This document shows positions 1 to 64,000 of a stretch of 64,000 nucleotides of DNA, in pieces. The DNA is taken from the NCBI RefSeq assembly GCF_004361815.1, contig NZ_SNWA01000001.1, forward strand, positions 3,224,001 through 3,288,000, in the 5' to 3' direction. The stretch comes from Paraburkholderia sp. BL10I2N1 (GTDB lineage: Bacteria; Pseudomonadota; Gammaproteobacteria; Burkholderiales; Burkholderiaceae). The stretch's first letter is position 1. Each line of letters begins with the position of its first letter. The position numbers and the translations under genes were made by a program. Below the pieces are notes generated by a model. It ran no database searches. It saw nothing but the letters and a program-made list of their open reading frames with translations, and was not told the DNA's origin.

Positions 1-35
1 AACAGGCTATCGATCAGGTCCGGGATCTCGACTGA
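1..35 (+). CDS. Possible 3' end of an upstream gene (partial)
   Basis: The third forward frame is open from the window edge and would end with residues QAIDQVRDLD and a TGA at 33-35. The first frame is also open, to a TAA at 94-96, so the choice is weak. Nothing can be said about function. It is listed only so that the left edge is not read as empty. Confidence 0.2.
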   Translation, partial: QAIDQVRDLD

Positions 36-197
36 GGCCGGCTGGCTCGTCCCGCTGGGCCAGCGCGACAAACAATCGGCGTGCCATACAGCGTAATGTG
101 TCGTAAATATCTCTACGCCGCCTGTAACCCGCGGGACACGCGTTTTCCCCTATCCTGCCCGGGTTAGGAGTCCGTCAAGAGCGGAAAGGATGGCGTC

Positions 198-464
198 TTG
201 AAACAGTCTCATGAATCCGTGGCCGAGCGCCTCATGAATCTGCGCGGCTGTCGTGTGTCGGAGCCGATCCGGCAACCGTGGGGTGGCCGTGGTTGCCGGA
301 TTGTCGAATGGATCGACACGGCCGGGCAGATTTCGCGTCGGGTCGTCGCCGAAGATGTGACCGCCGATGAAGTGCGCGCCACCATTGAACGGCACGTCGA
401 AGGGCGCAAGCACGTGCTCATCGACGACGAGAGCGCGCCCCGGCAGACCTTGCCGCGGCGTTGA
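198..464 (+). CDS. Small hypothetical protein, 88 aa
   Basis: This is an unrecognised, charged small protein. A TTG start is preferred because the purine-rich AAAGGA lies about 8 bases before it. The first in-frame ATG is at 234. The sequence has a mixed, protein-like composition with two cysteines and no signal peptide or membrane segment. The antisense frame over the same bases is also long, which is common in GC-rich DNA, so coding status is not certain. The gene converges on the CoA-transferase-family gene downstream. No function is proposed. Confidence 0.45.
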   Translation: MKQSHESVAERLMNLRGCRVSEPIRQPWGGRGCRIVEWIDTAGQISRRVVAEDVTADEVRATIERHVEGRKHVLIDDESAPRQTLPRR

Positions 465-530
465 AAGTATCCGGCGGCCGGTGTAATGCGGGCCAGGTTG
501 GCAACGCAAGTACCGTCCTGGACGGGTCAT

Positions 531-1604
531 CTACGGGGCAGGGTACGGGTCCAGATCATCCTGGTCGTCCGGCGATTCTGCGAGCTCGGGATTGAACAGC
601 GGGTGCCGCGCTGCCTCGGCGGCTGTCAGCACCGGGGCGACGCAGCAATCGAGCGGTTCCAGCAGCGCGAGCCAGTCGTCAAGCGTCTCGCGAACAATCA
701 CGGCGGCCAGTTCCAGCGTCAGCGCGGCGGCGTCCGGGCCACCGATCGCCTGTCCGAGGCTCCAGTGCCGGTCTGTCCAGTCTTCGCGGCCCAGCGCCGC
801 GCACAACGTTTCCCAGAATTTGAGTTCCAGCGCGCCGATCGCAAGCCAGCGCCCATCGAGCGTGCGATACAGGTTGTAGCAGGGCACGCCGCCATTCAGC
901 AGACCGCCGGCGGCACGTGGCGCTGCCCCCTCGTTGGCGAGCGCGATCTGGGCGACGATATTGTTGGCGTGCACGGCGTGTGTCATCGAGACGTCGATGA
1001 AACGGCCGTTTCCTCCCCGCGCGACGTGCCAGAGCGCCGCGAGTATCTGCGTGACCGCCGAGAGGGCACCGCCCAGCAGGTCGGCGATCTGGAAATTAGG
1101 CATGATCGGCGTGCCGTCGCGCGCAACCAGCTGATCGAGGACGCCTGCATAGGCGACGTAGTTCAGATCGTGTCCGGCGAAAGCCGCGTACGGTCCTTCA
1201 GACCCGTAACCTGTGATCGCGCAATAGACGAGCCTCGGATTTTCCACCCGCAGCAGGTCATAGCCGACGCCGAGCCGTTCCATCACGCCAGGCCGGAAGC
1301 TCTCGACCAGCACGTCCGCTTCACGCGCCAACGCACGAAGCACCGTGCGACCGGCTTCCGATTTCAGATCCAGCCGGGTCTCACGCTTGCCGCGGTTGAC
1401 GAGCCGGTAGAACGCCCCCGGCCTGCCGGCGAGCCGGTCCGCCTGGCTTTGCATCATCGTGCGGGCGTGATCTCCCACGCCCGGGGCCTCGATCTTCAGG
1501 ACGTCGGCACCCAGCTCGGCGAGCCGGAGTGTCGCAACCGGGCCGGGCAACAGACGCGTCAGGTCGAGCACGCGCAAGCCTTTCAATGCAGCAGGAGACG
1601 GCAA
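531..1604 (-). CDS. CoA-transferase family III protein, alpha-methylacyl-CoA racemase-like
   Basis: The product is a CaiB/BaiF family protein of about 357 residues, close to the usual size of alpha-methylacyl-CoA racemases. Visible features are the N-terminal RVLDLTRLLPGP and AELGADVLKIEAPG cofactor segment, GHDLNYVAYAG with the expected catalytic histidine, and ADLLGG with the expected aspartate. That His/Asp pattern points to epimerisation of 2-methylacyl-CoA esters rather than CoA transfer. The reading frame stays open up to 1724 but would then overlap the ABC-F gene. A TTG at 1604 has GAGAGG six bases upstream and gives the family length, so it is preferred. Transcription probably continues from the ABC-F gene 46 bases upstream. 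The real substrate is unknown. Confidence 0.8.
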   Translation of the reverse strand: MPSPAALKGLRVLDLTRLLPGPVATLRLAELGADVLKIEAPGVGDHARTMMQSQADRLAGRPGAFYRLVNRGKRETRLDLKSEAGRTVLRALAREADVLVESFRPGVMERLGVGYDLLRVENPRLVYCAITGYGSEGPYAAFAGHDLNYVAYAGVLDQLVARDGTPIMPNFQIADLLGGALSAVTQILAALWHVARGGNGRFIDVSMTHAVHANNIVAQIALANEGAAPRAAGGLLNGGVPCYNLYRTLDGRWLAIGALELKFWETLCAALGREDWTDRHWSLGQAIGGPDAAALTLELAAVIVRETLDDWLALLEPLDCCVAPVLTAAEAARHPLFNPELAESPDDQDDLDPYPAP

Positions 1605-1650
1605 GGCCAACCTCTCATCGATGCCGGTGCGACGCCCATGATGAGCGCCG

Positions 1651-3591
1651 CTAGCCGATTTGTTCGAGTTCCTCGTGTTTTTCGAGCCATTCAGCTTCGA
1701 GTGTTTCGAGGCGCGCGGTGACATCCGCCTGACGCCGGATGGTATCCGTCAGTTTCGCTTTCTGATCAGGCTCGTAACTGGCTGGATCGGCGACGACCGC
1801 GTCGAGCGTCGCTTTCTCCGCGTTCAGTGTATCCATCTCCTTTTCGATCTTCGTGATGCGCGACTGTAGCGGCTTCTTCAGGTGAGCCAGCTTCTGCCGC
1901 GTTTCGGCTTCCAGACGACGCTGCTCCTTCCTGTTTATGGCCGGATCGCCGGTGCCTTCAGTCGAGCCCGACGCGGACGCGGCCTTGGCCGCCGCGCGCT
2001 GGTCGGCGGCATGTTGCAGCAGCCAGTCGCGATAGTCGTCCAGATCGCCGTCGAACGGCTGCAGCCGGTGCTTCGCGACGAGCATGAACTGGTCAGTGGT
2101 GGCCCGCAACAGGTGGCGATCGTGGGATACGAGGATCAGCGTGCCTTCGAACTGCGCCAGCGCCATTGTGAGCGCATGCCGCGTTTCGAGGTCGAGGTGA
2201 TTCGTTGGTTCGTCGAGCAGCAGTAGGTTTGGCTTCTGCCAGATGATAAGCGCAAGGGCGAGACGCGCCTTTTCGCCGCCCGAGAACGGTGCGATTGCAG
2301 CCGTTGCCATGTCGCCCGAGAAATTGAAGCTGCCGAGGAAGTCGCGCAGTTCCTGCTCCCGAGTGTCGGGCGCAAGGCGGGCGAGATGTTGCAACGGTGA
2401 GTCGTCCGGCCGAAGTGTTTCGAGTTGATGTTGTGCGAAATAGCCGATGCGCAGGCCTCTGCCTTCGCGCACGTGACCGCCAAGCGGGGCAAGCGTGCCG
2501 GCAAGAGTCTTGATCAGCGTCGACTTGCCCTGGCCGTTGGCGCCAAGCAGACCGATACGCTGCCCGTTCTGGATCGATAGCGTGACATGCCAGACGATCG
2601 GAATTTCGCCCCCTTCTTCTGACCGGTAGCCGCAGAGCACGTCTTCCATCACCATCATCGGGTTCGGCGCGGAGTCTGGCGTGCGGAATTCGAACGTGAA
2701 CGGCGAAGAGGCGTGCGCCGGCGCAATCAACTCCATCCGCTCGAGCGCCTTTACCCGGCTCTGCGCCTGACGCGCCTTGGTGGCCTGGGCCTTGAAGCGG
2801 TTGATGTAGCTCTGCAGATGTTCGACGGTTTTTTGCTGCTTTTCATACGCGCTTTGTTGCAGCGCAATCTGTTGCGCACGCAGGATTTCGAACTGCGAGT
2901 AGTTGCCGCCGTAGCGCTTGATTTGCTGGTTCTCGAGGTGCAATGTGACATTGCAGACTGAATCGAGGAACTCGCGGTCGTGCGAGATCACAATCAGGGT
3001 GCCCGGATAGCGGTGCAGCCATTCTTCGAGCCACACGATCGCGTCGAGGTCCAGGTGGTTCGTCGGTTCGTCGAGCAGCAGCAGGTCGGAGCGGCACATC
3101 AGCGCCTGGGCCAGATTCAGGCGCATACGCCAGCCGCCGGAAAAACTGCTGACCGGTTCGCGCGTCTGTTCGAGCGTGAAGCCGAGGCCGAGCAGCAATG
3201 CTTCCGCCCGTGCCGGCGCGGTGTACCCATCGGCGTCGGCGAAGGCGGCATGCGCTTCGCCTTCGGCCGCACCATCGTGTGCAGCGGACGCGGCGGCGAT
3301 GCGCGCTTCGATCGCGCGCAACGCAGTATCGCCGTCGAGCGTGTAGGCGAGGGCGGTCTTGTCGGCAGCGGGCGTTTCCTGGGCGACGTGTGCGATCTGC
3401 CACGTCGGCGGCATCGAGAAATCGCCGGCGTCAGCGTGCAGTTCGCCGAGTAGAACGGCGAACAGGGTTGACTTGCCCGCGCCGTTCGCACCCACGAGAC
3501 CGGCTTTTTCGCCAGGGTTGAGCGTGAACGTGGTTTGTTCGAAGAGCGGTTTGGTGCCGCGCGCGAGGCTGAACTGATTGAAGCGGATCAC
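1651..3591 (-). CDS. yheS: ABC-F ATPase, YheS-like
   Basis: This is a soluble protein of 646 residues with two ABC ATPase domains in tandem and no membrane segments, the layout of ABC-F translation factors. The first domain has Walker A GANGAGKST (about residues 34-42) and signature SGGWR. The second has GANGQGKST and SGGEKARLAL, and both carry LLLDEPTNHLDL. The start (MIRFNQFSLARG) and the PPTWQIAHVAQETPA segment match YheS more closely than Uup or EttA. A charged coiled-coil tail follows the second domain. ABC-F proteins bind the ribosomal E site and help stalled or slow ribosomes. The exact role of YheS in this group is not settled. The gene diverges from the glutathione peroxidase gene across about 120 bases. 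Confidence 0.9.
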   Translation of the reverse strand: MIRFNQFSLARGTKPLFEQTTFTLNPGEKAGLVGANGAGKSTLFAVLLGELHADAGDFSMPPTWQIAHVAQETPAADKTALAYTLDGDTALRAIEARIAAASAAHDGAAEGEAHAAFADADGYTAPARAEALLLGLGFTLEQTREPVSSFSGGWRMRLNLAQALMCRSDLLLLDEPTNHLDLDAIVWLEEWLHRYPGTLIVISHDREFLDSVCNVTLHLENQQIKRYGGNYSQFEILRAQQIALQQSAYEKQQKTVEHLQSYINRFKAQATKARQAQSRVKALERMELIAPAHASSPFTFEFRTPDSAPNPMMVMEDVLCGYRSEEGGEIPIVWHVTLSIQNGQRIGLLGANGQGKSTLIKTLAGTLAPLGGHVREGRGLRIGYFAQHQLETLRPDDSPLQHLARLAPDTREQELRDFLGSFNFSGDMATAAIAPFSGGEKARLALALIIWQKPNLLLLDEPTNHLDLETRHALTMALAQFEGTLILVSHDRHLLRATTDQFMLVAKHRLQPFDGDLDDYRDWLLQHAADQRAAAKAASASGSTEGTGDPAINRKEQRRLEAETRQKLAHLKKPLQSRITKIEKEMDTLNAEKATLDAVVADPASYEPDQKAKLTDTIRRQADVTARLETLEAEWLEKHEELEQIG

Positions 3592-3714
3592 AAGATGGCC
3601 GGCCGGGAAAAAACGCTATTTTAGACTGTGCCGCGTGATGCAGGCATCGGCCGTTCGGCCGGCTGTCGCCGGGCGGCTTTTCGCTTAGACTGGGCGCTTT
3701 CCGCTGGAGGACAC

Positions 3715-4194
3715 ATGACATCGATTTACACGTTTTCCGCTACCACGCTGGGCGGTGAGCCAATCGGGCTGGAGCGGTATCAGGGCAAGGTGCTGCTGAT
3801 CGTCAATACCGCGAGCGAATGCGGTTTCACGCCGCAGTATGCCGGTCTGCAGAAACTGCATGAGCAGTACGCTGCTCGTGGGCTCGAGGTGCTGGGGTTT
3901 CCGTGCAATCAGTTCGGCAAACAGGAGCCGGGCGATGCCGCGCAGATCGGCAGTTTCTGCGAAAAGAACTATGGCGTTACGTTTCAGATGTTCGACAAGA
4001 TCGACGTCAATGGGGCAAACGCGCATCCTCTCTACCAGTACCTGACAGGCGAAGCGCCCGGATTGCTCGGGCTCGAGGCGATCAAGTGGAATTTCACCAA
4101 GTTCCTCATTGGCCGCGACGGCACCGTCATCAAGCGATACGCGCCGCTCACCAAACCTGAAGCCATCGTCGCGGATATCGAGAAGGCGCTATAG
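3715..4194 (+). CDS. gpx: Glutathione peroxidase family protein
   Basis: This 159-residue thiol peroxidase has the family motifs NTASECGFTPQY (peroxidatic cysteine, not selenocysteine), GFPCNQFGKQEPG, and the WNFTKFLIGRDG segment with the conserved Trp-Asn pair. Such enzymes reduce hydrogen or organic peroxides in the cytoplasm, usually with thioredoxin in bacteria despite the name. The ATG at 3715 follows GGAGG at a good distance, whereas the frame remains open upstream without a better start. Two copies of TTAGACTG (3621 and 3685) lie in the divergent promoter region, and the second could be a -10 element. It converges on the cardiolipin synthase gene. Confidence 0.92.
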   Translation: MTSIYTFSATTLGGEPIGLERYQGKVLLIVNTASECGFTPQYAGLQKLHEQYAARGLEVLGFPCNQFGKQEPGDAAQIGSFCEKNYGVTFQMFDKIDVNGANAHPLYQYLTGEAPGLLGLEAIKWNFTKFLIGRDGTVIKRYAPLTKPEAIVADIEKAL

Positions 4195-4240
4195 GCGTCG
4201 TGTTCTGGCGTTGCCACGTCAGGCGGAAATCCAAAGGCGC

Positions 4241-5686
4241 TCAGAGCACAGGCGAGAACAGTCGGGCCACGTGCATCGCCACCCTTCGCCAGGCGGGGGC
4301 TTTTCTGTATTCGTCCCGGTTGATTTCGAACGCCTCCTGGAAATCCTTCACGAGCATCGCTTCGACTTCGGCGGCGAACTTGCGGTCGACGGTCAACACC
4401 ATGATCTCGAAGTTCAGGCGGAACGACCGGTTATCCAGATTCGCGCTGCCGACCGCTGCGGCGATGCTGTCGATCAGCACCACTTTCTCGTGCAGAAAGC
4501 CCGGCCGGTAGCGAAAGATCCGCACACCGGCGCGCACGGCGTCGTACGCATACAGCTTCGACGCCTCGAATACGACAATGTGATCGCGCCTGCACGGGAT
4601 CAGGATTCGTACGTCCACGCCGCGCATCGCGGCGAGCCGCAGCGCGGAGGACACGGCTTCGTCGGGGATGAGATACGGCGTCGTGATCCAGATGCGTTCC
4701 TGCGCGGCATTGATTGCTTCGACGAAAAACAGCGAGCAGGTGTCCACCTTGTCGGCCGGCCCGCTGGGGATGACGAGGCAATGCATGCCTTCGTCGGTCG
4801 ATTCGCGCGACGGCGCTTCGAACGGTGGCAACTGCTGCGTGGCCCAGTACCAGTCTTCCGTGAAGACGAACTGGATGCTTGCCACCGCGGGGCCGCGCAC
4901 CTCGATGTGCGTGTCGCGCCATGGCGAGAGTGGCGGATGCCCGCCCAGATACTCGACGCCAACGTTATGGCCACCGACAAACGCACGTTCGCCGTCGACC
5001 ACCACGATCTTTCGGTGATTGCGGAAATTGAGCTGGAAGCGGTTGACGAACTTCCGGTTGGTTGCGAACGGGTGCACGTCGACGCCTCCCGCACGAAGGG
5101 CCGCCGTATAGCGGTGCGGCAGGTCGAAACTGCCGATGCTGTCATACAGGAAAAAGATGCGCACACCCTGCGCGGCCTTCGCCAGCAGCGCGTCCTTGAG
5201 CATTTCACCGAGCGCGTCGGCCTTCACGATGAAGAACTGCACGATCACGTACTTCTGCGCGGCGTCGATCGCTTCAAGGATCGATGCGAACGTGGCTTCT
5301 CCATTGACCAGTGTGCGAACCGTATTACCCGAGAGAAAAGGCATGCCGCCCAGCAGCGTCAGCGAGCGGATCACGCGATGACCCAGTTCGTCGGTAGGGC
5401 GTCCGCTGGACGATACGCATGTATCCCACTCAATCGGATGAGAGAGAGTGCGCAGCGATTCGTTCTCGATCCGGCGCGCGTCCGCGTAGCCCGCAAACTT
5501 GCTGCGGCCAAGGAACAGATACGGCACGAGCGTCAGATAGGGCATCGCGACGAGCGATACCGCCCATGCAATCGCGCCTTGCGACGTACGGGTGTTCAGG
5601 ATGGCGTGGCAGGCCGCGATCGTGCCCAGCACGTGAGCGAGCGCGACCAGTGTCCCCAGATGAAGCAGGTCGAATTGCATAAGCAT
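4241..5686 (-). CDS. cls: Cardiolipin synthase
   Basis: The 481-residue protein has N-terminal hydrophobic segments (about residues 5-25 and 38-60) that would anchor it in the inner membrane. Two phospholipase D HKD motifs follow: HRKIVVVD at residues 224-231 with GGHNVG after it, and HEKVVLID at about 399-406 with GSANLDNRS after it. This is the ClsA architecture, which condenses two phosphatidylglycerol molecules, or uses a related donor, to make cardiolipin. Two possible ATG starts lie two codons apart. It stands alone, 172 bases downstream of prmB on the same strand. That gap holds a short GCCGTC/GACGGC hairpin. Confidence 0.93.
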   Translation of the reverse strand: MLMQFDLLHLGTLVALAHVLGTIAACHAILNTRTSQGAIAWAVSLVAMPYLTLVPYLFLGRSKFAGYADARRIENESLRTLSHPIEWDTCVSSSGRPTDELGHRVIRSLTLLGGMPFLSGNTVRTLVNGEATFASILEAIDAAQKYVIVQFFIVKADALGEMLKDALLAKAAQGVRIFFLYDSIGSFDLPHRYTAALRAGGVDVHPFATNRKFVNRFQLNFRNHRKIVVVDGERAFVGGHNVGVEYLGGHPPLSPWRDTHIEVRGPAVASIQFVFTEDWYWATQQLPPFEAPSRESTDEGMHCLVIPSGPADKVDTCSLFFVEAINAAQERIWITTPYLIPDEAVSSALRLAAMRGVDVRILIPCRRDHIVVFEASKLYAYDAVRAGVRIFRYRPGFLHEKVVLIDSIAAAVGSANLDNRSFRLNFEIMVLTVDRKFAAEVEAMLVKDFQEAFEINRDEYRKAPAWRRVAMHVARLFSPVL

Positions 5687-5858
5687 CCGAAATATTCCCG
5701 CCGACGCCTCCCCGTGGAAGCGCCGAAGGCAGTCTTCTTATCTTACCGAACCTGATGCTCGACCTGTCGGGTGCGTCGCGCCCGAACTGACGACGTCGTC
5801 ACACCGCGCAACGCGGCACGGCCGTCCTGAAGACGGCATGTGACGAACAAGCCAGATC

Positions 5859-6743
5859 TCAGCCTGGCAGATCGGCGGCCTGGATCAGGAACACGTTGTC
5901 GTCGCCGGCGCTCGTCGACAGCCAGACGAGGTCGAGCCCGCCGAATGCCGCTTCGACGTTTGCCCGCTCGTTGCCGATTTCGACGACCAGCACGCCCTCG
6001 TCGGTCAGCCAGTTTCGGGCTTCGCCGATGATGCGGCGCACGATGTCCATGCCGTCCGCGCCGCCCGCAAGCGCCATCTCCGGTTCGTGGCGGTATTCGG
6101 CGGGCAGGGATTTCATCGACTCCGCGTTGACGTATGGCGGATTCGCGATGATCACGTCATAGCGGCGCTCGGCCAATGGCGCGAACAGATCGCCTTCGAA
6201 GAGTGCGATGCGGTCGTCGAGCGAATACTCGGCGACGTTTTTCCCGGCGACTTCGAGCGCGGGCGCGGACAGGTCGACCGCATCGATATCGGCATTCGGA
6301 AACGCATGCGCCGCGAGGATCGCGAGCGAGGCCGAGCCGGTGCACAGCTCCAGCACTGCGCTGACCTGCTCAGGATCCTCGACATACGGCTGCAGGCCAT
6401 CCTGCAACAGCTCGCCGATGAACGAGCGCGGCACGATGACCCGCTCGTCGACATGAAAGCGGAAGCCATGCATCCACGCTTCCTGCGTGATGTACGCGGC
6501 GGGCACGCGATCGGTGGCGCGACGCTCGATCACGCGCAAAATCGCGTCGACTTCGGTGGCGGTCAGCTTCGCATCGAGAAACGGATCGAGCAGATCGAGC
6601 GGCAGATGCAGCGAATGGAGGATCAGATAGGCGGCTTCGTCATAGGCGTTCGATGAGCCATGGCCGAACGACAGTTGCCCCTGATTGAAGCGCGTGACCG
6701 CGAAACGCAGCAGGTCGCGGACGGTTGAAAACGGGAGCGTCAT
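5859..6743 (-). CDS. prmB: Ribosomal protein uL3 glutamine N5-methyltransferase PrmB
   Basis: This class I SAM-dependent methyltransferase of 294 residues has the SAM-binding ELCTGSASLAI at about 132-142 and the catalytic NPPYV at 201-205, the signature for glutamine N5 methylation in the HemK/PrmA-C group. The N-terminal helical domain and the RVPAAYIT segment before the catalytic domain distinguish PrmB from PrmC. PrmB modifies the glutamine of ribosomal protein L3. It follows dapE by 16 bases on the same strand, so it is probably cotranscribed with dapE, although it has no role in lysine synthesis. Confidence 0.92.
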   Translation of the reverse strand: MTLPFSTVRDLLRFAVTRFNQGQLSFGHGSSNAYDEAAYLILHSLHLPLDLLDPFLDAKLTATEVDAILRVIERRATDRVPAAYITQEAWMHGFRFHVDERVIVPRSFIGELLQDGLQPYVEDPEQVSAVLELCTGSASLAILAAHAFPNADIDAVDLSAPALEVAGKNVAEYSLDDRIALFEGDLFAPLAERRYDVIIANPPYVNAESMKSLPAEYRHEPEMALAGGADGMDIVRRIIGEARNWLTDEGVLVVEIGNERANVEAAFGGLDLVWLSTSAGDDNVFLIQAADLPG

Positions 6744-6759
6744 CGCAGAGTGTCCTTGG

Positions 6760-7983
<1,224 letters not shown>

Positions 7984-8024
7984 TCAGATGGTTCCATCAT
8001 GACAGTCGCGGTCAACCGGAACGG

Positions 8025-8390
8025 CTAGGCAAACAACGTCGCGTACTGATCTTCCGAAAACCCGAGCGTCTTGACCCGTCCGTTGACCACGACCACCGGC
8101 CGCTTGATCACGGAAGGCTTGTGGATCATCAGCGCAATCGCACCCGCTTCGGTGTCGGCGGCGGCCTTCATGTCGTCGGACAGGCCGCGCCACGTCGTGC
8201 CGCGCCGGTTGAGCAGCGTGTCGAGCGACACGTCCTTTAACCAGTCCTGCACGAGCGGCGCAGTCACGCCAGCTTTCTTGAAATCATGAAACTCGAACTC
8301 GACGCCGTGCTCTTCCAGCCATACCCGGGCTTTTTTCACGGTGTCGCAGTTCGGAATGCCGTAGACGACGGTTTTGTTGGCGCGAGCCAT
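8025..8390 (-). CDS. ArsC/Spx-family thioredoxin-fold protein (YffB-like)
   Basis: This 121-residue protein has GIPNCDTVKKA at the start of a thioredoxin-like fold, with a single N-terminal cysteine and no CxxC pair. The LGFSED ending is typical of the YffB branch of the ArsC/Spx family. YffB-type proteins are thought to be glutathione-dependent thiol reductases, and true arsenate reduction is unlikely without an ars operon. The start ATG overlaps the dapD stop as TGATG, which implies translational coupling. A position between dapD and dapE is common in this bacterial group and suggests some link to that pathway, but no specific role is established. Confidence 0.85.
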   Translation of the reverse strand: MARANKTVVYGIPNCDTVKKARVWLEEHGVEFEFHDFKKAGVTAPLVQDWLKDVSLDTLLNRRGTTWRGLSDDMKAAADTEAGAIALMIHKPSVIKRPVVVVNGRVKTLGFSEDQYATLFA

Positions 8391-9217
8391 CAATCGCCTC
8401 GCAGCAGCTCGTTGAGACCGACCTTGGCACGCGTCTTCGCATCCACCTTCTTGACGATCACTGCGCAGTACAGGCTGTGCGAGCCGTCCTTCGACGGCAG
8501 ATTGCCCGCCACCACCACCGAACCTGCCGGGATGCGGCCATACGTGACTTCGCCGGTTTCGCGATCGTAAATCTTCGTGCTCTGGCCGAGGTAGACGCCC
8601 ATCGAGATCACCGAGTTCTCTTCGACGATCACGCCTTCCACCACTTCCGAGCGCGCGCCGATGAAACAGTTGTCTTCAATGATGACGGGGTTCGCCTGCA
8701 GCGGCTCGAGCACGCCCCCAATGCCGACGCCGCCCGACAGGTGCACGTTCTTGCCGATCTGTGCGCACGAACCGACGGTGGCCCACGTATCGACCATCGT
8801 GCCTTCGTCGACGTAAGCGCCGATGTTGGTGTACGACGGCATCAGCACGACGTTCTTCGCGATGAACGAGCCGCGGCGCGCGATGGCGGGCGGCACGACA
8901 CGGAAGCCGCCGGCGGCGAAGTCTTCAGCGGTGTAATTCGCGAACTTCGACGGCACCTTGTCGTAGAACTGGGTGTAGCCGCCAGCCGGTTGCGGCACGT
9001 TGTCTTCGAGGCGGAACGAGAGCAGCACGGCTTTCTTCAGCCATTGATTGACAACCCAGTCGCCGTCCTTCTTCTCGGCGACGCGCAGCGCGCCCTTGTC
9101 GAGTTGTTCGATTGCATGCGCGACGGCATCGCGCACTTCGGCGGGCGCGGCCTTCGGCGACAGCTCGGCGCGGTTTTCCCAAGCGTTATCGATGATCTGC
9201 TGAAGTTGTTGCGACAT
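8390..9217 (-). CDS. dapD: Tetrahydrodipicolinate N-succinyltransferase
   Basis: The enzyme transfers succinyl from succinyl-CoA to tetrahydrodipicolinate, the entry to the succinylase branch of diaminopimelate synthesis. It is 275 residues long, the normal DapD length. A helical N-terminal domain ([19 protein letters not shown]) is followed by a left-handed beta helix of hexapeptide repeats from about residue 105, with [16 protein letters not shown] and [11 protein letters not shown] visible. It lies 54 bases downstream of dapC in the same direction and overlaps the next gene by one base. Confidence 0.96.
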
Positions 9218-9271
9218 ATTCGTGGTTTCTGGAAAGTTGAAATCTGATGAAGAGGGTGTCGCTCAGTTGCC

Positions 9272-10492
9272 TCACGACGTGCCGAGCGAATGGCAAAAGT
9301 CGACGATGCGCTGGGCGCCTTCGGTGCACTCGTCGACACCGGCCACGAGCGCGAGGCGCACGAAATTGCGACCCGGGTTTGTGTCGTGCGCGGTGCGCGC
9401 CAGAAACGATCCGGGCAGAACCGTCACATTATAGTCGGCGTACAGGCGCTGGGCGAACTGGGTATCCGACAGGCCGGTGCGCGACACGTCGGCCCACAGG
9501 TAGAACGCCGCGTCCGGCAGGCGCACGTCGAGCACGTTGGCGAGCATGGGCGTGACGGTGGCGAATTTCTGCACGTACTTCGCGCGGTTTTCGCGCACAT
9601 GGGCTTCGTCGTTCCAGGCGGCGATGCTGGCGGTCTGGTAGACGGTCGATAGCGCCGTGCCGTGGTAGGTGCGGTACAGCAGGAATTTCTTCAGGATCGC
9701 GGCGTCGCCGGCGACAAAGCCCGAACGCATGCCCGGCACATTCGAGCGCTTCGACAGGCTCGACAGCATTACGAGGCGCTCGAAGCCGCGGCCCAGTTTG
9801 TGCGCCGCTTCCAGGCCGCCAAGGGGCGGTTTCGCCTCGTCGAAATAGATTTCCGAGTAGCACTCGTCGGAGGCGATCACGAAGCCATAGCGGTCCGACA
9901 GCGCGAACAGCTCGCGCCAGTCGTCGAGTGTCAGCACGGCGCCCGTCGGATTGCCCGGCGAGCACACGTACAGCAGCTGCGTGCGCGCCCAGACGTCGGC
10001 AGGAACCGCCGCGTAGTCGCAGGCGAAATTGCGCGCCGGGTCGCTATTCGCGAAGTACGGCTGGGCGCCGGCGAGGAGCGCCGCGCCTTCATAGATTTGA
10101 TAGAACGGGTTCGGACAGAGTACGATCGCAGGCTGGCCATCGATTCTGCGCTGCGGATCGATCACCGTCTGCGCGAGCGCAAAAAGCGCCTCGCGCGAGC
10201 CCGCGACAGGCAGCACCTGGGTACCCGGATTGACGGGCGGCAGGTGGTAGCGCGTCGTGACCCAGCGCGCGATCGACTCGCGCAACGCTTCCGAGCCCAG
10301 GGTGGCCGGATAGGACGCAAGACCGCCGAGCGATGCGACAACTGCATCGCGGATCAGCGCAGGCGTCGGATGTTTCGGCTCGCCGATGCCGAAGCTGATG
10401 TGGGCGAGCGCGGCGGGCGGCGTGACGTCCTTGAAAAGCGCGCGGAGCTTTTCGAATGGATAGGGCTGGAGGGAGTCGAGTAGCGGGTTCAC
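9272..10492 (-). CDS. dapC: Succinyldiaminopimelate aminotransferase
   Basis: This PLP-dependent class I/II aminotransferase (406 residues with the GTG start at 10492) converts N-succinyl-2-amino-6-ketopimelate to the diamino compound. The PLP lysine lies in SSLSKRSNVPGMRSGF, and the cofactor-contact segments CSPGNPTGAVL and SDECYSEIYFDE are present. The open frame extends far upstream to 11023, but that extension is not conserved-looking and would run into the divergent transporter. GTG followed by NPLLDSLQPYPFEKL is the expected beginning. It is the first gene of the dapC-dapD-arsC-like unit, with a TATAAT box about 95 bases upstream. Confidence 0.93.
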   Translation of the reverse strand: MNPLLDSLQPYPFEKLRALFKDVTPPAALAHISFGIGEPKHPTPALIRDAVVASLGGLASYPATLGSEALRESIARWVTTRYHLPPVNPGTQVLPVAGSREALFALAQTVIDPQRRIDGQPAIVLCPNPFYQIYEGAALLAGAQPYFANSDPARNFACDYAAVPADVWARTQLLYVCSPGNPTGAVLTLDDWRELFALSDRYGFVIASDECYSEIYFDEAKPPLGGLEAAHKLGRGFERLVMLSSLSKRSNVPGMRSGFVAGDAAILKKFLLYRTYHGTALSTVYQTASIAAWNDEAHVRENRAKYVQKFATVTPMLANVLDVRLPDAAFYLWADVSRTGLSDTQFAQRLYADYNVTVLPGSFLARTAHDTNPGRNFVRLALVAGVDECTEGAQRIVDFCHSLGTS

Positions 10493-10585
10493 TTGGCGGA
10501 TCGAGCCTGATCGAAGACGGGCGAAGACAGGTGGCGGCAGCGCATGGCGACCACAATGAGCTTGGCCGCCCGCGAGAACCGCACG

Positions 10586-10591
10586 ATTATA
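10586..10591 (-). promoter_or_regulatory. Candidate -10 box of the dapC promoter
   Basis: The minus strand reads TATAAT here, about 95 bases before the dapC start. The best -35 candidate is TTGAGC at 10612-10617, but a 20-base spacer is longer than ideal. The 286-base divergent region between dapC and the EamA gene must hold promoters for both, and no second good box was found. Confidence 0.4.
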
Positions 10592-10778
10592 GCTTGCAGG
10601 ACGGGGCCAGGGCTCAAGGCCCACGGCAGGAGACGCGGCAGACACGGCGCGGGAGAGAGACCCCGGCGCGGCGGTCGCAGCAAGGAGGAGGCATGCAGGC
10701 AGTAACAGGCGGAATGACCTTTGATGGGCGGCGCTGCGCCGGCCGTGCAGGGGCGTGCCGCGGCAGGAGCTTCGAACA

Positions 10779-11732
10779 ATGAAAAACTGGATCCGAACCG
10801 GCTGGCCCACGCTCGCAATCATGATGGGCGCTTCGGTATGGGGCCTCGTCTGGTATCCGCTGCGCATGCTCGCGGCGCTGGGGGTCACGGGCACGGCGGC
10901 GAGCGCGCTGACGAGCGGCGCCGGGTGTCTCTTCGTGCTGCTGGTGCGCCGGAGCGCGATCGCGACGGTCAAGTGGCACTGGCTGCTGCTGGCACTGGCG
11001 TTGGCAGCGGGCGTGACGAACATCGGCTTCGTCTGGGGTTCGATTCACGGCGAAGTCATGCGCGTGCTGCTGCTTTTCTATCTCACGCCGGCGTGGACCG
11101 CGGTCTTTGCCCATTTCATCCTGCGCGAACGTCTGACGTGGTCGGGTGCCGCGCTCTCGGCGCTGTCGCTGGCCGGCGCGATGATGATGCTGTGGTTGCC
11201 GCAGCTCGGCATTCCGGTGCCGGGGAACCTCGCCGAATGGGCGGGGCTCGCCGGCGGCATGGGCTTTGCGTTGTGCAACGTGCTGATCGTGAAGACAAGC
11301 CGCGTGCTGCCCGACATGAAACCCGAGATGCGCACCGCCGTTATTTTCGGTGGCGCGGCGCTCTTCGGTGCGTTTGCCTCGTTGTTCGAGGCGATGCCGG
11401 CGCCGCCCGTGGGCGCCCATCTCGGCACGGCCGCGTTGCTCGTACTTGGCCTCGGCTTCGTGCTGGCGTCGAACAACATGCTCGTGCAGTACGGGCTGTC
11501 GCGCGTGCCGGCCAACCGCGCATCGATCATCATGCTGTTCGAGATCGTGATCACGGCACTGTCGGCATGGCTCTTTGCCGGCGAGACGCCCGGCCCGCGC
11601 GAATGGGCGGGTGGTGCGTGCATCGTGCTGGCTTCGGCGCTGTCGAGCTGGGTGCACCGCGCGAAAGCAAAACCTGAAATCGGTTCTCACTCCGATCCAG
11701 ACCGTCAGGAACGGGGACGCGCGATGGTATGA
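10779..11732 (+). CDS. EamA/DMT-family transporter
   Basis: This inner-membrane protein of 317 residues has about ten hydrophobic segments arranged as two repeated EamA halves, typical of the drug/metabolite transporter superfamily. The first helix begins WPTLAIMMGASVWGLVWYPL, and the second half ends with LFAGETPGPREWAGG. The ATG at 10779 follows GGCAGGAGC by eight bases, so it is preferred over the in-frame upstream start. It is transcribed away from dapC and lies 148 bases before smc. The substrate cannot be deduced. The C-terminal tail after the last helix is charged and cytoplasmic. Confidence 0.85.
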   Translation: MKNWIRTGWPTLAIMMGASVWGLVWYPLRMLAALGVTGTAASALTSGAGCLFVLLVRRSAIATVKWHWLLLALALAAGVTNIGFVWGSIHGEVMRVLLLFYLTPAWTAVFAHFILRERLTWSGAALSALSLAGAMMMLWLPQLGIPVPGNLAEWAGLAGGMGFALCNVLIVKTSRVLPDMKPEMRTAVIFGGAALFGAFASLFEAMPAPPVGAHLGTAALLVLGLGFVLASNNMLVQYGLSRVPANRASIIMLFEIVITALSAWLFAGETPGPREWAGGACIVLASALSSWVHRAKAKPEIGSHSDPDRQERGRAMV

Positions 11733-11880
11733 TTGCCTCTGCCTGTCGGGGCGCGCCATATCGCGCGCCTGCGGCGCCAGCACCGCGGCGTGGCCGCGTG
11801 CCGTTATGCAGCGTTTGCGAACGGCGCGAGCGGCGTACGCGGTCCGTTCCAATTTTCCCTTTTCAATCAGCGATATCGCC

Positions 11881-14800
11881 GTGCGTCTGACCTCGATCAA
11901 ACTCGCTGGCTTCAAGTCATTCGTCGATCCCACGCATTTCCAGGTTCCGGGCCAGCTGGTTGGCGTGGTCGGTCCCAATGGGTGCGGCAAGTCCAACATC
12001 ATCGATGCCGTGCGCTGGGTGCTCGGTGAATCGCGTGCTTCCGAGCTGCGCGGCGAGTCGATGCAGGACGTGATCTTCAATGGCTCGACCGCGCGCAAGC
12101 CGGGCAGCCGCGCCAGCGTCGAACTCGTCTTCGACAACGCCGATGGCCGTGCTGCCGGCCAGTGGGGCCAGTATGCCGAAATCGCCGTCAAGCGCGTGCT
12201 GACGCGCGACGGCACGTCGAGCTACTACATCAACAACCTCCCGGCGCGGCGGCGCGACATCCAGGACATCTTCCTCGGCACGGGCCTCGGTCCGCGCGCT
12301 TACGCGATCATTGGGCAGGGCATGATCGCGCGGATCATCGAGGCGAAGCCCGAAGAGCTGCGCGTGTTTCTCGAAGAAGCCGCAGGCGTGTCGAAGTACA
12401 AGGAACGCCGGCGCGAAACGGAAAACCGTCTGCACGACACGCGCGAGAATCTGACGCGTGTCGAGGACATCGTCCGCGAACTCGGCACGAACCTCGAAAA
12501 GCTCGAAGCGCAGGCGGTCGTCGCAACGAAGTTCAAGGAACTGCAGGCGGACGGCGAAGAGAAGCAGCGTCTCTTGTGGCTGTTGCGCAAGAACGAGGCG
12601 GGCAGCGAGCAGGAGCGCCAGCAACGCGCCATCGAGCAGGCCCAGATCGACCTCGAAATGCATACCGCGAAGCTGCGCGAAGTCGAAGCGCAGCTCGAAA
12701 CGCTGCGCGTGGCGCACTATTCCGCCAGCGACGCGATGCAGGGTGCGCAAGGCGCGCTGTACGAAGCGAACGCCGAAGTGAGCCGCCTCGAGGCAGAGAT
12801 CAAGTTCATCGTCGAATCGCGCAACCGCGTGCAGGCGCAGATCGCGGCGCTGACCGCGCAGCGTGAGCAGTGGCAGTCGCAGGCCGAAAAGGCCCAGGGC
12901 GACATTGAAGACGCCGAAGAGCAACTGGCCGTCGCGGAGGAAAAGGCCGCGCTAGCCGAAGACGAAGCGGCCGCGAAGCACGACGCGATGCCGGCCCTCG
13001 AAGCCCGCTGGCGCGACGCGCAGACGCAGCTCAACGAAGAGCGTGCGGGTATCGCGCAGACCGAACAGGCGCTCAAGCTCGAAGCCGCGCATCAACGCAA
13101 TGCCGATCAGCAACTGCAGCAGTTTCAGCAGCGCCACGAGCGTCTGAAGCAGGAAGCGGGCGGCCTCGACGCCCCGGACGAAGCGCAGCTCGAAGAGTCG
13201 CGCATGCAGCTCGCCGAGCACGAAGAGGTCCTCAACGACGCACAGACACGTCACGCGGATGCGCAGGAGGCGCTGCCGCGTCTCGATGGCGAGCGTCGTG
13301 CTGCTCAGGAACGCGTGCAGGCGGAAAGCGCACAGATTCACCAGCTCGAAGCGCGCCTCGCGGCGCTGAAGCAGCTTCAGGAAAACGTCCAGACGGAAGG
13401 CAAGATCCAGCCGTGGCTCGACAAACACGAGCTGGGCGCGTTGCCGCGTCTGTGGAAAAAGCTGCACGTCGAAGCCGGCTGGGAAACGGCCCTCGAGGCG
13501 CTGCTGCGCGAGCGTCTCGCCGCGCTGGAAGTGTCGAACCTCGACTGGGTCAAGGCCTTCGCGACCGATGCACCGCCCGCCAAGCTCGCGTTCTACGCGC
13601 CGCCGGCTGCCGGTCTGCCGGTCGACGCGCCGCCTGTGCTGCGTCCGTTGCTGGCGCTCGTGCGCATTGACGATGCAGGTTTGCGTGCGGTGCTGAGCGA
13701 CTGGCTGGGTCAGGCGTTCGTCGCCGACGATCTGGCTCAAGCGCTCGCTATGCGCTCGCAACTGCCCGCAGGCGGCGCATTTGTCGTCAAGGCCGGGCAT
13801 GTGGTGACACGGGTCGGCGTGCAGCTGTACGCTGCCGACTCCGAGCAGTCCGGCATGCTGGCCCGTCAGCAGGAAATCGAAAATCTGACGCGCCAGGTGC
13901 GGGCCCAGGCGCTTCTCGCCGATGAGGCAAAGGCGGCCGCCATCCGAGCGGAAGCGGCACACACGCAGGCATCGCAGGCCTTGTCCGATGTACGCTCGCA
14001 GGTCGAGCGCGCGACGCAGCGCGTCCACGCGTTGCAGATGGACGTGCTGAAGCTGACCCAGGCGCATGAGCGCTACACGCAACGCAGCACGCAGATCCGC
14101 GAGGAACTCGCAGAGATTACCGCCCAGATCGAAGAGCAGCGCGCGTTGCGTGGCGAATCGGAAGCGAACTTCGAGCGTCACGATGCGCAGCTGGCCGAGT
14201 TGCAGGCGCGCTTCGAGGACAACCAGCTCGCGTTCGAAGCGCTCGATGAGGAGCTGACCGCTGCGCGTGCCCATTCGCGCGATCTCGACCGGGCAGCGAC
14301 TGACGCCCGGTTTGCCGCGCGCAACATGGCGAACCGGATCGATGAGCTGAAACGCAGCATCCAGGTTGCGCACGAACAGAGCGAACGCGTGGCGGCATCG
14401 CTGGAAGATGCGCGTGTCGAACTCGAAACGATCAACCGGCAGACCGCGCACACCGGGCTGCAGGAAGCGCTGGAAGTGCGTGCGGTGAAGGAAGAAGCGC
14501 TGCACGCGGCGCGCCTTGAGCTCGATGACCTGACGGCGAAACTGCGCGCGGCGGACGAAACGCGCCTGACTGCCGAACGCGCATTGCAACCCTTGCGCGA
14601 CCGCATCACTGAACTGCAGCTCAAGGAGCAGGCCGCGCGCCTGAACGGCGAGCAGTTCGTCGAGCAACTCGCCGCTGCAGGCGTCGATGAAGCTGAACTG
14701 CAGGCGAAGCTCACGCCTGATATGAAGCCGTCGTATCTGCAGGGTGAAGTCACGCGACTGAACAACGCGATCACGGCGCTTGGTCCGGTGAACATGGCGG

Positions 14801-15399
14801 CGCTCGACGAACTCAAGGCGGCGAGCGAGCGCAAGACCTTCCTCGATGCGCAGTCAGCCGACCTGACGAACGCAATCGAGACCCTCGAAGACGCGATCCG
14901 CAAAATTGACCAGGAAACCCGCACGCTGCTGCAGGGCACGTTCGACGAAGTCAACAAGCACTTCGGCGAACTGTTCCCGCGTCTTTTCGGCGGCGGTCAG
15001 GCGAGGCTCATCATGACCGGCGACGAAATTCTCGACGCCGGCGTGCAGGTGATGGCCCAACCGCCGGGCAAGAAGAATTCGACGATTCATCTGCTCTCGG
15101 GCGGCGAAAAGGCGCTGACGGCGACAGCCCTCGTGTTCGCGATGTTCCAGTTGAACCCGGCGCCGTTCTGTCTGCTCGACGAAGTGGACGCGCCGCTGGA
15201 CGACGCGAATACCGAACGCTTCGCCAACCTCGTGCGCGCGATGTCCGACAAGACGCAGTTCCTGTTCATTTCACACAACAAGATCGCGATGGAAATGGCG
15301 CAGCAACTGATCGGGGTGACCATGCAGGAGCAGGGCGTGTCGCGGATCGTTGCAGTCGATATGGAAACGGCATCGGGCTTTGTCCAGAGTGGTGTTTGA
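11881..15399 (+). CDS. smc: Chromosome segregation protein SMC
   Basis: This condensin ATPase is 1172 residues long. The N-terminal head has Walker A GPNGCGKSN at residues 31-39. Two long coiled coils rich in Ala, Glu and Gln flank a globular hinge near residues 510-660. The C-terminal head has the signature LLSGGEKAL (about 1069-1077) and Walker B CLLDEVDAPLDD (about 1095-1106). SMC dimers with ScpA and ScpB extrude DNA loops and organise the origin region. The scpAB genes are not in the window. The GTG start at 11881 gives the canonical beginning VRLTSIKLAGFKSF. The open frame extends a further 102 codons upstream into the transporter gene, which is not credible. Confidence 0.97.
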   Translation: MRLTSIKLAGFKSFVDPTHFQVPGQLVGVVGPNGCGKSNIIDAVRWVLGESRASELRGESMQDVIFNGSTARKPGSRASVELVFDNADGRAAGQWGQYAEIAVKRVLTRDGTSSYYINNLPARRRDIQDIFLGTGLGPRAYAIIGQGMIARIIEAKPEELRVFLEEAAGVSKYKERRRETENRLHDTRENLTRVEDIVRELGTNLEKLEAQAVVATKFKELQADGEEKQRLLWLLRKNEAGSEQERQQRAIEQAQIDLEMHTAKLREVEAQLETLRVAHYSASDAMQGAQGALYEANAEVSRLEAEIKFIVESRNRVQAQIAALTAQREQWQSQAEKAQGDIEDAEEQLAVAEEKAALAEDEAAAKHDAMPALEARWRDAQTQLNEERAGIAQTEQALKLEAAHQRNADQQLQQFQQRHERLKQEAGGLDAPDEAQLEESRMQLAEHEEVLNDAQTRHADAQEALPRLDGERRAAQERVQAESAQIHQLEARLAALKQLQENVQTEGKIQPWLDKHELGALPRLWKKLHVEAGWETALEALLRERLAALEVSNLDWVKAFATDAPPAKLAFYAPPAAGLPVDAPPVLRPLLALVRIDDAGLRAVLSDWLGQAFVADDLAQALAMRSQLPAGGAFVVKAGHVVTRVGVQLYAADSEQSGMLARQQEIENLTRQVRAQALLADEAKAAAIRAEAAHTQASQALSDVRSQVERATQRVHALQMDVLKLTQAHERYTQRSTQIREELAEITAQIEEQRALRGESEANFERHDAQLAELQARFEDNQLAFEALDEELTAARAHSRDLDRAATDARFAARNMANRIDELKRSIQVAHEQSERVAASLEDARVELETINRQTAHTGLQEALEVRAVKEEALHAARLELDDLTAKLRAADETRLTAERALQPLRDRITELQLKEQAARLNGEQFVEQLAAAGVDEAELQAKLTPDMKPSYLQGEVTRLNNAITALGPVNMAALDELKAASERKTFLDAQSADLTNAIETLEDAIRKIDQETRTLLQGTFDEVNKHFGELFPRLFGGGQARLIMTGDEILDAGVQVMAQPPGKKNSTIHLLSGGEKALTATALVFAMFQLNPAPFCLLDEVDAPLDDANTERFANLVRAMSDKTQFLFISHNKIAMEMAQQLIGVTMQEQGVSRIVAVDMETASGFVQSGV

Positions 15400-15522
15400 G
15401 CTTTTGAACTGAACAAGCGGATTTGAGCAGGCGGCGCACCTGCATCACGCTGCGGCTCCATGCCGCGCGGGGCGGGCGCGGTACGCCGCGGCGCAGATAA
15501 AAGAATTGCTGACGGAGCATGC

Positions 15523-16767
15523 ATGGACGAGTTGACACTCGGTTTGATCGGCGCAGGCGCCGTGGTGGTCGGGGGTGTGGTGGTGTACAACGCGTGGCAG
15601 GGTGCGAAGGTGCGCCGCAGGATGCCACGGCCGATGCCACCCGAAACCGCTGAAACCTTTGCGCGAGACGACCAGCAAGAACAGAGCCCATTCATCGAAC
15701 CCGCAAGGCCGACCACGCGCCGCGAGCCATCGCTCGGCGAATCCGCCGACGCTGCCAGCGCCGCTCGGGTCGAGCCGAGCTTTGGGGGCGCGGGCGTAGC
15801 GCCACTCGATACGCCTGCCGATATCCAGGCAGAAACCACGACGCCGAACGGCTTTCCCGAGCCGGTCGACGAAGAGCTGTCGCCGGCCTCCGGCAAGGAG
15901 CAGATCGAACCGATCCTGCCTGCCGCGACGACCATCTCTTCCGCACCGCCCGCCGTGGTGGACCGGCGCATCGACTGCATCGTGCCGATCCGTCCTGCGG
16001 GGCCCGTGGCCGGCGACAAGGTGATCCCGTTTGCGCAGCGTTTGCGTCGCGCGGGCAGCAAGCCGGTGTATATCGAAGGCAAGCCCGAAGGCGGCGGCAT
16101 CTGGGAGTTGCTGCAGAACGGCGTTCGCTACGAAGAACTGCGGGCGGCAGCCCAGCTCGCGAATCGCAGCGGACCGCTCAACGAACTGGAGTTCTCCGAA
16201 TTCGTCACCGGCGTGCAGCAGTTCGCCGACGCGATCGACGCTTCACCGGAGTTTCCCGACATGCTGGAGACGGTCGCCATGGCGCGCGAGCTGGATGGCT
16301 TCGCCGCGCAATGCGATGCGCAATTGTCGATCAACGTGATGTCCGACGGTGCGCCGTGGTCGGCGAATTATGTGCAGGCGGTGGCTTCGCAGGATGGCCT
16401 GCTGCTGTCACGAGATGGCACGCGCTTCGTGAAGCTCGATGCGAAGCAGAGCCCGGTCTTCATGCTGCAGTTCGGCGACACCAACTTCCTGCGCGACGAC
16501 CTGACTTACAAGGGCGGCCAGATGATCACACTGGTGCTCGACGTACCGGTCGCTGACGAGGACATCCTGCCGTTCCGTCTGATGTGTGATTACGCAAAGT
16601 CGCTGTCCGAGCGGATCGGCGCCCGGGTTGTCGACGATCAGCGTCGCCCGCTGCCTGAAAGCTCGCTGCTCGCGATCGAAAAGCAGTTGATGACGCTGTA
16701 CGCGAAACTGGAGCAGGCGGGCATCCCCGCGGGCTCGCCGGCGACGCGCCGGCTGTTCAGCCAGTAA
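15523..16767 (+). CDS. zipA: Cell division protein ZipA homologue
   Basis: This is a bitopic inner-membrane protein of 414 residues. An N-terminal helix (LTLGLIGAGAVVVGGVVVY, about residues 4-22) is followed by a basic stretch, a proline/acid-rich flexible linker to about residue 190, and a C-terminal ZipA-type FtsZ-binding domain. It is longer than the E. coli protein, mainly in the linker. The ATG at 15523 is chosen because GGAG lies six bases upstream and the transmembrane helix starts at once. Position between smc and ligA is the usual arrangement in this group and supports the assignment, since ZipA sequences diverge strongly. Confidence 0.85.
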   Translation: MDELTLGLIGAGAVVVGGVVVYNAWQGAKVRRRMPRPMPPETAETFARDDQQEQSPFIEPARPTTRREPSLGESADAASAARVEPSFGGAGVAPLDTPADIQAETTTPNGFPEPVDEELSPASGKEQIEPILPAATTISSAPPAVVDRRIDCIVPIRPAGPVAGDKVIPFAQRLRRAGSKPVYIEGKPEGGGIWELLQNGVRYEELRAAAQLANRSGPLNELEFSEFVTGVQQFADAIDASPEFPDMLETVAMARELDGFAAQCDAQLSINVMSDGAPWSANYVQAVASQDGLLLSRDGTRFVKLDAKQSPVFMLQFGDTNFLRDDLTYKGGQMITLVLDVPVADEDILPFRLMCDYAKSLSERIGARVVDDQRRPLPESSLLAIEKQLMTLYAKLEQAGIPAGSPATRRLFSQ

Positions 16768-19706
<2,939 letters not shown>

Positions 19707-19743
19707 GGTGCGGTTTCTACCACACTGGCTGCATGCTCACCAG

Positions 19744-19776
19744 GCAAAACGCCCGCATTTGCGGGCGTTTTGCTTC
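19744..19776. terminator. Bidirectional terminator between def and rluF-like gene
   Basis: A perfect 13-bp stem GCAAAACGCCCGC/GCGGGCGTTTTGC with an ATTT loop has an A run on the left arm and a T run on the right arm. It can end transcription from both converging genes. Confidence 0.9.
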
Positions 19777-19814
19777 GACTGACAGACAACGACGCGGGGC
19801 GACGAACGACTGGC

Positions 19815-21749
19815 TCAGAACGACTCATCCGCGTCCAGATAGCGCCATTGCCCTTGCGGCAGCGCGCCGAGCAATACGCGACCCATCCGCACCCGCTTCA
19901 GGCCGACCACTTCAAGTCCGACCAGTTCGCACATGCGGCGGATCTGGCGCTTCTTGCCCTCGCGCAGGACGAAGCGCAACTGTTCACCGTTCTGCCAACT
20001 CACTGTCGCCGGTTTGAGCGGCACGTCGTCGAGCGACAGGCCGTGACGCAGCAGGGCGAGACTTTCGGCGGGGAATCTCTGGTCGATATCCGTGGTCTGC
20101 TCGCCCCACGTCACGCGTACCAGATATTCCTTGTCGACATCCGAATGCTCGCCGATCAGCTGTTTCGCGATGCGGCCGTCCTGCGTGAGCACGAGCAGGC
20201 CGGTGGAGTCGATGTCGAGACGGCCGGCAGGCGCGAGCGCGCGCAGTTGCGCGGGCGAAAAGCGGATATTCGACTGATCGCCGTCCCAGTGGTTTTCCGG
20301 CGTGACCAGTGTCACCGCGGGCAGATAGTCGTCCTCGGCCTGTCCCGACACATAGCCCACCGGTTTGTGCAGCAGGATGGTGACCTGCTTTGCCTGAGCC
20401 GCCTGGGCTGCCGGGTCGATCTCGATATGCTGCTCCGGACGGACCTTGGTGCCGAGCGTGTCGATCCTCACGCCGTCGACAAGTACCCAGCCTTTCTCGA
20501 TCCATTCGTCCGCTTCCCGGCGAGAGCACAGACCCAGTTCCGACATGCGCTTCGACAGGCGCAACACGCCCGGTTGGTCGTCGTATTCACGTTCGACGGC
20601 ATGCGAAGCGGCTTGCGGGGCGCGTTCCGGTCTCGTTGCGGTGGAAGGTGCGCGTCGTGCCGGTTTGTCGTCGCGTGCCGGGCGCTCCCGATCGGCCGGG
20701 CGGCGGGCGTAGGCACCGGTGGTGTCGCCCGTGCGGGGGGCGCGCGGCGAAGCGGAGCGGTCACCGCGATCGCTGCGCTCGATACGATCGCCCGAACCGC
20801 GCCTCGCGGACGTGCCCGCTGTGCGGTCGTCCCGCGCGGGGCGTCCGGACCGGTCCGCATAACCGCTTTTCACCGGCTTCGCGAAGGTGCGCTCTCCGCC
20901 CGGGCCTCGCTCGGACGAAGGACGCTCCTTCGGGAACGACGGACGATCGTCATCCTGGCGACGGCCTTCGGCGCTGCGTGCCGGGCGGTCCGAATCGCGA
21001 CGCGCGCCGGGTACTCCGCGATTCGCTCCGAACTTCGGGCGCGCGGTTTCACTGCGATCGCGCGATTCGTCGCGTTCGCGACGCGCGGGCCGCTCGCCGT
21101 GTGGGCTGGCATCAGCCGAGCGGGCGGGGCGGGGCGAAAACGGACGCTGGGTCTCGTCCGTGCCGCGGGCGCCACTGTACGGCCTTTTTGCACCGTCCTC
21201 GCGGGGCGCGCGCGCCGGCCGGTCGCTACGATCTCGCTCGCTGTCAAAACGGCGCGGTGCGCGTTCGCCACTGCTTCGCTCGCTGTCTGCACGACGCGGT
21301 GGTCGATCCGCACGGTCGCGGGCACCGGCGAAAGAACCCGCTGCGCGTTCGCCACGCTCGCTGTCTCCCCGTCGGGGTGCACCGCCAGCGCCTTCACGGC
21401 GCGGCGGGCGATCTGCCTGCGAACGCCGCTCGGTGCGTTCGCCAAGAGTACGTTCGCGCGGTGCGCTGCCCTCGGCGCGTGCAGGCCGATCGCCAGCGCC
21501 GGCGCGCTTGCCGCCCGCCGCTGGAGCGCTCGTGCCGAAAGACCGCTTCGCTGCGCCAGCAGGGGCTGCCGGGCCGCCACGACGTGCGCCGCCGCTTTCA
21601 GCGCCTTTTCGGGCGCCGGCTCCCAGCATGGACGTCGGCTTGGGGCCGACAGGCTTCGACTTGCTGCGTGCGGCAGCGCTGCCGGAGCGAACGGGGGCGC
21701 GATCGGCAGTGGCCGGCCGCGGGTGCTTGGCTGTCAGTTTGACTCGCAT
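19815..21749 (-). CDS. RluF-like 23S rRNA pseudouridine synthase with long Arg-rich N-terminus
   Basis: The C-terminal 250 residues form an RsuA-family pseudouridine synthase: an S4 RNA-binding domain ([19 protein letters not shown], about residue 392 on), the catalytic GRLDIDSTG (Asp about 507) and the closing [17 protein letters not shown]. The ending [13 protein letters not shown] resembles RluF (which acts on 23S rRNA) more than RluB or RsuA. The first 390 residues are low-complexity, dominated by Arg, Asp, Glu, Gly, Ser and Pro with RPARD- and RSDR-type repeats, and are predicted to be disordered. This more than doubles the length of the family core. The tail may bind RNA or ribosomal particles. 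The start at 21749 lies six bases after the glnD stop. Confidence 0.85.
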
Positions 21750-21755
21750 GAAATC

Positions 21756-24332
21756 TCACACTGCAATCGCGCGCAGCAGTTCGGTCTCGACCTGAATTTG
21801 CAGGCGGTTGTCCGAGAGGCCGCGACCGTCCAGCAGAAACACGTCCTCGACGCGTTCGCCGAGCGTATTGATCCGCGCCGCATGGACGCCGACCCGATGT
21901 TCCGCCAGCACGCGCGCGATCGAATAAAGAAGGCCTGGCCGGTCGTTCGCAGACACGGACAGGATGTAGTACTGGCCACGCTCGTCAGCCCGAAGGTCGA
22001 CGCGCGGCGTGACAGGGAAGGTCCGCGACAGGCGCGAAAGACGCCCCTTCGACGGTTCCGGCAGCAGCGGGCCTTCGCCCGAGAGCCGCGCGGTGAGTTG
22101 CTGCTCGACCAGATTGGCAATGTCGCGATAATGCACGTCTTCCTCGGCATGTGCGACGAGGAAGTTATCCAGCGCGTAACCGTGCCGCGTCGTGCTGATG
22201 CGCGCATCGAGCACCGACAGCGCGTTCCGGTCGAAATAGGCGCAGATGGCGGCGAACAGATCCGGCTGGTCCTTCACATAGACGAGCACCTGCAGCCCTT
22301 CGCCGATCGGCGAAGGACGGGCACGGACGATGGGAACCGGCGTTTGCACGTGCCGATAGAGCACACGCGTCTGCCAGGCGATGTCGGCGGCGTCGTGGCG
22401 CAGAAAATAGCCGACATCGAGTTGATCCCACAGTGCGCAGTGGGCGTTCTCTGGCACCGTTTCGAGCCTGAGCAGCGCAACCGCCTTTTCCTTGCGCGCT
22501 TTCAGTTCCGAGTGCGCATCCGGGCGCGCGCCGCCGAGTACGGCGAGCGTCTTGCGGTACAGGTCTTCGAGCAGCTTGCCTTTCCACGCGTTCCAGACCT
22601 TCGGGCTGGTGCCGCGAATATCGGCGACCGTCAGCAGATACAGGGCCGTCAGCCGCCGCTCGGAGCCAACCAGTTCCGCGAATCGCTTGATGACCTCAGG
22701 GTCGCTCGTGTCCTGCTTTTGTGCCACCTGACTCATGGTCAGGTGGTGCTGGACCAGCCAGACGACGAGGTCGCCGTCGGCGCCCCCGACATTGTGGTCG
22801 CGGCAGAAGCGGCGGGCATCGGCCATGCCGAGGGTCGAATGGTCGCCGCCGCGGCCCTTGGCAATGTCGTGAAAGAGCGCGGCCACGTACAGCACCCACG
22901 GGCGCTCGAAATTCGCGATCAGCTGGCTGCAGAACGGATACTCGTGCGCGTGCTCGGCCACCGCGAAGCGGCGCAGGTTACGCAATACCATCAGGATGTG
23001 CTGGTCGACCGTGTAGACGTGGTACAGGTCGTGCTGCATCTGTCCGACAATACGACGGAAATTCAGCAGATAGCGCCCGAGCACGCTCGTCTGGTTCATC
23101 AGCCGCAGCGCATGCGTGACGCCTTGCGGCTGCTTCAGGATCTCCATGAAGAGGCGCCGGTTTTCGGGATCGCGCCGCCAGCGCTGATCCATTGCGTCGC
23201 GCGCGTTGTAGAGCGCGCGCAGCGTGCGTGCGGACAACCCCTTCACGCCGGGCGTATCCTCATATAGCAGAAACGCCTCGAGAATGGCGTTCGGCTCGCG
23301 TTCGAAGACGTCATCGGCTGCGATTTCGAGCATGCCCTGTTTTTCGACGAAACGGTCCGACAGCACGCGCGTTACGCCGCTCGTAGTCGGGAAAAGTTGC
23401 GCCTCGATGTTCTGGACCAGGATCGTCGCGAGTTGCGTGACGGCCTTGGCGGCCCAGTAGTAACGTCGCATCAGCTGTTCGCTGGCGCGTTTCGTGGCGG
23501 TCGCCTTGTAGCCGAAGCTTTCCGCCACCGAGTTTTGCAGGTCGAACACCAGAATGTCCTGGCGACGTCCGGCAATCACATGCAGCCGCGCCCGCAGCGC
23601 CTTCAGAAAGCCTTCGTTGTGACGCAGTTCGCGTGCTTCACGTTCTGTGATGAGGCCCCGCGCGTCGAGTTCGCGCCAGCTGCTGCCGAATCCGGCCGCC
23701 TGGGTAATCCACAAAATCAGTTGCAGGTCGCGCAGGCCACCCGGGCTTTCCTTGACGTTCGGCTCGAGCGCGTAGGGGGTGTCCTGAAATTTGGCGTGGC
23801 GCTGCCGCATTTCCAGCATTTTCGCCTGGAAAAAGGCGCGGGGATCGAGTGCGTCGCGGTAGCGCCGGGAGAAGTCTTCGAAGAGTGTCGCGCTGCCCGT
23901 AATCTGCCGCGCTTCGAGAAGCGAGGTGCGTACCGTGACGTCGTTGCCCGCTTCCTCGATACATTGCGAGACCGATCGCACGCTGCTGCCGAGATCAAGT
24001 CCGAGGTCCCACGCGAGGCCAATAAAGCGCTCGATGCGGGCCTCGAGGTGCGCGACCGGTTCGTCGGGCAGCAGGACGAGAATGTCGATATCGGAATGCG
24101 GCGCCAGCTCGCCGCGCCCATAGCCACCCACGGCCACCAGCGCGAGCGATGCTGGCAGCTCGCAGGCATCCCAGGCGCCGCGCAGTGCACGATCGGTCAG
24201 GCGCGCGAGCGCGCGCATCAGCGAATCGACGTTGGTCGCAGTCCTGAAGCGTTCCAGCAATGAGGTTTTGGCCACCTTGTAGTCCGCCTTGAGCGATGTG
24301 GCTTGGGAAAGAGCAACCGCTGGAACACTCAT
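21756..24332 (-). CDS. glnD: PII uridylyltransferase / uridylyl-removing enzyme
   Basis: This bifunctional nitrogen sensor (858 residues from the ATG at 24332) adds UMP to PII proteins under nitrogen limitation and removes it when glutamine is high. In order it has the nucleotidyltransferase domain with [17 protein letters not shown], a helical region, an HD phosphohydrolase domain with [15 protein letters not shown] for deuridylylation, and two C-terminal ACT domains ([13 protein letters not shown] and [14 protein letters not shown]) that bind glutamine. An in-frame ATG 16 codons upstream is possible, but [11 protein letters not shown] gives the normal family length. It follows map by 31 bases and precedes the rluF-like gene by six, suggesting one transcript. 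Confidence 0.95.
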
Positions 24333-24363
24333 GGGCAAACGGGGCAGTGGACGGAAGGGCCGC

Positions 24364-25173
24364 TCAGGCGGTGGTGGCAACGAGCGCCGGGCGGGCCGGC
24401 GTACCGGTGGAAACGGTCAGGACTTCGTAACCGGTTTCCGTGACGAGCACCGTGTGTTCCCATTGCGCCGACAGGCTGCGATCCTTGGTCTTGACCGTCC
24501 ACTGGTCGGGCATGGTGCGGATATCGCGGCGGCCGGCGTTGATCATTGGTTCGATGGTGAAGATCATGCCCTTTTGCAGTTCAATGCCGGTGCCCGGGCG
24601 GCCGTAATGCAGGACCTGCGGGTCGTCGTGGAAGACGGTGCCAATACCGTGGCCGCAATATTCGCGCACCACGCTGTAACCCTGCGCTTCGGCATACCGC
24701 TGGATCGCGTGGCCGATGTCGCCCAGATGGGCGCCTGGGCGAACCTGTTCGATGCCGAGCCACATGCATTCGAAAGTGGTCTGAACAAGGCGTTTTGCGA
24801 GGATCGAGCCTTCGCCGACGATGAACATCCGGCTTGTGTCACCGAAATAGCCGTTCTTGATGACGGTGACGTCGATATTGAGCGCATCGCCGTTCTTGAG
24901 CGCCTTGTCGCCGGGAATGCCATGGCAGATCACGTCGTTGACGGAAATGCACGTGGCCTTCGGATAGGGCGGGTAGCCTGGCGGCTGATAGTTGAGCGGG
25001 GCGGGAATCGTGCCCTGTTCCTTCAGCATGTATTCGTGGCACAGACGGTCGAGCTCGCCGGTTGTGATGCCAGCCTTCACGAAAGGTGTGATGTAGTCGA
25101 GCACCTCGCTCGCGAGCCTGCCGGCAATGCGCATCTGGGCGATATCGTCTTCGTTTTTGAGCGTAATAGCCAT
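24364..25173 (-). CDS. map: Methionine aminopeptidase, type I
   Basis: This 269-residue enzyme removes N-terminal methionine from new proteins. The pita-bread fold ligands are visible: [10 protein letters not shown] (substrate histidine region), [15 protein letters not shown] (two metal aspartates), [12 protein letters not shown] (metal histidine), FTIEPMI and [11 protein letters not shown] (metal glutamates). It diverges from rpsB across a 417-base region, as in many proteobacteria, and is probably the first gene of the map-glnD-rluF-like unit. An extended -10 candidate lies 31 bases upstream. Confidence 0.96.
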
Positions 25174-25204
25174 GAGTCGAGCCTGAAATGCGATTTATGC
25201 AAGG

Positions 25205-25213
25205 ATTATCGCA
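25205..25213 (-). promoter_or_regulatory. Candidate extended -10 promoter for map
   Basis: The minus strand reads TGCGATAAT, an extended -10 element about 31 bases before the map ATG. No clear -35 is seen. Confidence 0.4.
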
Positions 25214-25346
25214 CCATATGGGGCCTGCCGCAGGCTTTTGCGAGGGTGTTTGCCGGTCTGGGCGCCTGTTTGCCGGTACTCCGGCAGCGCATTCGAGCAG
25301 GGAGAGCTCGCAAGGTGCAACCGGTGGCTGATCGGGGGCGGATGAG

Positions 25347-25376
25347 TTGAGTCGTCCGATAGTCACGTGCTATAAT
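25347..25376 (+). promoter_or_regulatory. Sigma70-type promoter of rpsB
   Basis: TTGAGT (25347-25352) and TATAAT (25371-25376) are separated by 18 bases, a strong vegetative promoter. It implies an rpsB transcript leader of about 207 bases. Confidence 0.8.
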
Positions 25377-25590
25377 CTTTGGCTAAGTCGTCCTTGGTTA
25401 TTTGCATTGTCCAGGGTGACTTTGATGCTCCGCGAAAGTGACATCAAGAAAGCGGCAGCAAGAGTAGCAGATTCGCAAGCCGGCGCACCCAGGGTGTTCG
25501 CGGCGTCAGATCTTTGGTCACAGTGGGGTGGCGAAGGCGGCGCGGCGAATACGGCAGCCGGCTTAAGACCCAACCCTAGCGGAGAATTTC
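25377..25590 (+). other. rpsB 5' leader
   Basis: This long untranslated leader ends with CGGAGA before the rpsB ATG. In gammaproteobacteria an rpsB leader is the target of S2 autoregulation. Whether this leader folds in the same way could not be judged by eye. An in-frame ATG at 25423 opens a short frame that overlaps rpsB in another phase and is not supported as a gene. Confidence 0.5.
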
Positions 25591-26343
25591 ATGGCAGTTA
25601 CCATGCGTCAAATGCTGGAAGCCGGTGTCCACTTTGGTCACCAGACGCGCTTCTGGAACCCGAAGATGGCCCCTTTCATTTTCGGCCATCGCAACAAGAT
25701 CCACATCATCAACCTCGAAAAGACGCTGCCGATGTACAACGACGCACTGAAGTATGTGCGTCAACTGGCAGCGAACCGCGGCACGATCCTGTTTGTCGGC
25801 ACGAAGCGCCAATCGCGCGACACGATCGCTGAAGAGGCGCAGCGCGCCGGCATGCCCTACGTCAACGCCCGCTGGCTCGGTGGCATGCTGACCAACTTCA
25901 AGACGCTCAAGGTGTCGATCAAGCGCCTGAAGGACATGGAAGCGGCTGTTGAGGCAGGCGAACTCGAGCGCATGAGCAAGAAGGAAGCGCTGTTGTTCGA
26001 ACGCGAAATCGCCAAGCTGCAAAAGTCGATCGGCGGCGTGAAGGACATGGGCGGCATTCCGGACGCAATCTTCGTGGTCGACGTTGGCTACCACAAGATT
26101 GCCGTCACCGAAGCGAACAAGCTCGGCGTGCCGGTCATCGCTGTGGTTGATACGAATCACTCGCCGGAAGGCATCGACTACGTGATCCCGGGTAATGACG
26201 ACGCCAGCAAGGCAGTCGCCCTGTACACGCAAGGCGTGGCTGATGCGATCCTTGAAGGCCGTGCGAATGCGGTCAACGAAGTGGTGCAGGCTGCACGCGG
26301 TGGCGATGGCGACGAGTTCGTCGAGGTCAACTCGGAGGCATAA
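25591..26343 (+). CDS. rpsB: 30S ribosomal protein S2 (uS2)
   Basis: This 250-residue small-subunit protein has the classic beginning [20 protein letters not shown] and the signature [20 protein letters not shown] split over residues 29-48. It binds late on the 30S subunit near the mRNA exit, where it helps load S1. The length is normal for the group, with an acidic C-terminal tail. It is followed by a hairpin terminator and then tsf, the conserved arrangement in most bacteria. Confidence 0.98.
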
Positions 26344-26361
26344 GGCTGCCCCGTGTCCGGC

Positions 26362-26397
26362 AAAAAAGGGGGCTTTCTACAGGCCCCCTTTTTTTAA
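26362..26397 (+). terminator. Terminator/attenuator between rpsB and tsf
   Basis: An AAAAAAGGGGGC / GCCCCCTTTTTT stem with a nine-base loop and a T run follows rpsB by 18 bases. Because tsf lies downstream in the same direction, it may act as a partial terminator that sets the S2 to EF-Ts ratio. Confidence 0.85.
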
Positions 26398-26533
26398 GCC
26401 GCGACGCCCGGATGGGCGCGAGCACACGTGTGGAAACAGCGCGATAAAAATTTCGCGCTGACGCGGAAACGAATTATTGCCGCTGGCATCGAAGTGCGGG
26501 CGGCGTGTGAAAGACAGACTCAAGGAGCGAATG

Positions 26534-27415
26534 ATGGCGGCAATTACCGCAAGCATGGTTGCAGAACTGCGCGCGAAGACCGACGCGCCAATGATGGAAT
26601 GCAAGAAGGCGCTGACGGAAGCCGAGGGCGACATGGCCCGTGCCGAGGAACTGCTGCGCGTGAAGCTGGGCAATAAGGCCAGCAAGGCGGCATCGCGCGT
26701 GACGGCTGAAGGCGTGATCGCATCGTTCATCGGCGGCAACGCAGGCGCGATCGTCGAACTGAACTGCGAAACCGACTTCGTTTCGAAGAACGACGACTTC
26801 CTGGCCTTCTCGAAGACCATCGCAGAACTGATTGCCAAGCAAAACCCGCCTGACGTGACTACGCTGTCGGCGCTGCCGCTGGATGGCACGACGGTCGACG
26901 CGGTGCGTCTCGCGCTGGTCGGCAAGATCGGTGAAAACCTGTCGATCCGCCGTTTCGTGCGTTTCGAAACCTCGAACCAGCTGGCAGCGTACCTGCACGG
27001 CACGCGTATCGGCGTGCTGGTCGAGTACACGGGCGCAGACGAACAGGTCGGCAAGGACGTCGCGATGCACATCGCTGCGATGAAGCCGGTTTCGCTGTCG
27101 TCGGACGAAGTGCCGGCCGACCTGATCGCCAAGGAACGCAGCATCGCTGAGCAGAAGGCCGCCGAATCGGGTAAGCCGGCTGAAATCGTCGCGAAGATGG
27201 TCGACGGCAGCGTGCAGAAGTACCTGAAGGAGGTGTCGCTGCTGAACCAGCCGTTCGTGAAGAACGACAAGCAGACGATCGAGCAGATGCTGAAGGCAGC
27301 GAACACGAGCGTGCAGAAGTTCGCGCTGTTCGTGGTCGGCGAAGGCATCGAAAAGCGCCAGGACGATTTTGCCGCCGAAGTGGCTGCTCAGGTCGCTGCT
27401 GCAAAGCAGCAATAA
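26534..27415 (+). CDS. tsf: Elongation factor Ts
   Basis: EF-Ts recharges EF-Tu by exchanging GDP for GTP. The 293-residue product has the two signatures [16 protein letters not shown] and [15 protein letters not shown], followed by the core and coiled-coil regions. Two ATG codons stand together (26531 and 26534). The second lies six bases after AAGGAG and gives the family start [13 protein letters not shown], so it is chosen. The frame stays open upstream to 26477 without a better site. Confidence 0.97.
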
Positions 27416-27543
27416 GTATCAAGGCAGCACCGTTGGACCCGCGGTGGGGCAAGACCCTACCGCGGCCGGCAGCGCCGCAAGGCTGCATGCGGGACGGCCG
27501 CCGGGATGAATCTCGGGGTTGGGCCGGCATGGCGGCCGCTGCC

Positions 27544-27563
27544 GGTGAACCTTCCGGTTCACC
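27544..27563 (+). other. Hairpin in the pyrH leader
   Basis: GGTGAAC and GTTCACC form a perfect 7-bp stem around CTTCCG, a stable loop type, 86 bases before the pyrH ATG. A second near-perfect stem (GCGGTGGGG with CCCTACCGC) lies about 90 bases earlier. Neither has a T run, so processing or translational control is as likely as termination. Confidence 0.45.
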
Positions 27564-27648
27564 AATTTGGCGGCGCTTGCCCGAATCAGCATTTCACCCC
27601 TACAGTTCCGAGTTGTTGTCGTCCTCTCTGCGCGATCTGGATATCTCT

Positions 27649-28362
27649 ATGCCCACTGCCTATAAACGCGTCCTCCTCAAACTCTCCGGCGAAGCCTTGA
27701 TGGGCGATGACGCCTTCGGCATTAATCGCGCGACGATCGAAAGAATGGTGGCGGATGTAGCCGAGGTGGTCCGGCTCGGCACGCAGCTGGCGGTCGTCAT
27801 CGGTGGCGGCAATATTTTCCGTGGTGTGGCAGGCGGTGCAGCCGGTATGGACCGCGCGACGGCAGACTACATGGGGATGCTTGCGACCATGATGAACGCA
27901 CTCGCGCTGCAGGATGCCATGCGGCACGCGGGCATCGAGGCCCGCGTACAGTCGGCGCTGCGGATGGACCAGGTTGTTGAGCCGTATATTCGCCCCCGCG
28001 CGATCCGTCAGCTGGAAGAAGGCAAGGTAGTGATCTTCGCGGCCGGCACCGGCAACCCGTTTTTCACCACTGACACCGCTGCTGCGCTGCGCGGTTCGGA
28101 AATCGGCGCGGAAGTCGTGCTGAAGGCCACCAAGGTGGACGGCGTCTATTCGGCCGATCCGAAGAAAGACGCCTCGGCGACCCGCTATACGACGATCAGC
28201 TTCGACGAGGCCATCGGTCGCAATCTGCAGGTTATGGACGCGACGGCCTTTGCGTTGTGCCGCGATCAGAAGCTGCCGATCCGCGTGTTTTCGATCATCA
28301 AGCCGGGCGCGCTCAAGCGCATCGTATTGGGCGAGGACGAAGGCACGCTCGTCCACGTGTAA
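27649..28362 (+). CDS. pyrH: UMP kinase
   Basis: This 237-residue amino acid kinase fold enzyme phosphorylates UMP to UDP and is the bacterial type, unrelated to adenylate kinase-like enzymes. Motifs include [13 protein letters not shown] (phosphate binding), [27 protein letters not shown] and [15 protein letters not shown]. The ATG at 27649 begins [12 protein letters not shown]. The open frame runs 72 codons further upstream but lacks family similarity there. It sits between tsf and frr, as in most proteobacteria. Confidence 0.97.
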
Positions 28363-28455
28363 ACTCTCTTCCACGTAATGTGGGCTTGAACGCAGGTCGC
28401 CGCCGGTGCGCGCGCTGGCCGGCCTGCACCGTTTTAAAGGTTCGGAGGTTTAATC

Positions 28456-29016
28456 ATGTCTGTGGCTGACATCAAGAAGGGCGCTGACCAGAAGATGCAG
28501 CGCTCGATCGAAGCGTTTCGCAACGATCTGTCGAAGATCCGCACGGGTCGCGCACACACGGGGCTGCTGGATCATATCCAGGTGGACTACTATGGCTCGC
28601 CGGTGCCAATTTCGCAGGTCGCCAATCTGACGCTGATCGACGCGCGCACCATCGGCGTCCAGCCGTGGGAAAAGAAGATGGTGGCGGTGGTCGAAAAGGC
28701 GATCCGTGAGTCGGATCTGGGTTTGAACCCGGCTACCCAGGGCGACGTGATCCGTGTGCCGATGCCCGCGCTGACGGAAGAGCGTCGTCGTGAGCTGACG
28801 AAAGTTGTCAAGGGCGAAGCCGAAACGGCCAAGGTTGCCATCCGCAATCTGCGCCGCGACGCTAACGAGCAACTGAAGAAGCTCGTGAAGGACAAGGAAA
28901 TCTCCGAAGACGACGAGCGCCGCGCTGGCGACGATGTCCAGAAGCTGACGGACAGGTTTGTCGCGGAAATCGACAAGCTCGTCACGACGAAAGAAGCCGA
29001 GATCATGACGGTTTGA
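28456..29016 (+). CDS. frr: Ribosome recycling factor
   Basis: RRF splits post-termination ribosomes together with EF-G. The 186-residue protein has the family beginning [18 protein letters not shown], followed by [15 protein letters not shown] and the three-helix arm ending. GGAGG lies seven bases before the ATG. It is 93 bases downstream of pyrH in the same direction. Confidence 0.97.
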
Positions 29017-29080
29017 GGCCGGAAGGCGCCAGAACCTTCGTGGTCTTCACTTTCTGTTTGCAGTCACTGTCCCGACGGCC

Positions 29081-29863
29081 ATGACCTATACCAGCTCTAC
29101 CGTTCGCGTGCCTGATGTCGCAGCAGTGCCGCGACATATCGCGATCATCATGGACGGCAACGGCCGTTGGGCGACGCAGCGCCGACTGCCCCGCGTAGCG
29201 GGCCACACGCGCGGCGTCGACGCGGTCCGTGCGGCGGTCGAGGCATGCGCGCGCCGTGGCGTCGAATACCTGACGCTGTTCGCATTCAGCTCCGAAAACT
29301 GGCGTCGTCCGAACGACGAAGTCTCGTTCCTGATGCGTCTCTTCGTGACGGCGCTCGAACGTGAAATCGGCAAGCTGCACGCAAACGGCATCCGTCTGCG
29401 CGTCGTCGGCGATCTGTCGATGTTCGATACACGCATTCAGGACCTGATCCGTCGCGCGGAAACGAAAACCGCGCGCAATACCCGCCTCACCCTGACCATC
29501 GCCGCCAATTACGGCGGCCGCTGGGACATCATGCAGGCCACGCGTAAGCTGGTCGAGCAGTCAGTGGCTGCAGGCCGGCCCACCGACGTGACCGAGGAGG
29601 CTTTCGCCGGGCATCTGGCGATGGCTTACGCGCCGGAGCCTGATCTTTTCATCCGCACCGGCGGCGAGCAGCGCATCAGCAACTTCCTGCTGTGGCAGCT
29701 CGCGTACACCGAGTTCTATTTCACCGATACATTCTGGCCGGATTTCGACGCCGATGCCTTGGGGCACGCGATCGCGTCCTATACGGAGCGCGAGCGTCGC
29801 TTTGGTCGTACGAGCGCCCAGCTCGAACCGCAATCGAACGACGTCGATTCGCTTCCATGCTGA
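29081..29863 (+). CDS. uppS: Undecaprenyl diphosphate synthase
   Basis: This cis-prenyltransferase of 260 residues elongates farnesyl diphosphate with isopentenyl units to make the C55 lipid carrier for wall and LPS synthesis. Motifs are [17 protein letters not shown] (catalytic aspartate), [13 protein letters not shown] and [18 protein letters not shown]. The gene overlaps cdsA by seven bases, so the two are tightly coupled. It stands 64 bases after frr. Confidence 0.97.
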
Positions 29864-30678
29864 AGACCCGTGTCATCACGGCGATCGTTCTGCTGGCTGT
29901 GCTTTTGCCGGTCACGCTATTTGCGCCGGTCGGCGCGTTTGGCGCGCTGATCGCGTTCGTCGTCGTTTTCGCCGCTTGGGAATGGGCGCGCCTTCTCAAG
30001 CTCGGCGGCGCCGGGCCGGTCATCTATGCGCTGGTGACCGCGGTGGCGCTGGTCGCGAGCACGACGCTCGGCACCGGCGTCGAGCAGCCCCGGCCGCTGT
30101 TTCAGGCGGCGACCGTGTTCTGGGCGCTGGCCGGGCCGTTTGTCCTGCTGCGCAAGCCTGTGCTGGCGCAAGGCTCGTGGCGTCTGTTCCTGTTCGTGGC
30201 CGGTATTGTCGTGTTCGTCGCCTGCTGGCACGCGCTTGTCGCCGCCCGCATCGAAGGTGTGCCATTCGTGCTGTCGCTGCTGCTAGTGGTATGGCTGGCC
30301 GATATCGGCGCATACTTCTCGGGAAAGGCATTCGGCAAACACAAGCTTGCGCCTGCCATCAGTCCGGGTAAGACTTGGGAAGGTGCGCTCGGCGGCTGGG
30401 TCGCCGTGCTGGTCGTCGCCACTTTGGCCGCGCTCCTGCATGCGTTCGAGCCAACCCTGTATTCGGCGCTGCTGGAGCGCCTGGGCGCACCGCGCGCCCT
30501 GATCGCGCTGACTGTGCTGGTCGTATTCAGCGTAGTCGGCGACCTGTTCGAGTCGATGCTGAAGCGCCAGGCCGGCGTGAAAGATTCCAGCGGTCTGCTG
30601 CCGGGCCATGGTGGTGTGCTGGATCGTGTCGACGCGTTGTTGCCGGTGCTGCCGCTCGCGATGCTGCTGCTCGGCTAG
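29857..30678 (+). CDS. cdsA: Phosphatidate cytidylyltransferase
   Basis: CdsA makes CDP-diacylglycerol, the precursor of all phospholipids, in the inner membrane. The 273-residue protein has about eight hydrophobic segments, and the C-terminal signature [18 protein letters not shown] followed by [15 protein letters not shown] is intact. The ATG at 29857 lies within the end of uppS, and the upstream open frame has no family similarity. Confidence 0.95.
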
Positions 30679-30688
30679 AGAAAGAGAC

Positions 30689-31894
30689 ATGCAAAAAAGA
30701 TTAACTCTGCTCGGTTCCACGGGCTCGATTGGAGACAGCACGCTCGACGTCGTCGCGCGTCATCCCGAGCGTTTTTCTGTCTATGCGCTGACCGCGCACC
30801 GCAACGGCGACAAGCTCGTCGAGCAGTGCGTGCGGTTCAGGCCCGAAGTGGCCGTGGTCGGGGATGCGCAAACCGCTGCGAGCGTCGCGGCGAAGCTGCG
30901 CGAAGCCGGCTGCAAGACTGAAGTGACCTACGGTCCGCAAGCGCTTGTCGACGTCTCGAAGAGCGATGCCTGCGATACTGTGGTCGCGGCGATTGTCGGT
31001 GCTGCGGGCCTCGCGCCGAGCCTTGCCGCCGCCCGCGCCGGCAAACGCATTCTGCTCGCGAACAAGGAAGCGCTGGTGATGTCCGGCTCGATCTTCATGG
31101 ACGCCGTGCGCGATCATGGTGCGATCCTGCTGCCGGTCGACAGTGAACATAACGCGATCTTCCAGTGCCTGCCGCGCGAAGCCGCGCTGCATGGTGGCGT
31201 TTCGAAAATCATCCTGACAGCCTCGGGTGGCCCGTTCCGCACACGCGAACCGTCAACGCTCGTCGACGTCACACCCGACGAAGCCTGCAAACATCCGAAC
31301 TGGGTAATGGGTCGAAAGATTTCTGTCGACTCGGCAACGATGATGAACAAGGGTCTTGAAGTCATCGAGGCGCACTGGCTGTTTGATCTTCCAGGCGAGC
31401 GCATCGAGGTGCTGATCCACCCGCAGAGCGTGATCCATTCGCTCGTGTCGTACGCTGATGGATCGGTGCTCGCGCAACTGGGCAACCCCGACATGCGCAC
31501 GCCGATCGCGCACGCGCTGGCGTTCCCGGATCGCGTCGATTCGGGCGTCGCACAGCTCGACCTGGTTGAGGTCGCGTCGCTGTCGTTTGAGAAACCCGAT
31601 TACGCGCGTTTTCCGTGTCTCGCGCTGGCGATGAAAGCGCTGGCCGAAGGTGGTGTCGCAAGTGCGGCGCTGAACGCCGCCAATGAGGTTGCCGTCGAAG
31701 CGTTCCTGTCGCGCCGGATCGGTTTCATGGCGATTGCCCAGGTCGTCGATGCCGTGCTGAATGCGTTGCCGAACCGCAGTGCGGCGGTACTCGACGATGT
31801 GATCGAAGCCGACGCCATCGCGCGCCGTGCCGCTGCCACTCTCATCGACAGCCTGCCGGCGGGTGCCCGCCGCACGGAACACGCCGTCCAGTGA
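30689..31894 (+). CDS. dxr: 1-deoxy-D-xylulose 5-phosphate reductoisomerase
   Basis: Dxr (IspC) converts DXP to methylerythritol phosphate, the committed step of the MEP isoprenoid pathway that feeds uppS. The 401-residue protein has the NADPH site [15 protein letters not shown] at the start, [18 protein letters not shown], the metal/substrate loop [19 protein letters not shown] and [11 protein letters not shown]. The ATG at 30689 follows GAGA a few bases upstream and lies ten bases after cdsA. Confidence 0.97.
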
Positions 31895-31901
31895 GGCGTT
31901 C

Positions 31902-33290
31902 ATGAACCTGTTGATCGAACTCGTTGCCTTCGCGGTTGCGATAGGCGTGCTCGTCGTTGTGCACGAGTATGGCCACTACAGCGTCGCGCGCCTGTGCGGC
32001 GTGAAGGTGCTGCGTTTTTCGATCGGGTTCGGCAAGCCGCTTGTGCAATGGGTCAGCAAAAAGACCGGCACCCAATGGACGATCTCGGCGCTCCCCCTCG
32101 GTGGTTACGTGAAAATGCTCGATGAGCGCGAGGAAGGTGCGCCCATTCCTGCCGACGAGTTGCCGCGCGCGTTCAACCGGCAGTCGGTTGGCAAACGGAT
32201 CGCGATTGTGGCGGCCGGCCCGATCGCCAATTTCCTGCTGGCCATCGTGCTGTTCGCCGCCGTGTTTGCAGGCGGGGTGACCGAGCCGGCTGCGATCGTC
32301 GCGGCCCCGGCGCCGAATACGCCGGCCGCGCAGGCGGGCTTCGACGGCGGTGAAAAGATCGTCTCGATCCGCGATGCTAACGCCAGCGAAAGCGAATCGG
32401 TCCGCTCGTGGTCGGACCTGCGGTGGAAGCTGATGGGTGCGGCATTCGATCAGCGTCGCGTCGTGCTCAGCGCGAAGGACGGCCGCGGCACGTTTGATTT
32501 CGCGCTGGACCTGAGTGGCGTCACCGAACACGATGTCGACGACGACTTCATGACACGACTGGGTTTCGAGCCGGGCGGCGGGACGTTGTCGGTCGCAGGT
32601 GTGGAGCCGGGGAGCCCGGCGCAACATGCCGGTCTCGTGGCAGGTGACCGTCTGCGTGCCGTCGATGGCAAACCGGTCGACAGCGCGACAGGTTTCATCG
32701 CATACGTGAAGGCACACGCCGGCAAGACGATCTCGCTGCAGATCGAGCGTGGCACGCAGGGTAGCGAGGCGGGTACGCGGCATGACATCAGCCTCGTTCC
32801 GGTGATGTCGCACGACGACGCTACCGGGCAGAACGTCGGCCGTATCGGTGCGGCGCTCGCAACCCAGGTGCCGTCCGTCGACGTGCGTTACGGCCCGGTT
32901 GAAAGTCTCCAACTCGGTGTGCGCCGGACGTGGGACATCGCGATCTACTCGTTGCGGATGTTCGGCCGGATGATCGTCGGCGAGGCGTCGCTGAAGAACC
33001 TGTCCGGTCCGGTGACCATCGCGGACTATGCGGGCAAGAGCGCGCGCCTGGGTCCGTCTGCGTTTTTGTCGTTCCTCGCGCTCGTCAGTATCAGCCTTGG
33101 CGTGTTAAACCTCTTACCAATTCCGGTATTGGACGGGGGGCATCTGTTATATTATTTGGTTGAAGCTGTAACTGGCAAAGCCGTATCCGATCGCTGGCAG
33201 CTCGTTTTGCAAAGAGCGGGGCTAGTTTGCATCGTCGCACTGTCGGCGATTGCGCTCTTCAACGATCTGGCTCGTTTAATCCATTTTTAA
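31902..33290 (+). CDS. rseP: Site-2 metalloprotease RseP
   Basis: RseP cuts the trimmed anti-sigma factor RseA within the membrane to release the sigmaE envelope stress response, and also clears signal peptides. The 462-residue protein has the zinc motif HEYGH at residues 21-25 in the first helix, PDZ domains in the periplasmic middle part (VEPGSPAQHAGLVAGDRL visible), and the second metal motif VLDGGHLLYY near the end. It lies seven bases after dxr and directly before bamA, a combination conserved in proteobacteria. Confidence 0.96.
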   Translation: MNLLIELVAFAVAIGVLVVVHEYGHYSVARLCGVKVLRFSIGFGKPLVQWVSKKTGTQWTISALPLGGYVKMLDEREEGAPIPADELPRAFNRQSVGKRIAIVAAGPIANFLLAIVLFAAVFAGGVTEPAAIVAAPAPNTPAAQAGFDGGEKIVSIRDANASESESVRSWSDLRWKLMGAAFDQRRVVLSAKDGRGTFDFALDLSGVTEHDVDDDFMTRLGFEPGGGTLSVAGVEPGSPAQHAGLVAGDRLRAVDGKPVDSATGFIAYVKAHAGKTISLQIERGTQGSEAGTRHDISLVPVMSHDDATGQNVGRIGAALATQVPSVDVRYGPVESLQLGVRRTWDIAIYSLRMFGRMIVGEASLKNLSGPVTIADYAGKSARLGPSAFLSFLALVSISLGVLNLLPIPVLDGGHLLYYLVEAVTGKAVSDRWQLVLQRAGLVCIVALSAIALFNDLARLIHF

Positions 33291-33357
33291 AGTGTCTGGC
33301 GGCGTTCACGATGGCGACCGCCCGACCCGATGCAGCTATACATACTGGGGAAGCACG

Positions 33358-35670
33358 TTGTTCAAACCTCATCGCTTTGTTCCAAAGACGGTTGTAGCCG
33401 CGGCATTTGCCGCGCATGGGCTGGTGGCTCACGCGACGACACCTTTCGTGGTGCAAGACATTCGGATCGAGGGGTTGCAACGCGTCGAGCCCGGTACCGT
33501 GTTCTCGTATCTGCCGATCAAGCAGGGCGACACCTTCAGCGACGACAAGGCTTCTGAAGCAATTCGCGCGCTGTATGCAACGGGCTTCTTCAACGATGTC
33601 AAGATTGCCACCGAAGGCAACGTCGTTGTCGTGCAGGTTCAGGAACGACCGGCCATCGGCACGATCGATTTCGCCGGCATCCACGAATTCGAAAAGGACA
33701 ACCTGATCAAGGCGCTGCGCGCCGTGGGGCTGTCGCAAGGCCGTTATTACGACAAGGCGCTCGTCGACAAGGCCGAGCAGGAACTGAAGCGCCAGTACCT
33801 CACGCGTGGCTTCTATGCCGCAGAGGTCACCACCACAATTACTCCGATAGACCGAAACCGCGTGTCGGTACTGTTCTCGGTGGTCGAAGGTCCGAGCGCG
33901 AAGATCCGCCAGATCAACTTCATCGGCAACAAGACGTTCAGCAGCGGCACGCTGCTCGACGAAATGCAGCTGTCCACGCCGAACTGGTTCTCGTGGTACA
34001 CGAAGAACGACCTGTACGCGAAGGAAAAGCTCACCGGCGACCTCGAGAATGTGCGTTCGTACTACCTGAACCGCGGCTATCTGGAGTTCAGCATCGAGTC
34101 GACCCAGGTCTCGATCTCGCCGGACAAGAAGGACATGTACCTGACGATCTCGCTGCACGAAGGCGAGCCGTACACGATTTCAAACATCAAGCTCGCGGGC
34201 AATCTGCTTGATCGCGAGGCGGAGCTCAACAAGCTCGTCAAGATCAAGGCGGGCGACCGGTTCTCGGCCGAGAAGCTGCAGGCCGCCACGAAGGCGATCG
34301 TCGACAAGCTCGGCGAGTACGGGTATGCGTTCGCCACCGTGAACGCGCTGCCGCAGATCGATCAGGAACATCACACGGTCGACCTGACACTGCAGGTCGA
34401 TCCGAGCCGTCGCGTGTATGTGCGCCGGATCAACGTGGTCGGCAATACGCGAACGCGCGACGAAGTCGTGCGCCGTGAAATGCGTCAGCTCGAAAGCTCG
34501 TGGTTCGATTCGAACCGGCTTGCGTTGTCGAAAGACCGGATCAACCGTCTTGGCTACTTCACCGATGTCGACGTGACGACGATTCCGGTGGAAGGCACGC
34601 CCGACCAGGTGGACGTCGACGTCAAGGTGGCCGAAAAGCCGACTGGCGCGATTACGCTGGGTGCGGGCTTCTCGTCGACCGACAAGGTGGTGCTGTCGGC
34701 GGGCGTGTCGCAGGACAACGTGTTCGGTTCCGGCACGAGTCTGTCGGTCAACGTGAATACGGCGAAAACTTACCGTACGTTGACGGTCTCGCAGGTCGAC
34801 CCGTACTTCACGGTCGACGGCATCAAACGGATCACGGACGTCTACTACCGGACCTACGAGCCGCTGTATTACTCGACGGATTCGAGCTTCAAGATCGTCA
34901 CGATGGGCGCTGACCTGAAGTTTGGGATCCCGTTCTCCGAAGTCGATACCGTCTACTTCGGCGCCGGCTTCGAACAGAACACGCTCGACGTCGACGCAAA
35001 CACGCCGGCCTCGTACCGGCAATACGTTCAGGACTTCGGCCGCGTATCGAACAACGTACCGCTCACTGTTGGCTGGTCGCGCGATGCACGTGACAGCGCG
35101 CTCGTCCCGAGCCGCGGCTACTTCACGCAGGCCAACGCGGAATACGGCACGCCGATCGGCGGCACACAGTATTACAAGGCTGACCTGCAGGCGCAGTACT
35201 ATTATTCGTTTGCGCGTGGCTTCGTGCTTGGTTTCAACTTGCAGGGCGGTTATGGTAACGGCCTCTCCGGCAAGCCGTTCCCGATCTTCAAGAACTACTA
35301 CGCCGGCGGTATCGGTTCGGTGCGGGGTTATGAGCCAAGCTCGCTGGGCCCGCGCGACAAGACCACGAATGACCCGATCGGTGGCTCGAAGATGGTGGTC
35401 GGCAACATCGAGCTGACGTTCCCGCTTCCGGGTACGGGGTATGACCGCACGCTGCGGGTGTTCACGTTCCTCGACGCCGGTAACGTGTGGGCGGATGCCA
35501 GCGCTTCCGCCAACTCGACCGGTGCGAACGGGCTGCGCTATGGCTACGGTGTGGGTCTTGCCTGGATTTCGCCAATTGGGCCTCTCAAGCTGAGCCTTGG
35601 CTTCCCGCTCCAGAAACACGACGGCGACCAGTACCAGAAGTTCCAGTTCCAGATCGGGACGGCATTCTGA
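33358..35670 (+). CDS. bamA: Outer membrane assembly factor BamA
   Basis: BamA is the essential core that folds beta-barrel proteins into the outer membrane. The product of 770 residues has a signal peptide (about residues 1-25, ending VAHA), five POTRA domains to about residue 430, and a 16-strand barrel with the VRGYEPSSLGP motif (Omp85 loop 6) and a C-terminal phenylalanine. The TTG at 33358 is preferred because GGGGAAG lies just upstream and it leaves a proper signal sequence. The frame is open 22 codons further without a suitable start. A TTG start in an essential gene may limit its translation. Confidence 0.95.
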   Translation: MFKPHRFVPKTVVAAAFAAHGLVAHATTPFVVQDIRIEGLQRVEPGTVFSYLPIKQGDTFSDDKASEAIRALYATGFFNDVKIATEGNVVVVQVQERPAIGTIDFAGIHEFEKDNLIKALRAVGLSQGRYYDKALVDKAEQELKRQYLTRGFYAAEVTTTITPIDRNRVSVLFSVVEGPSAKIRQINFIGNKTFSSGTLLDEMQLSTPNWFSWYTKNDLYAKEKLTGDLENVRSYYLNRGYLEFSIESTQVSISPDKKDMYLTISLHEGEPYTISNIKLAGNLLDREAELNKLVKIKAGDRFSAEKLQAATKAIVDKLGEYGYAFATVNALPQIDQEHHTVDLTLQVDPSRRVYVRRINVVGNTRTRDEVVRREMRQLESSWFDSNRLALSKDRINRLGYFTDVDVTTIPVEGTPDQVDVDVKVAEKPTGAITLGAGFSSTDKVVLSAGVSQDNVFGSGTSLSVNVNTAKTYRTLTVSQVDPYFTVDGIKRITDVYYRTYEPLYYSTDSSFKIVTMGADLKFGIPFSEVDTVYFGAGFEQNTLDVDANTPASYRQYVQDFGRVSNNVPLTVGWSRDARDSALVPSRGYFTQANAEYGTPIGGTQYYKADLQAQYYYSFARGFVLGFNLQGGYGNGLSGKPFPIFKNYYAGGIGSVRGYEPSSLGPRDKTTNDPIGGSKMVVGNIELTFPLPGTGYDRTLRVFTFLDAGNVWADASASANSTGANGLRYGYGVGLAWISPIGPLKLSLGFPLQKHDGDQYQKFQFQIGTAF

Positions 35671-35705
35671 GCGCGCAGTCCGGAATCACTTACAGTATCG
35701 AGAGG

Positions 35706-36242
35706 ATGACTTTGCTAACCGGTATGTTTTCGAAACGAGCGATGTGTATGCTGGCGCTGGCGATGACACTCGGCATAAGCGCTGCGGCACAGGCGCAGGA
35801 AGCCAGGATCGCGGCGGTGAATTCCGACCGGATCCTGCGTGAGTCGACGGCGGCGAAGGCGGCGCAGACCAAGCTCGAAGCCGAGTTTGCAAAGCGCGAC
35901 AAGGATCTGCAGGACATGGCACAGCGTCTGAAATCGATGTCCGATTCGCTCGACAAGAGTGGCCCGGCGATGTCAGCCTCAGACCGCGCACAGAAACAGC
36001 GGGACCTGTCGCAACTGGACACCGATTTCCAGCGCAAGCAGCGTGAGTTTCGCGAAGATCTGAACCAGCGTCGCAACGAGGAACTGGCGGCGGTGCTGGA
36101 TCGTGCGAACAAGGTGATCAAGCAGATTGCCGAGCAGCAGCATTACGACCTGATCGTGCAGGAGGCGGTTTACGTCAGCCCGCGCATCGATATCACGGAT
36201 CAGGTGCTGAAGGCACTGGCGGCGTCGAACAACGCCAACTGA
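35706..36242 (+). CDS. OmpH/Skp-family periplasmic chaperone
   Basis: Skp-type chaperones hold unfolded outer-membrane proteins on the way to BamA. The product has a signal peptide ([15 protein letters not shown], with cleavage after AAAQA) and a long charged coiled-coil region with many Lys, Glu, Gln and Arg, then a short beta segment ([19 protein letters not shown]). The start is uncertain: ATG 35706, TTG 35712 (best spaced from GAGAGG) or ATG 35724. All keep the signal peptide. It lies between bamA and lpxD, as is usual. Confidence 0.9.
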
Positions 36243-36262
36243 AACGCAGGAGCAGCACACGC

Positions 36263-37342
36263 ATGGCTTTTACGCTCGAGGAAGTTGCACGGCGGTTTGG
36301 CGGCGAAGTAGTTGGCAACCCGGCGCATCGCGTCGGCAGCCTGGCGCCGTTGGATCAGGCTGGCCCGGAACAACTGGCATTCCTCGCGAACCCGAAATAT
36401 CTGTCGCAGGTGGAGACAACCCGTGCGGGCGCCGTGCTGATCAATGCCGGCGACCTCGCCAGGCTCGCTTCCAGCGAGGGTCGTAACTTCATCGTCACGC
36501 CGAATCCTTACGCTTACTTCGCGCGCCTTGCCCAAGCTTTCATCGATCTTGCCGCCCCGAAGCCCGCACCCGGCGTACATCCGGGTGCGACGATCGACCC
36601 GTCGGCGAAAGTCGCGGCAAGCGCGGTGATCGGTCCCAATGTGACCGTCGAAGCGGGCGCCGTGATCGGCGAGAACGTGCGGCTTGATGCGAACGTGGTT
36701 ATCGGGCGTGGCACCCAGATCGGCGACGGTTCGCATCTGTATCCCAACGTTTCGGTTTACAACGGCTGCCGGATCGGTCCGCGTGCGATCATTCATGCGG
36801 GCGCCGTGATCGGATCGGACGGTTTCGGGTTCGCCCCGGATTTCACCGGGGAAGGCGACGCGCGCACGGGTAACTGGGTCAAGATTCCGCAGGTCGGCGG
36901 CGTATCGATCGGGCCCGACGTGGAGATCGGCGCCAACACGACGATCGATCGCGGCGCGATGGCCGATACGATCATCGAAGAGTGCGTGAAGATCGATAAT
37001 CTCGTGCAGATCGGCCACAACTGCAGGATCGGCGCTTACACCGTCATCGCAGGTTGCGCAGGCATTGCCGGTAGCACGACGATTGGCCGGCACTGCATGA
37101 TCGGCGGGGCGGTAGGCATTGCCGGACACGTGACGCTGGCCGATCATGTGATCGTGACGGCGAAGTCCGGCGTGTCGAAGTCACTGTTGAAGCCCGGCAT
37201 GTACACGAGCGCGTTCCCCGCCGTCGACCATGCGTCCTGGAACAGGAGCGCGGCGTTGCTGCGCAATCTCGACAAGCTGCGGGATCGAATCAAGGCGCTG
37301 GAAGCCACTGTTGCCGGGAGTGCTTCCGGCGACAAGGCGTAA
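36263..37342 (+). CDS. lpxD: UDP-3-O-acylglucosamine N-acyltransferase
   Basis: LpxD adds the second hydroxyacyl chain, on nitrogen, in lipid A synthesis. The 359-residue protein has an N-terminal uridine-binding domain ([17 protein letters not shown]), a left-handed beta helix of hexapeptide repeats from about residue 105, the catalytic histidine region [10 protein letters not shown], and a C-terminal helix. GCAGGAG precedes the ATG. It is 20 bases after the ompH gene. Confidence 0.97.
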
Positions 37343-37504
37343 CAGCAGGAGCACGGCTTACGCGTACTGGTTGCTGGCCAGGTGGCAGGAGACGCCGCCT
37401 GGGTCGGGGCAACCGGCGTAACGCGACGGCCGCATGCGTTATCAACCTGCCTGCATAAGCATCCGCAGTCATCATCGCGCAGACCGTGCGTGAACAGAAA
37501 CACC

Positions 37505-37969
37505 ATGAGCAACGAAAAAATCAATCTCGACATCCATAAGATTCTCACGCTGCTGCCGCATCGCTATCCGATCCTGCTGGTCGATCGGGTGCTCGAACTT
37601 GAGCCGCACAAGAACATCAAAGCGCTGAAGAACGTGTCGATCAACGAACCGTACTTTATGGGCCACTTCCCGAAGCGTCCGGTGATGCCCGGCGTGCTGA
37701 TTCTGGAAGCCCTCGCACAGACCGCCGCGCTCCTGACGTTCGCGGAAGAGCCACACGATCCGGACAATACGTTGTATCTGTTCGTTGGTATCGACAACGC
37801 GCGCTTCAAGCGTGTAGTCGAACCGGGCGACCAGCTGATCCTGAACGTCAAGTTCGAGCGGCATATGCGCGGTATCTGGAAGTTCAAGGCTCGTGCCGAG
37901 GTGGATGGCCAGGTGGCGGCGGAAGCCGACCTGATGTGCGCAGTCCGGCAAACGGACGACGGCCAGTAA
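37505..37969 (+). CDS. fabZ: 3-hydroxyacyl-ACP dehydratase FabZ
   Basis: FabZ dehydrates 3-hydroxyacyl-ACP in fatty acid elongation and competes with LpxA/LpxD for the same acyl chains. The 154-residue hot-dog fold protein has [14 protein letters not shown], the catalytic histidine in FMGHFP and the catalytic glutamate in [11 protein letters not shown]. The ATG at 37505 begins [14 protein letters not shown]. The 162 bases after lpxD hold no gene, though the frame stays open into them. Confidence 0.97.
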
Positions 37970-38016
37970 GTCGCAGCGCAATCCAGACAACGCAACAGAA
38001 TGAGAAGCGAGGGCGC

Positions 38017-38805
38017 ATGAGCAGGATTCATCCCACTGCGATCATCGAGTCGGGCGCGCAGCTCGATGAGTCGGTCGAAATCGGGCCATATGCCATCGTC
38101 GGCGCACACGTCACGATCGGTGCACGGACGACAGTCGGGTCGCATAGCGTGATCGAAGGTCACACGACGATCGGCGAAGACAACCGTATCGGCCACTACG
38201 CGTCGGTCGGCGGCAGGCCGCAGGACATGAAGTACAAGGACGAGCCGACAAGGCTCGAGATCGGCAACCGCAACATGATCCGCGAGTTCACGACGATCCA
38301 CACCGGCACGGTGCAGGACGCGGGCGTGACCTCGCTCGGCGACGATAACTGGATCATGGCGTATGTGCACATCGGCCACGACTGCCGCGTCGGCAGCAAT
38401 GTGATCCTGTCGAGCAATGCGCAGATGGCGGGCCACGTGACGATCGGCGACCATGCGATCATCGGCGGCATGTCGGGCGTGCACCAGTTCGTGCGCATCG
38501 GCGCGCATGCGATGCTCGGAGGCGCGTCGGCACTGGTACAGGACATTCCGCCGTTCGTGATCGCCGCCGGCAACAAGGCGGAGCCGCACGGCATCAACGT
38601 CGAGGGTCTGCGCCGCCGCGGTTTTTCGGCTGACGCGATCTCGGCGCTGCGCGCAGCCTATCGTCTGCTGTACAAGAACGGACTGTCGCTCGAAGAGGCG
38701 AAGGTGCAGTTGCGCGAACTCGCGTCCGCAGGCGGTGACGGCGACGCTCCGGTGCAGGCGCTGGTCGACTTCGTCGAAGCGTCGCAGCGCGGCATCATCC
38801 GCTGA
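38017..38805 (+). CDS. lpxA: UDP-N-acetylglucosamine acyltransferase
   Basis: LpxA starts lipid A synthesis by adding a 3-hydroxyacyl chain to UDP-GlcNAc. The 262-residue trimeric enzyme has the left-handed beta helix beginning [21 protein letters not shown], the catalytic histidine in [14 protein letters not shown] and the [14 protein letters not shown] ruler region, then a helical C-terminal part. The ATG at 38017 follows GAAGCGAGGG. It is 47 bases after fabZ and three bases before lpxB. Confidence 0.97.
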
Positions 38806-38808
38806 CCG

Positions 38809-39978
38809 ATGGCGCTGCAACCCCGCCCGCTGCGGCTTGCAATGGTGGCCGGCGAGCCATCGGGCGATCTGCTGGCGGCGTCGCTGCTCGACGGTCTGTC
38901 GAGCCGTCTGCCGCCGTCTACGCAGTACTATGGCATCGGCGGTCCGCGCATGATCGCAACCGGGTTCGACGCGCACTGGCCGATGGAAAAGCTGACCGTG
39001 CGCGGTTATGTCGAAGCGCTGAAGCACATTCCCGAAATCCTCCGCATTCGCAACGAGCTGAAGCGCCAGTTGCTGGCCGAACCGCCTGACGCGTTCATCG
39101 GCGTCGACGCGCCCGATTTCAACTTCGGCCTCGAGCATCCGCTGCGTGACGCAGGCATTCCGACCATTCATTTCGTCTGCCCTTCGATCTGGGCGTGGCG
39201 CGGCGGCCGCATCAAGAAGATCGCGAAAGCGGTCGACCATATGCTCTGCGTGTTCCCTTTCGAAACGGCGCTGCTAGAAAAAGCGGGGGTGGCGGCGTCC
39301 TACGTCGGCCATCCGCTCGCCGACGAAATCCCGATCGTGCCCGATACGGCCGGCGCGCGGCGCGCGCTCGGTCTGCCGGAAAGCGGGCCAGTGATCGCCG
39401 TGCTGCCGGGCAGCCGGCGCTCGGAGATCGGTTTGATCGGGCCGACGTTCTTCGATGCGATGGAACTGATGCAGCAGCGTGAACCCGGTGTGCGTTTCGT
39501 GATGCCGGCGGCGACGCCTGTGCTGCGCGAACTGCTGCAGCCGCTCGTGGACGCGCATCCGCGCCTCGCCTTGACGATCACCGACGGCCAGTCGCAAACT
39601 GCGATGACCGCCGCCGATGCGATCCTCGTCAAAAGCGGCACGGTGACGCTCGAAGCCGCGCTGCTGAAAAAGCCGATGGTGATCTCGTACAAGGTGCCGT
39701 GGCTCACGGGCCAGATCATGCGCCGGCAGGGTTATCTGCCGTACGTCGGCTTGCCGAACATTCTGGCCGGGCGCTTCGTGGTACCGGAAATTCTCCAGCA
39801 TTTCGCGACGCCCGAGGCGCTGGCCGAGGCCACGCTGACTCAGTTGCGCGACGAGGCCAACCGGAGCACGCTCACGGAAATTTTCACGGAAATGCATCAC
39901 GTGCTGAAGCAGAATACGGCCCAGCGCGCCGCGGAAGTGGTGGCGAGCGTCATCGACACCCGCAGGGGGCGCCGGTGA
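38809..39978 (+). CDS. lpxB: Lipid-A-disaccharide synthase
   Basis: LpxB is a GT19 glycosyltransferase that joins UDP-diacylglucosamine and lipid X. The 389-residue protein has the glycine-rich beginning [33 protein letters not shown], and the nucleotide-binding [10 protein letters not shown] and [17 protein letters not shown] segments. It is a peripheral inner-membrane enzyme. Its stop overlaps the rnhB GTG start by four bases. Confidence 0.97.
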
Positions 39979-40730
39979 CGGCCGCCCGCGCTCCGCGCCG
40001 CAAGGCTGCTGCTTCGGGCGCGGCCGCGATCCAGGCGGGTCTGAATTTCGATTCGCCGGTGGAGATCGTCTGTGGTGTCGATGAGGCTGGGCGCGGGCCG
40101 CTGGCCGGGCCCGTTGTGGCTGCTGCTGTGATCTTCGATCGCGACCGGCCAATGATTCGCGGCCTGGACGATTCAAAGGCGCTTACCGCAAAAAAGCGTG
40201 ACGAACTGTACGACAAGATCGTCGACCGGGCGCTGGCCTACTGCATCGCATCGGCTTCGGTTGAGGAAATCGATACGCTCAACATCCTGCACGCGACGAT
40301 GCTGGCGATGAAGCGCGCGGTCGAGGGGCTCGTCGTCACTCCGACGCTCGTGAAAATCGACGGCAATCGCTGCCCGGTGCTGAGTATCCGGAGCGAGGCA
40401 ATCATTGGTGGCGATGCGCTGGTGAAAAGCATATCGGCGGCGTCGATCCTCGCGAAAGTCACCCGCGACCGCATGCTGCTCGAATTGCATCAGGCTTTTC
40501 CGATGTATGGCTTCGATGCGCATTCGGGCTACGGCACGCCGCAACATCTCGCTGCACTGCTCGCGCATGGGCCGTGCGAGCATCATCGGCGCTCGTTTGC
40601 GCCGGTGCGGGAGGCGCATGCACGCATGAGCCTGCAGGTCAAAGTGCCGGGAAATGTGCCGGTCGTGCTGCCGGCCTTGCGCAACGATGCATTCGACGAC
40701 GCCTTTGACGACAGCGCGCCTGCCTTTTGA
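39975..40730 (+). CDS. rnhB: Ribonuclease HII
   Basis: This type 2 RNase H of 251 residues removes ribonucleotides from DNA. The acidic catalytic residues lie in [15 protein letters not shown] and [10 protein letters not shown], with the [11 protein letters not shown] segment and the Asp of [16 protein letters not shown] [13 protein letters not shown] near the end. The GTG at 39975 overlaps the lpxB stop as GTGA. An N-terminal tail rich in Ala and Arg and an acidic C-terminal tail extend beyond the core. It closes the long cell envelope operon. Confidence 0.95.
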
Positions 40731-40784
40731 CGCCCGGTCAACGGCGTTCCGGTTTCCGTTCTTCTCCTAACGTCTTCACTGCCT

Positions 40785-41567
40785 GTGAAAGCCATCACGT
40801 CGCGGGACAATCCGCTCTACAAACGCCTGAGGGCTCTGGCCGGTTCGACGCATCAGCAGCGCCGCAGCGGCCACGCGCTGCTTGAAGGCTTCCACCTGGC
40901 AAGCGCATATCTCGATGCCGCTGGCCAGCCGGAAACCTGCATCGTGACCGAGGGCGCGTTGCGTCATGAAGAAGCGCAGGCAATCGTCTCGCGCATTGAC
41001 GAGCATCGTGTCGTCACGCTGCCGGACGCGCTCTTCGGGCAACTGTCGAATGTGGTCCACGGTGTGGGCATTCTGCTGCTTGTCGAAAAGATCGACGCGC
41101 CGCTGCCAGAGCAGGTGAATGAAACGTGCGTCGTGCTCGACGGTGTGCAGGATGCGGGCAATGTCGGCTCGATCCTTCGCAGTGCCGCGGCCGCAGGCAT
41201 TGGGCACGTGTTCTGCGTGCCGGGGACGGCGTACGCGTGGTCGGCGAAGGTCCTGCGCTCGGCGATGGGCGCGCATTTTCTGCTGCGGATTCACGAGGAT
41301 GTCGAGGCGCAACCGCTGATCGCGCGGCTTGCCGTGCCGGTCGCGATCACCGATTCGCACGGCGCGCAGGCCATCTACGATTGCGATCTGTCCGGGCCGC
41401 TCGCCTGGGTGTTCGGCAATGAAGGGGCGGGCGTGTCGAACGCATGGCGCTCCGCAGTCACGCACCGCGTGACGATTCCGCAGCCGGGCGGCATGGAATC
41501 GCTGAATGTCGCGGCGGCCGCCGCTGTGTGTCTCTTCGAACAGTGCCGTCAGCAGCGCGGAGCGTGA
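40785..41567 (+). CDS. SpoU/TrmH-family RNA 2'-O-methyltransferase
   Basis: The 260-residue product has an N-terminal substrate-binding domain (ITSRDNPLYKRLRALA, HALLEGFHLA) and a C-terminal SPOUT domain with the trefoil-knot motifs LDGVQDAGNVGSILRSA, VFGNEGAGVSN and IPQPGGMESLNVAAAAAV. It should methylate a ribose 2'-hydroxyl in rRNA or tRNA. The specific site is unknown. A GTG start at 40785 matches the family beginning. It lies 54 bases after rnhB and converges on ppsR. Confidence 0.9.
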   Translation: MKAITSRDNPLYKRLRALAGSTHQQRRSGHALLEGFHLASAYLDAAGQPETCIVTEGALRHEEAQAIVSRIDEHRVVTLPDALFGQLSNVVHGVGILLLVEKIDAPLPEQVNETCVVLDGVQDAGNVGSILRSAAAAGIGHVFCVPGTAYAWSAKVLRSAMGAHFLLRIHEDVEAQPLIARLAVPVAITDSHGAQAIYDCDLSGPLAWVFGNEGAGVSNAWRSAVTHRVTIPQPGGMESLNVAAAAAVCLFEQCRQQRGA

Positions 41568-41597
41568 CCTTCGGTCAGCGCGCCACGCGTCTGTCCA

Positions 41598-42413
41598 TCA
41601 ATACGACGCACGGTCCAGCTTGATTTCCTGCAGGATCGTCGTCGCAATCTCTTCGATCGACTTGTGCGTCGACGACAGCCACTTGATACCTTCCCGCCGC
41701 ATCATCGTTTCCGCCTCGTTGATCTCGTAGCGGCAGTTTTCCAGCGCTGCGTACTTGCTGCCGGGCCGCCGCTCATTGCGGATCTCCGACAGACGTTGCG
41801 GATCGATCGATAAGCCGAACATTTTCTGACGATGCCCGAGCAGCGGCGTCGGCAGCTTCGCGCGCTCGAAGTCTTCCGGAATCAGCGGATAGTTCGCTGC
41901 TTTCACGCCGTACTGCATCGCGAGATAGAGGCTTGTCGGCGTCTTGCCGCTGCGTGACACGCCGACCAGAATCACATCCGCGTCGGCGAGATTGCGGTTC
42001 GACTGGCCGTCGTCGTGGGCGAGTGAAAAGTTGATCGCCTCGATGCGGTTCTTGTATTCCTCGGTGTCCGCGTTCTGGTGTCCGCGGCCCATCGCGTGGC
42101 TCGACTTCAACTCCAGTTCCAGTTCGAGCGGCTCGACGAAGGTCTGGAACATGTCGAGCACGAGCGCGTTCGAGTCCTTGACGATCTGGTTTGACGAACT
42201 GTCGACGAGCGTCGTGAACACGATCGGACGACGGCCTTCATGCAGGCCGGCTTCGTTGATCTTTTCGAGCGTGGCATAGGCCTTTTCCGTCGAGTCGACG
42301 AAAGGCACTCGGACCAGGCGGAATTTCTGGTCGAACTGGGAGAGGATCGAATGCGCGAAAGTTTCGGCAGTGATCCCGGTACCGTCGGAGACGATGAATA
42401 CGGTTGGCGGCAT
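41598..42413 (-). CDS. ppsR: PEP synthase regulatory protein (kinase/pyrophosphorylase)
   Basis: This DUF299-family protein of 271 residues switches PEP synthase off by ADP-dependent phosphorylation of its active-site threonine and on by phosphate-dependent removal. Visible motifs are FIVSDGTGITAETFAHS at the start and the P-loop GVSRSGKTPTSLYLA. The ATG at 42413 gives the family beginning MPPTVFIVSDGTG. The upstream open frame is not conserved-looking. It is divergent from ppsA, its target, which supports the assignment over a PPDK regulator. Confidence 0.95.
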   Translation of the reverse strand: MPPTVFIVSDGTGITAETFAHSILSQFDQKFRLVRVPFVDSTEKAYATLEKINEAGLHEGRRPIVFTTLVDSSSNQIVKDSNALVLDMFQTFVEPLELELELKSSHAMGRGHQNADTEEYKNRIEAINFSLAHDDGQSNRNLADADVILVGVSRSGKTPTSLYLAMQYGVKAANYPLIPEDFERAKLPTPLLGHRQKMFGLSIDPQRLSEIRNERRPGSKYAALENCRYEINEAETMMRREGIKWLSSTHKSIEEIATTILQEIKLDRASY

Positions 42414-42965
42414 CGTAGGGCAGGGAACATGAGCGCGGCCAGGCACTCGAAGAAAACATCGCCGCAGAAACCGCTGCGCGGCGATTGACCGCTCGCAGCG
42501 GCGTCGCAACAGCGCGCTGTGGACGCCAGAAAACACGTTCCCGGAGCGGACTCGGAGCCCCGCCAGGTCTCGACTGAGTTCTCGCTGAGGCTAGCCTGGC
42601 GGCCCGGGGCGCGTTTCGAGGCGCAATTCTCGGCCGACTGCCACATTTCGGGAATCGGCACGGTAGAATAGCGGCAACCTGTTGGATAAGCAATTGCGGG
42701 CAATCCGCGCCGAACACCTAGCTATCGGACGTTCATCGTCACGCTTTTTGTTCGTATCGCTTGCGGAATCGCTTCAAGTTCGCGGAATTTTCTGTTTCGT
42801 CGCGCTTCGTGCGCACGTTTGAGGCCGCAACCCGCCGCCCGCAGATGGATGGAAACGCGATTGCTTCTCCAACAGGTTGTGCAAGACGCGTCACCGCTTC
42901 TTACAGGCGGCCGCGTCCGAGCCCACTTGCACAGCCGTGAATTTTTTTCACACTTAGGGGCTTGT
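42414..42965 (+). other. Divergent ppsR/ppsA intergenic region
   Basis: No gene is supported in these 552 bases. Candidate promoter parts are weak: TAGAAT at 42664-42669 could be a -10 for ppsA. The ppsA leader contains a perfect 8-bp inverted repeat, TGTGCAAG (42878-42885) with CTTGCACA (42926-42933), and a GTGAA/TTCAC hairpin around five T just before the ribosome binding site AGGGG. Confidence 0.45.
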
Positions 42966-45371
<2,406 letters not shown>

Positions 45372-45414
45372 GCGGGGTGTGAGGCGTTGAAAAAGCGCCT
45401 CGCGTTCGTGCTAT

Positions 45415-45448
45415 AAACACCCCGGTATAACCGGGGTGTTTTGCTTTT
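45415..45448 (+). terminator. Terminator after ppsA
   Basis: A perfect 12-bp stem AAACACCCCGGT/ACCGGGGTGTTT with an ATA loop is followed by a T-rich stretch. A GAGGCG/CGCCTC hairpin lies just before it. It ends only 11 bases before the nfeD-like GTG, so that gene either uses read-through or a promoter inside ppsA. Confidence 0.9.
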
Positions 45449-45459
45449 GGGAGACCGAC

Positions 45460-45903
45460 GTGGCAACAGGTGGACTGTTCTGGTGGCTGGGTGCCGGTGT
45501 ACTCGTCGTACTGGAGTTGTTCAGCGGTACCTTCTATATGCTGATGGTCGCGCTGGGTTTCGTCGCGGCCGGGATCGCGCACTGGGCGGGCATCGGTCTG
45601 GACCCGCAACTGGCGATCGCTGCGGGTGTCGCGGCGGCGGCGGTGTTCCTGCTGCGACGTTCGCGCTTTGGCCGCAGGGTGCGCAAGGACGCGTCGCGCA
45701 ATCCCGACGTGATCCTGGACATTGGTGCGACGCTGACCGTGTCGGACTGGCACGATCGACGGGCTCGCGCCAGTTATCGTGGCGCGGATTGGGACGTCGA
45801 ACTCGCGCCGGGCGAACCCGAAGACGCGCGGCTCTACGAGATTACCGCGCTGCGCGGAAGCTGTCTGATCGTGGCGGCAAAAAAGCAGCCTGTACGGGCC
45901 TGA
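45460..45903 (+). CDS. NfeD-family membrane protein
   Basis: This is a 147-residue short-form NfeD protein without a protease domain. It has two or three N-terminal membrane helices (LFWWLGAGVLVVLELFSGTF and the following Ala/Gly-rich segments) and a C-terminal OB-fold domain facing the cytoplasm (DIGATLTVSDW to the end). GTG at 45460 follows GGGAG by six bases. It is paired with the SPFH protein downstream, which is the standard partner. Such pairs organise membrane microdomains or aid membrane protein quality control. Confidence 0.9.
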   Translation: MATGGLFWWLGAGVLVVLELFSGTFYMLMVALGFVAAGIAHWAGIGLDPQLAIAAGVAAAAVFLLRRSRFGRRVRKDASRNPDVILDIGATLTVSDWHDRRARASYRGADWDVELAPGEPEDARLYEITALRGSCLIVAAKKQPVRA

Positions 45904-45951
45904 GCGCGACCTGTGGATTGAACCATTCGAAACATAATAAGGAGTGCAAGG

Positions 45952-46881
45952 ATGGATATGACTATCGTCGGGGCGGTGGTACTGCTGATCGTGATCGTGA
46001 TCGCGGCGCAAACCATCAAGATCGTGCCGCAGCAGCATGCGTGGGTGCTCGAGCGGCTAGGCCGTTATCATGCGACCCTCACGCCGGGCATGACCATCGT
46101 CGTGCCGTTTGTCGATCGAATCGCCTACAAGCACATCCTCAAGGAGATTCCGCTCGAAGTGCCGAGCCAGGTGTGTATCACGCGCGACAACACGCAGTTG
46201 CAGGTCGATGGCGTGCTGTATTTTCAGGTGACCGATCCGATGAAGGCGTCGTATGGATCGAGCAACTTCGTATTCGCGATCACTCAACTGTCGCAGACCA
46301 CGTTGCGCTCGGTGATCGGCAAGCTCGAACTCGACAAGACGTTCGAAGAGCGTGATTTCATCAACCACAGCATCGTCTCGTCGCTCGATGAAGCGGCGGC
46401 GAACTGGGGTGTGAAAGTGCTGCGTTATGAGATCAAGGACCTGACGCCGCCCAAGGAGATCCTTCACGCGATGCAGGCGCAGATCACGGCCGAGCGGGAG
46501 AAGCGCGCATTGATCGCAGCGTCGGAAGGGCGCAAGCAGGAACAGATCAATATCGCGTCGGGCGGGCGCGAGGCGGCAATCCAGAAGTCGGAAGGCGAGC
46601 GGCAGGCCGCGATTAATCAGGCGCAGGGGCAGGCGGCGGCGATCCTCGCGGTAGCCGAGGCGAACGCACAGGCGATCCAGAAGATCGCGGCGGCGATACA
46701 GTCGAACGGTGGTATGGAAGCGGTGAACCTCAAGGTTGCCGAGCAATACGTGAACGCATTCGGCAATCTGGCGAAGCAGGGCAATACGCTGATCGTGCCG
46801 GGCAACCTGGCGGACATGAGCACGATGATCGCGTCGGCACTGACGATCGTGAATCGTGGGAAAACAGCCGAGGCGCGCTAA
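45952..46881 (+). CDS. SPFH/band 7 protein, QmcA-like
   Basis: The 309-residue product has one N-terminal membrane helix (VGAVVLLIVIVIAAQTI), a stomatin/band 7 domain (VPQQHAWVLERLGRYHATL, PLEVPSQVCITRDN, GVLYFQVTDP) and an Ala/Glu/Gln-rich coiled coil that drives oligomer rings, ending with LIVPGNLADMSTMI. It is closest to QmcA/stomatin-type proteins, which act with NfeD partners and can influence FtsH-type proteases. AAGGAGTGCAAGG precedes the ATG. It is 48 bases after the NfeD gene and ends before a terminator. Confidence 0.92.
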   Translation: MDMTIVGAVVLLIVIVIAAQTIKIVPQQHAWVLERLGRYHATLTPGMTIVVPFVDRIAYKHILKEIPLEVPSQVCITRDNTQLQVDGVLYFQVTDPMKASYGSSNFVFAITQLSQTTLRSVIGKLELDKTFEERDFINHSIVSSLDEAAANWGVKVLRYEIKDLTPPKEILHAMQAQITAEREKRALIAASEGRKQEQINIASGGREAAIQKSEGERQAAINQAQGQAAAILAVAEANAQAIQKIAAAIQSNGGMEAVNLKVAEQYVNAFGNLAKQGNTLIVPGNLADMSTMIASALTIVNRGKTAEAR

Positions 46882-46931
46882 CCAGAGGTGTCCGCGGCGC
46901 AAACGCCGCCGCGGACGCTCCGGACCGCCAC

Positions 46932-46968
46932 AAAAAAGCCCGCACGCAATCGCAGTGCGGGCTTTTTT
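46932..46968. terminator. Bidirectional terminator between qmcA-like gene and smpB
   Basis: A perfect 14-bp stem AAAAAAGCCCGCAC/GTGCGGGCTTTTTT with a nine-base loop serves both converging genes. Confidence 0.92.
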
Positions 46969-46993
46969 ATCTTCAGCGTAGAACAGCGGCCAT

Positions 46994-47440
46994 TTACGTT
47001 GGCGTGCGCATCAGGCGCGCTCTTTCGCGTTCCCAGTCACGCTTTTTCTCGACGTCGCGCTTGTCGTGCATTTTCTTGCCCTTCGCGAGGCCGATTTCGC
47101 ATTTCACCCGGCCGCCCTTGTAGTGGAAATTCAGCGGCACCAGCGTATAGCCGCGCTGCTCGACCTTGCCGATCAGCTTGCTGATCTCTTCGCTGTGCAG
47201 CAGCAGCTTGCGCGTGCGGACGGGGTCGGGATGGATGTGCGTCGAGGCTTCCGGCAATGGGCTGATGTGCGCACCGATCAGAAACAGCTCGCCGTTACGG
47301 ATCACGACGTAGCCTTCCTTGATCTGGCCGCGCCCGGCGCGCAGCGCCTTGACCTCCCATCCTTCGAGCACGAGCCCCGCTTCGTAGCGTTCTTCGATGA
47401 AATAGTCGAAGAAGGCTTTTCTGTTGTCGATGATGCTCAT
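46994..47440 (-). CDS. smpB: SsrA-binding protein SmpB
   Basis: SmpB delivers tmRNA to stalled ribosomes for trans-translation. The 148-residue protein has the expected [20 protein letters not shown] and [19 protein letters not shown], and the basic C-terminal tail with [10 protein letters not shown] that enters the mRNA channel. The ssrA gene is not in the window. It diverges from ratA across 100 bases that hold a symmetrical A/T-rich element. Confidence 0.96.
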
Positions 47441-47463
47441 GAATGGAAAGTGCCCAACTCGTT

Positions 47464-47479
47464 TAAAATCACGATTTTA
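47464..47479. promoter_or_regulatory. Symmetric -10-like element between smpB and ratA
   Basis: TAAAATC-AC-GATTTTA is a perfect 7+7 palindrome in the divergent promoter region. Each strand reads TAAAAT, a plausible -10 for both genes, so two polymerases would compete for it. No clear -35 boxes are seen. Confidence 0.4.
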
Positions 47480-47540
47480 GCAAAGCGGGGCAAGGAAAGC
47501 CCGCGGCGCTTGTCCACTCTTGCCACGCGTCGTGGAATTT

Positions 47541-47978
47541 ATGGCAGATGTCCAGAAAACCGTGTTGATACGCCATTCGGCGGAACAGATGTTCGACCTT
47601 GTCACCGACGTGGCCGACTACCCCAATTTCCTTCCCTGGTGCGGTGGAGTCGAAATCCGACGGCAGGACGAAAACGGGATGGAAGCCAAAATCGACATTA
47701 ATTTCAAGGGCATCAAGCAGCATTTCGCCACGCACAATACCCAGCAGCGGCCGACACGTATTGATATGGAATTCGCGGACGGCCCATTTCGCAAGTTCAC
47801 CGGCTTCTGGCGCTTCACACCGCTGCGCGCGGACTCCTGCAAGATCGAGTTCGCGCTGCACTACGAATTCTCCAGCATCATTCTCGAGAAGCTCATCGGG
47901 CCGGTGTTCAGCCACATCGCGAACACGTTCGTCGAATCGTTCGTGAAGCGCGCCAACCAGCGCTACGGCAAGGCATGA
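47541..47978 (+). CDS. ratA: RatA-family START-like protein
   Basis: This 145-residue protein of the polyketide cyclase/COQ10 START-like family has LIRHSAEQMFDLVTDVADYP and the conserved FLPWCGGVEI. It was described in E. coli as a toxin that blocks 50S joining, but family relatives bind ubiquinone precursors, so either role is open. The ATG at 47541 is preferred over the upstream in-frame start because the family begins there. It overlaps rnfH as ATGA, the usual ratA-ratB pairing next to smpB. Confidence 0.9.
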   Translation: MADVQKTVLIRHSAEQMFDLVTDVADYPNFLPWCGGVEIRRQDENGMEAKIDINFKGIKQHFATHNTQQRPTRIDMEFADGPFRKFTGFWRFTPLRADSCKIEFALHYEFSSIILEKLIGPVFSHIANTFVESFVKRANQRYGKA

Positions 47979-48307
47979 GCGCGATGCTGTCGATCGAAGT
48001 CTGCTATGCGCTGTCCGAAGGGCAGACACTCATTCCGCTCGAATTGCCCGAGGGCTCTACGTTGCAGCAGGCAATCGTCGCCAGCGGCATTCTTGCGCGC
48101 CATCCGGAGATCGATCTCGCGAAGCAGAAGGTCGGCATCCTGGGCAAGCTCAAGCCGATGGACACGGTGCTCGCGCAGTACGATCGGGTGGAAATCTACC
48201 GGCCCCTGATTGTCGATCCCAAGTCGGCGCGCCAGCGCCGCGTCGAGAAAACCCGTAAGGAGGGCTCGATCGAAGGACGCAAGTGGCTGCCGAAGGATTC
48301 ACGCTAG
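47975..48307 (+). CDS. rnfH: RnfH/UPF0125 family protein (RatB)
   Basis: This is a small ubiquitin-like fold protein of 110 residues with IEVCYALSEGQTLIPLELP at the start and VGILGKLKPMDTVL, then DRVEIYRPLIVDPKSARQ. It has a basic tail. Its biochemical role is unknown. It is not associated with an rnf operon here. The start overlaps the ratA stop by four bases. Confidence 0.9.
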   Translation: MSAMLSIEVCYALSEGQTLIPLELPEGSTLQQAIVASGILARHPEIDLAKQKVGILGKLKPMDTVLAQYDRVEIYRPLIVDPKSARQRRVEKTRKEGSIEGRKWLPKDSR

Positions 48308-48365
48308 CGCCTGGCTGCCCCGGGCTGGCCGGGAGTCGCTAGCGGTCGCGAACTGGGCATGGATC

Positions 48366-48425
48366 GCCGCTGCAGCGGCAAAATGTTGGCCATCCGCCAC
48401 CCGCCACCCGCCACCCGCTGGCGGG
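48366..48425. repeat. Palindrome and 7-bp tandem repeat after rnfH
   Basis: A perfect 14-bp palindrome GCCGCTGCAGCGGC (48366-48379) is followed by three tandem copies of CCGCCAC (48394-48414), ending in a CCCGC/GCGGG mini hairpin. It lies between two converging genes and may help end transcripts, although there is no T run. Confidence 0.5.
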
Positions 48426-48436
48426 ATCCCGACGGA

Positions 48437-49411
48437 TCAGTGCGCCGACACCTGCGCTTTTTCCTCGATGGTTGTGCTGTCCGACCCATCATCCGCGTGC
48501 TGCCGCACCGACCAGCTCACGCCGGCCACCAGCAGAGCGATGGCGGCCATTTCGAGCGGCCTCGGCATCCGGTGGTCGTAGATGAAGCCGTAGAGCAGTG
48601 CAAAAAGCGTCTCAAACACAATTAACTGACCTGACAGCGTCAGCGGAAGGCGCTTGGACGCGGCGTTCCACAGCCCATTGCCGAGCCACGACGCGCCGAC
48701 CGCCAGTACCAGATTCAGCATCCAGAACAGATGCCAGCGTTGGTCCGCGAGCGGCACCTGGAGCGTGCCGGAAGGCAACAGGGCGATCACGACCCAGAGC
48801 GCCGCACCAAGCCCGCCCGTCACGACACCCCACAACAGCGACCATTCGTTGCCGCTAAAACGGGTGTTGCGCTGCAGATAACGGGCATTTTCGACCGCGA
48901 ACCACGTCCAGCAGGCCAGCGCGCCGGTTGCGCAGGCGAGGCCAATGAGTTTCGTCAGGACGCTGACGGGGCGGCCGCCGTCGACCGTGAAGACATCGAT
49001 ATTGATGCAGGCGATGCCGGTGACGACCATGGCAAGCGGTAGCGCGAGGCGCGCGAGCGGCACGGCGCCGTGGTCGCGCCGGCCGAGCAGCGTCACGGTG
49101 ACCGGCAGCACGCCCACGATCAGCGACGACGGCGCGATGCCGATCATATGCACCGCGCTCGTCAACAGGATGTAGTAAAGGATGTTGCCGGCAAGCGCCA
49201 GCGTGACGAGTGCGCGGAGGTCTTCGCGGCTCAGGCGGGCGAGCAGCGAGCGCGCGGCCGGCAGCGCGGCGACCAGCGAAACGACGCCATACATCGTGTA
49301 GCGGCCCGCACCGAGCAGCAGCGGTGAAAAATCGGGCAGTAGCCGCGGCACCAGAAAAACCATACCCCATAAAGCCCCGGCCATCACGCCATATGCCACA
49401 CCGCGCTGCAT
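48437..49411 (-). CDS. EamA/DMT-family transporter
   Basis: This inner-membrane protein of 324 residues has ten predicted helices in two EamA halves, beginning GVAYGVMAGALWGMVFLVP. The glycine-rich loop GNGLWNAASKRLPL and the LSGQLIVFETLFALLYGF segment lie in the second half. GAGG lies five bases before the ATG. The short cytoplasmic C-terminus is acidic. It is not closely similar to the other EamA gene in the window. The substrate is unknown. Confidence 0.85.
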   Translation of the reverse strand: MQRGVAYGVMAGALWGMVFLVPRLLPDFSPLLLGAGRYTMYGVVSLVAALPAARSLLARLSREDLRALVTLALAGNILYYILLTSAVHMIGIAPSSLIVGVLPVTVTLLGRRDHGAVPLARLALPLAMVVTGIACINIDVFTVDGGRPVSVLTKLIGLACATGALACWTWFAVENARYLQRNTRFSGNEWSLLWGVVTGGLGAALWVVIALLPSGTLQVPLADQRWHLFWMLNLVLAVGASWLGNGLWNAASKRLPLTLSGQLIVFETLFALLYGFIYDHRMPRPLEMAAIALLVAGVSWSVRQHADDGSDSTTIEEKAQVSAH

Positions 49412-49649
49412 TGCTACCTCGAATCGAATTGCTGGAAAGGCGCGCAGGTTAACATGGCAGGGGGAGTGCCCGTCTTGTTCGATCCTGCATTGCGCTTCCC
49501 CGGAAGTGCCGCACCGAGCTCAATCCTGCGCTGTGTGTCCGAACGCGCAAACGAAACCGGATCGAAAGCGACCCGAACGGTGAACCGAAATCGACCGCCC
49601 CGGAACCGAGAAAAAATCATCGAAAATTCGCTAAGCTGCTGTTCGCGCA

Positions 49650-49678
49650 GTGAAAACCGGGGAGGTATCGCGTATAAT
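49650..49678 (+). promoter_or_regulatory. guaB promoter
   Basis: GTGAAA (49650-49655) and TATAAT (49673-49678) are 17 bases apart, giving a vegetative-type promoter with a leader of about 20 bases. The rest of the 293-base region between the divergent EamA gene and guaB holds no gene that can be supported. Confidence 0.7.
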
Positions 49679-49704
49679 TCGCTTTTGCGCCTATAGGATT
49701 TGCC

Positions 49705-51165
49705 ATGCGTCTGATCCAAAAAGCACTCACGTTCGATGACGTGCTCCTTGTCCCGGCCTTCTCCGACATTCTGCCGCGCGACGCCAGCCTCAAGACCCGG
49801 CTGACCCGTAATATTTCCCTGAACATGCCGCTTGTGTCCGCCGCCATGGACACGGTCACCGAAGCTCGCCTCGCTATCGCGATGGCGCAGATGGGCGGTG
49901 TCGGCATCATTCACAAGAATTTCACGCCGGCCGAACAGGCCAGCGAAGTCGCCAAGGTCAAGCGTTTCGAGTCGGGCGTCGTGCGCGATCCGATCACGGT
50001 TCCGCCGCAGATGAAGGTGCGCGACGTGATCGCGCTGTCGCGGCAGCATGGCATTTCGGGCTTTCCGGTCGTCGAGGGCGCGCAGCTCGTCGGTATCGTC
50101 ACGAATCGCGACCTGCGTTTCGAGGAGCGTCTGGACGATCCGGTCCGCACGATCATGACGCCGCGCGAGCGCCTCGTAACGGTCAAGGAAGGCACGCCGC
50201 TCGCTGAAGCCAAGGCGCTGATGCACAGCCACCGTCTGGAACGTGTGCTGGTCATCAACGATTCGTTTGAACTGCGGGGCCTGATGACCGTCAAGGACAT
50301 CACCAAGCAGACCGAACACCCGGACGCCTGCAAGGACGAACACGGCAAGCTGCGCGCAGGCGCAGCGGTGGGCGTCGGCGCGGACAACGAAGAGCGCGTG
50401 GAACTGCTGGTGCAGGCCGGCGTCGACGTGATCGTCGTCGATACGGCGCATGGTCACAGCAAGGGTGTGCTGGAGCGCGTCCGCTGGGTCAAGAAGAACT
50501 TCCCGCATGTCGAAGTGATCGGCGGCAACATCGCCACGGCGGATGCCGCGAAGGCGCTCGTCGAATACGGCGCGGATGGCGTCAAGGTCGGTATCGGCCC
50601 GGGCTCGATCTGCACGACGCGCATCGTTGCGGGTGTCGGCGTGCCGCAGATTAGCGCGATCGCGAACGTGTCGGATGCTCTCAAGGGCTCTGGCGTGCCG
50701 GTCGTTGCCGATGGCGGCGTGCGTTTCTCGGGCGACGTCAGCAAGGCTCTGGCCGCCGGCGCGAACGCCGTGATGATGGGTAGCATGTTTGCCGGCACCG
50801 AAGAAGCGCCGGGCGACGTGTTCCTGTATCAGGGCCGCCAGTACAAGTCATACCGCGGCATGGGCTCGGTGGGCGCGATGAAGGACGGCGCCGCCGATCG
50901 CTACTTCCAGGACAACTCCGCGAACATCGACAAACTCGTGCCGGAAGGCATCGAAGGCCGCGTCGCGTACAAGGGCTCGGTCAACGCGATCCTGTTCCAG
51001 CTGATCGGCGGCGTCCGTGCCAGCATGGGCTATTGCGGCTGCCGTACGATCGACGAAATGCACGACAAGGCGTCGTTCGTGGAAATCACGTCGGCGGGCA
51101 TGCGCGAGTCGCACGTGCATGATGTGCAGATCACGAAGGAAGCCCCCAACTACCACGTGGACTAA
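49705..51165 (+). CDS. guaB: IMP dehydrogenase
   Basis: GuaB oxidises IMP to XMP, the first step toward GMP. The 486-residue protein has the TIM barrel beginning [14 protein letters not shown], two CBS domains inserted at about residues 93-205 that sense purine nucleotides, the catalytic cysteine loop [15 protein letters not shown], and the C-terminal flap ([10 protein letters not shown]). The length is normal. It lies in one direction with an unidentified membrane protein gene and guaA. Confidence 0.97.
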
Positions 51166-51171
51166 TCGTCA

Positions 51172-51885
51172 ATGAAGCCATTGCTGCGCGTTGTACTCGT
51201 CATCGATGCGTTGCTGCTCCTCGCATTCGGGCTGCTGTTTCTGCTGACGCCCTGGACGTCGCTGTACAACGCACTGCAACTCGCGCAGGTTGAGCCTGCG
51301 CTGGTCGGACAGGGCTTCGGGATCGCGCTGCTGGGTCTCGCGTGGCTCGCGCTGCACGCGTCGATCGACGGTGCCATGACGCGGGCCGTGGCCCGGACGG
51401 TCGGCCACGTCAACTGGCTGACGGGCGTCTTGATGCTGGTCTGGCTGATCGCTTTGCGTTCGCCTTCGCTGAGCGCTTTCGGGCAGCTGGTTGGCGCCGT
51501 GGTCGCCGTGGTGCTTGTGCTGATTGGCTTGGGTGGCGTGCGCCTTGCTGCCGCGGTGCGGCGGCGCGAGAAGGCGCAGGCCGCTGGGGCCGGGGCGACC
51601 GGGCGCGAGCAGAAGCAGGCTGAGAAGGCTGAAAAGCAGGCCGCGCAGGCGCGCGAGGCTGAGGTCTATCAGACGGAGCCCGTGACGAAGGTTTCACCTC
51701 CGGTGAGCCCTGCAACGGGCCGCCGGGTCGAGCCGGACTTCACGGCGGCGCACCAGCCTGGCGTCGTCACGGCCGAGACCCGGACTGTCGAGACGCGCTC
51801 GACGCAGACCCACACCGCAGCCGACGAAGCGCGCGACGCCGCGGCTGATTCGCCCGGCGCGCCGCGGCCTCCGTTCCATGGCTAA
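51172..51885 (+). CDS. Membrane protein of unknown function with charged tail
   Basis: The 237-residue product is not recognised. The first 130 residues contain four hydrophobic segments (for example VVLVIDALLLLAFGLLFLL and GQLVGAVVAVVLVLIGLGG), like small DoxX- or DUF-type membrane proteins. From about residue 128 the chain is cytoplasmic-looking: an Ala/Glu/Lys/Gln-rich coiled-coil stretch, then a Pro/Thr/Ser/Glu-rich disordered tail. It starts six bases after guaB and is almost surely cotranscribed. A position between guaB and guaA suggests no obvious purine role. Confidence 0.75.
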   Translation: MKPLLRVVLVIDALLLLAFGLLFLLTPWTSLYNALQLAQVEPALVGQGFGIALLGLAWLALHASIDGAMTRAVARTVGHVNWLTGVLMLVWLIALRSPSLSAFGQLVGAVVAVVLVLIGLGGVRLAAAVRRREKAQAAGAGATGREQKQAEKAEKQAAQAREAEVYQTEPVTKVSPPVSPATGRRVEPDFTAAHQPGVVTAETRTVETRSTQTHTAADEARDAAADSPGAPRPPFHG

Positions 51886-52046
51886 CCGGCGAACGTTCGC
51901 ACCACCTGCCGACGCTCCCGCATTCCGCCTGCCCGTTTTTCCAGCCCTGCGGGTTTTAGCCGTCGCGACGCCTGCCCGAGGCTGCGTTGACGCCTGTTCC
52001 AGAGTCGCCCAGCCGCGCGCCGCTTGTTGCCGGCTTTTGAATTCAC

Positions 52047-52067
52047 AGCCGCGCGCCCTGCGCGGCT
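52047..52067 (+). other. Hairpin upstream of guaA
   Basis: AGCCGCGC/GCGCGGCT form a perfect 8-bp stem with a GCCCT loop, ending 36 bases before the guaA ATG. The first arm is part of a 12-base direct repeat, CAGCCGCGCGCC, also at 52010-52021. It could terminate the guaB transcript or shape the guaA leader. No T run follows. Confidence 0.5.
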
Positions 52068-52103
52068 TCCCCTATCCGTTCACTTTTGATTCAGTCCGCT
52101 GCC

Positions 52104-53687
52104 ATGCATGACAAGATCCTGATTCTCGACTTCGGTTCGCAAGTCACCCAACTGATCGCACGACGCATCCGCGAGGCGCACGTGCTGTCGGAAATTCATC
52201 CCTACGACGTTAGCGACGAATTCATCCGCGAATTCGCGCCGAAGGGCGTGATCCTGTCGGGCGGCCCGAATTCGGTTGTCGACGCGGACACGCCGCGTGC
52301 GCCGCAAGCCGTGTTCGAACTCGGTGTGCCGGTGCTGGGTATCTGCTACGGCATGCAGACGATGGCCGAGCAACTCGGCGGCAAGGTGGACAGCGGCCAC
52401 GTGCGTGAATTCGGTTATGCCGAAGTGCGCGCGCGCAACCATACGAGCTTCCTCGAAGGTATCGAGGACTTCCGCACCGACGAAGGTCACGGCATGCTGA
52501 AGGTCTGGATGAGCCACGGCGACACGGTGCTCGAAATGCCGCCGGGGTTCAGGTTGATGGCGTCGACGGAATCGTGCCCGGTGGCCGCGATGGCCGACGA
52601 GGCACGTCATTTCTACGGTTTGCAGTGGCACCCGGAAGTCACCCACACGGTGCAGGGCCGCGCGATGCTCGAGCGTTTCGTGCTCGGCATCTGCGGCGCG
52701 AAGCCGGACTGGGAGATGGGTCACTACGCCGACGAAGCCGTCGAAACGATCCGCGCACAGGTGGGCAACGAACATGTGATCCTGGGGCTGTCGGGCGGCG
52801 TGGATTCGTCGGTGGCGGCGGCGCTGCTGCATCGCGCGATCGGCGACCAGCTGACCTGCGTGTTCGTCGATCACGGCCTGCTGCGACTCAATGAAGCAGA
52901 GCAGGTGATGGCGACGTTCGCCGATCACCTCGGCGTGAAGGTGATTCACGTCGACGCGAGCGAAGCGTTCCTGTCGAAGCTGGCCGGGGTGACGGATCCG
53001 GAAGCGAAGCGCAAGATCATCGGTGCCGAATTCGTCGAGGTGTTCCAGGCCGAAGCGGCGAAGCTCACCGACGCGAAGTGGCTGGCGCAGGGCACGATCT
53101 ATCCGGATGTGATCGAGTCGGCCGGCAAGGGCAAGAAGGCCGCGCACACGATCAAGAGCCATCACAACGTCGGCGGCCTGCCTGAGACGCTGAATCTGAA
53201 GCTGCTCGAACCGCTGCGCGAACTGTTCAAGGACGAAGTGCGAGAACTGGGTGTGAAGCTCGGCCTGCCGCCGGCGATGGTGTATCGCCATCCGTTCCCG
53301 GGCCCGGGCCTCGGCGTGCGGATTCTCGGCGAAGTGCGGCGCGATTTCGCGGACCTGCTGCGTCGTGCGGACGCCATTTTCATCGAAACGCTACGCACCT
53401 TCATCGACAAGGAAACCGGCAAGTCCTGGTACGACCTCACGAGCCAGGCGTTCGCGGTGTTTCTGCCGGTGAAGAGCGTTGGCGTGATGGGTGATGGGCG
53501 CACGTATGAATATGTCGTCGCGCTGCGCGCGGTGCAGACGCTCGACTTCATGACGGCGCATTGGGCGCATCTGCCGCATGAACTGCTCGGCCACGTGTCG
53601 AACCGGATCATCAACGAGGTTCGCGGGATCAACCGGGTCGTCTATGACATTTCCGGGAAACCGCCGGCAACGATCGAGTGGGAGTGA
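52104..53687 (+). CDS. guaA: GMP synthase (glutamine-hydrolysing)
   Basis: GuaA aminates XMP to GMP. The 527-residue protein has an N-terminal class I glutamine amidotransferase domain with the nucleophile in [14 protein letters not shown] and the [10 protein letters not shown] histidine/glutamate, the ATP pyrophosphatase domain with the P-loop [12 protein letters not shown] at about residues 229-240, and a C-terminal dimerisation domain ending [12 protein letters not shown]. The ATG at 52104 begins [13 protein letters not shown]. Its 3' end is a well-known target for integrative elements, and the sequence changes character right after the stop codon. Confidence 0.97.
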
Positions 53688-53844
53688 CCGGCCTAAAAAT
53701 ATCGTTTAAAATCAAATGGATACGATGTGAGTCGAATGATTCGCACAGGCTCGGAATTGCTGGCTGTTGGTCTGTAACCCATTGAAAAATATGGGCCTTT
53801 TCCATTTCAGTTCTGCGCTCTGCTGAATCCCAGCGGGCGCAATT

Positions 53845-53933
53845 TGACGGTATTTCTGACGGTATACGCGGGCAGCCTGCGCGGGGGCTCGCTTGATACC
53901 GTCAGAGGGTGTCGACGGTATACGTGACGGTAT
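53845..53933. repeat. TGACGGTAT repeat array (possible integrase arm sites)
   Basis: TGACGGTAT occurs at 53845, 53857 and 53925, once inverted (ATACCGTCA, 53896-53904), and as CGACGGTAT at 53913. The plus-strand copies form two pairs, each with starts exactly 12 bp apart. A further eight-base match, TGACGGTA, lies at 54739. Spaced direct repeats beside an insertion target are typical of arm-binding sites for tyrosine integrases. That function is inferred. Confidence 0.65.
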
Positions 53934-54208
53934 CGGGCAACGGCGTGACAGGCGGTTGAGTGTCGCTATGCGGATGATTCTATGTGGCCCGGATTGGAGA
54001 GGTGATCCGGTTTTTGATAAGGATTGCATAGTTTATATCTGTGGGTAGTTAGGATTCGGATTTGCCCGCTCGTCGATCTTGTCGAGCCGGACCCCATGTC
54101 TGATCGAGACTACGTCAATTCACTATCGGCCAGTATCGGTCAGTCGACGCCTGGGCACGCGACGGCCGGAACTACCTGCAATGCAGCCGTTCGACTAGAG
54201 CATTGCCT

Positions 54209-54240
54209 GTCAGGTGAATCCCACGCGAGATTCACCTGAC
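54209..54240. repeat. Perfect 12-bp inverted repeat
   Basis: GTCAGGTGAATC and GATTCACCTGAC flank an eight-base spacer. There is no T run, so a terminator is unlikely. A protein-binding operator, a recombination or insertion remnant, or a small RNA hairpin is possible. Confidence 0.6.
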
Positions 54241-55002
54241 TCCAGTATTATTCACTCAACTTTGAACTCGAATGCCTCGCTCTCAGCAGCGCTGCACGTG
54301 TCGGAAAATCTCGCAGTCGCGTTCGGCGAGGAAACGTGTCTTCATTTTTATCGCCTCTTGCGGCGGCACACCATGTGAACCGAACGCCGCTGATCTGTTG
54401 TGGACTTCGATTCGTCGAAGAAATACATGACAACTGTGCTGAACTGAGCCGCATCCTGCCGCGCCTGACACGCGCAGATTCCCTGCGATTGGCTCAGAAA
54501 GACATCGGACCACGCCTTGTTTTTCTGTGGGCCGTCGACTACGCGCAGCGCGTCGCTCGACTATAAACTGCGCGAGACGTCACCTGGCGGATTCTCGTAC
54601 CCGAGCGTCAGACTACCTGTCACTTCGCGCGATTCTTATAGACCTGGTCCGGGGCCGGGTAAAATTGCGTAGATCAAACCCTACTCAGTCCAGAGAGGGG
54701 AAGCGCTGCCCCCATGGTCATCTATGGACAGGATGCCTTGACGGTAGGGCGTTCGTGCATAGCATCTCCAGGACCGACTCCGCTACGCGACACCGGCCAA
54801 AATTGCGCGATTCCACCGATGCAGTGTGGTGACGGAAGAGGAAAGTTGCGGCCCAGCACGCTCGATGGAACTGATTGTCCGCGTCAAAGTCGATGCGTTG
54901 AGATTGACGGACAAGGTCCTCGAAGAACTGCACGCCAAGAGAATACCAAGGCTGCTGAATCGACTAGCCACGTGTCTATCAACCTATGATTACCCGGAAG
55001 TT

Positions 55003-57480
55003 ATGAAAAGCAAGCGCAATGTTGCCAAGGCGGTTAAAGCCCCGAAGCTTTCTCGTACTCACGCCCCGGATCACATGACCCCGGCCGATTGGCAGCGCGC
55101 CTTGCGCCGGCAATTTGGCCGCGAGCAGGTGTTCAGCCTGGAGAATCTCGGAACGGAAATGTTTTTCTCGGAATTTCGGGTGGGTAATCCGGAGTCGAAA
55201 TCCAATTATCGCGTGGCAATCCGCGGGACACGGCCGGGCGAGAACTTCTGTGCCTGTCCCGACTATGCAACCAACGAATTGGGTACCTGCAAGCATATCG
55301 AATTCGCACTGTCCAGACTGGAAAGAAAACGCGGGGCCAAGGCGGCCTTTGCCCGCGGCTACCAGCCTGCATTCTCTGAACTGTATCTGCGGAACGACGG
55401 CGGGCGAACGATCCATTTTCGCGCCGGTACAGATTGTCCACCGAGGATGGCGAAGGCCGCCGCGATGTTGTTCGACGTGTCTGATGGGTGGCGGTTACCG
55501 GAGGCTCGCTTTGACGATCTGGGACGTTTTCTCGCCGGCGCGGCGAAGACCGGTCACGAATTGCGCGCCTACGACGACGCGCTTGATTTCGTCGCAGGCC
55601 GCAGCGACGCTTCGCGTCGCGCCAGGACGCTGGCCGACGTGTTCCCGCGTGGGGCTGCCGACCCGCTGCTGAAGCGGCTACTCAAGGTGCCGCTATACCC
55701 CTATCAGGCCGAAGGCGCGTTGTTTGCGGTGCGCGCCGGGCGTGCCTTGATCTGCGACGAAATGGGCTTGGGGAAGACTATTCAGGCGATTGCAGCAGCG
55801 GAGATTCTGGCGCGACATTTCGGTGTGTCGAGGGTACTCGTGGTCTGCCCGACTTCGCTCAAATATCAGTGGCAGAGTGAGATTCTTCGCTTCTCCGGCC
55901 GAACGTCGCGTGTGATCGGAGGAAGCGTCGTCCACAGGCAGAGCGAATACGCCGAGGAAGATTTCTGCAAGATCACCAACTATGAGAAGCTGAAATCCGA
56001 CCTTGACATAATCGCTGCATGGGCACCGGAGCTTGTGATCGTGGACGAAGCACAGCGCATCAAGAACTGGAACACCATCGCGTCGAAAGCGCTCAAGTGC
56101 ATCGACAGCCCCTATGCCGTGGTGCTGACGGGCACGCCCCTGGAAAATAAGGTGGAAGAACTCGTTTCCATCGTCCAGTTCGTCGACCAGCATCGCCTCG
56201 GACCCACCTGGAAGCTACTGCACGAACATCAGGTCAAGGACGAAGCCGGACGTGTGACCGGCTACACCAGACTTGAGAAGATCAACCAGACCCTGGCGCC
56301 GATCATGATCCGCCGGCGCAAGTCTGAGGTGTTGCGTCAGTTGCCGAACCGCACCGACCAGAATCTGCTGGTGCCGATGACCGAGATGCAGATGGCATAT
56401 CACGCGGAGAACGCGGACGTGGTGGCCAAAATTGTCCAGCGCTGGCGCAAAACGAAGTTTCTGTCGGACCAGGACCAGCGACGACTTACCTGCGCTTTGC
56501 AGAACATGCGCATGTCGTGCAACAGCACCTATCTTCTGGACCAGGAGACCGACCATGGCGTAAAGGCTGAGGAGTTGGCGACGCTGTTTGAATGTCTCTT
56601 CGCCCAGCCGGAAGCAAAAGCGGTGGTGTTCAGCCAATGGACTCGCACCCATGAGATCGTCATTCGCCGGCTCAAGAAACTCGGCATCGGTTATATTAGT
56701 TTCCACGGCGGCGTGCCGTCGGAAAAGCGGACTGCGCTGGTGGAGCGTTTCCGGGACGATCCAGACTGCCGCGTCTTCCTGTCGACGGACGCGGGCAGCA
56801 CGGGGCTCAACCTGCAACACGCCTCGACGCTCGTGAACATGGATCTGCCGTGGAACCCGGCGGTGCTTGAACAGCGCATCGCGCGTATACACCGTATGGG
56901 GCAGCGCAAACCTGTACAAATCGTCAACTACGTTGCCAAGGGAACGATCGAGGAGGGCATGCTGGCGGTGCTGGCTTTTAAGCGCTCCCTGTCGGCGGGT
57001 ATCCTCGACGGCGGCACAGGCGAAATTTCGCTCGGCGGCTCACGTCTCAACCGCTTCATGAAGGACGTGGAAAATGTCACAGGCCGCATGGGCGAAGGCG
57101 AGGCAATGGCCGTGGTGGAAGAGGTCGTCAATGTCGCCGTTGCATCCGACGAATTGAACGGCGCGACAACTGGGGAAGCAAACAGCGGCGATGCCGGAAC
57201 CCGACCCAAAGCCATCGCCGTCGAAACAGCGCCACAAGACGCGAGCCCCGAGCCCTGGTCGGGGCTGTTGCAATTCGGCGTGGAGCTGGTATCAGCGCTG
57301 GGCTCGTCTAACGATGGGGCTGCGGCCTCCCACCCTTGGGTCGAATGCGACCCTGCCACAGGCGCACGCAGCCTCAAGTTGCCCCTGCCGCCGCCGGACA
57401 CGGTAAGGCGCCTTGCAGATGCCCTGTCGGCGATTTCAGACGTTTTGCTGCGCAAGGGTATCGAAGACGGAAGCCGCTGA
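55003..57480 (+). CDS. SNF2-family helicase with SWIM zinc-binding domain
   Basis: The product (825 residues from ATG 55003) is a SNF2 superfamily II ATPase. The N-terminal part has a SWIM-type zinc motif, CACPDYATNELGTCKH (about residues 83-98). The ATPase core has DEMGLGKT (about 253-260), VIVDEAQ (about 345-351), LTGTPLENK, and a C-terminal helicase lobe with FHGGVPSEKR, STDAGSTGLNLQ and RIHRMGQRKPVQIV. A disordered linker and a C-terminal module of about 80 residues follow. Such proteins translocate on double-stranded DNA and move or strip bound proteins. The frame stays open back to a GTG at 54826, so up to 59 more residues are possible. It lies 132 bases before jetA on the same strand. 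Confidence 0.9.
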   Translation: MKSKRNVAKAVKAPKLSRTHAPDHMTPADWQRALRRQFGREQVFSLENLGTEMFFSEFRVGNPESKSNYRVAIRGTRPGENFCACPDYATNELGTCKHIEFALSRLERKRGAKAAFARGYQPAFSELYLRNDGGRTIHFRAGTDCPPRMAKAAAMLFDVSDGWRLPEARFDDLGRFLAGAAKTGHELRAYDDALDFVAGRSDASRRARTLADVFPRGAADPLLKRLLKVPLYPYQAEGALFAVRAGRALICDEMGLGKTIQAIAAAEILARHFGVSRVLVVCPTSLKYQWQSEILRFSGRTSRVIGGSVVHRQSEYAEEDFCKITNYEKLKSDLDIIAAWAPELVIVDEAQRIKNWNTIASKALKCIDSPYAVVLTGTPLENKVEELVSIVQFVDQHRLGPTWKLLHEHQVKDEAGRVTGYTRLEKINQTLAPIMIRRRKSEVLRQLPNRTDQNLLVPMTEMQMAYHAENADVVAKIVQRWRKTKFLSDQDQRRLTCALQNMRMSCNSTYLLDQETDHGVKAEELATLFECLFAQPEAKAVVFSQWTRTHEIVIRRLKKLGIGYISFHGGVPSEKRTALVERFRDDPDCRVFLSTDAGSTGLNLQHASTLVNMDLPWNPAVLEQRIARIHRMGQRKPVQIVNYVAKGTIEEGMLAVLAFKRSLSAGILDGGTGEISLGGSRLNRFMKDVENVTGRMGEGEAMAVVEEVVNVAVASDELNGATTGEANSGDAGTRPKAIAVETAPQDASPEPWSGLLQFGVELVSALGSSNDGAAASHPWVECDPATGARSLKLPLPPPDTVRRLADALSAISDVLLRKGIEDGSR

Positions 57481-57572
57481 GGGTGTGGGATGACAGATTT
57501 CCTCTGGCGTCAAGCCTGGGCGGGCAAATGGCGTATGGTTACAATCGTTGAGTTAACATGAGCGCGCGGCCG

Positions 57573-57594
57573 GATCGTACCAAATGATACGATC
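57573..57594. promoter_or_regulatory. Palindrome upstream of jetA (operator candidate)
   Basis: GATCGTA and TACGATC form a perfect 7-bp inverted repeat around CCAAATGA, ending 18 bases before the jetA ATG. TACAAT at 57540-57545 is a weak -10 candidate upstream, which would place the palindrome in the transcribed leader. It could bind a repressor or fold over the translation start. Confidence 0.45.
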
Positions 57595-57612
57595 GGGCCC
57601 GAGACCCAAGCC

Positions 57613-59067
57613 ATGCCCCTCGACTACTCAACCCTCGACGCCCTTCGCACGCACCATCCAGCATGGCGGCTATTGCGTTCCGACCACGCCCCGCTGGTGA
57701 CGAGCTTCCTGCATCGCGTTTTCGTGATTCCGAACGTGCGCGTGATGTCCGCCGCTGACCTGGCCGAAGCGCTGGAAGACGAACTGTATGCACTGCGCGA
57801 TCGCCTGGGCGCGGACGCCTATCCAAAACGCGCTCTCGACTACCTCAACGACTGGGCGAGCCCGGAAAAAGGCTGGCTGCGCAAGTTCTACCGCCAGGGA
57901 TCGGACGAACCCCACTTCGACCTCACGCCAGCGACGGAAAAAGCGATCGTCTGGCTGGACGCGCTCACGGAACGCAGTTTCGTCGGCACGGAATCACGCC
58001 TGCTGACGTTGTTCGAGTTGCTGCGGCAAATGAGCGAAGGCAGTGAATCCGATCCGGACAAGCGCATTGCCGAATTACACAAGCGTCGTGACGACATCGA
58101 TGCCGAGATCGCGCGGGTGATATCCGGGGATCTCCCACTGTTGGATGACACGGCCATCAAAGATCGCTTCCAGCAATTCATGCAGCTGGCGCGCGACCTG
58201 CTCACTGACTTTCGGGAGGTGGAGCAGAACTTCCGCATGCTCGACCGTCGCGTGCGCGAGCGCATCGCGCTATGGGACGGTTCGAAGGGCGCGCTACTGG
58301 AGGAGATCATGGGCGAGCGCGACGCGATCGGTGACTCGGACCAGGGAAAAAGCTTCCGCGCATTCTGGGATTTCCTGATGTCCAGCACTCGCCAGGAGGA
58401 GCTCACCGAGCTGCTCGCGCGAGTGCTCGCATTGCCCGTGGTGGCCAACTTCAAGCCCGACGCTCGTACCGGGCGTGTGCACTACGACTGGCTGGAAGCG
58501 GGCGAACACACGCAGCGCACGGTCGCGCAACTGTCGCAGCAGCTGCGCCGGTTCCTCGACGACCAGGCATGGCTGGAGAACCGCCGCATCATGGACATCC
58601 TGCGCGGCATCGAGGCCAAGGCACTGGCCGTACGCGACACGCCGCCGGTCGGCGGGATAATGAATCTTGCCGGGTCATCATCCGACGTCGAGCTTCCTAT
58701 GGAACGTCCACTGCACACGCCCGTGCAGAAGCCGGTTATCGCGGATATTGCGCTGGAAGCGGGCGACGTCGATCTAGATGCCGCGGCGCTGTATTCGCAA
58801 GTGGTGGTTGACCGCGCGCAGCTCGCAGGTCATATCCGCCAGGCGTTGCAGGATCGGTCACAAGTGACGCTGCGCGAACTGATTGACTCGTATCCGCTAC
58901 AGCAGGGGCTTGCGGAGCTGGTCGCGTATCTGCAACTGGGCAGCGACGCGTTCAAGACGGTCGTGGACGAAGACAGGCACGAAGTCATCGCGTGGGAAAC
59001 GACAGGTCGCGACGAGAGGCCGAAGGCACGACGCGCGCGTCTGCCACGCGTGATCTTTGTGAGGTGA
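57613..59067 (+). CDS. jetA: Wadjet protein JetA (DUF3375, MukF-like)
   Basis: JetA is the kleisin subunit of the Wadjet SMC complex, bridging the heads of the JetC dimer. The 484-residue product matches the DUF3375 family throughout: the beginning YSTLDALRTHHPAWRLLRSD, the LDALTERSFVGTESRLLTLF segment near residue 115, and ERIALWDGSKGALL. Winged-helix regions lie at both ends and a coiled helical middle between. The DUF3375 plus DUF4194 pair marks type I Wadjet. It is the first of four tightly packed genes, two bases before jetB. No strong ribosome binding site is seen before the ATG, which may mean low expression. Confidence 0.92.
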   Translation: MPLDYSTLDALRTHHPAWRLLRSDHAPLVTSFLHRVFVIPNVRVMSAADLAEALEDELYALRDRLGADAYPKRALDYLNDWASPEKGWLRKFYRQGSDEPHFDLTPATEKAIVWLDALTERSFVGTESRLLTLFELLRQMSEGSESDPDKRIAELHKRRDDIDAEIARVISGDLPLLDDTAIKDRFQQFMQLARDLLTDFREVEQNFRMLDRRVRERIALWDGSKGALLEEIMGERDAIGDSDQGKSFRAFWDFLMSSTRQEELTELLARVLALPVVANFKPDARTGRVHYDWLEAGEHTQRTVAQLSQQLRRFLDDQAWLENRRIMDILRGIEAKALAVRDTPPVGGIMNLAGSSSDVELPMERPLHTPVQKPVIADIALEAGDVDLDAAALYSQVVVDRAQLAGHIRQALQDRSQVTLRELIDSYPLQQGLAELVAYLQLGSDAFKTVVDEDRHEVIAWETTGRDERPKARRARLPRVIFVR

Positions 59068-59069
59068 AG

Positions 59070-59711
59070 ATGGAAGACGAACGGCAAGAGGCGGCGGCGA
59101 ACGCCGATCTGTCGACACTGGCGATTACGCTGCTCAAAGGCGTGATCTATCGCGAGGGTGATGAACGGCTGTGGGGCGCGTTGCTCGACCTGCAGGCGCG
59201 CGTCCGGGACTATGTATCGGTATTGGGCCTGGAACTGGTGCTGGACGAGGCCGAAGGCTATGCGTTCCTGCGCAGCCGTCCCGAGCAAACTGAAGATGAC
59301 GCAGCGCCAAAGCCGCCGCGTTTGATCGCGCGTCGGCCGATCTCTTTTCCGGTCAGCTTGCTGCTGGCATTGCTGCGCAAGAAGCTTGCCGAATTCGATG
59401 CCGGCGGCGGCGATACGCGCCTGGTCCTGTCGCGCGACGACATTGTCGAGCTCGTCAGGGTCTTCCTTCCGGATAGCAGCAATGAAGCGAGGCTGATCGA
59501 TCAGATCGAGACGCACATCAACAAGATCGTCGAGCTAGGCTTCCTGCGCCGGTTGAAGGTCACGAGCGGCCCGTCGAGTTTCGAAGTGCGGCGCATCCTG
59601 AAGGCGTTCGTCGACGCGCAATGGCTGTCGGACTTCGACGCCCGTCTCGACGCGTATCGCGCGCAACTGGTGGACACGACGGCAGGGCCGGGAGTTGATG
59701 TCGATGAATGA
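59070..59711 (+). CDS. jetB: Wadjet protein JetB (DUF4194, MukE-like)
   Basis: JetB is the KITE-type partner (MukE-like) that clamps the kleisin JetA. The 213-residue product has [19 protein letters not shown], a winged-helix first half, and an acidic end. The ATG at 59070 is chosen because GAGG lies five bases before it, overlapping the end of jetA. The longer open frame would read back into jetA. It overlaps jetC by eight bases, so the two are made in a coupled way. Confidence 0.9.
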
Positions 59712-62700
59712 GACGAACGAGGCGATTCCGCAACTGCTGGAGCTGGATTTTCTCGCTGACGACACGCTCTCCGGCTTTCGCCTGAGCCGCCTGGAAGTTT
59801 TTAACTGGGGCACATTTGACGGGCGCGTATGGACGCTTCAGCTGGACGGCAAGAACGGTCTGCTCACGGGTGACATCGGCTCGGGTAAATCGACGCTGGT
59901 CGACGCCATTACGACTTTGCTCGTCCCCTCCCAGCGCATCGCTTACAACAAGGCGGCAGGAGCGGACAGCAAGGAACGGACGTTGCGCTCTTACGTACTC
60001 GGGCATTACAAGTCCGAGCGCAATGAGGTGACCGGCACAGCCAGGCCCGTTTCCTTGCGGGACCGCAACAGCTACTCCGTGATCCTCGGCGTGTTCCACA
60101 ACGCCGGGTATGACCAGACGATCTCGCTCGCGCAGGTCTTCTGGATGAAAGAGGCGCAGAGCCAGCCCATGCGTTTTTACGTGGGCGCAGAACGGAATAT
60201 GTCGATAGCGACGGATTTCGTCCACTTCGGTTCCGATATCGCGCAATTGCGTAGAAAGCTGCGTGGCCTGGGTGCGGAAATCGAAGACACCTTTCCGAAA
60301 TATGGCGCATGGTTTCGCCGGCGTTTCGGCATCGACAATGAGCAGGCGCTCGAGCTGTTTCATCAGACGGTGTCAATGAAGTCGGTTGGTAACCTGACCG
60401 ACTTCGTGCGTAGCCACATGCTCGAGCCGTTCGACGTCGCGCCTCGTATTGCAGCGCTGATCTCGCACTTCGACGATTTGAATCGCGCGCATGAGGCGGT
60501 GCTCAAGGCGAAGCGTCAGGTGGAACTGCTGAAGCCCCTGGTGGTGGACTGCGACCAGCACGGCGCACTGGCGGCGGAACAGGAGGCTTCGCGCGTTTGC
60601 CGTGATGCGCTGAAGCCGTATTTCGCCGAATTGAAGCTTGGCCTGCTGGATCGGCGCTTGAAGTTGCTCGCCGAAGATCATGCACGCGTTGCCGCGCAGA
60701 AGGAGCGGCGCATCGAGCAGTGCGATCAGGAGCGAACGGAAGCCGATCGCCTCAAGCGAGCGATTGCAGAGCAAGGCGGCGACCGGCTGGAGCAGCTTGC
60801 TGCCGATATCCGCGACGAGGAGCGCGAGCGCAATCGACGCCAGCAGCGCGCCGAACGTCATGCGCAATTGCTTGCTGCGATTGGTGAAACCCCCACCTCC
60901 GTCGAGTCTGCCTTTATCGCGCAGCGGCAGCAGGTGGCCGATCTGCGCGAGGGCGTGAGTCAGGTAGAGGCCGATCTGCAGAACCAGATCACTGAGTGGG
61001 GCGTGTCGCTGCGCGAGGGTAAGCGCGAACATGACGTGCTTGGTGAGGAAGTTGCGAGCCTGAAGGCGCGACGCAGCAATATTCCCAAGGAGCAGGTTGC
61101 CATGCGTGCAGCGTTATGTGCTGCACTCGGTCTCGACGAAGACAGCATGCCGTTCGCGGGTGAACTGATCCAGGCACGTGAAGAGGCGCGCGAATGGGAA
61201 GGCGCCATTGAGCGGGTGCTGCATAACTTTGGCCTCTCGCTTATCGTGCCCGATGTGCACTATTCCGATGTCGCCGCGTGGGTGGATCGAACGCATCTCG
61301 GGGGACGACTCGTTTATTTCCGCGTGCGACCTACGCGCGACCAGGACATCGCCGAGTTGCATCGCGATTCGCTGGTGCGCAAAGTGGCGATCAAACCGGA
61401 CTCGCCATTCTACGGCTGGTTGGAGCGGGCGCTGGCACAGCGCTTCGATTACGCGTGCTGCGCGACACAGGAGCAGTTTCGTCGCGAGTCCCGTGCGCTG
61501 ACTCGCACAGGGCAGGTCAAGGCGCCCGGCGAACGCCATGAGAAAGACGACCGCCATCGCCTCGACGACCGCAGCCGCTACGTCCTCGGCTGGAGCAACG
61601 CCGCCAAGATCGCCGCGCTGGAAGGACAACTGCGTGCGCTCGAGATGCGCCTCGGCGGCATCGGTAGCCAGATCGCCAAAGCGCAGGGCGATCAGACGAA
61701 GCTGCGGCGGCAATTGGAGGTGTTGGCGGCGCTCAATGAGTTTAATGATTTTCGTGAGCTGGATTGGCAGAGTTGCTCAGCCACAATTGCTCGCCTGCAG
61801 GACGAGAAAGCGCGTCTGGAGGCTGCCAGCAATGCGTTGCTGGAACTGGCCGCGCAACTCGAGTCGATGCAGGCGGCGCTGAAGGGCAGCGAGAAGGCAT
61901 TGTCGGACGTCAACAGGGAGTTAGGCGGTATCGACGCCAGACGCGAAGCGGCCGATGCATTGCGGGAGCAAACCGCGGCATGGCTGGCCGAGATCGCCCA
62001 CGATACCCGCGAGCGGCTGGAAGCGCTGCGCGCGCAGATTCTGGGCGAGCATCAGCTTTCGGTCGAGTCATGCGACAACCGTGAACGCGAACTGCGTGAC
62101 GCGTTGCAGGCACGTATGGACGCTGAGGCCAAGCGCCTGGATCGCCTCACCGAGCGCATCATCAAGAGCATGTCGACGTTCAAGGATGCATACAAGCTCG
62201 ACACAGCCGACTTCGACGCCAGCCTCGAAGCCGCGTTCGAGTATCGCGAGCTGCTGGCGCGCCTGAATACCGACGATCTTCCGCGCTTCGCGGCTCGCTT
62301 CAAGGAGCTATTGAACATCAACACAATCAACGAGATTGCCAACTTCAACGGGCAACTGGCACGGGAACGCGAAACGATCAAGGAGCGCATCGCCCGCATC
62401 AATGAATCGCTGGCTCAAATCGACTACGACCCAGGTCGTTATATCGTGCTGGAATGCCAGGCCAGCCCCGACGCAGACATCCGCGATTTCCAGGCGGAGC
62501 TGCGAGCCTGCACGGAAGGTACGCTGACCGGTTCGGACGATGCACAGTATTCGGAAGCCAAGTTTCTGCAGGTCAAGGCGATTATCGACCGGTTTCGCGG
62601 TCGCGAAGGGCTGTCAGATCAGGACCGCCGGTGGACTACGAAGGTCACCGACGTGCGCAACTGGTTCCTGTTTGCCGCAAGCGAACGCTGGCGCGAAGAT

Positions 62701-63081
62701 CACACGGAGTACGAGCACTATTCGGATTCGGGCGGTAAGTCGGGTGGGCAGAAGGAAAAGCTGGCCTATACGATTCTCGCGGCCAGCCTCGCGTATCAGT
62801 TTGGTCTGGAATGGGGCGCGGTACGGTCACGCTCGTTCCGGTTCGTGGTCATCGACGAAGCGTTCGGACGCGGCTCGGACGAGTCCGCGCAATACGGGCT
62901 CAAGTTGTTCAGGCAGCTCAATCTGCAACTGCTGATCGTCACGCCGCTGCAGAAGATTCATATTATCGAGCCGTTCGTTTCCAGCGTCGGCTTCGTGCAC
63001 AACGATGAGGGGCGTGCTTCGAAGCTGCGCAATCTGTCGATCGAGGAGCATCTGGCGCGCAAGGCGGAGGGCTCAACGTGA
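59704..63081 (+). CDS. jetC: Wadjet protein JetC (SMC-like ATPase, MukB-like)
   Basis: JetC is the SMC motor of Wadjet. The 1125-residue protein has the N-terminal head with Walker [10 protein letters not shown] (residues 56-64), long Glu/Gln/Arg-rich coiled coils, a hinge-like middle region, and the C-terminal head with signature [15 protein letters not shown] (about 1012-1026) and Walker [14 protein letters not shown] (about 1047-1059). Dimers extrude DNA loops and sense small circular DNA. The conserved segment [20 protein letters not shown] is typical of this family. Of three clustered starts (TTG 59695, ATG 59698, ATG 59704), the last lies nine bases after GGAG. All ATPase residues look intact, so the system should be active. 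Confidence 0.93.
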
Positions 63082-64000
63082 GCTGGACGACCGCCGCCGA
63101 CCTGAAAGCGCAGGTGCGCCGCTTGTGGGAGCGGGGTGATCTGTTGCGCAGCATGGTTAGCGAAAGCGACGATGCTGCGCCGAATGCCGAGCTTATCGCT
63201 CGCGAAGAAGCGGAGATTGGCCTGAGGTCCGGCTGTGCGTTCCCGCTGCGACTCGTCCTGAAGGGACCTGCTTCGGCCGAACTCACCGAGCGTTTCCAGG
63301 CCGTACGTGAATGGATAGCTGAGCTTGTCGCTATCGCGCAGATCCGCATCGAATGGCGCGAGTTCAATCATCGTGTCCTGGGTGTTCAGCGCGTGCCGCA
63401 GGCGGTCTGGATCGACGATCTGGACAGTGCGCTGGCGATGATCGGCAAGCGTGGCGACGCGGCGCGTTTCGGCCGGTTGCTCACCCTCGTGGGCTCGCGG
63501 CAGCCGACGCTGCTGGCATGGTTTCGCCGGCGTCCGCTGCAGGCACTTGAGCTGGCTAACGAATGTGAGCGTTTGCTGGCGGTGGTCGGCTGGATCGTAC
63601 AGCATCCGCGTCCCGGCATTTACCTGAGACAAGTGGACATTGCCGGTGTGCACAGCAAGTTCATCGAAAACTGGCGCGGTGTGCTGGCAGAATGGCTCGA
63701 TCTCGTACTTCCGCCGGAGGTCGTCGCGGTAGAAAGAAACCGGGGGGCGCAATTCGTGGCCCGTTACGGCTTCCTCGACAAGCCTGCCCGTATCCGGTTT
63801 CGCGTGCTCGACGCGCAGTTGCCAATGCTTCCCGGCCCTGCGCTCCCCGATATCGCAGTCGATGCAGACAGCTTTGCCGCGCTGGCCGTGCCGATCCGCC
63901 GGGTATTCATCACCGAGAATGAGACGAACTTCCTCGCATTCCCGCCTCTAGCCGATACGATCGTCGTCTTCGGTGCAGGCTATGGATGGGAAGCGCTGTC
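63078..64000 (+). CDS. jetD: Wadjet protein JetD (DUF3322-DUF2220, TOPRIM nuclease), partial
   Basis: JetD is the nuclease that cuts the plasmid once the SMC motor has reeled it in. The visible 307 residues, uninterrupted by stops, have the N-terminal domain ([34 protein letters not shown]) and the beginning of the TOPRIM domain with [14 protein letters not shown] (about residues 273-286), which carries the first catalytic glutamate. The metal-binding aspartates and the C-terminus lie past the window edge. The GTG at 63078 overlaps the jetC stop as GTGA. No other start gives a full N-terminus. Confidence 0.9.

Follow-up and report, generated by a model that had tools for sequence, protein, structure and literature searches.

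An intact type I Wadjet operon, probably functional, behind guaA in Paraburkholderia sp. BL10I2N1

We analysed a stretch of 64,000 nucleotides from Paraburkholderia sp. BL10I2N1 (contig NZ_SNWA01000001.1, positions 3,224,001 to 3,288,000 of the forward strand), hereafter the window. It contains guaA, a repeat segment, a helicase gene and a four-gene operon that runs past the window edge:

52086..53687, plus strand: guaA, whose 3' end carries GAGTGGGA at 53676-53683
53840..53952, plus strand: GACGGTAT-repeat segment behind guaA, with a second copy (85% identical) at extended 67124-67234 (L002:10124-10234)
54826..57480, plus strand: gene for an SNF2-family helicase with a SWIM-like CxCx11CxH motif at residue 142, directly upstream of jetA and separated from it by 132 bases
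57613..59067, plus strand: jetA (DUF3375, kleisin/MukF-like), 484 aa
59070..59711, plus strand: jetB (DUF4194, MukE-like KITE), 213 aa; alternative GTG starts at 59064 and 58992
59704..63081, plus strand: jetC (SMC ATPase), 1125 aa; alternative starts TTG 59695 and ATG 59698
63078..extended 64325 (L002:6078-7325), plus strand: jetD (DUF3322 plus TOPRIM nuclease), 415 aa; window part 63078..64000

ORF calls in the window and its extension place the four jet genes contiguously and in the same direction. An earlier note on this DNA had described the order DUF3375, DUF4194, SMC-like and DUF3322/TOPRIM, with genes overlapping or nearly touching, and the coordinates agree on both points. The jetA/jetB junction is a gap of 2 bases, or a GTGA overlap with an alternative start, while jetB and jetC overlap by 8 bases and jetC and jetD by 4. 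The window holds jetA to jetC whole and codons 1-307 of jetD, the rest of which was read from flanking genome sequence. Reading past 64,000, as the note had proposed, revealed an intact 415 aa frame whose stop lies 325 bases beyond the window edge, which rules out a truncated jetD.

Type I models ranked first in PADLOC for all four proteins. The best E-values were 7.6e-228 for JetA1, 2.2e-97 for JetB1, 0 for JetC and 3.8e-94 for JetD (JetD scored from its first 307 residues only, JetB scanned from 59064 and JetC from 59695), low enough to exclude a chance match. For JetA, JetB and JetD, type I models were the only ones to match, and JetC scored 1656 bits with the type I model JetC1 compared to 26 with JetC2 and 20 with JetC3. 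In Pfam, JetA corresponds to PF11855 (529 bits) and JetB to PF13835 (158 bits); JetB additionally matches MksE (70 bits). The NCBIfam matches of JetC (SMC_prok_B, 48 bits; TrlF, 21; ASRP, 19) are all well under the cut-offs. None of the operon proteins matched a MukB/E/F-named family in Pfam or NCBIfam at E-values up to 0.001; both libraries presumably include MukB/E/F models. The choice between MukBEF and Wadjet, which the earlier note had proposed to settle with profiles, thus falls to Wadjet, and we rejected MukBEF or MksBEF as the identity of the operon.

Sequence matches in PDB (E up to 0.001) were solely to chains named JetA, JetB and JetC for the first three proteins: 8dk1, 8q72 and 8as8 for JetA, 8as8/9qxt (1.1e-05) for JetB, and 8dk2 (5e-71) and 8as8 (6e-63) for JetC. 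JetD matched JetD chains 7til and 8q72, its best match being MksG (8b7f, 84 bits) of the MksBEFG anti-plasmid system. This relative therefore resembles the operon in JetD and in the MksE profile of JetB, but differs in that JetA, JetB and JetC match Jet chains and that type I Jet models lead for all four proteins.

The catalytic residues are also in place. JetC has a Walker A motif at G56-T64, the signature SGGQ from residue 1013 and Walker B at D1051-E1052, and matches the Pfam domains AAA_29 and SbcC_Walker_B, in keeping with the earlier claim that these motifs are intact. JetD matches Pfam JetD_C at residues 231-409 (profile 1-179 of 179, 197 bits) and DUF3322 at 50-208 (profile 23-190 of 190). 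The TOPRIM acidic residues, whose presence the note had wanted checked, are retained as E280, D323 and D325: E280 lines up with residue position 248 in the E. coli JetD(E248A) chain, as does the DxD with YWGDMD in the two solved JetDs. Together, the PADLOC profiles, PDB matches and catalytic residues bear out the type I assignment.

The solved type I Wadjets of P. aeruginosa PA14 (8dk1-8dk3, 7til) and E. coli (8as8, 8bfn, 8q72) have the four proteins in common with our operon. JetC is matched over residues 24-1114 of 1125, and the TOPRIM Glu and DxD are conserved, but the solved systems are distant in sequence, with a JetB match of just E 1e-5. They also differ in that our operon has an SNF2 gene upstream and a JetB N-terminus about 35 residues shorter than that of E. 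coli JetB (query residue 24 aligns with chain residue 59). According to part of PMC10586767, an N-terminal IFDR motif in JetB is the contact with JetD in a studied complex. The motif is not known to define the family. We did not find this string in JetB from any start considered, the start codon being uncertain. Among 17 JetB frames inspected by eye over the first 110 residues, some not reaching the N-terminus, the nearest string was IFDD in locus L215. Given the shorter N-terminus and the lack of an IFDR string, the coupling of JetB to JetD, as judged from sequence, may differ from that in studied complexes.

We next turn to how widespread such operons are. JetA was matched in 27 of 144 genus genomes and in 44 of 398 family genomes, and all four genes were matched over at least 80% of the query in 24 of the 27 genus loci. 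Of the incomplete ones, L032 retains only half of jetD, L056 is cut by the end of its contig and L057 has jetA fragments. Two relatives (L043 and L201) share 90-95% protein identity across all four Jet proteins. One of them, the Wadjet of Paraburkholderia ultramafica (L062/L043), has the same order guaA-SNF2-jetABCD, with Jet proteins 92-94% and SNF2 89% identical, but the DNA directly after guaA differs and has a transposase-like ORF by eye. No paper linking Wadjet with Paraburkholderia was found in the open-licence PMC literature.

What is new here is the placement of the operon behind guaA, which is documented as an integration site; the earlier note mentions neither this setting nor the upstream SNF2 gene. 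The guaA-borne GAGTGGGA is the core of guaA island integration sites published in PMC7775301 (part of the text), and parts of PMC5357655 and PMC5704250 name guaA as a site where mobilizable elements, streptococcal ones among them, integrate. A position behind guaA was seen in 10 of the 51 Burkholderiaceae Wadjet loci examined, compared with 0 of 51 beside five control genes. The GACGGTAT-repeat segment is probably what is left of one end of an integrative element. Like the islands exemplified by ICERspD18B (PMC7775301, in part), the locus has cargo behind a guaA 3' end with GAGTGGGA. Unlike them, it has no integrase by guaA: inspection by eye of the 1.5 kb that follow showed none, whereas a tyrosine integrase lies right after guaA in L258 of the same genus. 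Tyrosine recombinase genes occur further on (L002:16105-18284 and L003:5057-5677). There was no convincing second core, either GAGTGGGA or the 15-base guaA-end core, in the 85 kb scanned; two further GAGTGGGA matches there are about the chance expectation. Since neither an adjacent integrase nor a convincing bounding second core was seen in these stretches, the operon sits at the guaA site but does not qualify as an intact integrative element. Downstream, a binding-protein fragment overlaps the end of jetD and is followed by transposase genes. A tRNA-borne island was dismissed, as no tRNA was found in the window or in L002, and no RNA element matched Rfam in the window at gathering scores. We regard the operon as probable cargo of an island that was acquired horizontally, lies behind guaA and has partly decayed.

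Could the operon itself be a silent or decaying remnant of this island, complete in sequence but unexpressed or uncoupled from JetD? The decay around it is consistent with this (no integrase visible in the 1.5 kb after guaA, the binding-protein fragment and the transposase genes), as are the absence of a sigma-70-type promoter match in 57200-57800 and the halved jetD of L032. We nevertheless consider it unlikely: none of the four frames is interrupted, their motifs are intact, and L043 and L201 have kept 90-95% identity in all four proteins. We favor, with a probability of about 0.9, a type I Wadjet (JetABCD) that is complete, probably functional and probably cargo of a partly decayed guaA island. 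The operon is an ordinary, intact example of a known, well-studied plasmid-cutting machine.

The only mildly surprising feature is the recurrence of a DNA-motor gene beside Wadjet. The upstream gene matches Pfam SNF2-rel_dom and Helicase_C; its SWIM-like motif was located by script, and there is no Pfam SWIM match. Most relatives begin aligning near residue 60, so the true start is probably there (about 55003). Of the 398 family genomes, 5 carry a close relative, in each case together with a JetA match and right next to Wadjet (Fisher p 1.3e-5, with relatedness ignored and two 398-genome draws taken as identical). Three arrangements are seen: SNF2>jetABCD>, SNF2> <jetDCBA and, in Candidatus Nitrotoga, jetABCD>SNF2>, the last from an assembly that gave no good GuaA match. 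Such observations would fit a working accessory that, for example, clears proteins ahead of the motor or acts on cut plasmid DNA.

This role seems doubtful in view of the wider distribution. Among the best 80 of 483 SNF2 relatives across Proteobacteria, jet genes are nearby in 5 and absent from the DNA examined for the other 75, although 30 of the 80 loci are shorter than 15 kb; four of the five come from genomes that the family or genus counts above already include. Of these 80, 17 have a homologue of a TOTE-system gene and 25 have guaA. Moreover, the SNF2 gene is missing from 3 of the 7 closest Wadjets (L039, L041 and L202), and in L203 the copy next to the four jet genes has a stop codon. 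In PADLOC and NCBIfam, the upstream helicase matches SNF2 domains that belong to other families, in NCBIfam far under curated cut-offs. A close relative is present in only 7 of 67 Wadjet loci (L232 has just a 28% SNF2 match), and we rejected the gene as a constant part of Wadjet and do not count it as a component. Common use of a hotspot is likelier than a working SNF2-Wadjet link, and none is stated in excerpts of PMC7251935 and PMC10952713. A more specific proposal, in which a guaA-linked Wadjet lineage has recruited the SWIM-like SNF2, in at least three arrangements, as an optional fifth component that widens the range of DNA to be cleared (for example, protein-covered or larger circles), is a long shot. 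Were SNF2 to help Wadjet, this would be relevant to how loop-extruding defence motors deal with obstacles along DNA, which is being actively studied (PMC12647877, in part).

An SNF2 gene is found at the guaA site widely across Proteobacteria, at some loci with TOTE or AbiE conflict systems. The snf2 gene of Tn5252-type elements is a different one; the excerpts of PMC5357655 and PMC5704250 that describe it leave Wadjet unmentioned.

That the operon is a chromosomal MukBEF/MksBEF condensin for segregation with JetD as a bystander, as the MksE match of JetB and the MksG match of JetD might hint, is highly improbable given the lack of MukB/E/F-named matches, the patchy presence in the genus, the recurrent position behind guaA and the overlap of jetD with the end of jetC.

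By analogy with published work on other members, JetABC of the type I Wadjet predicted here would act as an SMC motor, with JetC as ATPase, JetA as kleisin and JetB as KITE subunit, and would extrude DNA loops. On a small circle, extrusion would exhaust the DNA and the complex would stall, a form of size sensing. The stalled complex would then free the autoinhibited TOPRIM nuclease JetD to cut the circle whatever its sequence, and the chromosome and large replicons would be spared. The size limit published in PMC10586767 (part of the text) is 50-100 kb, and the contigs of the source genome (4.68, 3.41, 0.73 and 0.38 Mb) all exceed it. In PLSDB, six plasmids carry a JetD relative (E up to 1e-20), each of them at least 186 kb long. 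A same-genus carrier with all four genes matched (G091) includes a contig of 22.9 kb, which may be a small replicon. Contigs under 100 kb made up 1 of 24 in seven carriers and 0 of 19 in five non-carriers, a comparison that has no power, shows no difference and gives no support to a depletion of small replicons in Wadjet carriers. The carriers were the source genome and 6 of 7 others with at most 5 contigs (G124, with jetA fragments only, was omitted; G120 was kept though its jetD is half); the five non-carriers were drawn from nine listed ones with no more than 5 contigs, with 97 further genomes outside that listing.

A Wadjet prediction is no guarantee of phenotype. In Cupriavidus necator, deletion of a predicted type III Wadjet left electroporation efficiency and plasmid stability unchanged under the conditions tested (PMC12645576, in part), whereas a Wadjet system is reported to block plasmid transfer into Clostridium cellulovorans (PMC12287153, in part). 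It is a reasonable prediction from the locus that the strain may resist plasmids. For its transformation, circle size rather than sequence would be the expected barrier; for the family, the 3' side of guaA is a recurrent home of Wadjet in Burkholderiaceae.

The four-gene jetABCD operon described in the earlier note was confirmed within a 9.20 Mb genome of four contigs (4.68, 3.41, 0.73 and 0.38 Mb), in which the window spans G000:C1:3224001-3288000. All four frames are open, lie on one strand and almost abut, and the sequence continuing past position 64,000 (L002) carries the jetD frame to 64325. The locus and its neighbors are arranged as follows:

54826-57480, + strand, SNF2 helicase gene, 132 bases before jetA
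57613-59067, + strand, jetA, open frame
59070-59711, + strand, jetB, open frame
59704-63081, + strand, jetC, open frame
63078-64325, + strand, jetD, open frame, its final 325 bases past the window and taken from L002
L002:7276-8088, periplasmic substrate-binding protein fragment, overlapping the jetD end and probably a truncated gene
L002:10995-19272, region behind the island, with transposase, group II intron, IS3-like and recombinase genes

Profile searches support the earlier interpretation of the locus as a type I Wadjet. The best PADLOC models were JetA1 (755 bits), JetB1 (323 bits), JetC1 (1656 bits, against 26 for JetC2 and 20 for JetC3) and JetD1 (314 bits, first 307 residues of JetD only), with JetB taken from 59064 and JetC from 59695 in the profile scans. 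Pfam assigned DUF3375 to JetA, DUF4194 and MksE to JetB, AAA_29 with SbcC_Walker_B to JetC, and DUF3322 with JetD_C to JetD, the JetD_C profile being covered whole. In NCBIfam, JetA, JetB and JetD had no match, and the JetC hits all fell below cut-off, none of them named MukB. Sequence searches against solved structures returned 8dk2 (5e-71) and 8as8 (6e-63) for JetC, 8dk1 (2e-24) for JetA, 8as8 and 9qxt (1e-5) for JetB, and, for JetD, MksG 8b7f (1e-22) ahead of the JetD structures 7til (2e-9) and 8q72 (5e-9).

The catalytic residues are likewise in place. The JetC ATPase motifs, previously described as intact, were located as GDIGSGKST at residue 56, SGGQ at 1013 and a 10-residue segment at 1045. 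In JetD, the TOPRIM acidic residues E280, D323 and D325 are present and align with solved chains: E280 falls opposite residue 248 in the E. coli JetD(E248A) chain, and the YWGDIDTHGF stretch that holds D323 and D325 lines up with YWGDMD of the two solved JetDs and with YWGDLD of MksG. The JetB N-terminus is about 35 residues shorter than that of E. coli JetB, as judged from predicted start codons, and the IFDR string, a JetD contact according to PMC10586767, was not found in the predicted JetB. Since the close relatives L043 (Paraburkholderia ultramafica) and L203 have an N-terminus of the same kind, this appears to be characteristic of the lineage rather than damage, with the reservation that the starts are predictions. 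Just 5′ of jetA, at 57568-57599, lies an imperfect inverted repeat, GGCCGGATC-N14-GATCGGGCC, a possible operator or leader hairpin; its arms are perfect in L043 and L201, partial in L039, L041 and L202, and missing in L203.

JetA family matches occur in 27 of 144 genus genomes. At the protein level, JetA is matched in 44 of 398 genomes of the family and, counting our own, in 37 of 369 of the class; some of these matches are fragments. Of the 67 loci that we fetched, 27 belong to the genus, our own among them. A further 24 come from 23 of the 37 remaining family genomes, and 16 of the 36 other class genomes contributed one locus each, with best scores mainly deciding the choice. Matches to all four jet genes covering 80% or more of the query were obtained in 24/27 genus, 24/24 further family and 10/16 class loci; several of the remainder run off short contigs.

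As described in the review PMC10586767, JetABCD requires ATP, cuts circular but not linear DNA without sequence preference, and targets plasmids smaller than about 50-100 kb; JetD probably stays autoinhibited until JetABC frees it. Given its family membership, the present locus would act in the same way, by ATP-dependent, sequence-independent cleavage of small circles. The six plasmids in PLSDB that carry a relative of JetD (E up to 1e-20) range from 186 kb to 2.66 Mb and the smallest contig of the own genome is 381 kb, which is consistent, if weakly, with size-limited cutting. Against it stands a 22.9 kb contig (L288, contig 5) in the same-genus Wadjet carrier G091, which, if a circular plasmid, would be a small replicon living alongside a type I Wadjet. 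Contigs below 100 kb showed no difference between seven carriers (1/24; one carrier has half a jetD) and five non-carriers (0/19).

Within the fetched DNA, 10 of the 51 loci from Burkholderiaceae contain GuaA and none of the 16 class loci does. Five proteins encoded in the window served as controls (presumably LigA, RpsB, Frr, PpsA and BamA), and each was found in 0 of 67. PMC7775301 describes the guaA 3′ end as an island integration site with core GAGTGGGA, PMC5704250 also reports such a site, and PMC11680222 places guaA beside a defence island in Stenotrophomonas maltophilia. The core occurs at 53676 in the window. In the same-genus relative L258, guaA is followed by GACGGTAT repeats and then directly by a tyrosine integrase (PF00589 plus an arm-binding domain), an arrangement that L247, L253 and L261 resemble by eye; our locus keeps the repeats but lacks the integrase next to guaA. 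Two GACGGTAT-repeat segments, 85% identical (window 53840-53952 and L002:10124-10234), lie at either end of a 13 kb stretch; the one downstream sits 2.8 kb beyond jetD and, by eye, splits an apparent membrane-protein gene. No second GAGTGGGA core marking a clean right end was found in the 85 kb scanned, and we read the region as a putative decayed or layered island. The region L002:10995-19272 holds a transposase gene whose C-terminal domain is of the Mu type and which looks IS21-like by eye, part of a group II intron reverse transcriptase, an element resembling IS3 (its genes by eye only) and three tyrosine recombinase-like genes in a row, the third by eye only.

The SNF2 protein carries a CxCx11CxH motif, which we take to be SWIM-like; a Pfam scan gave no SWIM match. 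Five of 398 family genomes hold a close relative (E below 1e-200, among the matches listed, each genome having two scored candidates), in all five side by side with a JetA match (Fisher p 1.3e-5, ignoring relatedness and assuming that both draws covered identical genomes). Close relatives were present in 7 of the 67 Wadjet loci and accompany Wadjet in eight genomes including Candidatus Nitrotoga, four of which are duplicated by L062, L069, L094 and L136 from the SNF2 search. The order guaA>SNF2>jetABCD> is found in our locus, L043, L201 and L203, and SNF2> <jetDCBA in L048, L207 and L210, with guaA present in L207 and L210; in Nitrotoga (L070) the order is jetABCD>SNF2>, about 120 bases apart, and a GuaA search of that assembly gave no good match. 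Against a functional partnership with Wadjet, jet genes were absent from the fetched DNA at 75 of 80 loci representing the best 80 of 483 SNF2 relatives (30 of these loci being under 15 kb), the SNF2 gene is missing from three of the seven closest Wadjets, and that of L203 carries a stop. Among the same 80 loci, drawn from across Proteobacteria, 25 have guaA, always upstream on the same strand, and 17 a homolog of the L137 AEP-TOTE gene (the domain itself was scanned in L137 only); in a clustering run a TOTE-type gene lay upstream of SNF2 on the same strand in 15 loci, at a median distance of 72 bases. The simplest reading of these gene neighborhoods is therefore that SNF2 belongs to defence islands linked to guaA and shares this location with Wadjet; a functional partnership is possible but less likely.

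An AbiEi antitoxin gene (Pfam AbiEi_3) was scanned in L094, the same locus as L203. Since the guaA-linked Wadjet locus L202 has a homolog as well, the guaA site appears to gather several defence modules. The type I Wadjet locus itself offers little that is new, and the SNF2 gene is the sole lead deserving a bench test.
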